A DNA stretch of 35,565 nucleotides, from contig JAPPGV010000100.1 of assembly GCA_028821235.1 (NCBI GenBank), positions 1 to 35,565 on the forward strand, written 5' to 3'. The position numbers were made by a program, and so were the translations under genes. The number at the start of each line of letters is the position of its first letter. Within the stretch, counting starts at the first letter, position 1. The DNA is from a bacterium (GTDB lineage: Bacteria; Actinomycetota; Acidimicrobiia; Spongiisociales; Spongiisociaceae). Below the pieces are notes generated by a model. The model was not told the origin of the DNA. It saw only the letters and a program-made list of their open reading frames with translations, and did not search any database. Below, piece by piece: positions 1-35,565 of the stretch.

Positions 1-2
1 TC

Positions 3-3000
3 CTCGACCAGCTTGCCGGGCACCGTCGCGCCCAGGGCCTCGCCGGACAGGCCATCGCCTGGGGAGCGTGGTCGGACATCGGCGAGGCGGCCGAGCAGCG
101 GGAGCGGATCGAGCAGCGACGAGCAGCCCTCGGCGGTCGCTGGTTCACACCGCAGCAGGGCATCCGGGCGCTCGAGCGGCTGGTACGCCAGGACAGCACG
201 AACTCGGTGGTCATGTCCATGGACTGGTCGGTGTTCGAGGAGGCGGTCGAGGATCGGCCTTCCCTGCTGGAGGACCTGCTGTCCTCGGATGCCGGAGACG
301 CCGCCGACGCTTCCGCGGCGGAGGACATAGTGTCCAGGCTTAGAGGTACCCCTGCCGCGGGCCACCAGGAAGTGCTGGTCTCCTTCCTGGCGGAGCAGGT
401 TCAGGCAGTGCTCAGGCTGCCCAAGGCGCCGTCGCCCACCGTCGGCTTCTTCGACCTGGGCATGGACTCTCTCATGGCGGTCGAGCTGCGCAACCGCCTG
501 AACCGTGCTTTCGACGGCGAGTACGTCGCCTCCAACACCATCGTCTTCGACTATCCGGACATCGACAGCATGTCGCGCCATCTCGCCGACGAACTCGGCC
601 AACTCGCGACGGCCGGCGAGACTCCCCCGTCGCCCGAGACGCCCGAACCGGAGCCCCCCGTTCCGGCCCGAACCGAGGAGGACGGGATCGCGGTGGTCGG
701 CATGGCCTGCCGCTTTCCCGGCGCAAGCGATCTGGCGGCGTTCTGGGAGATGCTGGAGGGCGGCGTCGATGCGGTGACCGACGGCCGCCAGGACGCCGGG
801 TCATGGAGCGGTGCGGTCGGGGACCCGGACGCGGAGGATGTCGCCTACCGGCGGGGCGCTTTCGTCGACGGAATCGACTGGTTCGACTCGCGGTTCTTCC
901 GGATCTCCCCGATCGAGGCGCAGCTGATGGATCCCCAGCAGCGCATGCTGCTCGAGACCACCTGGGAGGCGCTGGAGGACGCCGGTATGGATCCGGACGG
1001 GCTCAGGGGCAGCCGCACCGGGGTGTACGCGGGAGTCGGTAGCAGCGAGTACCGCGATCTGCTCCAGGCCGGCAACAGGGCCGACAGCTACCTAGGGACC
1101 ACCGGAAGCGTGGCCGTGGGCCGGATCGCGTTCGCCTTCGGTCTCGAAGGACCGGCCATGCCGGTCGACATGGCCTGCGCTTCGTCGCTGGCCTCCGTGC
1201 ATCAGGCGGTGGTGGGTCTCCAACGGGGTGAGGTTGACCTGGCGCTCGCCGGAGGCGTGAACGTGGTCCTGTCACCTCCGGTCTCCAAGTTCATGATGGA
1301 CATCGGGATGCTGTCCCCCACCGGGCATTGCAGCCCCTTCGACGCCTCCGCCGACGGTTACGTACGGGGCGAGGGCTGCGGAATGGTGGTCCTGAAGCGG
1401 CTGAGCGATGCGGAAGAAGACGGCGACCGGATCTGGGCTGTCATACGGGGGTCGGCGGTCAACCAGAACGGCGCCAGCGCCGGCCTTACCGTGCCGAACG
1501 GCCCCGCCCAGGAGCGGGTCATGAGGGAAGCCCTGACCCAGGCGGGCGCGGCGCCTTCCCACGTGGACTACCTGGAGTCCCACGCCACCGGCTCGCAACT
1601 GGGCGACCCGATCGAGTTGAACGCGGCGGCGGCGGTATACGGCGACGGGCGCGGCGAAGACCGTCCCCTGCTGGTCGGATCGGTGAAGTCGAACATCGGC
1701 CACGCGGAGTGGGCCGCCGGGATCGCGGCCTTCATCAAGACCGTTCTCTCGATGGATCAGGGTGTCATTCCCCCGCTCCTGCACCTGCGGGACCCGAACC
1801 CCCACGTCGAATGGGACCGCATACCGGTGCGCATCGCTTCGCAAAGGACAGCCTGGCCGACCGATTCAGGTCGCCCGCCTCTCGCAGGCATCAACGCGTT
1901 CGGGCTGTCGGGGACCAACGCGCACGTCCTGGTCGAGGGTTACGGCGCCGGTTCGGATCCTCGCGAGGAGGGCGCCGTTACCGGCGGGCCGGCCGGAGGC
2001 CCGCAAGCGGTACCGGCGATCCTTCCGGAAGCCGTGGCCGGTCCCTCCGTGTCGGAAGCAGGGCAGCGCGGTGCCCGCCTGCTGCCCCTCTCCGGCAAGT
2101 CGCCGGGTGCCGTCCGGGACCTGGCGAGGCGCTACGTGTCCTGGCTCGATGGTCAGGAAGGGTCCGCCTCCGATCCGATGCTGTCCGACCTGGCCTGGAC
2201 GGCAGGTACGGCCCGGAGTCACTTACCGCACCGCGCCGCGGTGGTGTTCACGGATGCCGACCGGCTCCGGCAGAGCCTGCGGAGCCTGGCCGGTAGCTAC
2301 GAGCCGCCCAGTGGAGAGACACGCGACGGAACGACCAGGGTGGCCTTCGCGTACACCGGCCATGACCGCCGATGGATGGCGGCGGGAGAGGCTCTCTACC
2401 GCAGCGAGCCGGTGGCGCGGGCGGTGCTGGAACGCTGCGACGAGGCGCTGGAAGGAACCCTCTCAGCATCGCTGCTCGATGTGATCGCCGGTCGGCCCGG
2501 AACCGGCCAGCACCTGAACGACCCCGCACTGGCCCAGCCGCTCTCGTATGCACTCGCCTGTGCGCTGACCGCGCAATGGGCGAGCATCAGCATCCGCCCC
2601 GCTGCAGTGGTGGGGAACGGTCCGGCAGCGCTGGCCACGGCGCAGGCGGCAGGTGTGCTCACCCTGGAGGAAGGTCTGCGGTTGGCGGCGGAACTGGGCG
2701 CCCGGCAGAGGCCGGGCCCCGGCTGGGACGCGCAGGCAGCCTTCGACGGCCTGGAGGCGGCGGTCCCCGGCCTCACCCTCTCGACACCGTCCATCTCCCT
2801 GGTCGGCGGCGCGGGCGGCCGGGTGGTGAGTTCGGCTGACGACCTTGATCTGGCCGGCTGGCTCCGGCAGGCCACCGGACCGGCCGGCCTCTCCGGCGCT
2901 GCCGGGACCCTGGCCGGGCTCGGGACGGACGTGGTGGTGGTGATCGGTCCCGACCCGACGCAGGGCCGGGCGATCCGTGAGGCCTGGCCGGAGACCGGAA

Positions 3001-3203
3001 CGGCGCCGACCGTGCTGTCCGCCCTGGTGGGTTCGGGGGGCGACGCAGCAGCGGCGGAGGCCGACGGCGGGTTCCTGAGCGCGGTGGCGGGCGCCTACGA
3101 GGCCGGGGTGGACATCTCGTTCGCCGGCCTGTTCGCCGGCGAGGTCCGGCGCCGGATCTCCCTCCCCGGCTACCCGTTCCAGCGCCGGCGGCACTGGATC
3201 TAG
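3..3203 (+). CDS. Type I polyketide synthase, C-terminal part (KR end-ACP-KS-degenerate AT), 5' truncated by window
   Basis: The open frame runs in from the window edge, giving 1066 residues. Residues 1-75 are the tail of a ketoreductase (LDQLAGHRRAQGLAGQ, IAWGAWSDIGEAA). An ACP follows at about 120-195 with its phosphopantetheine serine in LGMDSLMAVELRNRL (Ser156). A ketosynthase spans about 228-645 with DPQQRMLLETTWEALEDAG, active-site Cys392 in VDMACASSL, the first His in SHATGSQLGDPIE and the second in KSNIGHAEWAAG, so the Cys-His-His set is complete. The last region aligns with an acyltransferase (YRSEPVARAVLERCDEAL), but the GHSxG nucleophile motif reads VVGNGPA and the domain is shortened. 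The protein stops right after the usual post-AT linker (LPGYPFQRRRHWI). There is no ACP or thioesterase after it, so chain transfer must involve another protein. An internal ATG at 207 is in frame but is not the real start. Product unknown. Confidence 0.93.
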   Translation, partial: LDQLAGHRRAQGLAGQAIAWGAWSDIGEAAEQRERIEQRRAALGGRWFTPQQGIRALERLVRQDSTNSVVMSMDWSVFEEAVEDRPSLLEDLLSSDAGDAADASAAEDIVSRLRGTPAAGHQEVLVSFLAEQVQAVLRLPKAPSPTVGFFDLGMDSLMAVELRNRLNRAFDGEYVASNTIVFDYPDIDSMSRHLADELGQLATAGETPPSPETPEPEPPVPARTEEDGIAVVGMACRFPGASDLAAFWEMLEGGVDAVTDGRQDAGSWSGAVGDPDAEDVAYRRGAFVDGIDWFDSRFFRISPIEAQLMDPQQRMLLETTWEALEDAGMDPDGLRGSRTGVYAGVGSSEYRDLLQAGNRADSYLGTTGSVAVGRIAFAFGLEGPAMPVDMACASSLASVHQAVVGLQRGEVDLALAGGVNVVLSPPVSKFMMDIGMLSPTGHCSPFDASADGYVRGEGCGMVVLKRLSDAEEDGDRIWAVIRGSAVNQNGASAGLTVPNGPAQERVMREALTQAGAAPSHVDYLESHATGSQLGDPIELNAAAAVYGDGRGEDRPLLVGSVKSNIGHAEWAAGIAAFIKTVLSMDQGVIPPLLHLRDPNPHVEWDRIPVRIASQRTAWPTDSGRPPLAGINAFGLSGTNAHVLVEGYGAGSDPREEGAVTGGPAGGPQAVPAILPEAVAGPSVSEAGQRGARLLPLSGKSPGAVRDLARRYVSWLDGQEGSASDPMLSDLAWTAGTARSHLPHRAAVVFTDADRLRQSLRSLAGSYEPPSGETRDGTTRVAFAYTGHDRRWMAAGEALYRSEPVARAVLERCDEALEGTLSASLLDVIAGRPGTGQHLNDPALAQPLSYALACALTAQWASISIRPAAVVGNGPAALATAQAAGVLTLEEGLRLAAELGARQRPGPGWDAQAAFDGLEAAVPGLTLSTPSISLVGGAGGRVVSSADDLDLAGWLRQATGPAGLSGAAGTLAGLGTDVVVVIGPDPTQGRAIREAWPETGTAPTVLSALVGSGGDAAAAEADGGFLSAVAGAYEAGVDISFAGLFAGEVRRRISLPGYPFQRRRHWI

Positions 3204-3238
3204 GAGGGTATGGAGGTGGCGTCATAGGCGGCCCGACG

Positions 3239-4753
3239 ATGCGACCCAACATCCTCCTGGTCATGGCCGACCAGTTGGCGCCGCATTTCACGGGCGCCTA
3301 CGAGCATCCGCTGGTCCGCACCCCGGCCATGGACAGCCTGGTGGAGCGGGGCGCCCGCTTCGACGCCGCCTACTGCCCGTCGCCGTTGTGCGCGCCTTCC
3401 CGGTTCGCCATGATGACGGGACAACCGGTGTCGGCCATCGCCGCCTGGGACAACGGCGCCGAGTTGCCGGCGTCGGTACCGACCCTCGCCCACTACCTCC
3501 GGCTGTCCGGATACCGCACCACGCTGTCGGGGAAGATGCACTTCGTCGGTCCCGACCAGCTGCACGGCTTCGAGCGCCGCCTGACCACCGACATCTACCC
3601 GGCCGACTTCGCCTGGACACCCGAATGGGAGTCGTCAGACGACCGGATCGACAAGTGGTTCCACGGGATGGACAGCCTGGCGGAGGCCGGCCGGGCATCG
3701 GCGACCTACCAGATCGACTACGACGAGGAGGTGGGCTTCGCCGCCGTCAGGCACCTCTACGACATGGCCCGCGACGCCGACGAGCGGCCCTTCTTCCTGG
3801 TCGCCTCCTTCATCCACCCCCACGACCCCTACGTGGCCCGCCCCGAATGGTGGAACCTCTACGACCACGACCACATCGACCTGCCCGACGTTCCGCCCCA
3901 CGACTCTCTCGACTCGCACACCCGGCGCATCCGCCGGGCCGTCCAGGCCGAGAGCGTCGGCTACGACGAGGCCGGATGCCGCAACGCCCGTCATGCCTAC
4001 TACGCCAACACGAGCTACTTCGACTCGTGGGTGGGCGCCCTCCTCCAAGCCCTCACCGAGACGGGACAGGTCGACGACACGGTGGTCATCGTGACCAGCG
4101 ACCACGGCGACATGCTGGGCGACCGCGGCACATGGTTCAAGATGTCGTTCTTCGAGCGCTCGGCGCGGGTGCCGCTCATCATGGCGGGCCCCGACATCAC
4201 CAACCGCGCCGTCCCCAACGCCTGCTCGCTGCTGGATCTGCTGCCCACCCTTCTGGACATCGCCGCCGGTGGTGGACGCTGGCCGGAGTTGGCCGGAGCA
4301 CCGGCCGGTCGCAGCCTGTGGGAGAGCGCCGCCGGCGGACGGGACCCGGTCGACGAGACCACCTGCGAGTACATGGCCGAGATGACCACGCACCCGATGT
4401 TCATGATCCGCCGCGGGCGCCACAAGTACATCCACTGCGACACCGACCCTCCCCTCCTGTACGACATGGAGGCCGACCCGCTGGAGCGGATCAACCTGGC
4501 GGAGGATCCCGCCCATGCCGATCTCGCCTCGGGCTTCTCCGCCGAGGTGGCCGAGCGCTGGGACAGCGACGCCATCCGAGAGCGGGTGCTGGCCTCGCAA
4601 CGCACCCGGCAGCTGGTCCACGCCGCGATGGCGACCGGTGACCCGGTCTCCTGGGACTACGCACCGGCGCGGGACGCGGCCAACGAGTACGTCCGCAACC
4701 ACATGGACTGGAACGTGGTTGGCCCCCGCTACCTCCTCCCGGAGCTCGGCTGA
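3239..4753 (+). CDS. betC: Choline-sulfatase (arylsulfatase superfamily), first of tandem pair
   Basis: This 504-residue sulfatase should hydrolyse choline-O-sulfate to choline and sulfate. The N-terminus NILLVMADQLAPHFTGAYEH carries the metal-binding Asp. Cys51 in LCAPSR is the C-x-P-x-R site that is converted to formylglycine, so a formylglycine-generating enzyme is needed in trans; none is seen here. Choline-sulfatase signatures follow: LSGKMHFVGPDQLHGFERRL, FIHPHDPYVARPEWW, TSDHGDMLGDRG and MSFFERSARVPLIM. It has no signal peptide, so it is cytoplasmic and acts on imported substrate. It begins 35 bases after the polyketide synthase and its TGA overlaps the next ATG by one base, which suggests translational coupling. 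AGGAGG lies about 30 bases upstream of the ATG, farther than usual. The subfamily assignment rests on remembered BetC motifs; another sulfate ester cannot be excluded. Confidence 0.9.
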   Translation: MRPNILLVMADQLAPHFTGAYEHPLVRTPAMDSLVERGARFDAAYCPSPLCAPSRFAMMTGQPVSAIAAWDNGAELPASVPTLAHYLRLSGYRTTLSGKMHFVGPDQLHGFERRLTTDIYPADFAWTPEWESSDDRIDKWFHGMDSLAEAGRASATYQIDYDEEVGFAAVRHLYDMARDADERPFFLVASFIHPHDPYVARPEWWNLYDHDHIDLPDVPPHDSLDSHTRRIRRAVQAESVGYDEAGCRNARHAYYANTSYFDSWVGALLQALTETGQVDDTVVIVTSDHGDMLGDRGTWFKMSFFERSARVPLIMAGPDITNRAVPNACSLLDLLPTLLDIAAGGGRWPELAGAPAGRSLWESAAGGRDPVDETTCEYMAEMTTHPMFMIRRGRHKYIHCDTDPPLLYDMEADPLERINLAEDPAHADLASGFSAEVAERWDSDAIRERVLASQRTRQLVHAAMATGDPVSWDYAPARDAANEYVRNHMDWNVVGPRYLLPELG

Positions 4754-6282
4754 TGGCCGGCTCGTCCGCTCAGCCCAACATCCTGCTGGTGATGGCCGAC
4801 CAGCTGGCGCCGCAGTTCACCGGCGCCTACGAGCACCCGGTGGTCCGCACCCCGGCGATGGATGCCCTAGTGGAGCGAGGCGCCCGCTTCGACACCGCCT
4901 ACTGCCCCTACCCGCTGTGCGCCCCGTCCAGGTTCTCGATGCTGACGGGCCAACCGGCCACGGCGATCGGCGCGTGGGACAACGGCTCGGAACTGCCGGC
5001 GTCGGTACCGACCCTCGCCCATTACCTCCGGCTGGCCGGCTACCGCACCACGCTGTCGGGGAAGATGCACTTCGTGGGGCCCGACCAGCTCCACGGCTTC
5101 AACCAGCGCCTCACCACCGACGTGTACCCGGCCGACTTCGCCTGGACCGCCAACTGGGACGAGGCCGCTGACCGGATGGGCAAGTGGTGGCACAACATGA
5201 CCAGCCTGTCGGAGGCCGGCCAGGCACTGGCCACCTACCAGATCGACTACGACGAGGAGGTCGGATCGGCAGCCGTGCGCCATCTCTACGACACGGCCCG
5301 CGACACCGACGAGCGGCCCTTCTTCCTGACCGTCTCGTTCATCCACCCCCACGATCCCTACGTGGCCCGCCCCGAATGGTGGAACCTGTACGACCACGAC
5401 GAGATCGACCTGCCCGACGTGCCCCCGGAGGCGTCGCTGGACCCCCACACCGTCCGCATCCGCCACGGCATCGAAGCCGACACGGTCGGCTACACCGAGG
5501 ACCAGTGCCGCAACGCCCGCCGCGCCTACTACGCCAACACGAGCTACGTGGACGCCTGGCTGGGCAGGCTGGTGCGCGTCCTGGAGGAGACCGGGCAGCT
5601 GGACAACACGGTGGTCATCTTCACCAGCGACCACGGCGACATGCTGGGCGACCGCGGGGTGTGGTTCAAGATGTCGTTCTTCGAGCGCTCGGCGCGGGTG
5701 CCGCTCATCATGGCCGGCCCCGACATCACCAACCGCGCCGTCCCCAACGCCTGCTCGCTGCTGGACATGCTGCCCACCTTGCTCGACGTCGTCACCGGGG
5801 GCGGACCCTGGCCGGAGCCGGCAGAGGCACCGGCCGGACGCAGCCTTTGGGAGAGCGCTACGGGAGGCCGCGACCCGGTAGACGAGACCACCTCCGAGTA
5901 CACGGGCGTCATGACCTCCCACCCGATGTTCATGATCCGCCGCGGGCGCCACAAGTACATCCACTGCGACACCGACCCCGCCCAGCTGTACGACGTGGAG
6001 GCCGACCCGCTGGAGCGGGACAACCTGGCAGAGGATCCCGACCACGCCGATCTCGCCTCGGGCTTCGCCGCCGAGGTGCGAGAACGATGGGACAGCGACG
6101 CCATCCGGGAACAGGTACTCGCCTCGCAGCGAGCCCGCCGGGTCGTCCACGCCGCCATGGAGGTAGGCGATCTCCACTCGTGGGACTTCTCGCCGTCGAG
6201 CGACGCCACCAACCAGTACATCCGCAACCACATGGACTGGGCCGCCGCCGGCCCCCGCACCCGTTACCCGCCGGTCGCCTGA
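4753..6282 (+). CDS. betC: Choline-sulfatase paralogue, second of tandem pair
   Basis: This 509-residue sulfatase is very similar to its upstream neighbour along its whole length; by eye about four residues in five match, so it is a tandem duplicate. The catalytic Cys56 lies in PLCAPSR. The metal and substrate motifs NILLVMADQLAP, GKMHFVGPDQLHGF, FIHPHDPYVARPEWW and TSDHGDMLGDRG are all intact. Differences cluster in the middle and C-terminal parts (for example MGKWWHNMTSL in place of IDKWFHGMDSL, and a different C-terminus), so the copies may differ in substrate preference. It starts at the ATG inside TGATG, overlapping the upstream stop. It is followed 21 bases later by an FAD oxidoreductase. 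No signal peptide is visible. Expected role: release of sulfate and choline from choline-O-sulfate or a related ester. Confidence 0.9.
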   Translation: MAGSSAQPNILLVMADQLAPQFTGAYEHPVVRTPAMDALVERGARFDTAYCPYPLCAPSRFSMLTGQPATAIGAWDNGSELPASVPTLAHYLRLAGYRTTLSGKMHFVGPDQLHGFNQRLTTDVYPADFAWTANWDEAADRMGKWWHNMTSLSEAGQALATYQIDYDEEVGSAAVRHLYDTARDTDERPFFLTVSFIHPHDPYVARPEWWNLYDHDEIDLPDVPPEASLDPHTVRIRHGIEADTVGYTEDQCRNARRAYYANTSYVDAWLGRLVRVLEETGQLDNTVVIFTSDHGDMLGDRGVWFKMSFFERSARVPLIMAGPDITNRAVPNACSLLDMLPTLLDVVTGGGPWPEPAEAPAGRSLWESATGGRDPVDETTSEYTGVMTSHPMFMIRRGRHKYIHCDTDPAQLYDVEADPLERDNLAEDPDHADLASGFAAEVRERWDSDAIREQVLASQRARRVVHAAMEVGDLHSWDFSPSSDATNQYIRNHMDWAAAGPRTRYPPVA

Positions 6283-6303
6283 ACGAGTCAGTCCGGAGGG
6301 GAA

Positions 6304-7413
6304 ATGGCAGACCTCCCATCCTCCGCCGCGGTGGTGGTCATCGGTGGCGGCGTCATGGGCGCGTCCACCGCCTACCACCTGGCCACCGCAGGGGTCGAGG
6401 TGGCGGTGCTGGAGCGAGACACCATAAGCTCCGGCTCCACCGGCAAGTCGGCCGGCGGCTTCCGGGCGCAGTTCTCGGACGAGCTGAACATCCGGATGGC
6501 GGTCGAGAACATCCGCCGGCTCGAGCGGTTCGAAACGGAGTTCGCCACGGCCATAGACCTCGAGCAGCACGGCTACCTGTTCCTGCTGCGCGAGTCCGAG
6601 GTGGACACCTTCCAGCGTGCAGTAGCGCTGCAGAGGTCGCTCGGCGTCCCGTCCGAACTGATCACCGCCGAGGCCGCGCTCGACATGGTGCCCGGAATCC
6701 GCATCCACGACGTGGCAGCGGCCACCTTCTGCCCGTGGGACGGCACCTGCACGCCCGAGTCGGTGGCGCTCGGCTACGCACGGGCCGCCTCCCGCCAAGG
6801 CGCCGCCATCGTGCAGGGTTGCGAGGTGACGGCCATCGCCGTGGCGAACGGGCGGGTACGGGGGGTGACCACCACGGACGGGTTCGTCTCGACCCCCGAG
6901 GTGGTGCTGACGGCAGGAGTGTGGAGTCCCCGGCTGGCGGCCCCTCTAGGCCTCAGCATGCCGGTGCGGGCGGTCAAGCGCCACATCTGGCTGACCAGGG
7001 GCTCAGACCCCTTCCCGCACCGGTTGCCGCTGGTGATCGACTTCGCCACCGGCTTCTACTTCCACAGGGAGGCGGAGGGGCTGGCGATGGGCGGGCGGGC
7101 GCAGACGATCGAGGACCTGGCGCCGGCCGTCATCAACCGGGCGCCGGCCGTGGCCGAGATGGAGGTGACCCACAGCTGGTGGGGGTACTACGCCGTGACC
7201 CCCGACAACAACGCCATCATCGGCACTGCTCCGGGGATAGACCGGCTGCACTACGCCACCGGGTTCAGCGGCCACGGATTCCAGCAGGGACCGGTGGTGG
7301 GAGAGCACCTTGCGGAGCTGGTCCTCGGTTCGGAACCGACCTTCGACCTGTCCCCCTTCGACATGGCCCGCTTCGAGACGGGGCGTGTCCTCCCGGAGAC
7401 CGCGGTCATCTGA
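6304..7413 (+). CDS. FAD-dependent oxidoreductase, DAO family (sarcosine oxidase beta / D-amino acid oxidase-like)
   Basis: This is a 369-residue flavoprotein. The N-terminal ADP-binding motif is VVIGGGVMGASTAYHLA, followed by the acidic end of the second strand in VLERD and the family motif KSAGGFRAQF. The C-terminal FAD-contact region is TGFSGHGFQQGP. Members of this family oxidise secondary or tertiary amino acids such as sarcosine, dimethylglycine or D-proline derivatives. The ATG is preceded by GGAGGGG at 6295-6301 and lies 21 bases after the second sulfatase, so it is probably in the same operon. Two readings fit the context: oxidation of N-methylglycines derived from choline-sulfate, or the D-hydroxyproline oxidase step beside the epimerase on the opposite strand. 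The sequence alone does not decide between them. Confidence 0.85.
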   Translation: MADLPSSAAVVVIGGGVMGASTAYHLATAGVEVAVLERDTISSGSTGKSAGGFRAQFSDELNIRMAVENIRRLERFETEFATAIDLEQHGYLFLLRESEVDTFQRAVALQRSLGVPSELITAEAALDMVPGIRIHDVAAATFCPWDGTCTPESVALGYARAASRQGAAIVQGCEVTAIAVANGRVRGVTTTDGFVSTPEVVLTAGVWSPRLAAPLGLSMPVRAVKRHIWLTRGSDPFPHRLPLVIDFATGFYFHREAEGLAMGGRAQTIEDLAPAVINRAPAVAEMEVTHSWWGYYAVTPDNNAIIGTAPGIDRLHYATGFSGHGFQQGPVVGEHLAELVLGSEPTFDLSPFDMARFETGRVLPETAVI

Positions 7414-7436
7414 TCGGACGGGCGGCCCTCAGAGCG

Positions 7437-8456
7437 TCATCCGCCGGCGGCGGGGAGGAAGAGGCCGGGGCCTAGGGGGTCGTCGGTGTCCAGGACCAGT
7501 TCGTTGAAGCCGGTCAGGTAGGCGGAACCGGTGATGGTGGGGACGATCGCCCGGCGTCCGGCGACCTCCGTCTCGGCCTCGATGGTGCCGGTGAACATGG
7601 TGTTGAGGACGCTCTCGTGGACGAAGGTGTCCCCCACCGCCATCTCCCCCCGCCCGAAGTGCCAGGCCATGCGGGCGCAGCATCCGGTGCCGCACGGGGA
7701 GCGGTCGAAACCCAGGCCCGTAGAGGTGGCCAAGTTCTGCCCGTCCGCCTCCGGGCTCGAGGGCGGCCCGACGTAGAGCAGCTGGTCGACCCGTCCGGGC
7801 GTTCCGGGCGGCCAGCCGGTTCGCTCGCGGAGCATCCGGTTGACTTCCAGCCGGATCCGATGGCTGAGGGCCACGAGGCCGGGCACCGATTCCACCGCTA
7901 TCGGCATGCCGGTCTGCTCCACCCGCACCAGGGCGAACCAGATCCCACCGAACCCGATGTCCACCTCGAAGGCCTGCCCGCCGACCTCCACCTCCAACCC
8001 GGTGACAGCCACCCAGGACGGCACCCCCCGGAACTTGACCGAGTGGACCTTCCCGCCGTCAACCCGCGCCTCGGCCCTGACCAGGCCGCTCAAGGTCTCT
8101 ACTACCACTCCGGTCACCGGTTCCCGGGCCGGGATCCGCTCGGTCTCCAGGAGGGTGGTGACCGTCCCGATCAGGGCGTGCCCGCACATGGTGAGCGATC
8201 CGAGGGCGGAGACGATCAGGACGGAGAGATCCGCGCCGGCATGGAGCGGCGCCAGAGGCAGGACCGCGTGCCAGGGCGCATGGCCGCGCGGCTCACCGAC
8301 CAGGAGCCTCATCAGGTCGGCATGGTTGGCGAGGAGGTCCGCCTCCTTCTCCGCCAGGGTGCTTCCGGCCAGTTCCGGGAAGCCTCCTACCACCACCCGG
8401 GTGGGCTCCCCGGCGGTGTGGGAGTCGACCACGTGCACGCGGTGGGCGAACGTCAT
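7437..8456 (-). CDS. Proline racemase family: 4-hydroxyproline 2-epimerase-like
   Basis: This 339-residue protein has the proline racemase fold. The opening HVVDSHTAGEPTRVVVGG is typical. Both catalytic cysteines are present: Cys91 in LTMCGHALIG and Cys255 in DRSPCGTG. A pair of cysteines indicates a racemase or epimerase; 3-hydroxyproline dehydratases replace the first one. The second motif reads CGTGCCARM, with two extra cysteines next to the active-site one. The expected reaction is trans-4-hydroxy-L-proline to cis-4-hydroxy-D-proline. It is convergent with the FAD oxidase (23-base gap) and divergent from the aldehyde dehydrogenase (81-base gap). Both partners fit a hydroxyproline route to 2-oxoglutarate, although the pyrroline-hydroxycarboxylate deaminase of that route is not in the window. 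Confidence 0.88.
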   Translation of the reverse strand: MTFAHRVHVVDSHTAGEPTRVVVGGFPELAGSTLAEKEADLLANHADLMRLLVGEPRGHAPWHAVLPLAPLHAGADLSVLIVSALGSLTMCGHALIGTVTTLLETERIPAREPVTGVVVETLSGLVRAEARVDGGKVHSVKFRGVPSWVAVTGLEVEVGGQAFEVDIGFGGIWFALVRVEQTGMPIAVESVPGLVALSHRIRLEVNRMLRERTGWPPGTPGRVDQLLYVGPPSSPEADGQNLATSTGLGFDRSPCGTGCCARMAWHFGRGEMAVGDTFVHESVLNTMFTGTIEAETEVAGRRAIVPTITGSAYLTGFNELVLDTDDPLGPGLFLPAAGG

Positions 8457-8537
8457 CGGGCGGGATCGGGATCGAGGCGGCTCATGCTAGATTTCCGGGG
8501 TTCCCCTTCCAGCTATTTGCTCAAAGGAAAATACACT

Positions 8538-10094
8538 ATGGGAAAGATCACCTATGCCACGATGTCGGCCGACGACCCGGCACTCCATCAAGCCTACGAG
8601 GAGGGTCTCGCCGCCGCCACCGAGCAGATCGGGCAGACGCACCCGCTGCTGATAAACGGTGAGAAGCGCTACACCGACGAGACCTACACGGAACGTTCTC
8701 CGATCGATTCCGAGCTGGTGGTGGGTGTCTATTCCCAGGCCTCCGACGACGATGTGGACGATGCCGTGGCGGCGGCCCGCGCCTTCCAGCCCGAGTGGGA
8801 GGGGACCCCGTGGCAGGAGCGGGTGGCCATCATCAGGCGGGCGGCCGACCTCATGGACGAGGAGACCCCCGTCCTGGCCGGCTTCCTGAGCCTGGAGATC
8901 GGGAAGAACCGGCTCGAGGCGCTGGGAGACGTCTCCGAGGCGGTGGCCTTCGCAAGCTACTACTGCGACCGCCTGGACGAAGCCGGGGGTATGGAGACGG
9001 CCATGGGCGCCTACGGGGTGGGGGACACCAACCATTCGGTGCTGCGTCCCTGGGGAGTGTGGGCGATCATCTCCCCCTTCAACTTCCCGATGGCGCTGGT
9101 GGCCAGCCCCACGTCGGCGGCGCTCCTGACCGGCAACACCGTGGTCCTCAAGCCCTCCAACACCGGCGCCCTGGGATCGCTCCTGCTGGCCGATATCTAC
9201 TTCCGGGCCGGACTGCCCGCCGGCGCCCTGCAGGTCGTAACAGGCGGTGACGATGCCGGCGACCGGCTCGCCCATCATGACCACGTGGACGGGGTCACCT
9301 TCACCGGCTCCTACGACGTCGGCATGTACCTCTACCGGACGGTTGCGGCCGGCCGCCCCAAGCCGGTGGTGTGCGAGATGGGCGGGAAGAACCCGGCGGT
9401 GGTCACGGCCAGCGCCGACCTCGATCTGGCCGCCGAGGGGGTGATGAGGGCCGCCTTCGGCCTGTCGGGGCAGAAGTGCTCGGCCAACTCCCGTGTCTAC
9501 GTGGAAAGGCCCGCCTACCAGGAGTTCGTCAACCTGCTGGCCGACAAGACCGGCGAACTCGGGGTCGGCGACCCGCGCCAACGCGACACCTTCGTGGGAC
9601 CCGTCATCGATCGGGATGCGGTGGGCCGCTTCCGGGCGGCGGTGGAGGCCGTGAAGGAGGCCGGGGGCGAGATCATCTCCGGGGGCGAGGTCGTCACGGA
9701 CGGTGACCTGGAGCGGGGGAACTTCGTCCAGCCCACCGTCGTGACCGCTCCGGAGGACACCTGGATCTGGGAGAAGGAGCTGTTCGTCCCCTTCGTGGCG
9801 GTGACTCCCGTGGATTCCCTGGACGAGGGGATCGACAAGGCCAACGACACCATCTTCGGGCTCACGGCCGGGGTCTTCGCCGGCACGGACGGGGAGGTCG
9901 ACCGGTTCTTCGAGCGCATCCAGGCCGGGGTGGTCTACGCCAACCGCCGGGCCGGATCCACCACCGGGGCGTGGCCCGACATCCAGCCCTTCGGCGGCTG
10001 GAAGGGTTCGGGCACCTCGGGAGCGGGCAGCGGCGGCCCCTGGTACATGCGCTCCTACGTGCGGGAGCAGGCCCGCACCGTGATCCGGGAGTAG
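8538..10094 (+). CDS. NAD(P)-dependent aldehyde dehydrogenase (semialdehyde / P5C dehydrogenase-like)
   Basis: This is a 518-residue aldehyde dehydrogenase. The cofactor-binding stretch is WAIISPFNFPMALVASPTSA, the general base is Glu280 in VVCEMGGKNP, and the nucleophile is Cys314 in GLSGQKCSANSRVYVE. The QKCSA context resembles 1-pyrroline-5-carboxylate dehydrogenases, so glutamate or 2-oxoglutarate semialdehyde is a likely substrate. I chose the ATG at 8538 because AAAGGA lies at 8524-8529 with good spacing and the N-terminus then begins MGKITYATMS. The open frame extends far upstream but runs antisense through the epimerase, so that part is not coding. An in-frame ATG at 8484 is an alternative start. 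Context suggests the last step of proline or hydroxyproline use. Confidence 0.9.
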   Translation: MGKITYATMSADDPALHQAYEEGLAAATEQIGQTHPLLINGEKRYTDETYTERSPIDSELVVGVYSQASDDDVDDAVAAARAFQPEWEGTPWQERVAIIRRAADLMDEETPVLAGFLSLEIGKNRLEALGDVSEAVAFASYYCDRLDEAGGMETAMGAYGVGDTNHSVLRPWGVWAIISPFNFPMALVASPTSAALLTGNTVVLKPSNTGALGSLLLADIYFRAGLPAGALQVVTGGDDAGDRLAHHDHVDGVTFTGSYDVGMYLYRTVAAGRPKPVVCEMGGKNPAVVTASADLDLAAEGVMRAAFGLSGQKCSANSRVYVERPAYQEFVNLLADKTGELGVGDPRQRDTFVGPVIDRDAVGRFRAAVEAVKEAGGEIISGGEVVTDGDLERGNFVQPTVVTAPEDTWIWEKELFVPFVAVTPVDSLDEGIDKANDTIFGLTAGVFAGTDGEVDRFFERIQAGVVYANRRAGSTTGAWPDIQPFGGWKGSGTSGAGSGGPWYMRSYVREQARTVIRE

Positions 10095-10102
10095 CCCGGC
10101 CC

Positions 10103-10118
10103 GCCGCCGGCCGGCGGC
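10103..10118. terminator. GC palindrome between convergent genes
   Basis: A perfect 16-base palindrome, GCCGCCGGCCGGCGGC, lies between the aldehyde dehydrogenase stop and the stop of the convergent SIMPL-domain gene. It could serve as a bidirectional terminator hairpin. There is no T-tract, which is common in high-GC actinobacteria. The role is inferred from position only. Confidence 0.4.
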
Positions 10119-10984
10119 TACGTCTTGGGTCTTAGCTCGAAGAGCATCGACACCCGGGACGTGACCACCTCGCTGCCACCGAACACGGGCGTGGGCACGG
10201 ACGCCGACTCCGCAACCGCCGCATCGTCGCCGGAGAGCCTCTGAACCAGGTACGGATCGAATGCGGTCCCGGGGGTGATCCTGACGATCCGCACGATCTC
10301 GTACCCCATGTGCGCGACGATGGCCTGGGCCGTCGCCTGGGCATCGTCGATGGCATCGAGCAGGGCCAGGCGCTCGAACTCGGCGCGGCGGGAAACGGTG
10401 AAGTCCAACCCGTCGAAACGGACGTTGTCTCCCCCGCTATTGATCACCATGTCGACCAGCCCGCCGGCGAACCCGGTGCCGCGGATGGCGATCGACAACC
10501 GGTTCTCGTAGCGGAAGCCGCGAGAGACCCGGCCCTGTTCGGTCCAATCGAACTCCTCCTCGATACGGATGCCCACCGTCTGCAGGCCGTTCGGGGAGAT
10601 GCAGGTCGGAGGCGCGGTGTGATCCGCCGTCTCGGGCTCCGTCTTCGTGCAGTTCTCGGCGACCGCGTCGGCTATGGCCTGGACCGACTTGTTCCCGTCG
10701 GACACTGCGGTGATGAGCGAGTCACGAAGGACGCTCACCGTGAACCGGCCGATGGCGCCGTCGTAGCTGACGCTGCGCGAGCCGACGCCCTCCACCGCCA
10801 GTTCTGTCAGTTTCGGCTCTGCCGACTCGGCCTCGCCGGGCATGGTCGTGACCGTCCCTTCCCCCTCTCCTGCTCGCACCGCAGGCAGGAGTACGGCTGC
10901 GCCGACCAACGCCGCCACGATGATCGCTACCAACATCACCCTGACCACCCGGGGCAGGCCCGGAACCCGTATCGCTTCCCTCAT
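10118..10984 (-). CDS. SIMPL (DUF541) domain protein, membrane-anchored
   Basis: This 288-residue protein has one N-terminal membrane segment (VVRVMLVAIIVAALVGAAVLL) followed by an exported SIMPL/DUF541 domain. The domain starts near LTELAVEGVGSRSVSYDGA and includes the typical helix FERLALLDAIDDAQATAQAIV and a final strand VVTSRVSMLFELRP. Two cysteines (CTKTEPETADHTAPPTC) could form a disulphide in an insertion. The start is at 10984: GGAGG lies six bases upstream on the minus strand (10991-10995). A GTG-type extension to 11023 is possible but lacks such a site. SIMPL proteins are periplasmic or surface proteins of unclear function. It is divergent from the probable selenoprotein, with a 129-base gap. 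Confidence 0.85.
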   Translation of the reverse strand: MREAIRVPGLPRVVRVMLVAIIVAALVGAAVLLPAVRAGEGEGTVTTMPGEAESAEPKLTELAVEGVGSRSVSYDGAIGRFTVSVLRDSLITAVSDGNKSVQAIADAVAENCTKTEPETADHTAPPTCISPNGLQTVGIRIEEEFDWTEQGRVSRGFRYENRLSIAIRGTGFAGGLVDMVINSGGDNVRFDGLDFTVSRRAEFERLALLDAIDDAQATAQAIVAHMGYEIVRIVRITPGTAFDPYLVQRLSGDDAAVAESASVPTPVFGGSEVVTSRVSMLFELRPKT

Positions 10985-11113
10985 CTCGATCCTCCAGATC
11001 GTTGCCGACCGGCGCTCGACCATGTCGATGCTCGATTCCCACGTCCTCGAAACCTAGCGTTACCGGCCGGGTATCCTGGCGCGGCACTCACTCTCCAGGT
11101 ACCCGGAGCGGAC

Positions 11114-11998
11114 TTGCGGCTGATCCCTTCGGTCTTAGTTATGGCGCTGCTGGCCGGCGCGCTCCTCTCCTGCGGTGGAGACACCACCGGTCCTGCCACC
11201 ACTCCGGCACCCCCGGATGCGGGCGCGGCCGCCGCCACCAGCCCGGCTCCGGAAGAGCCGACCACCACCCTTGCGGATACGGCGGCGACCGTGGCGACTA
11301 CATCGGAAGCGCCCGCTACGACCACCGGAACGACCGAGCCGCAACCGACAACGACTACAGCGGCGGCCACCACATCCACCGCGACCACCGAGGCCTCCGA
11401 GGAGACGGCTGCCACCACCGAACCCTCCACCACCACGACCGCGCCACCCGAGACAACCACCACGTCCGCCGCCACATCCACCACCACGACCGTGCCGGCC
11501 GAGACCACCACGACCACCGAAGTGCTCGTCACGACTACCGCGATACCGGCGACTACCACCACCGCGCCACCCCCCGCCACCGCTATCTCCGATGACGTGC
11601 CCGACATCGAGATGTTCGACGCCGCCACCGGAGAGCTGGTCAGCCTGCGATCGGTCGTCAAGGGTGAGAAGCCCCTGATGTTCTGGTTCTGGTCCCCCTT
11701 CTGAGAGACGTGCCGGGAGGAAGCCCCGGGCATCGAGCAGTTCGCTCGGCAGAACTCCAACCGACTCACCGTCATCGGGATCGGCGGTGTCGGCACCCTC
11801 GAGATCGCGCAGGAATTCGTGGTCGAAAAGGGAGTCACGTTCACGGCGCTCTGGAGCGAGTCGCGCGACGCCTGGGAGTACTACGGGATGAACAGCACGT
11901 CCGACTTCATGCTCCTCGACAGGTTCGGCAACCGCCTGACCGAACCCGAGCCCTACGACGAGCAACTCGTCATCCGGCTATTGGACGAACTCGCCTGA
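11114..11998 (+). CDS. Thioredoxin-like lipoprotein, probable selenoprotein (UxxC; in-frame TGA at 11702)
   Basis: The frame continues through a TGA at 11702-11704 and on to a second TGA at 11996-11998. The first part is a lipoprotein: MRLIPSVLVMALLAGALLSC, with the lipid-carrying Cys at 20, then about 140 residues rich in Thr, Ala, Pro and Glu that would span the cell wall. A redoxin-type domain follows (DVPDIEMFDAATGELVSLR, EKPLMFWFWSPF). The TGA (residue 197) comes right after FWFWSPF and is followed by ETCREEAPGIEQFA. In TlpA-like thioredoxins this position is the first Cys of CxxC, so the motif reads U-E-T-C. All 97 codons after the TGA are open and keep the fold (RLTVIGIGGVGTLEIAQEF, FMLLDRFGNRL). 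A TTG start at 11114 with GGAG at 11105 gives the best signal peptide; an ATG at 11141 is the alternative. A true nonsense mutation remains possible. Confidence 0.8.
11702..11732 (+). promoter_or_regulatory. Candidate bacterial SECIS element next to in-frame TGA
   Basis: Six bases after the TGA (11702-11704) a hairpin can form. TGCC at 11711-11714 pairs with GGCA at 11729-11732. After one bulged G (11728), GGG at 11715-11717 pairs with CCC at 11725-11727. The seven-base loop is AGGAAGC, with a G in its second position. Bacterial SECIS elements lie just downstream of the UGA, inside the coding region, and carry a G early in a small apical loop. The spacing here is slightly short, so this is support rather than proof. 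Confidence 0.5.
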
Positions 11999-12001
11999 AC
12001 C

Positions 12002-12020
12002 GGTCCGATCCCGACGGACC
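12002..12020 (+). terminator. Short hairpin after the selenoprotein gene
   Basis: GGTCCG at 12002-12007 and CGGACC at 12015-12020 form a perfect six-base stem with the loop ATCCCGA, directly after the stop codon at 11998. The neighbouring gene on the other strand ends at 12037, so the hairpin lies between convergent genes. There is no T-tract, so terminator function is a guess from position. Confidence 0.35.
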
Positions 12021-12036
12021 ACTACCAACTAATGAC

Positions 12037-13224
12037 CTAGATCTGGTCCAGGCTTCTCTTCACGAAGGTCCGGTCGAGGGCGAAGGGTGAATCCTCCAGC
12101 CGGCCGGTGATCAGGTCGGCCAGGATGCGGCCTCCCGCCGGGGAGCACATGATGCCGTGGCCCGAGTATCCGGTGTTGACCCACAGTCCATCGATGGATG
12201 CCTGCCCGATCAGGGGGCGATGGTCCGGGCTCATCACGTACTGCCCGGAGTGGACCATCCAGGAGAGCTCTCCCGCCGTCCAGGCCTCGCCCCAGAAGGG
12301 GCTGATCCGGGCGGCGGCGTCCGGGCTGGAGGGATCCAGCACCCGGAACGCCATGGCGGAGCTGGGAGGGACGTCCTCAACGGGCTCCCTGCCCGGCCCT
12401 CGGGGCGCGGCGTCCAGGATCGCGGCGCCGGCCAGGGAGGGGCGCCAGTGGGTGCCGGTGTCGTCATCGATGGTCATGGGAGCGTCAGGCGGGACCCGCG
12501 CCAGGTCGGGCACCACCACCTTGTGGCGGGGCTTGACCTCCAGCGGCAACTCCACCCCGAGGAGGCCGGCCAGCTGGGCGGTGAAGGGCCCGGCGGCGAT
12601 CACCACCTGCTCGGCCCGGATGTGGCCGCTCTCCGTACCCACGTCGAAGCCTCCCGAGGGGAGTTCCCGGAGCGATACCACCCGGCACGAGACGTGGAGG
12701 GGGGCGCCCGACGCCCGTAGCAGCCCCAGGGTCAGCTCCCTCGGGTCGGCAAAGCCGTCGTCCGCGCGGTAGCGGGCGCTGACCACTTCAGGGCTCAGGT
12801 AGGGGAACCTGCGCCGGGCCTCGTCCCCGGTCAGGATCTCGATGTCGGTCTGCCCCCAGGAGTGCTGGCGGGCCACCAGCCGGCGCTGCATCGCAGCCTT
12901 GTCCGGGGATGTGGTCGCCCAGAGGTACCCCGGCTGCCTGACCGCCAGCCCCGCCCCGTCCTGGCCGGTGATCTCGGCGAAGTTCAGGATCAGGTCGACC
13001 GTCTCGCGCACCAACTCGGTCTCCTCCCGGTTGTCGAACTGCAGCCGGAAGGCACCGGTGGAAGCCGGGGTGGTGAGCGAGGCGGCAACCGGCCGGGCTT
13101 CCAGCACCACCGGCGACAGCCCGGCCCGGGCAGCCCAGAACGCCGTGGACGCACCCACTATCCCGGCGCCGATGATCACCAACTCCGCGCCGGCCGGAAG
13201 GCCCCTATCAACCTCGGACACCAT
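12037..13224 (-). CDS. FAD-dependent oxidoreductase, DAO family (sarcosine/dimethylglycine oxidase-like)
   Basis: This is a second DAO-family flavoprotein, of 395 residues. The nucleotide-binding motif is LVIIGAGIVGASTAFWAARA with VVLEARP behind it. The substrate-domain motif TTPASTGAFRLQFDNREE matches the position of the GGFRxQF motif in its paralogue at 6304-7413, and the C-terminal FAD loop is NTGYSGHGIMCSPAGG. It is clearly a diverged relative of that gene rather than a recent copy. It starts at the ATG at 13224; no strong ribosome-binding site is visible. It stands alone between the selenoprotein (convergent) and the methyltransferase operon. The likely reaction is oxidative demethylation or deamination of an N-substituted amino acid; the substrate is unknown. 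Confidence 0.85.
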   Translation of the reverse strand: MVSEVDRGLPAGAELVIIGAGIVGASTAFWAARAGLSPVVLEARPVAASLTTPASTGAFRLQFDNREETELVRETVDLILNFAEITGQDGAGLAVRQPGYLWATTSPDKAAMQRRLVARQHSWGQTDIEILTGDEARRRFPYLSPEVVSARYRADDGFADPRELTLGLLRASGAPLHVSCRVVSLRELPSGGFDVGTESGHIRAEQVVIAAGPFTAQLAGLLGVELPLEVKPRHKVVVPDLARVPPDAPMTIDDDTGTHWRPSLAGAAILDAAPRGPGREPVEDVPPSSAMAFRVLDPSSPDAAARISPFWGEAWTAGELSWMVHSGQYVMSPDHRPLIGQASIDGLWVNTGYSGHGIMCSPAGGRILADLITGRLEDSPFALDRTFVKRSLDQI

Positions 13225-13293
13225 GCCACAAAGCTAGTTGGGCAGACGGCGAAAGGCACAGCCCCGTCATGCACTCGTTACGGTCGCGCGGTC

Positions 13294-14382
13294 CTATTCC
13301 GGTTTGCGAGCGTGGATGAAGTACATCGGCGTGAAGATGCCGAGCCGGCCCGCCTCGACCATGGCCATCGCGCAGAGGTTCAGAGTCTCCGCCACCCGAA
13401 CGGATCCCCTCGGCGCGATGCGGAGGGCCTCGAGCAGCCTGAGCGTTTTATGGGTGACCGAGCGTCCGATCCTCGAACTCCGGAAACTCGCCAGGGAGAA
13501 CCCCGAACCGGCCAGCGGTTGGTACCAGGGGATCGAAGGACCGGACTGAGCCGAGAGATCCCTTGTCTCCAGTACCTCGAACCCCACCGTCCGGAGCGCG
13601 TCGTTGACCGTTTGCTCTTCGTCGATCAAGAGCAGGCCGCCTCCCAGCTGAAGGTCCGCCTTGACCTTGAGATGGTGGGGATCTTCAGCGTCGAAACGTT
13701 CGGTCATGCAGTACTCGTAAGCGGCGAAGCACGCCCCCGGCTTCAGCAAGCGGAACACCTCGCCGTAGATGCCGACCTTGTCCGGTGCGTGGCAGGTCGC
13801 CTCAATGGAGTAGACCGCGTCGAAGGAGCCGTCCGGAGCGTCCACGTGATGAAAGTCGCAGTGCATGAACTCGGCCAGGTGCGTCAGATCCGCCTCCTCC
13901 GCGTACTTCCGGGCGTGTTCGAGCTGGTAGGCGTTGCTGTTCACGCCTACGATCCGGGCGCCGGAGAACCGGGCGATCTCCAGCAGCGGTCCCCCGACGC
14001 CGCAGCCGAGGTCGGCCACGACCATCCCGGGCGCTAGCTCGAGCTTGTGGGCCAGGAAGTGCTCGTGGCGGACGAGCGAGGCCTTGAAGCTCTCCCCGCG
14101 GACACGAGGGGCGAAATGGAACGACCTACCCCATCCGAACTCGTAGAAGTCCGTGGCCAAGTCGTAGTAGAGATTGCTGATCTCCTTGTAGGCGCTCGCC
14201 TCGTCCCGCTTGTCGCGCCTGGTCGTCCAGCGTCTCTCGTACTCGCGGATGGCCTGAGCGATACCGGTAGCGCTGCCCTTCAGAGAGTTGGAAAGCTTGA
14301 ACGGCAACGGTTCTCCCCCGCGTGGCTTATGACGGACGCCACGCCAGGCACCGTACGAGGGGTCTGCGCCGATGTCAACCAT
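13294..14382 (-). CDS. Sterol C-24 methyltransferase homologue (SMT/ERG6-like)
   Basis: This 362-residue SAM-dependent methyltransferase matches eukaryotic sterol 24-C-methyltransferases along its whole length. The sterol-binding motif YYDLATDFYEFGWGRSFHFA is present. Next come the SAM motif VADLGCGVGGPLLEIARFS and the SMT-specific YSIEATCHAPDKVGIYGEVF and LKPGACFAAYEYCMTE. The C-terminal sterol MT domain follows, with IAPRGSVRVAE and the ending IFTPMYFIHARKPE, close to plant SMTs. It would add a methyl group to a C-24 double bond of a sterol side chain. No squalene epoxidase or oxidosqualene cyclase is in the window, so the substrate may be host-derived or made elsewhere. I chose the ATG at 14382, 16 bases after DUF1272. 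An in-frame GTG at 14433 would overlap that gene. Confidence 0.85.
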   Translation of the reverse strand: MVDIGADPSYGAWRGVRHKPRGGEPLPFKLSNSLKGSATGIAQAIREYERRWTTRRDKRDEASAYKEISNLYYDLATDFYEFGWGRSFHFAPRVRGESFKASLVRHEHFLAHKLELAPGMVVADLGCGVGGPLLEIARFSGARIVGVNSNAYQLEHARKYAEEADLTHLAEFMHCDFHHVDAPDGSFDAVYSIEATCHAPDKVGIYGEVFRLLKPGACFAAYEYCMTERFDAEDPHHLKVKADLQLGGGLLLIDEEQTVNDALRTVGFEVLETRDLSAQSGPSIPWYQPLAGSGFSLASFRSSRIGRSVTHKTLRLLEALRIAPRGSVRVAETLNLCAMAMVEAGRLGIFTPMYFIHARKPE

Positions 14383-14398
14383 CGACCGCAGAGCGGCG

Positions 14399-14575
14399 CT
14401 AGACCGCCCGGCGAGGCCGCGGGACCAGTTCACCCCCGCAGTTCGGGCAGACGTGGCTCATCCCGCCGGCACATTTGGGACAGAAGGTGCACTCGTACGA
14501 GCAGATGAGCGCCGCTGCATCTCCGGCAAGCGGGGCGTCGCAGCGCTCGCAACGGGCGCGCATCTCGAGCGCCAT
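14399..14575 (-). CDS. DUF1272 small zinc-ribbon-like protein
   Basis: This 58-residue protein is missed by long-ORF criteria. It begins MALEMRARCERCDAPL, continues with ICSYECTFCPKCA and ends with CPNCGGELVPRPRRAV. The four CxxC-type pairs (Cys9/12, 25/29, 32/35, 43/46) and the ending CPNCGGELV-RPRR are the DUF1272 pattern, probably binding zinc. GGAGGAG lies eight bases upstream of the ATG at 14575. It sits between the rhodanese gene (24 bases upstream) and the sterol methyltransferase (16 bases downstream), so the three are probably co-transcribed. The family has no established function. Confidence 0.85.
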   Translation of the reverse strand: MALEMRARCERCDAPLAGDAAALICSYECTFCPKCAGGMSHVCPNCGGELVPRPRRAV

Positions 14576-14599
14576 CCCGGACTCCTCCGGTGCCCGGCC

Positions 14600-14995
14600 T
14601 CAGCAGCCGCAGACGACTTTGCGGCCCGACTGGGCGTTGTCGCCCTCGGTGGGGTAGCCGTCTCGCTTCCACCAGTCGAGACCGCCGATCAGTTCCCGTA
14701 CCTCGAAGCCCAGCATGAGCAGCTTCAGCGCGGTCTTGGTGGAGGCGTTGCAACCGATCCCGTCGCAATAGCAGACGTAGGTCCGTGACCGGTCCAGCGA
14801 GGCCGTCGACTCGGCGTCGATACCCCGGTGCGGCAGGTTCATCGCGCCCGGTATGTGCTCCCGGACGTAGGCCTCGGCGGAGCGGCCGTCGACCACGACC
14901 AACGGCTCGCCGTTGCCCAGCGCCTCGTGGACGTCCCACGAGTCCATCTCGAAGGCGAGCTTGCTCTTGTAATGGTTCAACTGGTCGGTGCTCAT
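14600..14995 (-). CDS. Rhodanese-like domain protein
   Basis: This 131-residue single-domain rhodanese begins MSTDQLNHYKSKLAFEMDSW and has VVDGRSAEAYVREHIPGAMN (the conserved D-R-S...HIPGA element). The active-site loop is YVCYCDGIGCNASTKTALKL. The loop contains Cys residues for persulphide transfer, and the C-terminus has another pair in VVCGC. Rhodaneses move sulphane sulphur (or selenium in some relatives) between small molecules and proteins. I prefer the ATG at 14995, with GAGGAA just upstream; in-frame starts at 15013 and 15157 are less likely because they lack a binding site or overlap the cyclophilin gene. It is first in the operon with DUF1272 and the sterol methyltransferase. Confidence 0.82.
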   Translation of the reverse strand: MSTDQLNHYKSKLAFEMDSWDVHEALGNGEPLVVVDGRSAEAYVREHIPGAMNLPHRGIDAESTASLDRSRTYVCYCDGIGCNASTKTALKLLMLGFEVRELIGGLDWWKRDGYPTEGDNAQSGRKVVCGC

Positions 14996-15141
14996 CAGGT
15001 TCCTCGTGCTCATCCGACCAGGCACCATAGACCCCCGCTCGCACAATGCCCAACGCCATGGCCGGCGGGCCGGGCCAGCGATCAGCACGGTTAGGGTTAC
15101 CCGGTCCCTACGCCCCAGCCACCGACACTCGAGGAGTCCAA

Positions 15142-15702
15142 GTGACCGACGTACCATGCCCCGCGGCCGACGGGTCCAGCCCCGCCCGCCGCCAGTTCCC
15201 GAAGCCGCCCCCGATGTGCATCGACCCCGCCAAGTCCTACACCGCGGTGATGGACACGTCGATGGGGTCGATCACCATCGCCCTCGATGCCGCCGCCGCC
15301 CCCCTTACGGTGAACAACTTCGTGGTGCTGGCCCGCTACCACTACTACGAAGGCGTGATCTTCCACAGAATCATCGAGGGCTTCGTCTGCCAGGGCGGCG
15401 ACCCCACCGGCTCGGGTCGGGGCGGCCCCGGCTACCGCTTCGCCGACGAACTGCCGCAGCCCGGCAGCTACGAGCTGGGTTCGCTGGCCATGGCCAACGC
15501 GGGGCCCGACACCAACGGCAGCCAGTTCTTCATCATCAGTGGCTCCGACGGCACCCGCCTGCCACCCCACTACTCGCTGTTCGGCAAGGTGACCGACGGC
15601 CTGGACGTGGTGGACGCCATGCAGAGGGTGCCGACCGCCCGCAACGACCGCCCGCTCACCCCTGTCACCATCAACTCGGTTACGATCACAGAGTCCGACT
15701 GA
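15142..15702 (+). CDS. Peptidyl-prolyl cis-trans isomerase, cyclophilin type
   Basis: This 186-residue cyclophilin follows a short proline-rich N-terminus. The motifs YYEGVIFHRIIEGFVCQGGD, GGPGYRFADEL, SLAMANAGPDTNGSQFFI and HYSLFGKVTDGLDVVDAM are the cyclophilin core. The catalytic Arg is in FHRII, and the Gln and Phe of the active site are in SQFFI. It should speed folding by isomerising X-Pro bonds. It has no signal peptide or membrane segment, so it is cytoplasmic. I chose the GTG at 15142 because GAGGAG lies at 15131-15136, five bases upstream; the ATG at 15046 is in frame but unsupported. It is divergent from the rhodanese operon. Confidence 0.92.
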   Translation: MTDVPCPAADGSSPARRQFPKPPPMCIDPAKSYTAVMDTSMGSITIALDAAAAPLTVNNFVVLARYHYYEGVIFHRIIEGFVCQGGDPTGSGRGGPGYRFADELPQPGSYELGSLAMANAGPDTNGSQFFIISGSDGTRLPPHYSLFGKVTDGLDVVDAMQRVPTARNDRPLTPVTINSVTITESD

Positions 15703-15761
15703 CCTGACGGAAACCCCAAGCCGGCAGCCGGACGATCCGAACCAACACCGATCACCGGCCA

Positions 15762-17786
15762 CTAACCACTGGCCACCGGATCGAATAGTTGGTCGAGAGC
15801 CCGCACCACGAAGGTGGCCATCTCGGCCCGGGACACGGGCCGGTCGGGGCAGAACCGCAGCGGATCGGTGGAGCACCCCGCGGTGATGTCGGCCGCGGCC
15901 AGGGCATCAATGTCGGCCTCGTGGGAGCCCCCGGTATCCGTGAAACCGGCCGACCCGGCGCGTTCCAGTTCGAACGCCCTCACCAGGAACGTGGCCATCT
16001 GGCCCCGAGAGACGGCCGAGTCCGGGCAGAACCGCGGCGGATCGGCGCCGCATCCCTTGGTCACCTCGAGTTCGGCGAGACGCTCCACATAGCCCGCCCA
16101 CCATTCACCGGGATCCACATCTTCGAACCGCGTCACGGCATTGGAAGGCTCGAAACCCGGGTCGAGGACCCGGACCATCCACACCGCCATGGTCGAGCGC
16201 TGGAGGGGCAGCCCGGGGCAGAAGAGCCGCGCGCCGCACTCGGTGCCGTCCAGGACGCCCGCCTCCGCCAACCGGTCGATCGAAGCCTCGAAGACACTGC
16301 CGTCATCGTCTTCGAAGCTGCCCGACCCGGCGGGTTGTCCAGGTTCCTCAGGGTCGTCGGCCGGCGGAGGGGCCACGCCGTCGATGGCCGTGATGTTGGA
16401 GGACTTGAGGCCCAGCTTGGTCCGGAAGTCGGCCCCGGCGACCGTTACCGACACAGGGTCGCCGCCGCGGACACCCCGGAACAGGACCCGCGCCGGGGAG
16501 GACAGGGACTCCCGGTCGACCAGGACCGCCTCGGTGACGTCGTCCCATCCCAGCCAGGTGGCCAGAGAGGCGGCGCTCACCCGCTCCTCCCATGACGCGT
16601 TCGGGTTGCCTACGGCCGGGTCCACGTCCCACGGGTCCGCGACCGGTCTCAGGTAGGGCCACTCCGTTCCCGGCGTCCTGCCGTCCCACTCGGTGAAGAA
16701 CCCGTACACGTTGGTGCGGGTGATCCCGCCGGATGAGGCGGAGAAGAACGTCTGGACGATCCCCGCCTTCGTGTACCTCTCCCAGCCGGCGCCGAAGTAG
16801 GTGAGCACCCGGTCCCTGGTGCTCACCACACCGTCGAGCCAGGGCTGCCCGTTCGAGCGGGTCTCCTTGGCCCAGCCTATGTAGTTGATGTCCCGCCAGC
16901 TGTCGTAGAGATGGCACCAGCAGCTGTCCTTGCGGGCGGCGTTGATTCCCGGATCCTCGTCGGGGTCGGCGGGGCGCGGCCCGGTCTCCCACAGGAAGAA
17001 CTTGTAGGCCGCGTAGGAGCGGGACGTCACGGCCTGGGCCTCGTTCACCCCCGGCGCCGACCAATGGTCCAGCACCTCGGCAACGCCGCGGAGGTAGTCC
17101 TCGAGCCCGATCGCCAGGACCACGTGGAACCCCACCTCCACGGGGTCGTCCCGTATCTTCAGCTCCCCGTGCCGGTACTCGCAGACCTCGTTGGTGCGGG
17201 ATGCGCACAGCTTGGCCCTGCTCTCACCGTGACGGAGCCGCACCCCGGCCGCGTCGGGCCACGAGATGGACGCCCGGCAGCTACCGGCCGTTCCCTGGAG
17301 CGCGCCACCGTGGAAGAAGCCGCACTGGCCGCGGGCGATGCGGCGGAACTCCCACCGCTCCCCCGACTACGGGTGCTGTGGCTTCGGGCACGGACCCGCG
17401 CCGTCGTCCGCCAGGCACAGATCCAGGGGACCTCCCACGGCGGTGAACTCCAGCAGCGTGATCTGGGAGCCCAGATTGATCCACAGCGGGTTGTCGAGCG
17501 TGTACAGCAGGTCGTTGGGCAGGGCGAGGTCCCGCATCGTCGCCGGTGTGGAGCCGGGGAAGTAGTAGGCGGCGATGTCCTCACCCGGCTTGGCCGGGTC
17601 GGCGAGGGCCTGCCCCAAAGCGCCCCACTGGCCCATGCCCACACCGTGGCCCCATCCCGCACCCTCGAAATCGAACCCCGGCGTGTGGTGGGCCTCTGCC
17701 CCGACAGCCGGGAGCAGTCCCACCAGAAGCAGCACGACCAGCACTCTCCGGATCACCCGACGAGTGTAGGAGTGCTCCTTCAGCAA
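15762..17786 (-). pseudogene. SpoIID/LytB-domain protein with S-layer-like repeats, interrupted by in-frame TAG
   Basis: Two open frames in the same phase (17786-17367 and downstream to 15762) make one protein broken by a TAG at 17369-17367. The first part has a signal peptide (VIRRVLVVLLLVGLLPAVGA) and the SpoIID motif GWGHGVGMGQWGALGQALA with YYFPGSTP. After the TAG the protein reads on without further stops (SGERWEFRRIARGQCGFFHG). It then shows the SpoIID core LEDYLRGVAEV, QAVTSRSYAAYKF and TFFSASSGGITR. The C-terminus has three S-layer-like repeats (ADITAGCSTDPLRFCPDRP, SRAEMATFVVRAL). SpoIID/LytB proteins act on peptidoglycan at the cell surface. A single base change (CAG to TAG) or a sequencing error would explain the break. 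The start is uncertain: TTG at 17786 or GTG at 17756. The second half may be expressed from an internal start. Confidence 0.82.
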
Positions 17787-17918
17787 GACATCATGGCACT
17801 GCGCCGCAATCCGCCGGATCTCGAGCCGTGATCAACAGGTCTCCGACGGGATCGATTTCGCGGTGTTGGCTACCGTGTCGGTCATGCCGCGATTCCGCCT
17901 TTCTCGAGTAGCGCGGTC

Positions 17919-19580
17919 ATGGGTATCGACAGCATGATGTCGGCTGCCTCGGAGGGACTGGTGGGCGACACCGCGGCCGGTTACCGCCATGCCGGGTGGT
18001 GGACCGGCCGGCGGCTGGTGGACCGCTTCGAGTCCCACGTCGCCTCCGGCCCCGACGACCTGGCCGTGATCAGCGGCAGTGACACCCTGTCACGGGCCGA
18101 CCTCTGGAACGCGGCGGGCGAGGCGGCCGAGCAGATCCGGACGGCTGTCGGCGACGCGAGGCGGGTCGTGGTGGTTCATCTGCCCAACACCACCTCCTGG
18201 CTGGTGATGTTCCTGGCCGTGCTACGGGCCGGCCACGTCCCGGCAACACCGCCCGTGACCACCGAGGCGGACCACGTGCGACACATCTTCGAGCTGGTCA
18301 AACCCGCGCTCGCCATTTCCGTGAGCCACCACCGTCGAGCGTCGCCGGTCGAGGCCATCCGGGAGGCCGCCGCCCGGACCGGTGGCGTGGCCGTGGGCCT
18401 GGCCGATCGCACCTCCCTCTACGTGCAGAGCACCGGTAGCGGCCCGAAGGGGACCGACCATGTCCCCGAGGCCACCGCCCACCTCATGTTCACCTCGAGC
18501 ACCACCGGGCCGCCGAAGGCCGTGAGCCACAGCGAGGACTCCCTGGCGACGCTGAACCGCCAGTTCGCGCAGCGGTTCGACCTCGGCTCCCGTACACCCG
18601 TCTTCATGCCGTCGCCCCTCGGCCACAGCGTCGGCGCCATCCACGGCGCCCGGCTGTCGATGTTCTTGGGCGCGCCGCTCATCCTCCAGGACCGGTGGGA
18701 CGCTACGACCGCCCTCGAGTTGGTGTCACGTCACCGCGCCGCGTTCACCGCCGCGGCGACGCCGTTCCTGCTCGACCTGGCCAATGCCCAGTGGCGCGGC
18801 GCCGAGCCCAAGCTGGCTTCGCTCCGGAGCTTCCTGTGCGGGGGCGCCCAGGTACCGCCGGCGCTGATCCGGCGGTGCCGCAGCGAGTTCCCGAACACGT
18901 TCGTGACGCCGCTCTGGGGCATGACCGAGGGCGGTCTGACCACCTGCGTGGACAGCTCCACCTACCACCAGGTCGAGACCACCGTCGGTATCGGGCTGCC
19001 CGGCCTGGAGCTAAGAGTCCTCGACGCCGAGATGCGGCTCAAGGCGTCCGGCGCCGGCGAGTTGGCCATGCGCGGACCGGGCGTGTTCAACGGCTACTTC
19101 GGCCAGCCCGAGCTGTACGCCGAGCACCTGGTCGGTGACGGGTTCTTCCGTACCGGCGATCTGGCCCGCATCGAAGCCGACCGGTACGTATCGATCACCG
19201 GGCGGGTCAAGGACCTGATCATCCGCGGCGCGGTCAACATCTCGCCCGTCGCGACCGAGAACATCATCGCCGCCCACCCCGATGTGGCCGGGGTTGCCGT
19301 GATCGGCTGGCCGGATGAGCGTCTCGGCGAGCGTATCTGCGCCGTCGTGCAGGCCACCGCCCCCCTGGACCTCGACCAGATCGTGGCATTCTGCGCGGAG
19401 CACGGCCTGTCCCGCAGGTACTGGCCCGAGCGTCTGGAGCTGGTCGACCGCTTCCCCCGCACGGCCGCGGGCAAGATCCGGAAGCCTGAGCTACGGCGCG
19501 ATCTGCTCAGCCGTGTCCCCGGGGCCGGGAGCCGCACCCCCGCGAACCCGGTTCGGGACCGTAGAGGCATCGACCGATGA
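17919..19580 (+). CDS. AMP-dependent acyl-CoA synthetase/ligase
   Basis: This 553-residue member of the ANL superfamily has the ATP-binding loop LMFTSSTTGPPKAVSHS, the motif LWGMTEGG, the hinge-region FFRTGDLARIEADRYVSITG with GRVKDLIIRGAVNISP, and the C-terminal catalytic lysine in RTAAGKIRKPELR. It activates a carboxylic acid as an acyl-adenylate and then a CoA thioester. The sequence is closest in style to ligases for medium-chain or alicyclic acids. It is the first gene of a seven-gene run in which each following start overlaps the previous stop; here ATGA is shared with the hydrolase. No strong ribosome-binding site precedes the ATG at 17919; an ATG at 17934 is also possible. As the entry enzyme it points to a carboxylic-acid substrate for the operon. 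Confidence 0.9.
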   Translation: MGIDSMMSAASEGLVGDTAAGYRHAGWWTGRRLVDRFESHVASGPDDLAVISGSDTLSRADLWNAAGEAAEQIRTAVGDARRVVVVHLPNTTSWLVMFLAVLRAGHVPATPPVTTEADHVRHIFELVKPALAISVSHHRRASPVEAIREAAARTGGVAVGLADRTSLYVQSTGSGPKGTDHVPEATAHLMFTSSTTGPPKAVSHSEDSLATLNRQFAQRFDLGSRTPVFMPSPLGHSVGAIHGARLSMFLGAPLILQDRWDATTALELVSRHRAAFTAAATPFLLDLANAQWRGAEPKLASLRSFLCGGAQVPPALIRRCRSEFPNTFVTPLWGMTEGGLTTCVDSSTYHQVETTVGIGLPGLELRVLDAEMRLKASGAGELAMRGPGVFNGYFGQPELYAEHLVGDGFFRTGDLARIEADRYVSITGRVKDLIIRGAVNISPVATENIIAAHPDVAGVAVIGWPDERLGERICAVVQATAPLDLDQIVAFCAEHGLSRRYWPERLELVDRFPRTAAGKIRKPELRRDLLSRVPGAGSRTPANPVRDRRGIDR

Positions 19581-20371
19581 CGGCTGTCGAGCTGAACGAC
19601 ATCGTGGCCAACTACAGCCGGCGCGGCTCAGGCCCGGCCGTCGTGCTCCTCCACGGACTGGCAGAGGACCACCGCTCATGGGACTCGGTCGCCGCCCATC
19701 TGGGCTCGTTCACCACCTACGCCGTCGACCTCCGGGGCCACGGCCGGACGACCGCCGGCCAGGGTTCGGGCACGCTGTCACAGTTGAGCGACGACCTGAT
19801 CATGTTCCTGACCACCGTCAGCGGTCCTGCCGCGGTCGTCGGCTACTCGCTCGGCGGCACTATCGGTCTGAAGGCCGCTACCGCCGCACCGGACCTGATC
19901 CGCCACCTCGTGGTGGTCGCCACCTCATCGGTCGTCGGGAGGGCCGCAGCCGGGTTCTTCGCCGGCCGCATCGCCCAGCTCGAATCCGGGGACAATTCCG
20001 GCTTCGCCGCCGGGCTGCGCGACGACACCGCGCTCCAGGTCGTCACCGAGGCTGACCTCGACTCCCTCGCTGCTCACCGGATGGCCGCAGTCGGGGACGG
20101 CCGCGGCTACATCAACGCGGCCAGGGCCATGATCGGGATCCGGGCCGAACCTCTCAATACGCTGCTGTCGGAGATCACGGCGCCCCTCGACATCGTCGGG
20201 GCGGACCGCGATGTCTTCTGTCCCCGCCGGGCATCGGATATCATCGCCGATGCCGTGCCCCACAGCCGCTTCCACGAGATCTCCGGCGCCGGTCACCTGC
20301 TCTCGGTCGACCGGCCCGAAGCCTACGGCCGGTTGCTCGCACGGCTCTTGGACCGAGGGGGTGCCCGATGA
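19577..20371 (+). CDS. Alpha/beta hydrolase fold protein
   Basis: This 264-residue alpha/beta hydrolase has the oxyanion strand VVLLHGLAEDHRSW and the nucleophile elbow VVGYSLGGT (Ser91). The acid is in IVGADRDVFCP and the histidine in ISGAGHLLSVDRP, so the triad is complete. It is of the small C-C-bond-hydrolase or esterase type. The start overlaps the ligase stop by four bases, and its own stop overlaps the next ATG by four. In this operon it could cleave an ester, a lactone or a ring-opened diketone. The substrate cannot be told from the sequence. Confidence 0.9.
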   Translation: MTAVELNDIVANYSRRGSGPAVVLLHGLAEDHRSWDSVAAHLGSFTTYAVDLRGHGRTTAGQGSGTLSQLSDDLIMFLTTVSGPAAVVGYSLGGTIGLKAATAAPDLIRHLVVVATSSVVGRAAAGFFAGRIAQLESGDNSGFAAGLRDDTALQVVTEADLDSLAAHRMAAVGDGRGYINAARAMIGIRAEPLNTLLSEITAPLDIVGADRDVFCPRRASDIIADAVPHSRFHEISGAGHLLSVDRPEAYGRLLARLLDRGGAR

Positions 20372-21381
20372 GCCGCAGCTACGGGATCTCGCTGGGAGTG
20401 AGCTCCCGGGAGCCCCTGCGCCACACGTCCGGGCTGGCCCGGGCCATCGACGAGCGCGGCTTCGACGCCATCTGGTACATCGACTTCCAACTCGGGCTGA
20501 AAGACGTGTACGCGGCCATGAACCTGGCCGCGCTGTCCACCAAGCGAGTGCTCATCGGAGCGGGTGTCACCAACCTCGTGACCCGGCACCCCACCGTCAC
20601 CGCCAACGCCACGGTCGCCCTCGACGAGCTGTCAGCCGGCCGGGCCGTGCTCGGCCTCGGCGCGGGCTGGTCAGCAGTACTGGGCGCCGGGGGCAGGCCG
20701 TCGAAGCTGGGCGACCTGCGCGCCGGGATCGACGGGTTCCGCCGGTTGTTCACCGGCGAGGAGTGCGAGCTCTCCGGTACCCGGGTCCGCCTGGCGGCCG
20801 CCACCCGCCAGATCCCCATCTATCTCGCCGCGTCGCAGCCGGCCATGCTGCGCCTCGCCGGCGAGACCTGCGACGGTGTCGTGCTGATGGGCGCCGCCGA
20901 CCCCGAGTTCTGCTCGTGGCAACTCGACTTCATACACGAGGGCATGGCGAGCGCCGGACGTGATCGCAAGGAGCTGACGATCGACCTGTTCGTCACCATG
21001 TCGGTGGGTGACGACGAGGCGGCGGCCATCGCGGACATCCGGGCCTGGGCCACCAGCCAGGCAGCCACCTTCCACCCGTGGAAGCACATGCCACCGGCCT
21101 GGGAGAGGTTCCGTCCCGAGTTCGCCCGGGCCGCCGGCGCCTACGAACTCGTCGATCACCTCTCGCTGCAGGCACGGCACCGCCGGATCGTGTCTGACGA
21201 CTTCGCCCGGTCGGTGGCGCTGGCCGGCGACCTGGACACCTGTGTCGACCGGCTCCGACAGCTGTGGCGGCTCGGCATCGACCGCATCACCTTCGCCCTC
21301 CTGTCGGGCGGGCGGCAGCAGCGTCTCGACCACCTGTCCGGCACGGTGATCCCCGCCGTCGAAGCAGCAGGAGGCAGCTGA
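20368..21381 (+). CDS. LLM-class (F420-dependent type) oxidoreductase
   Basis: This is a 337-residue luciferase-like TIM barrel. Typical pieces are [54 protein letters not shown] and the late ITFALLSGG. Actinobacterial proteins of this type generally use F420, though FMN-dependent monooxygenases share the fold. It overlaps the hydrolase by four bases (ATGA) and the SDR by one (TGATG). In the operon it would supply a reduction, dehydrogenation or Baeyer-Villiger-like oxygenation of the substrate. Cofactor and reaction are inferred only from family membership. Confidence 0.88.
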
Positions 21382-22142
21382 TGGATAACGACCGGCCGGT
21401 GGCATTGGTAACCGCAGCCGCGGGAGCCGGCATCGGGGCGGCGGTGGCGCGCCGGCTCGCCTCGGACGGCCTCGACGTGGTGGTGACCGACGCCCACGAG
21501 CGCCGGTGCCGCGCCTTCGCCCGGACCCTGTCCGCCGAGTTTGGACGGGAGGTCCTCTCCTACCCCCTCGACGTGACCGACCACGCGCAGGCCGGCGCCG
21601 TCATCGACGACGTGGTGGCCCGCAGGGATCGCCTCGACGTGCTGGTCAACAACGCGGGATGGTCGAAGATCGAGCCGGTGGCCGAGATGTCTCTGGAGAC
21701 CTGGCAGCGGTGCCTCGACGTGAATCTCACCGGCACGTTCGTGTGCATGCGCTATGCGCTCCCCACCATGATCGCCAAGGGCCGAGGCTCGATCATCAAC
21801 ATCTCTTCGATCGCGGCTTGGGAGATGTCGGCCGATCACGGCGCGGCCTACTCCGCCGCCAAGGCCGGCGTCCTGGCCCTCACCCGGGTCGCCGCGGCCG
21901 AGAACGGGGTCCACGGGGTGCGGGTCAACGCTGTCGCCCCGGGCCTCATCCACAACGACTTCCTCCGCAGGATCTACCCCGAGGAGTTCTTCGACCGTTA
22001 CCTGTCCGAGAAGGCGTTCCTGGACCGCGTGGGACGCCCCGACGACGTGGCGAGCATGGTCTCGTTCCTGGCCTCGGACGAGGCGAGCTACGTGACGGGC
22101 GAGGTGTTCACCGTCTCGGGAGGCGTGTCCGCCCGTGGATGA
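21381..22142 (+). CDS. Short-chain dehydrogenase/reductase (SDR)
   Basis: This 253-residue classical SDR has the nucleotide motif [18 protein letters not shown], the structural motif VLVNNAGWS, the catalytic serines in [11 protein letters not shown], and Tyr-x-x-x-Lys in AAYSAAKAG. The ending [14 protein letters not shown] is typical. It oxidises or reduces a hydroxyl or keto group with NAD(P)H, and would suit the 3-hydroxyacyl step of a beta-oxidation-like route. The ATG at 21381 is preceded by AGGAGG and overlaps the LLM stop; the open frame extends upstream to 21264 inside that gene and is not the real start. Its stop overlaps the amidase start by eight bases. Confidence 0.92.
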
Positions 22143-23514
22143 CGGTCCCCTCTGGTGGCCCGTGCAGCGGCTCGTCGAGGCCTACCGCGACGGCTCGCTC
22201 TCGCCCGTCGAGGTTGCGGAGATGGCGCAGGTCCGTATCGCCGAGACCGATCCGATCCTCCATGCCTTCGTCCTGGCCACCCCCGGACTGGCCCGGCGCC
22301 AGGCCGCGGCGGCCGAAGCCGCCTACCGGAACGGCCATCCGGGCCCTCTCGCCGGCGTCCCGGTCTCGATCAAGGACGCATTCCACGTCGAGGGCCACGT
22401 CACCACGCTCGGTTCGCTGGCCCATGCCGGCGACGTGGCCCGCCACGACTCCGGCGCCGTGCGCCGCCTCCGCAGGGCCGGAGCCGTGTTCGTCGGCAAG
22501 ACCAACGTCCCGGAGTTCTGCCAGTCGGCCACCACCGACAACCTGCTCGGTCCCGATACCGCCAACCCCTTCGACCCCGGCCGCACCGCGGGAGGGTCCA
22601 GCGGCGGCGCCGCAGCCTCGGTCGCAGCGGGGACCTGCACCCTCGGGCTCGGTTCCGACGGCGGCGGCTCGATCCGCATCCCGGCGGCGTTCTGCGGCCT
22701 CGTCGGCATGAAGCCCACCTACGGAGCCGTTGACGACGCCGGCGGCTTCCAGGCGTTCAGCCCGTTCATCTCCGCCGGGCCGCTAGCCCGATGCGTGGCC
22801 GACGCCCGGTACATGCATTCCGTGCTCTCCGCAGACGACATCGCAACCCCGGGTATGCCGGCCGGGACGCGCCCGCACCGCGTCGCGTGGTGCGCCGACC
22901 CGGAGGGCCGTCCGGTCGACCCCGGCCTCGGCACCGCCGCCGCGTCGGCGGTGGAGAAGCTCGCCGCCAGCGGGCACCACGTCAGCCCGGTGGAACTGGA
23001 CCTCGGCGGATGGGAGGAGGTATTCGGGCCGCTGGTGCTGGCCGAGGAGGGCGAGCGCCGGGGCCACCTGCTCGGCGGTCCCCACCGGCTGACGAGTTAC
23101 CAGGAGCGGTCCCTGAGAGCGGCCGAGCGGCTCGACCCGGAGACCCTCCGCGAGGCCCGCTCGGCCCTCGTGCAGTACCGGGCCCGGGTGGACCGGTACT
23201 TCCGCGACTACGACGTGATCGCCACTCCGGGCACCGCCACCCCCGCCTTCGAGCTCGGATGCCGGCCGAAGACCGTGGCCGGTCGGCGGGTGGGACGGCT
23301 CTGGGGCCCATTCCCGTTCGCGGCTCCCTTCAACGTCTCCGGGCATCCCGCCATAGTCCTCCCGGTGGGTTTCGTGGACGGCCTACCGGTCTCCATCCAA
23401 CTGGTCGGAAGGCACGGTGCCGACCTCCACCTGCTGTCCCTCGCCGAGCAACTCGAAGCCGAGCTGGACCTCCGGCTCTTCGCCCGGCTGTCGCCCCGCA
23501 TCCCGGCACGATGA
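22135..23514 (+). CDS. Amidase signature family enzyme
   Basis: This is a 459-residue amidase of the GatA/FAAH signature family. The catalytic set is complete: Lys80 in [11 protein letters not shown], the cis-Ser155 in [12 protein letters not shown], and the nucleophile Ser179 in [15 protein letters not shown]. Family members hydrolyse linear amides. No gatB or gatC partner is near, so it is a metabolic amidase rather than the tRNA amidotransferase subunit. It starts at a GTG overlapping the SDR stop by eight bases, and its stop shares ATGA with the next gene. In the operon it may release the free acid that the ligase activates; that order of steps is inferred. Confidence 0.92.
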
Positions 23515-24290
23515 CCGACGTAACCCGCCGGGTCGAAGGCGCCGCTCTCGTCGTGGAGATCAACCGTCCGGATCGTGCCAACGCTCTGCTGTGCCGCACG
23601 ATCCGCGGACTCGAAGCAGGACTCGATGCGGCCGAAGCGCACGAGTCCGATGCGACCGGGCTCGCCGGCGCCGATGTCAGCGGGGTGGTCATCACCGGGG
23701 GATCCAGACACTTCAGTGCCGGAGCGGACCTCGCCGCGTTCACCGGATCACTCGAGGACATCGGGTTCGATGACGAACTCGAACGCCTCTGCGGCCGAAT
23801 CACCCATAGCCCGCTGCCGGTGGTGGCTGCCGTCGAGGGAGCCTGCTACGGGGGGGCAGTCGACCTGGCGTGGGCCTGCGATGCGGTCGTGGTCTCGGAA
23901 GAAGCGCGCATCGGCCTGCCCTCGACCCGGTTGGGAATCCTGTACAACCCGGTGTCGATGGCCCGCCTGCATTCCCGACTCGGCTCGGCGGTGGTGCGCC
24001 GTCTCATGGTTCTCCAGCAGGAGTTGGCGGGCCGGGAGCTGCCACGCGGCTCGTCCATAGTGGTTCAGCCGGGCGCCGCGGTCAAGACCGCCGTGCGCCT
24101 CGTGCAGGCGGTCTCCGCGGACCGGGATACCACGGCGGCCACCAAGGCCGTACTCGCTTCCCTGGACAGCCATGCCGGATTCGACCCCGCCCAGTGGCAG
24201 GCGGAGCGAGAGGCTAGATTGGTCTCCCCGTCCCGCCGAGCGGCCCTCGAGGCCCGCCGGGCTTCGATCAGGAACGAGCAGAGGGCATGA
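23511..24290 (+). CDS. Enoyl-CoA hydratase/isomerase (crotonase) family
   Basis: This 259-residue crotonase-fold protein has the first oxyanion-hole region in SRHFSAGADLAAFTG and the second in EGACYGGAVDLAWACDAVV, followed by IGLPSTRLGILYNPVSMARL. The usual catalytic Glu of hydratases in the LPE position is Ser here (LPSTRLG), so isomerase, hydrolase or retro-aldol chemistry is as likely as hydration. It acts on CoA thioesters. I used the ATG at 23511, which shares ATGA with the amidase stop; the frame extends far upstream inside the amidase without meaning. Its own stop shares ATGA with the MaoC gene. Confidence 0.88.
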   Translation: MTDVTRRVEGAALVVEINRPDRANALLCRTIRGLEAGLDAAEAHESDATGLAGADVSGVVITGGSRHFSAGADLAAFTGSLEDIGFDDELERLCGRITHSPLPVVAAVEGACYGGAVDLAWACDAVVVSEEARIGLPSTRLGILYNPVSMARLHSRLGSAVVRRLMVLQQELAGRELPRGSSIVVQPGAAVKTAVRLVQAVSADRDTTAATKAVLASLDSHAGFDPAQWQAEREARLVSPSRRAALEARRASIRNEQRA

Positions 24291-25072
24291 AGCTGAAGGA
24301 TCTGGCCGGCTGCGAGCTCGGCACGCGTACCGTCGACTTCTCAGCCGACGACGCCATCCTTTACGCCCTCGCCGTCGGTGCCTCCGCCTCGCAACTCGAC
24401 CTGGTCTACGAGCGAGCTCTGCGAGTCCTACCGACGTATGCCTGCTCTCTCGGCCTATGGGCGGTGGAGGCAGCCGGCCGCCTCGGCGCCTACGATCCCA
24501 CCCGGTCACTCCATGTCGGCCAGAGCCTGGTGGTCAACGAGCCATTGCGGCCCACGCCGACCCGGATGAGCGGCCGTGTCCGCTCCGTCTACGACAAGGG
24601 CAGGCTGACCATCGTCGAGATCGACGTGGTGGCCTCCGGTTTCGAAGCCGGCTACACGATCCTGCTGCCCGGCGTCGGGGGCTGGGGCGGCGATCCGCCC
24701 GCTCCCACCGGTGAGGCCTCCAGGCCGGCGCCGACCTGGACCGGATCGGCACACGTAGGCCCCGAGGCGGCCGTGCTCTACCGGCTCACGGGTGACAAGC
24801 ACCCTGTTCACATCGATCCGTCCGTGGCAGCCGCCATGGGGCTGGACCGGCCGATCCTGCACGGGCTGGCCACGATGGGCATTACTGCCAGGGTCGCCGC
24901 CGGGGCTGTGAATGCCCATCCGGCGGACCTCTCCGCCGCCACGGTGCGCTTCTCCAAGCCGGTTTACCCCGGATGCCGGATGCGCATCGACGCCGAAACC
25001 CACCATGCGACCGCCCGCGTCGAGGCCTCGGTCGACGGCACCACGACCATGTCCGGTACGTTCACCTTTTGA
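24287..25072 (+). CDS. MaoC-like double-hotdog hydratase
   Basis: This 261-residue protein consists of two hotdog domains, about 1-130 and 150-261. The second carries the hydratase-2 motif YRLTGDKHPVHIDPSVAAAMG with the catalytic Asp and His, then LDRPILHGLATMGI. The architecture matches the (R)-specific enoyl-CoA hydratase of peroxisomal multifunctional enzyme type 2 and its actinobacterial relatives. It would hydrate a 2-enoyl-CoA. It is the last gene of the operon; a GC-rich stretch and the convergent methyltransferase gene follow. Having both a crotonase and a MaoC hydratase but no acyl-CoA dehydrogenase or thiolase in the operon is unusual. Confidence 0.9.
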   Translation: MKLKDLAGCELGTRTVDFSADDAILYALAVGASASQLDLVYERALRVLPTYACSLGLWAVEAAGRLGAYDPTRSLHVGQSLVVNEPLRPTPTRMSGRVRSVYDKGRLTIVEIDVVASGFEAGYTILLPGVGGWGGDPPAPTGEASRPAPTWTGSAHVGPEAAVLYRLTGDKHPVHIDPSVAAAMGLDRPILHGLATMGITARVAAGAVNAHPADLSAATVRFSKPVYPGCRMRIDAETHHATARVEASVDGTTTMSGTFTF

Positions 25073-25198
25073 CCGGGCTTAGACACCTCGCAGGCGGCCA
25101 GACCGGCCGGCCATCCAGGGAGTTGAGTCGCTCGGGACCATAGGCACGCGACTGGGTGAAACCACCGGTCATGCATCGGGTCGGTCTTGCGTCGTCCT

Positions 25199-26020
25199 TC
25201 ACCGTTTCGGGCGCCACCAGAGGGTGCTGTGCCGGCCCATGCGCTTCCCTACGTACAGCCGGCCGTCCTCCTCGGTGACCTGTGGTTCCAGGAGGGGCCG
25301 CAGTTCCGAACGTCGGGCCAGGGGCAGGGTCACCCTCTTCCCGTAGAAGGCGAGTATCTCGTCCCAGTTCTCGAACCACAGCAACGCCGGTCGCTCCCAG
25401 TGCTCCACTTCGGGACGGACACCGATCTCCTCGACGATCACCTCTACCAGGTCGTCGACCGACGGGCCGTCGGGACGGTCGACGCCGTGGACGGCGCGGA
25501 AAAACGGTGCGATGTTCACCCGAGGATGCCGCTCGGTCATCTCGACCACCACCCCCCGGCGGGCAGTGTCGTCGAGAGCCGCCACGAACGGACCGATGTC
25601 GGCCACGTCGTAGACGACGTTGGCCGACATGACGACGTCGACCTGCGGGACCTGACCTGCCACCTCCGGCCAGCGTCCCCTCACCAGCCGGGCGGAGACG
25701 CCGAGCCGGGCCGCCTCCTCCTCGAAACCGTCGGCCATCCCCGCGTCGGGCTCCACCGCGGTGAGACCATGACCCGATACCGCCAGGGGCAGCGAGACCC
25801 GTCCCCTCCCGGCGCCCACATCGAGCACCGAACCGTGCTCCCCGGCAAGGCGCCTCGCCAACTCGACCGTGACCGGAGGGGGCACGGAACGGGCCGCGGC
25901 CGACATCCGCTCCCATATCCACGGCGACCACCCGTAGGGCGACTCCTCCGCCGCGTCGAGCAGCCTCTGGGGAATCACCCAGGCCTCCAACTCGGCCCGC
26001 CACCGATCCTTCGCCCTCAT
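25199..26020 (-). CDS. Class I SAM-dependent methyltransferase
   Basis: This 273-residue protein has SAM motif I in GSVLDVGAGRGRVSLPLA, the acidic strand in LTAVEPDAGM, and a motif IV-like VDVVMSANVVYDV. The C-terminal part (ALLWFENWDEILAFYGKRVT) belongs to no domain I can name. The ATG at 26020 is preceded by AGGAGG at 26027-26032, a near-ideal site; a GTG two codons earlier overlaps that site and is unlikely. It is convergent with the seven-gene operon and lies just downstream of the cytochrome c gene on the same strand. The substrate is unknown. Confidence 0.82.
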   Translation of the reverse strand: MRAKDRWRAELEAWVIPQRLLDAAEESPYGWSPWIWERMSAAARSVPPPVTVELARRLAGEHGSVLDVGAGRGRVSLPLAVSGHGLTAVEPDAGMADGFEEEAARLGVSARLVRGRWPEVAGQVPQVDVVMSANVVYDVADIGPFVAALDDTARRGVVVEMTERHPRVNIAPFFRAVHGVDRPDGPSVDDLVEVIVEEIGVRPEVEHWERPALLWFENWDEILAFYGKRVTLPLARRSELRPLLEPQVTEEDGRLYVGKRMGRHSTLWWRPKR

Positions 26021-26041
26021 ACTCACCCTCCTAAACCGGAC

Positions 26042-26560
26042 TCAAACCTCGCACGCGGCCAACCCGGCCGGAGCGGTGAAGATGCCGTTGGCGTACTGCA
26101 GCTCCCGCACGTAGCAGATGACCCTGTTCAGGTCCTCTGGTGACAGGCCCGGCACCGGCTCCATGTCCCCGAAGTTCCAGTGGTGCTGGGGCGATCCCGT
26201 CTCCACGGCACGGACGAAGCTGAAGTCGGCGTGGTGGCCCGGCTCGTATATCTTGTGCACCAGCGGCGGGCCCTGCGACGACCCGCCTGCGGTGGGGCCG
26301 TGACACTCCGAACAGTTGGCCGTGAACAGTTCGCCGCCCTGCCGGGCCACATCCGAGAGTTCCGGCACCGAAACCGACACCGTCTCGGCGCCGGAGGCAT
26401 CAGCGGCCGAGTACTCGGCGTCCTCGCCCCCCGAACAACCAGCCAGCAACACCACGACCAGGACAGCCGCCGGGACCGAGCCGCGCCCGGGGTGTGGCCG
26501 GCCACCGACGATCCGTCGGGTGCCCGCTCGTCGCCGGACCGACCGGGTGTTGAGGGTCAT
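26042..26560 (-). CDS. Cytochrome c lipoprotein
   Basis: This 172-residue exported protein has an Arg-rich N-terminus, then the hydrophobic stretch VPAAVLVVVLLAGC with the lipid-anchoring Cys42. A single haem c site CSECH (Cys83, Cys86, His87) lies in GGELFTANCSECHGPT. Met133 in FGDMEPVPGLS is the likely axial ligand. This is a class I cytochrome c domain, anchored outside the membrane to carry electrons. It is divergent from the VWA lipoprotein (147-base gap, no clear promoter recognised) and upstream of the methyltransferase. The C-terminal coding sequence (PAGLAACEV) has a partial echo at 25084-25110. Confidence 0.88.
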   Translation of the reverse strand: MTLNTRSVRRRAGTRRIVGGRPHPGRGSVPAAVLVVVLLAGCSGGEDAEYSAADASGAETVSVSVPELSDVARQGGELFTANCSECHGPTAGGSSQGPPLVHKIYEPGHHADFSFVRAVETGSPQHHWNFGDMEPVPGLSPEDLNRVICYVRELQYANGIFTAPAGLAACEV

Positions 26561-26707
26561 CGAGGTCCCCGCTTTCGCTCACACGGCTCCCAGTGCCTGC
26601 CTGACGATACCTAGTGGATCACGGCTAGGCGCGGTAGGCAGAGGGCGCCGTTTGAGGAATCCGACGAGCCGGGAACCTTGGAGCGGGCCGGCGTCGTCAC
26701 AAGGAAC

Positions 26708-28252
26708 ATGAAGACCACACCTGCCCCCACCCGAACCCTGATAGTGCTGCTGGCAATCGTCACCCTCCTGGCGGGCGCCTGCAGCTCCGAAAGCTCCGAG
26801 AGCGTCGCCACGACCGCTGTCACGGCGGAGACGACGGCGGCGCCGGCCGTCGATCCCGGACCCGATCCCTCCGGCGAGGGCGGAACCCGGTCCGGTGACG
26901 GCGGGACGGCTCCGTCCGCCGGTGACGGATGGATCGAAGATGAGGCGGACCTGCGCAGCAGCGAAGCGGCCACCGCCGAGGCCACCGCGGTCGCGAGAGC
27001 AGCAGCGGAAGAGGCGAAGGCGGAAGCGGAAGAGGCGATGGCGGAACTGGTGATGGCAGTCGAGCCGGCCGGGGACATCGACTATGACGAGACCGCTGCG
27101 TCGGCCGAGACCACCGCCGCGCCCCCGACCACTGCGGCCGCCGCCACCACCGAGGCCGCCGAGGCCACGACCGCCCCGGCCGATGAAGTCCGCCACGAGT
27201 CTGAGCAACCGCAGACCAGGCTCACCGGGGGGTCGATCGACGACAACGAGCGCTTCGACGACTACCTGGCCTACCGCACCGACTTCTTCCGCCTCGGCGT
27301 ACCAGTGCGGGACATCGACCCGAGCGGACGCATCGTGGTGACGGTGACCGGTGTGGGCGGCCTTCCGGCGGCCGGCGCCGAGGTCCTGGTGACCGCAGGC
27401 CAGAGAGGGGTGGGACTCCGGACCACCGCCGACGGCACGGTCCGCTTCCACCCGCAGGCCTACGAGCTGGGTGACGGGCCGTTCACGGTGTCCGCCGGAG
27501 GAGCGAGCACGACAGCCGAGCGAGGCCAGAGCGTCGCCCTCGAGACCTCCCTGCCGACCCTGGCCGGCGAGACCGTGGCCCTCGACGTCCTGTTCCTGCT
27601 CGACTCCACCGGCTCGATGGAGGATGAGATCTACCAGCTCAAGATCACCATCGACGAGGTGGCCCAGCGCATCCACCGGCTCCCCGGTGACGTGGACGTG
27701 CGCCTGGGCATGACCCTCTACCGGGACGAGGGCGACGTCTTCCTCACCCGGACCTTCGACTTCACCCCCGACGTCGGGGACTTCTCGGAAGCCCTCGCCG
27801 AGGTCGTGGCCGCCGACGGCGGCGACTGGCCGGAAGCCCTCGACGAGGCGCTGGCCGACGCCCTCTCGGTGCCGTCGTGGCGCTCCGCCGCAGACACGGT
27901 CCAGCTGGTCTTCCTGGTGGCCGACGCGCCCCCGCAGGTGCTGCGGCAGGTGCCGGTGCCCTACACAGAGTCGATGCGAGAAGCAGCCCGGCGCGGCATC
28001 AAGATCTTCCCGGTGTCGTCGTCCGGCACCGACGACCAGGCCGAGTTCGTGTTCCGCCAGCTCGCCCAGTTCACCGGCGCCCGCTACGTGTTCCTCACCT
28101 ACGGGGCCGAAGGCCGGGCCACCGGCGGCGCCACCGACATCGACGAGCGCGACTACGAGGAGCTGTCCCTGGACGACCTGATAGTGCGCCTGGTCGCCGA
28201 GGAACTGGCTGACCTGCTCGGCCCGACGGAGACACCCGAAGACGACCAGTAA
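26708..28252 (+). CDS. VWA-domain lipoprotein
   Basis: This 514-residue secreted protein starts MKTTPAPTRTLIVLLAIVTL with a lipobox ending in LAGAC (Cys25). A long Thr/Ala/Glu-rich spacer follows, including an Ala/Glu helix (AAAEEAKAEAEEAMAEL) that may form a coiled coil. From about residue 290 comes a von Willebrand A domain: VLFLLDSTGSMEDEIYQLK carries the MIDAS metal site Asp299-x-Ser-x-Ser, with LGMTLYRDEGDVF and VQLVFLVADAPP behind it. Between spacer and VWA is a small beta-rich region (IVVTVTGVGGLPAAGAEVLV) of carboxypeptidase-regulatory-like type. An in-frame TTG at 26678 would add ten residues before the signal peptide and is unlikely. The role is probably surface binding; the partner is unknown. 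Confidence 0.85.
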   Translation: MKTTPAPTRTLIVLLAIVTLLAGACSSESSESVATTAVTAETTAAPAVDPGPDPSGEGGTRSGDGGTAPSAGDGWIEDEADLRSSEAATAEATAVARAAAEEAKAEAEEAMAELVMAVEPAGDIDYDETAASAETTAAPPTTAAAATTEAAEATTAPADEVRHESEQPQTRLTGGSIDDNERFDDYLAYRTDFFRLGVPVRDIDPSGRIVVTVTGVGGLPAAGAEVLVTAGQRGVGLRTTADGTVRFHPQAYELGDGPFTVSAGGASTTAERGQSVALETSLPTLAGETVALDVLFLLDSTGSMEDEIYQLKITIDEVAQRIHRLPGDVDVRLGMTLYRDEGDVFLTRTFDFTPDVGDFSEALAEVVAADGGDWPEALDEALADALSVPSWRSAADTVQLVFLVADAPPQVLRQVPVPYTESMREAARRGIKIFPVSSSGTDDQAEFVFRQLAQFTGARYVFLTYGAEGRATGGATDIDERDYEELSLDDLIVRLVAEELADLLGPTETPEDDQ

Positions 28253-28308
28253 GGCAACCGAAAGCCGCCGCCGGACTCATTCGCCGTCCTCCCGCCGCCG
28301 GTTCCGCT

Positions 28309-28342
28309 ACCCACTCCTCGACCAGCCTCCCGAGGAGTGGGT
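28309..28342 (+). terminator. 12-bp perfect hairpin after VWA gene
   Basis: ACCCACTCCTCG at 28309-28320 and CGAGGAGTGGGT at 28331-28342 form a perfect twelve-base stem with a ten-base loop, 57 bases after the VWA stop and 99 before the next start. It is a likely factor-independent or pausing terminator, although no T-run follows. Confidence 0.5.
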
Positions 28343-28440
28343 TGGCGGCCGGCGTGTGGCTGGTTCAGAGTCCGATCAGGTCGGCAACGAGCATCGTAAG
28401 GTGGCGCCTGGCAGCCGCTCACACGAGGAGGACCCCGCCG

Positions 28441-29484
28441 GTGTCGGCACCGTTGCGAAAGGCCTGGTTCGTAGCGCTCGTCACCGTTTCGCTTGTGGCC
28501 TGTGGTGACGGCTTGGGCGAACCGACCATGAGGGAAGACATCCCTCCGGTTCCGCCTCCCTACTTCATCGCCGTGGGCTCCGGTGTCCTGACGAGCAGCG
28601 ACGGCGCCGATTGGGATCGCGTCGTTTGGACGGATGGCGAGACCCTGAACCTCACCGGCGCGACCTCCGGCAACGGTCGGCTGGCGGTGGTCGGGCTGGA
28701 GGGCACCATCGGCGCCAGCGGCGAAGGCGGCGGATGGACGGTGGTCGGGCGCGACCCCGGAGCCTTCTTCGGCGCATCCGACGTAGCCTTCGGCGCCGGC
28801 CGGTTCGTCGCCGTGGGCGAAGCGTTCGACCCTGACTTCGGCCTCGGAGCGGTCATCCGGACGAGCCCTGACGGGGTCGAGTGGTCTCAGGTGGACTCTG
28901 GCCTGCCGGGTCTGGCGGCGGTGACCTACGGGAAGGGCATGTTCGTGGCGGCCGGAGCCGGGTTCGTGGTCACCAGCGCGGACGGGATCGCCTGGACGCC
29001 GAGCCCCTTCGACGCCCCGCGGCAGCTGTTCGCCATCGCCTACGGTGACGGCCGGTTCGTGATCACCGGTGGCCACGGCTCGGTCTTCACCAGCTCCGAC
29101 GGGGTCGGGTGGACGTCCCGTGACTCCGGTGTCTCGGGTGTGACCTTCCTGCGGGGAGTTGCCCACGGCGGCGGCCTGTTCGTGGCGGTGGGCGATGAGT
29201 ACGACGCCACCGCCAAGAGGTCGGTGAGCACGATCATCACCAGCCCGGACGGCGCCGGCTGGACCGTGCGGCATTCGGGTGCGTCCCAATCGCTGTCGGA
29301 TGTGGCCTACGGCGACGGGACCTTCGTGGCGATAGGCCAGAACGAGACATACGACGACAACGGGAACCTCAGGAGCGCGGCACCCATCGCCCTCACCAGC
29401 CGCAACGGAACGGACTGGGAAACGGTGGAGATCGCAGAGGACGTGTGGCTGAACGGCGTGGCCTACCGCCCGGCCACGGACTAG
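28441..29484 (+). CDS. Lipoprotein with propeller-like DGxxW repeats
   Basis: This 347-residue lipoprotein has the signal LRKAWFVALVTVSLVAC. The rest is made of about seven repeats of the form VAYGDGTFVAIG...TSSDGxxW, for example LTSSDGADWDRV, RTSPDGVEWSQV, FTSSDGVGWTSR, ITSPDGAGWTVR and LTSRNGTDWETV. This pattern is expected to fold as a beta-propeller like the sialidase or photosystem-assembly (Ycf48) group. I see no catalytic motif. The GTG at 28441 is preceded by GAGGAGG at 28425-28431; the frame extends upstream to 28342 but that part lacks a binding site. It is probably a surface binding protein, and convergent with the DprA-like gene. Confidence 0.82.
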   Translation: MSAPLRKAWFVALVTVSLVACGDGLGEPTMREDIPPVPPPYFIAVGSGVLTSSDGADWDRVVWTDGETLNLTGATSGNGRLAVVGLEGTIGASGEGGGWTVVGRDPGAFFGASDVAFGAGRFVAVGEAFDPDFGLGAVIRTSPDGVEWSQVDSGLPGLAAVTYGKGMFVAAGAGFVVTSADGIAWTPSPFDAPRQLFAIAYGDGRFVITGGHGSVFTSSDGVGWTSRDSGVSGVTFLRGVAHGGGLFVAVGDEYDATAKRSVSTIITSPDGAGWTVRHSGASQSLSDVAYGDGTFVAIGQNETYDDNGNLRSAAPIALTSRNGTDWETVEIAEDVWLNGVAYRPATD

Positions 29485-29543
29485 CGGCTGGGGCGCGCCG
29501 TTCCCTCGTGTCCACACCTGTGGCGAACTCCGGACCGACGTAC

Positions 29544-29561
29544 ACCTAGTAAGGACTAGGT
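29544..29561. terminator. Hairpin between convergent genes
   Basis: ACCTAGT at 29544-29550 and ACTAGGT at 29555-29561 form a perfect seven-base stem with loop AAGG. It lies between the propeller lipoprotein stop and the dprA-like stop, overlapping the latter by one base, as expected of a shared terminator. Confidence 0.4.
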
Positions 29562-30514
29562 CAGAAGAGCATGGCCTGCTCAGGCGGCAAACGCGGTTCC
29601 GCATCGGATCGGGCGCCATCCAGGATCCGGTCGAGATCCGATGTATCGGTCAGGGGTAGGGCGCCTCTTCGCTCGAGCGGCTCGTTGCCGGGGCCCTCTC
29701 CGCCACCCCTCCACACGGCCACCCGGCAGTAGTCGCCCCTGATGGCCTCCGTAGCGCCCGACCAGGTTCCGCCCGAGCCGTTGTCAGCAGCGACCGCCAC
29801 CGTCACGTCCGACAACGCGTAGATGAGCTTGTTCCGGCCCATCGCCTTGCCGACTGAGAAGGGGGAGTCCGGAGCGTACGGAGAGCACATCACCGTCCGC
29901 CCCTCGTGGACCGCCCGCCGCACGTCCGGAGTCCTCAGCGTCCGGACCAGCGAGCGGGCCGGGACTCCGACCACGGTTCCTCCGGCCTGGAACGCCGCGT
30001 CCATCGCCGATTGGTCGACTCCCCGCGCCGCGCCCGAGATGAGAGGAAGCCCGAGCGAAGCCGCCTGCCGTCCCAGCGCCTTGGCAACTTCGGCGCCCTC
30101 CTTGCTCACGTTGCGGCTCCCCACGACTCCGACCCCCGGCTGATCTAGGAGCTCCAAAGCCCCGGCGGCATGAAGGATCGCCGGTCTCCTAGATCCGAGC
30201 CTTATCTGCAAGCGCTGCGGATAGCCCTCGTCGAACGGCGTCAGCGTCGCTACTCCGGACTGATCGAGCCGGTCCAACTCGAACGCTACCGCTACTGCCT
30301 GCGAAAGGAGCCCCATCACCCGGGCCGCCACGTCCTCCCCCAACCCGGAGCCGATCAGATCACCCTCGGACCTTCCGAGTAGACCACCCGGATCCCCAAC
30401 CTGATCGATCAGGCGCCAGAACTGCGAAGCACTGAGCGGCGCTACGCCGTCCCCCGCAATCTTGCTCACCAGGAGGATGGTCGCCAGTGAGTCGTCGTTC
30501 CGCGTCAAACCCAC
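29561..30514 (-). CDS. dprA: DprA/Smf-like DNA-processing protein
   Basis: This is a 317-residue protein with the Rossmann-like DprA core: VGVVGSRNVSKEGAEVAKAL, then LPLISGAARGVDQSAMDAAF and GGTVVGVPA. The region before it resembles the DprA N-terminal helical part (YPQRLQIRLGSRRPAILHAAG). Canonical DprA loads RecA onto single-stranded DNA during transformation. Here the usual late motif around GSLITA reads GSGGTWSGATEAI, and no topoisomerase, rnh or other competence gene is near, so this is a variant of the family. The start is a GTG at 30514 or a TTG at 30508; the TTG would share TTGA with the stop of a small ORF upstream, and GGGGAGG suits either. Confidence 0.78.
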   Translation of the reverse strand: MGLTRNDDSLATILLVSKIAGDGVAPLSASQFWRLIDQVGDPGGLLGRSEGDLIGSGLGEDVAARVMGLLSQAVAVAFELDRLDQSGVATLTPFDEGYPQRLQIRLGSRRPAILHAAGALELLDQPGVGVVGSRNVSKEGAEVAKALGRQAASLGLPLISGAARGVDQSAMDAAFQAGGTVVGVPARSLVRTLRTPDVRRAVHEGRTVMCSPYAPDSPFSVGKAMGRNKLIYALSDVTVAVAADNGSGGTWSGATEAIRGDYCRVAVWRGGGEGPGNEPLERRGALPLTDTSDLDRILDGARSDAEPRLPPEQAMLF

Positions 30515-30678
30515 CTCCCCGCCTCGTCAACAGGAGCGAGCGGGTAGACCTCCCTACGGTCCCGCACCAATGCCTGGATCGCCTGCAGCGGGTGAAGCCG
30601 GAATAACAAGCCGGCGACGCCCGTGAGCCCTCGCGACGGGGCTGTCCGATCTGCCTTTGCAATGTTGAACTCGCGCAT
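30505..30678 (-). CDS. Possible small protein upstream of dprA-like gene
   Basis: A 57-residue frame begins MREFNIAKADRTAPSRGLTG and ends VDEAGRWV. Its TGA (30507-30505) overlaps a possible TTG start of the DprA-like gene. An inverted repeat TTACG-AAA-CGTAA at 30682-30694 lies directly upstream of its ATG and could be an operator or part of a promoter. I recognise no family. Coding status rests on the overlap arrangement and a plausible amphipathic stretch (LLFRLHPLQAIQALVRDRRE); the rest of the gap up to 30847 holds nothing else I can name. Confidence 0.35.
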   Translation of the reverse strand: MREFNIAKADRTAPSRGLTGVAGLLFRLHPLQAIQALVRDRREVYPLAPVDEAGRWV

Positions 30679-30847
30679 CTCTTACGAAACGTAACGAGGT
30701 CCTGTGACAGGAGCCACGCCCCTCCGTTCTAGCGACTCGATCTGGAGCCCGACGCTCCATCTACCCGGAAGGGCGGATGGGTTTGTGACGCGGTAACGAC
30801 AAAGGTTCGGTGGCCGGTCGGCTGTACCGGTACCATGCATGCGGTGA

Positions 30848-31174
30848 ATGAGTTCCTCCGGTTCAGCCCGTCCAACTGCCTGGTACCGGCCCGTAGCCGT
30901 TCCCTACGATGTTGACGCCCCTTGGGTGGTCAAGGCGAGTGGGCGGATCGAGTTGCCGCGCCATGTTCGCTGGAGCGGAGATCGGGTGTACGACCTCGAC
31001 GATGTAGCGGACCGCATGTCCGTGTACAAGCAGGTGCTGTCACATGGCGTCGCCGAGGATGTCCGCCGGTTCATCCGGGTTGAGGAACTCGCTCGCTTGT
31101 GGCGCCAGATGATCTTGCCCTCGTATGTGAGAGACGTGTGGGGACCATGGTTACACCAGCGCGGCCTCCTGTAG
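30848..31174 (+). CDS. Hypothetical protein, 108 aa
   Basis: This short acidic/aromatic protein has the stretch PWVVKASGRIELPRHVRWSG followed by RVYDLDDVADRMSVYKQVL, DVRRFIRVEELARLW and ending LPSYVRDVWGPWLHQRGLL. The second half looks helical, and this kind of YDLDD...VYEQVL sequence recurs in small actinobacterial proteins whose function I cannot name. It begins at an ATG at 30848. An overlapping GTG frame at 30844 gives VNEFLRFSPSNCLVPA before a stop, which may be a natural N-terminus now out of frame. A palindrome GTACCGGTAC lies at 30824-30833. It stands alone upstream of the convergent toxin-antitoxin pair. Confidence 0.55.
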   Translation: MSSSGSARPTAWYRPVAVPYDVDAPWVVKASGRIELPRHVRWSGDRVYDLDDVADRMSVYKQVLSHGVAEDVRRFIRVEELARLWRQMILPSYVRDVWGPWLHQRGLL

Positions 31175-31239
31175 AAAAACGGGATGCGGTCGCCCTTCCG
31201 TTGCTGTAAGTGCCGGTGTCTACCGGGAATGGGGCAGTC

Positions 31240-31728
31240 TCAGGGTCGGATGTCTTTGATCAAGAGCATGAGCGTTAGGTCGTCTATGGGGGAAGGCTCG
31301 AAGCCCCAGCGCGTGTAGAAACCGGCAGCTCTTCGGTCTTTGGCATGGGCCAGTACCAGACGGAGTTCGGTCAGGTCGGCCACCTCGAGGGTCTTGAGCA
31401 GAAAGTGTTTGAGCAGCGCTGCAGCGAGGCCCTTCCCCTGATGCTCGCGGTCGACGGCGAGCCGGCCCAGGAGCATGGCGGGAAGCGGGTCGGGCTGGTT
31501 GCGCGCCGCTCGTCCGGTCGCTTCCACCCTGGCTACGACTGCTGTGGCCGATGCGTAGTACCCGACCACGCGGGTGCTCTCCGTGACCACCCAGGTGCGG
31601 CTCGATCTTTCTCGCTGATTGCGCAGTGCCCGGCGCTGTAGCCACTCATTGAGCGCTTCGTTGCCGCAGTCGAACCCCTCTACGTCGTGGGACGCTTCCA
31701 GCGGTTCCGGACCCCGATAGGGCCTCAC
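31240..31728 (-). CDS. tacT: GNAT-family toxin (TacT-like acetyltransferase)
   Basis: This is a 162-residue GNAT acetyltransferase of the toxin type. The start VRPYRGPEPLEASHDVEGFD, then CGNEALNEWLQRRALRNQ, is characteristic of toxins paired with DUF1778 antitoxins. The acetyl-CoA loop is LGRLAVDREHQGKGLAAALL, and the late FYTRWGFEPSP carries the usual Tyr. TacT-type toxins acetylate the amino group of charged tRNAs and stop translation. I chose the GTG at 31728 because it shares GTGA with the antitoxin stop; the open frame extends upstream to 31821 inside the antitoxin and does not look coding there. The pair is co-transcribed, antitoxin first. Confidence 0.88.
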   Translation of the reverse strand: MRPYRGPEPLEASHDVEGFDCGNEALNEWLQRRALRNQRERSSRTWVVTESTRVVGYYASATAVVARVEATGRAARNQPDPLPAMLLGRLAVDREHQGKGLAAALLKHFLLKTLEVADLTELRLVLAHAKDRRAAGFYTRWGFEPSPIDDLTLMLLIKDIRP

Positions 31729-31997
31729 ACTGGGTCGAGGATCGAGGGCTCGGCCAACAACGCGGCGATCCTGGGCTTGGCCGCCGGTGGCCGGTCGAGC
31801 ATCTCTTGTAGTTCCTCCCATACCTGCGGGGATACCGCGAAGACACGTCGGTCGGCAAGGTCATCGGCAGCCGCTGCCACGGCACAGCCGACCACATACT
31901 CATTCAGTGACATCCCCGTAGCCTTCAGCACACGGCGCACGATCGTGTCCTGGGCCGGTGTCACCCGGAGCGACCACCTCCTGTTTTTCGTATCCAT
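31725..31997 (-). CDS. tacA: DUF1778 ribbon-helix-helix antitoxin (TacA-like)
   Basis: This 90-residue antitoxin has the N-terminal ribbon-helix-helix NRRWSLRVTPAQDTIVRRVL with KATGMSLNEYVVGCAV. The C-terminal tail (VSPQVWEELQEMLDRPPAAK, then IAALLAEPSILDPV) is expected to wrap the toxin. It binds DNA as a dimer and represses its own operon. The ATG at 31997 comes six bases after a -10 box, so the message is probably leaderless; the frame extends upstream to 32105 across the promoter and is not coding there. The stop overlaps the toxin start by four bases. Confidence 0.88.
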   Translation of the reverse strand: MDTKNRRWSLRVTPAQDTIVRRVLKATGMSLNEYVVGCAVAAAADDLADRRVFAVSPQVWEELQEMLDRPPAAKPRIAALLAEPSILDPV

Positions 31998-32003
31998 GCC
32001 TGC

Positions 32004-32032
32004 ATTGTACGCCGAACCGACGTACACGACAA
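32004..32032 (-). promoter_or_regulatory. Leaderless promoter and operator of toxin-antitoxin operon
   Basis: On the minus strand TTGTCG (32032-32027) and TACAAT (32009-32004) are spaced by 17 bases, a near-consensus housekeeping promoter. The ATG follows six bases after the -10 box. A perfect inverted repeat TGTACG-9-CGTACA (32006-32026) covers the spacer and the -10 box, a natural site for the antitoxin to repress. Confidence 0.7.
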
Positions 32033-32140
32033 GCCCCCTCTTGCTCTCCGATCGGAGGCGTTTCCGGACGCTGCTCCGCTGAGGCGGCCAGGAAGGCTTT
32101 CCCAAATCCTGGACACATCCCCACGGGGCCGGACGCGAGC

Positions 32141-32175
32141 TTGCTATATGGTTAGTTCTAGTTATAATAGAACTA
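32141..32175 (+). promoter_or_regulatory. Leaderless promoter with palindromic operator of GntR operon
   Basis: TTGCTA (32141-32146), a 16-base spacer and a perfect TATAAT (32163-32168) form a strong promoter; the ATG begins six bases later at 32175. The inverted repeat TAGTTCTA (32153-32160) and TAGAACTA (32168-32175) overlaps the -10 box and reaches the first base of the start codon, so the encoded GntR protein very probably blocks its own promoter here. Confidence 0.72.
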
Positions 32176-32522
32176 TGCTCTGGAAGATCGATGCGCAGTC
32201 ACCGCAGCCCCTTCACGAACAGCTGGCCGGTCAGATACGCCGTGGCATCGCCGCCCGCGAGCTCGCGGAAGGCGAGAAGCTGCCCCCGGCTCGTGACCTG
32301 GCGAAGGGCCTGGGAGTGAACATGCACACGGTCCTCCGGGCGTTCCAGACGCTGCGCGACGAGGGCTTGCTCGAAGTCCGCAGAGGCCGCGGCACATCGG
32401 TGGCGCGGGACGCCGAGTCGGCGGCCCGCCACGTCGACCTGGCCCGGAGGCTGGTCGAAGAAGCGCGACGCGCCGGTCTGGGCGACCGCGAGATCCTTCA
32501 ATTGGTAGAGGTGCAACTATGA
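32175..32522 (+). CDS. GntR-family regulator, YtrA type
   Basis: This is a 115-residue regulator with the winged helix PLHEQLAGQIRRGIAARELA, GEKLPPARDLAKGLGVNMHT and VLRAFQTLRDEGLLEVRRGR, plus a short helical tail for dimerisation (HVDLARRLVEEARRAGLGDR). No large ligand domain is present, as is usual in the YtrA subfamily, which controls neighbouring membrane-protein genes. I start it at the ATG at 32175 (MLWKIDAQSPQ), directly downstream of the -10 box; an ATG-like start at 32148 lies inside the promoter. Its stop shares ATGA with the DUF1648 gene. Confidence 0.9.
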   Translation: MLWKIDAQSPQPLHEQLAGQIRRGIAARELAEGEKLPPARDLAKGLGVNMHTVLRAFQTLRDEGLLEVRRGRGTSVARDAESAARHVDLARRLVEEARRAGLGDREILQLVEVQL

Positions 32523-33501
32523 ACGAGCGGACACGAAGAATGCTCCTGGGCGCGGCCATCCCCGCTGCGGTGGCGGCCCTGGGCCTCGCCACTTACCTGG
32601 CCTACCGCTCCGAACTCCCGGAGCGGGTGGCGAGTCACTACGGCATCGCCGGCAGGCCGGACGGCTCGATGACGACCGAGCAGTTCCTCATCGTCGTCGG
32701 CGCGCTCATGGTGCTCGGATGGGGGCGTGCGCCTTCATCGCCCTGACCCTGCGGAGGTTCCAGCCCATGGTCGCGCCGACCCTCTCGTTCGTCGGTGCGT
32801 TCCTGGTGGCGCTCGGCTCGGGGATTCTCGCCACCACCGTCATCGGCCAGCGAGGCCTGGACAGTTGGCAGGACGCGTCGCTGTCCCCCTGGGCGCTCAT
32901 CCCCTGGCTCGTCGGCAGCCTGATGGTGGGCAGTGCGGCGGCGCGGATCGCCTCGTCCCTGCCACACCAAGCCGATACCGGCGGTGATACCGCACCGCCC
33001 GCCATGGACCTCGCACCCGGCGAGCGAGCCTTCTGGACCGCGACCATGTCCGCCGGATGGCCACTGCTGCTGGGCGCGGCCGTGCTCGTCGCCGCAGTAG
33101 TCCTCGCGCAGCTCATGGAAACATGGGTCGGGCCATGGATAGCGACCGTCCTGCTGCTCCCAGGTGTCGCCGTCATCACCTTCAGCCGCATACGGGTCAC
33201 CGCCGACCGGTCGGGCTTGACCGTGCGATACGGGTTCCTCGGCTGGCCCCGCACCTCGGTGCCCCTGCGCCGCATCGCCACCGCCCAGGCCCTCGACGTC
33301 CGTCCCACCGAATGGGGCGGATGGGGATACCGGGGCAACCTGACCCTCATGAACCGCGCCGCCGTGGTCCTGCGCGCCGGCCCCGGCATCCGCCTCGACC
33401 TCCACGACGGAAAGGTGTTCGTCGTGACCATCGCCAACCCCGACATCCCGGCCCGGCTGCTGAACGCCGAAGCCTCCCGCCTGGAGCTACCGACGGCTTG
33501 A
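32519..33501 (+). pseudogene. DUF1648-type membrane protein, frameshifted near 32721-32725
   Basis: Two frames make one protein. The first (32519 onward) gives RMLLGAAIPAAVAALGLATY and LPERVASHYGIAGRPDGSM, the DUF1648 signature, then stops at 32746. The second frame, usable from about 32719, continues with the membrane segments ALTLRRFQPMVAPTLSFVGA, WALIPWLVGSLMVGSAA and WPLLLGAAVLVAAVVLAQLM, and a soluble C-terminal domain (VPLRRIATAQALDV). The switch is a one-base loss, and the overlap contains a run of five G at 32721-32725, a typical site for indels or sequencing error; ribosomal slippage is less likely. Intact, it would be about 327 residues with five or so membrane helices. Such proteins are usually next to YtrA-type GntR genes, as here. 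The upstream GntR start and operator are intact, so the operon may be active. Confidence 0.78.
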
Positions 33502-33517
33502 TGGACGACTCGGGGCT

Positions 33518-33592
33518 CTAGCCTGGGGTCACGTACCCAGCCAGGTGGCGTCCGGTCAGGGTCGACCGCTCGGCCACCAGGTCGGTCGGCGT
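33518..33592 (-). pseudogene. Displaced 3' end of uvrA-like gene (repeat copy A)
   Basis: These 75 bases match the 3' end of the uvrA-like gene at 35414-35488 in 67 positions. They encode the same ending ([18 protein letters not shown], then TPG and a stop), with all but one of the codon differences silent. There is no uvrA sequence beyond 33592. The fragment lies 16 bases from the convergent DUF1648 gene, where the end of the original gene would be expected. Confidence 0.8.
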
Positions 33593-33604
33593 CGGCCATC
33601 ACCA

Positions 33605-33622
33605 CACCACCGCCCAGTGGTG
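33605..33622. terminator. Small hairpin near left boundary of element
   Basis: CACCAC at 33605-33610 and GTGGTG at 33617-33622 form a perfect six-base stem with loop CGCCCA. It is just inside the left boundary of the element and downstream of the DUF3800-like gene. It could be a terminator; no T-run follows. Confidence 0.3.
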
Positions 33623-33678
33623 CTCGGATCCAGCCTGGTAGAATGGAATGGCCTTCCGGTAATGTTCTGGGTGGAAGT

Positions 33679-33744
33679 CGTAAACCCCGGAGTGCCAGTC
33701 CGAGGATCTGTCAGGGTCGTCTAGGACGGGAGCCGGGGTTTACG
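33679..33744. repeat. 12-bp perfect inverted repeat with structured 42-base loop
   Basis: CGTAAACCCCGG (33679-33690) and CCGGGGTTTACG (33733-33744) are exact inverted copies. Inside the loop GTCC and GGAC can pair as well, extending the structure. The right arm lies within the last codons of the DUF3800-like gene and the left arm lies after its stop. It could be a strong terminator, a structured RNA end, or a recombination site of the element. Confidence 0.6.
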
Positions 33745-34358
33745 CATTTCTGGGTGTTGACTGCCATGTAGCGGACGCCAGTGATGATTCCTGCTTTCTG
33801 GAGGTGCCGGAAGTGGTGTGTTCGCCCACCGGCGAGGTATGCATGGGCAACACCGGCGAGCGCGTCGGCGTACCACAGCAGCGGTTCGGTCTTCGTGCCC
33901 CACCGGTAGGTGAATGGAGGGCCTGTGCTGTCGGCTTGGAACGAGTCCAGGATCGTATGACGGTCCCTACCGTCGAGTACTGAGTCCTGTGATTCGATGA
34001 TGACGTGGGCGACTCCGTCGTTGGTGAGTTCTGCTACGAGGTAGGTGAGCAGTTCCCGGCGGGCGGTGACCTGGCCGCGGCGGCCGGTTGATTGGGCTAG
34101 CAGGTAGGTGGAGGCAGGGTGGTTCTCGAGGAGGGTGACTGCTGCCTCGCGGAGAGTAGGGCCTTCTCTCCGCCAGTGGAAGGGTCGCTTGCGGTCTGCT
34201 GTGAGTTGGTGGAAGGCCCGGCGGGCTGGTTCCGCATCGTGGAACACAACTGCTGCAAGTACATAAGTGACACCGCCGCCGTGGTCAACAACGGTTTCGT
34301 CGATCCCAGCGGTAATACCGGTCGGGATAGGGCCGTCGGGGGGAGCGGGGGTCGTCAC
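33711..34358 (-). CDS. DUF3800-like protein (putative RNase H-fold nuclease)
   Basis: This 215-residue protein starts with GITAGIDETVVDHGGGVTYV, similar to the IDES motif that opens DUF3800 proteins. It has an internal acidic strand AHVIIESQDSVLDGRD and ends with EPLLWYADALAGVAHAYLAG, like the late Asp-containing helix (ADLVAG) of that family. These three acidic positions would form a metal-binding site if the fold is RNase H-like. I am fairly confident of the family but not of the activity. It starts at the ATG at 34358, sharing ATGA with the end of the winged-helix gene, so the two are translated together. The last codons lie in the large inverted repeat. GC is lower than in the rest of the window. 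Confidence 0.65.
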   Translation of the reverse strand: MTTPAPPDGPIPTGITAGIDETVVDHGGGVTYVLAAVVFHDAEPARRAFHQLTADRKRPFHWRREGPTLREAAVTLLENHPASTYLLAQSTGRRGQVTARRELLTYLVAELTNDGVAHVIIESQDSVLDGRDRHTILDSFQADSTGPPFTYRWGTKTEPLLWYADALAGVAHAYLAGGRTHHFRHLQKAGIITGVRYMAVNTQKCVNPGSRPRRP

Positions 34359-35128
34359 TGTCTTCGCCCTTGGACCTGGCCCTTGGGTCCGAACGGTGGT
34401 TGCAGGGTGTAGAGGTGGTCGGCGGTGTACCCGACAGGGCTCAGCGGAGCAGTCTTGTAGTGCTTCCTAACTTCGAGCAGGCCGTGGCTGATGAGGCCCT
34501 TGAGTCCGCGGCTGGCCGTGTCGGCGCTGATTCCGTACCAGTCGGGCATGTCCTCGGCGGGGAGGCGGAATTCGTCGTTGAGGCTAAGGGCGATCAATAG
34601 CATGGCGACCTCGGGCAAGGCGAGCACGCGGTACCACCGGTCGCCATCCGGGTCCGCTTGCCAAAAGGCATGGGGCAGCTTTAAGTAGGTATCGCGGGCT
34701 TGGCCTGGGTGCGTATACGGGTCGCCGGTGCCAGCCTCGTTGAGCAGAAAGACACGTGCTCTCCTCCGGTAACGTTCTCGCCGGATCAGTCTCCGGTCTT
34801 CGAGGCGCTTCCACGCCTTGGAGATCATCGACTTAGCCGTGGCCGAGTTGGGAAGTTCGACTCCGAGCGCCCGTGCCCACACAGCCGCAGCCAGTGTCGC
34901 GTCCCACGGCTCCGAGCTGGCTTTGCCCAACACCAGTAGGTAGAGCAGCAGGCCGCGGTGGTCGCTGTTGACCACGAACGTCTTTAGGGGACCGGGGGTG
35001 CGCTTTCCCTCAGGGCCCTGCTGGAGGAAAGTGCGGCGCAGAGGCGTCTCAGGTCGGCCAGCCTGGCTCAGGATCTCGTCGACGGTCTCGTCGACGGTAG
35101 CTACCGGAGGTTGATTTGGCTCACGCAT
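34355..35128 (-). CDS. Winged-helix DNA-binding protein of the element
   Basis: This 257-residue protein appears to have two helix-turn-helix domains. The first is at about 65-130 (PNSATAKSMISKAWKRLEDR, then LIRRERYRRRARVFLLN), the second at about 175-240 (YGISADTASRGLKGLISHGL, then LEVRKHYKTAPL). Tandem winged helices are found both in plasmid replication initiators and in transcription regulators; I see no catalytic motif. A central helix (WYRVLALPEVAMLLIALSLN) could be buried or form a dimer interface. The ATG at 35128 lies eight bases after an extended -10 box. It is first in a two-gene operon with the DUF3800-like gene. Confidence 0.7.
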   Translation of the reverse strand: MREPNQPPVATVDETVDEILSQAGRPETPLRRTFLQQGPEGKRTPGPLKTFVVNSDHRGLLLYLLVLGKASSEPWDATLAAAVWARALGVELPNSATAKSMISKAWKRLEDRRLIRRERYRRRARVFLLNEAGTGDPYTHPGQARDTYLKLPHAFWQADPDGDRWYRVLALPEVAMLLIALSLNDEFRLPAEDMPDWYGISADTASRGLKGLISHGLLEVRKHYKTAPLSPVGYTADHLYTLQPPFGPKGQVQGRRQ

Positions 35129-35413
35129 AGGCTGTGACTATACCATATGAGCAGATAACCTATACGCAAGATGACCCGGCCTCTCACCGATCTAGCTTGA
35201 TCCGACTTGGCGATCTAGCGGTATCTATAGTAAGTCACTATATTAGATCTCTACTAGACCAGGTTGGATTACCAGATAGAAACTCCGAGAAGGGTGAGAT
35301 AACCAGGCAGCGAACCCTCCCCCACCTATCCGGACCTTATCGTTACCGCCTGTATCCAACTGGGCCGATTTCTGCAACGACCTCGGGATGGCGGGACCAG
35401 CTCAGGCAGGGAT
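35129..35413. promoter_or_regulatory. AT-rich control region of the element
   Basis: This gap has much lower GC than anything else in the window, especially 35129-35300. On the minus strand TGGTATAGT (TATAGT at 35142-35137) is an extended -10 box eight bases before the winged-helix start. Further in, TATAGT (35226-35231) and ACTATA (35237-35242) form an inverted repeat with a five-base spacer, with ATC/GAT flanks that extend the pairing. Such a region could be a promoter-operator or an origin for the element. I see no convincing gene in it. Confidence 0.5.
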
Positions 35414-35488
35414 CTACCCGGGAGTCACGTATCCGGCCAGGTGGCGTCCCGTCAGGGTCGACCGCTCGGCTACCAGGTCGGCCGGCGT
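35414..35488. repeat. Direct repeat copy B (uvrA 3' end)
   Basis: This copy is joined to the remaining uvrA coding sequence. It is identical to copy A (33518-33592) at 67 of 75 positions, in the same orientation, and matching stops abruptly after CGGCGT at 35488. The identical reading frame and almost wholly silent differences suggest that the two ends come from two related uvrA genes. Confidence 0.8.
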
Positions 35489-35565
35489 ACCCTCGAAGAC
35501 GACCCGGCCTCCGTCCTGGCCGGCGCCCGGACCGAGGTCGATGACCCAGTCGGCGTGGGCTATCA
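35414..35565 (-). CDS. uvrA: UvrA-like excinuclease ABC protein, C-terminal end, 5' part outside window
   Basis: The last 49 codons of a UvrA-family ATPase run into the window: [20 protein letters not shown], then [19 protein letters not shown], ending GYVTPG and TAG at 35416-35414. The His-Ala-Asp...DLGPGAG segment is the end of the second ABC ATPase domain. The wording resembles the shorter UvrA2/drug-resistance type of actinobacteria rather than housekeeping UvrA, but only the tail is visible. Its last 75 bases are repeated at 33518-33592, and the DNA between the copies looks inserted. Confidence 0.85.

Follow-up and report, generated by a model that had tools for sequence, protein, structure and literature searches.

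A very probable selenocysteine-containing, surface-anchored redoxin of the DsbE/DsbF-like group in Acidimicrobiia

The window, that is, the whole analysed stretch of 35,565 nucleotides from a sponge-type marine actinobacterium, carries on its forward strand a gene whose product is very probably a surface-anchored redox protein in which an in-frame stop codon is read as selenocysteine (Sec). The features of this gene were assigned as follows, with the basis of each assignment in parentheses.

11105..11108, forward strand: GGAG, probable ribosome-binding site, 5 nt before the TTG start (sequence)
11114..11998, forward strand: predicted selenoprotein gene starting with TTG, 294 amino acids if the TGA codes for Sec (sequence; conserved start region)
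11114..11173, forward strand: putative lipoprotein signal peptide with lipobox LLSC and lipid-modified Cys20 at 11171-11173 (inspection; same layout in relatives)
11174..11584, forward strand: Thr/Ala/Pro-rich stalk (sequence, genus comparison)
11585..11995, forward strand: thioredoxin-fold (Redoxin) domain (Pfam, AlphaFold2, nearest structures)
11702..11704, forward strand: TGA, read with high probability as Sec, first position of UxxC (homologues, Cys alignment, SelB co-occurrence, SECIS)
11711..11713, forward strand: TGC, second (resolving) Cys of UxxC (sequence, homologues)

The start region (ADLRLI) was kept among the relatives in the genus, with a stop codon shortly upstream in L016 and L020. 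The TGA at 11702-11704, residue 197, was in frame with the TTG at 11114, and 97 sense codons followed it before a TGA stop at 11996-11998. A stop-free run of 97 random codons at this GC-rich composition has a probability of 0.14; the open stretch taken alone is weak evidence, and homology and conservation carry the case. The first-pass annotation had placed the TGA at the first Cys of a CxxC motif and had seen a redoxin pattern continuing to a normal stop. Both observations were borne out: the codon aligned with the Cys (TGC or TGT) of 36 thioredoxin-like relatives, and the read-through protein, with the active-site motif FWFWSPF-U-ETCREEAP, matched Redoxin (3.1e-10) and AhpC-TSA (6.8e-10) in Pfam over a region spanning the TGA. 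Its PF08534 score was 40.4 bits (cut-off, 26.6), the UxxC motif also being present. Elsewhere UGA is an ordinary stop, terminating 21 of the 29 genes of the window, the Sec redoxin gene included. Standard annotation cuts the protein in half at the active site, and the catalytic half is lost unless UGA is taken as Sec.

Several neighbouring genes were conserved with the Sec redoxin gene, namely a SIMPL (DUF541) gene, a DAO-type FAD oxidoreductase gene and a methyltransferase gene. All of them lie on the other strand, so that the Sec redoxin gene is probably transcribed alone. The SIMPL gene (10118-11023, reverse strand) diverges from the Sec redoxin gene, next to which it was found in most of the genus loci examined. 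Two further genes of the reverse strand were observed: one for a rhodanese-domain protein at 14600-15157, a few kilobases away, and one at 26042-26560 for a small cytochrome c that looks like a lipoprotein (LLAGCSGGE).

Close homologues were found at ten loci of Acidimicrobiia and unclassified bacterial MAGs, with 47-98% identity over the domain. In all ten, which came from independent MAGs, TGA stood at the active-site codon and TGC three codons on; this rules out both a read error and a nonsense mutation private to the home genome. Downstream of the TGA, dN/dS against six relatives was 0.06-0.40. When 296 Acidimicrobiia genomes were searched with a profile, relatives turned up in 107 of them and the TGA form in 52. 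Alignment with the Cys homologues, as had been proposed at first, showed TGA in 91 and TGC or TGT in 36 of the 127 aligned class hits at the first active-site codon; these hits include duplicate records of one gene, without which 77 distinct members with TGA and 36 with Cys remained. The Sec or Cys label required 8 changes on a tree of 109 sequences, compared with 29.2 for shuffled labels. The Sec form was also seen in other actinobacterial families, and the Sec redoxin belongs to a large group spanning much of Actinomycetota. The family is thus large, widespread and under-annotated, and it yields paired Sec and Cys homologues.

Some members of the family showed particular arrangements. One of the 91 TGA hits (L130, 316-585, reverse strand; G279:C36) had a TGA for each of the two active-site residues (WFWAPWUPHURAEAP, UxxU), with Arg in place of cis-proline; it is known from one MAG only. 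Tandem Sec redoxin genes, with TGA in both, were observed at L051 and L079 (G260:C7), and a similar close pair in G007:C80. A Sec gene of the family has a Cys counterpart nearby on one contig (L098, G057:C154); this pair is a natural test of what selenium adds over Cys.

Two hairpins were predicted downstream of the TGA.

11710..11733, forward strand: first GC-rich hairpin, maybe a lower element (RNA folding prediction; misses the SECIS spacing rule)
11734..11748, forward strand: predicted SECIS hairpin, stem CGAGC/GCUCG, loop AGUUC (11739-11743), 34 nt after the UGA (folding, covariation)

The published bSECIS model has a loop of 3-9 nt with G in its first two positions, an upper stem of 4-16 bp and a loop 16-37 nt after the UGA (PMC13188914). 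The first-pass annotation had pointed to a hairpin six bases after the TGA. Such a hairpin was indeed predicted at 11710-11733; however, only some 13 nt separate its loop from the UGA, too few for the published model, and this hairpin was rejected as the main signal, although it may add to the structure. The bacterial SECIS search instead singled out the next hairpin, 11734-11748, whose 5-bp stem, AGUUC loop and 34-nt spacing agree with the model. Both hairpins together had a folding energy of -20 kcal/mol.

RNAalifold on 11 close relatives was uninformative because these vary too little, and a wider set was needed. For the 77 TGA and 36 Cys members, the folding energy of windows around the codon was set against that of versions recoded with synonymous codons. 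Just after the TGA (window from +9 nt), the mean z of the folding energy was -1.84 in the TGA members and -0.09 in the Cys members, and in the TGA members it returned to about zero further downstream. Stems of at least 6 bp following the SECIS rule occurred in 49 TGA members (6.3 expected) and in one Cys member (1.5 expected). Two hairpin arrangements were distinguished: type A, in 51 members including that of the window, with stem CGAGC/GCUCG and a G[UG]-containing loop 34-35 nt after the UGA, and type B (CCUC-GGUC-GAGG, 26 nt after the UGA), in 21 members. Neither was found in any of the 36 Cys members. Compensatory changes were observed in the type A stem, one pair occurring as C-G, U-A and G-C and another as A-U, U-A and C-G; those in the type B stem were similar. 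When the stem partners were slid against each other, pairing in type A fell from 0.89 to at most 0.44, and that in type B from 0.94 to at most 0.58. Furthermore, type A recurred with stems of other letters (UUGCAC/GUGCAA and UCGCGC/GCGCGA, for example) in members from other actinobacterial families, a set not used in finding the pattern. Scanning ten genus genomes for the TGA-plus-type-A pattern gave 18 matches, compared with none for a reversed control pattern; 16 were at genes of the Sec redoxin family and the other two (G008) read alike. Two arrangements within one protein family should be useful for SECIS models.

The home genome is a MAG of 3.6 Mb in 162 contigs, 97% complete. A tRNA-Sec was detected (77 bits, cut-off 47; ARAGORN tRNA-SeC, anticodon tca), as was SelD (L005 1501-2421, G000:C28; 375 bits), which has an in-frame TGA of its own in GGGUASK and a downstream hairpin whose loop, GGUCU, lies 33 nt past that UGA. 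The genome search proposed in the first-pass annotation thus succeeded for selC and selD; selA was not found in this fragmented MAG, and no selB match there reached the cut-off, the top one resembling initiation factor 2 by sequence. Absence of selB, selC and selD from a complete genome had been named as evidence against Sec, but selC and selD are present and the MAG is fragmented. Both selA and selB were above the cut-off in 9/9 congeners and adjoined each other in each, so that one lost stretch could explain both absences, which are probably an assembly gap. Among Acidimicrobiia, SelB occurred in 49 of the 52 TGA-form genomes, 20 of the 55 Cys-only genomes and 114 of all 244 other genomes (Fisher p = 9e-11 for TGA-form versus Cys-only and 3e-11 versus all others, values that overstate independence because the genomes are related).

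These results bear on how the UGA is decoded. If it were a dead stop, arising from a pseudogene, a nonsense mutation or a sequencing error, the open codons after it could have arisen by chance at the probability given above; yet the same TGA recurs in 10/10 close homologues of independent assemblies, dN/dS after it is 0.06-0.40 and the RNA hairpin is conserved. The conserved TGA and the purifying selection downstream already refute this reading, whose probability we consider negligible. Decoding of UGA as an ordinary amino acid (Trp, or Cys via a suppressor tRNA), or a change of the whole code, would be in line with the Cys aligned at this position in the non-TGA homologues. Genome-wide reassignment was rejected, since UGA ends 21 of the 29 window genes, the Sec redoxin gene among them; moreover, a tRNA-Sec, a Sec-type SelD and a SECIS are present and the TGA form tracks SelB. 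We regard ordinary decoding as highly improbable. The identity of the residue as Sec, at first only proposed, is supported by the alternation of TGA and Cys, the tRNA-Sec and Sec-type SelD, the selA-selB pair of the congeners, the co-occurrence with SelB and a covarying SECIS in TGA members only. Taken together, the gene very probably encodes a Sec protein.

The AlphaFold2 model of the domain had a mean pLDDT of 91.9 and a pTM of 0.87. The thioredoxin fold of the "TlpA-like" protein first described was confirmed, but its nearest relatives were actinobacterial DsbE/DsbF and not generic TlpA. The WFWxPxCxxC-type active site, thioredoxin fold and export that mark DsbE/DsbF were all recognized, with the first C replaced by U. 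The cis-proline (QPA) of that group, however, was lacking, Ser (STSDF) being found throughout the genus clade.

11897..11902, forward strand: Thr-Ser codons where relatives have Gln-cis-Pro (STSDF versus xxQPA) (alignment)

For this reason, the protein was not filed as DsbE or DsbF, despite its best match to the DsbE/DsbF group; the domain is probably a DsbE/DsbF relative working like an extracytoplasmic thioredoxin. The cis-Pro was retained in 43 of the 70 aligned Sec members, and some other Sec members had His or Arg. It has been lost several times among Sec members, but Ser also occurs in one Cys member (L204), which weakens cis-Pro loss as a Sec-only trait and leaves the link to Sec only a lead. 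A peroxiredoxin of the TxxU type was considered and rejected: the motif is SPFUETC, with UxxC, and Ser, not Arg, occupies the cis-Pro position.

The N-terminus, MRLIPSVLVMALLAGALLSC-GGD, contained a lipobox by inspection, after which came a stalk of some 137 residues with a high content of Thr, Ala and Pro. This layout of lipoprotein signal and Thr-rich stalk, described already in the first-pass annotation, was conserved across the genus, and inspection likewise pointed to a lipoprotein in most relatives from other families. Within the same genus, a sister group carried SLH domains ahead of the Sec redoxin (Pfam SLH, 3e-14 and 4e-9). These SLH-fused proteins, with N-terminal repeats, were L024, L025, L072-L077 and L023 (a second copy), and their domain order suggests that the cell wall, and not a lipid, holds them. 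We consider it highly probable that the product is a Sec protein of the DsbE/F-like group located outside the membrane.

On this basis, the following mechanism is proposed. The ribosome would read the UGA at 11702 as Sec, with SelB on the hairpin 11734-11748 and tRNA-Sec. The product would then be exported and lipid-anchored at Cys20, and the Thr-rich stalk would keep the DsbE/DsbF-like UxxC thioredoxin domain away from the membrane. As expected from thioredoxin-fold chemistry, the nucleophilic attack would come from Sec, and the Cys of the UxxC motif, three residues further along, would resolve the mixed selenenyl-sulfide. The protein may reduce or isomerise disulfides of exported proteins, or reduce their oxidised thiols; its electrons would come from thioredoxin in the cytoplasm and reach it by way of the membrane protein CcdA.

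The reductive role is predicted tentatively, at slightly under an even chance. CcdA (DsbD_TM) was found in 10/10 genus genomes and VKOR in 0/10, which favours electron supply from inside and hence reduction or isomerisation; however, the evidence for the direction of electron flow is thin, and CcdA may serve only other clients. Furthermore, a general thiol-disulfide oxidoreductase would not usually have Ser in place of the cis-proline. DsbE of M. tuberculosis, the nearest relative to have been characterised, reportedly works differently from Gram-negative DsbE, to go by a paper's title, so that a reductive role cannot be read across. The same Sec protein might instead be a disulfide-forming oxidase, as the name of the mycobacterial DsbE/DsbF implies, and its best structural matches are indeed DsbF (Z 18.1) and DsbE/MPT53 (Z 17.5). 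Against this stand the lack of VKOR in the ten genus genomes and the presence of CcdA in all of them; a VKOR-coupled oxidase, in the manner of mycobacterial DsbA, which is recharged by the oxidase VKOR (PMC12421883), was rejected for the genus on this account. An oxidase role is possible but unlikely.

In the active site of the same Sec protein, Ser in place of cis-proline might leave Sec and Cys as ligands for a metal or metalloid. The cis-proline of thioredoxins hinders metal binding, and Ser was present in all genus-clade members, some Sec members elsewhere having His or Arg instead. Most Sec members nevertheless retain cis-Pro (43/70 aligned), the Cys member L204 likewise has Ser, and peroxiredoxins carry Arg there for another purpose (PMC2757866). 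Metal binding appears improbable. A broader and still rather doubtful conjecture is that the sequences represent an undescribed, phylum-wide family of surface Sec thioredoxins on lipid stalks or S-layer (SLH) repeats, in which loss of cis-proline in the sponge-symbiont genus would have led to a non-ordinary chemistry, for example binding or reduction of metal, metalloid or peroxide at the surface. Reduction or isomerisation by a surface Sec redoxin remains the reading that we prefer.

The 2026 catalogue of UxxC families contains a "Redoxin family protein" (PF08534; representative HEU0032618.1), a "Thiol-disulfide isomerase-like protein" (cd02966) and a "Prx-like thiol:disulfide oxidoreductase" (PF00578; UxxC or UxxU) (PMC13188914, Table 1). 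Since UxxC selenoproteins of the Redoxin, TlpA-like and Prx-like types are catalogued there, proteins of this kind are already known. The text of that review has no mention of Actinobacteria or Acidimicrobiia, and neither surface anchoring nor SLH fusion was seen in it (PMC13188914). A literature search, which covered few subscription papers, found no account of the Acidimicrobiia group, surface anchoring or SLH fusion, and the NCBIfam selenoprotein models gave no match. The less expected parts are the surface anchoring, the SLH-anchored sisters and the missing cis-proline.

Compared with the catalogued UxxC families, the Sec redoxin has the same domain families, the UxxC motif and Sec in the first position. 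Like ResA, CcmG and TlpA, it carries its thioredoxin domain outside the membrane to which it is anchored (Z 16-17), but the identity is lower (16-18%), Sec replaces Cys and, unlike in those systems, no cytochrome-c-maturation gene was found among the neighbours scanned. The closest structure was M. tuberculosis DsbF (Rv1677, PDB 3IOS; Z 18.1, 2.1 Å over 131 residues), followed by DsbE/MPT53 (Rv2878c, PDB 1LU4; Z 17.5) and after these by ResA and CcmG, and the sequence profile gave the same top two (1.5e-16 and 1.9e-14, respectively). The Sec redoxin shares with both a WFW[AT]PW-type active-site motif, export and the thioredoxin fold. It differs from them in the absence of VKOR from its genus and in having Sec for the first Cys, a long Thr-rich stalk and Ser for cis-Pro.
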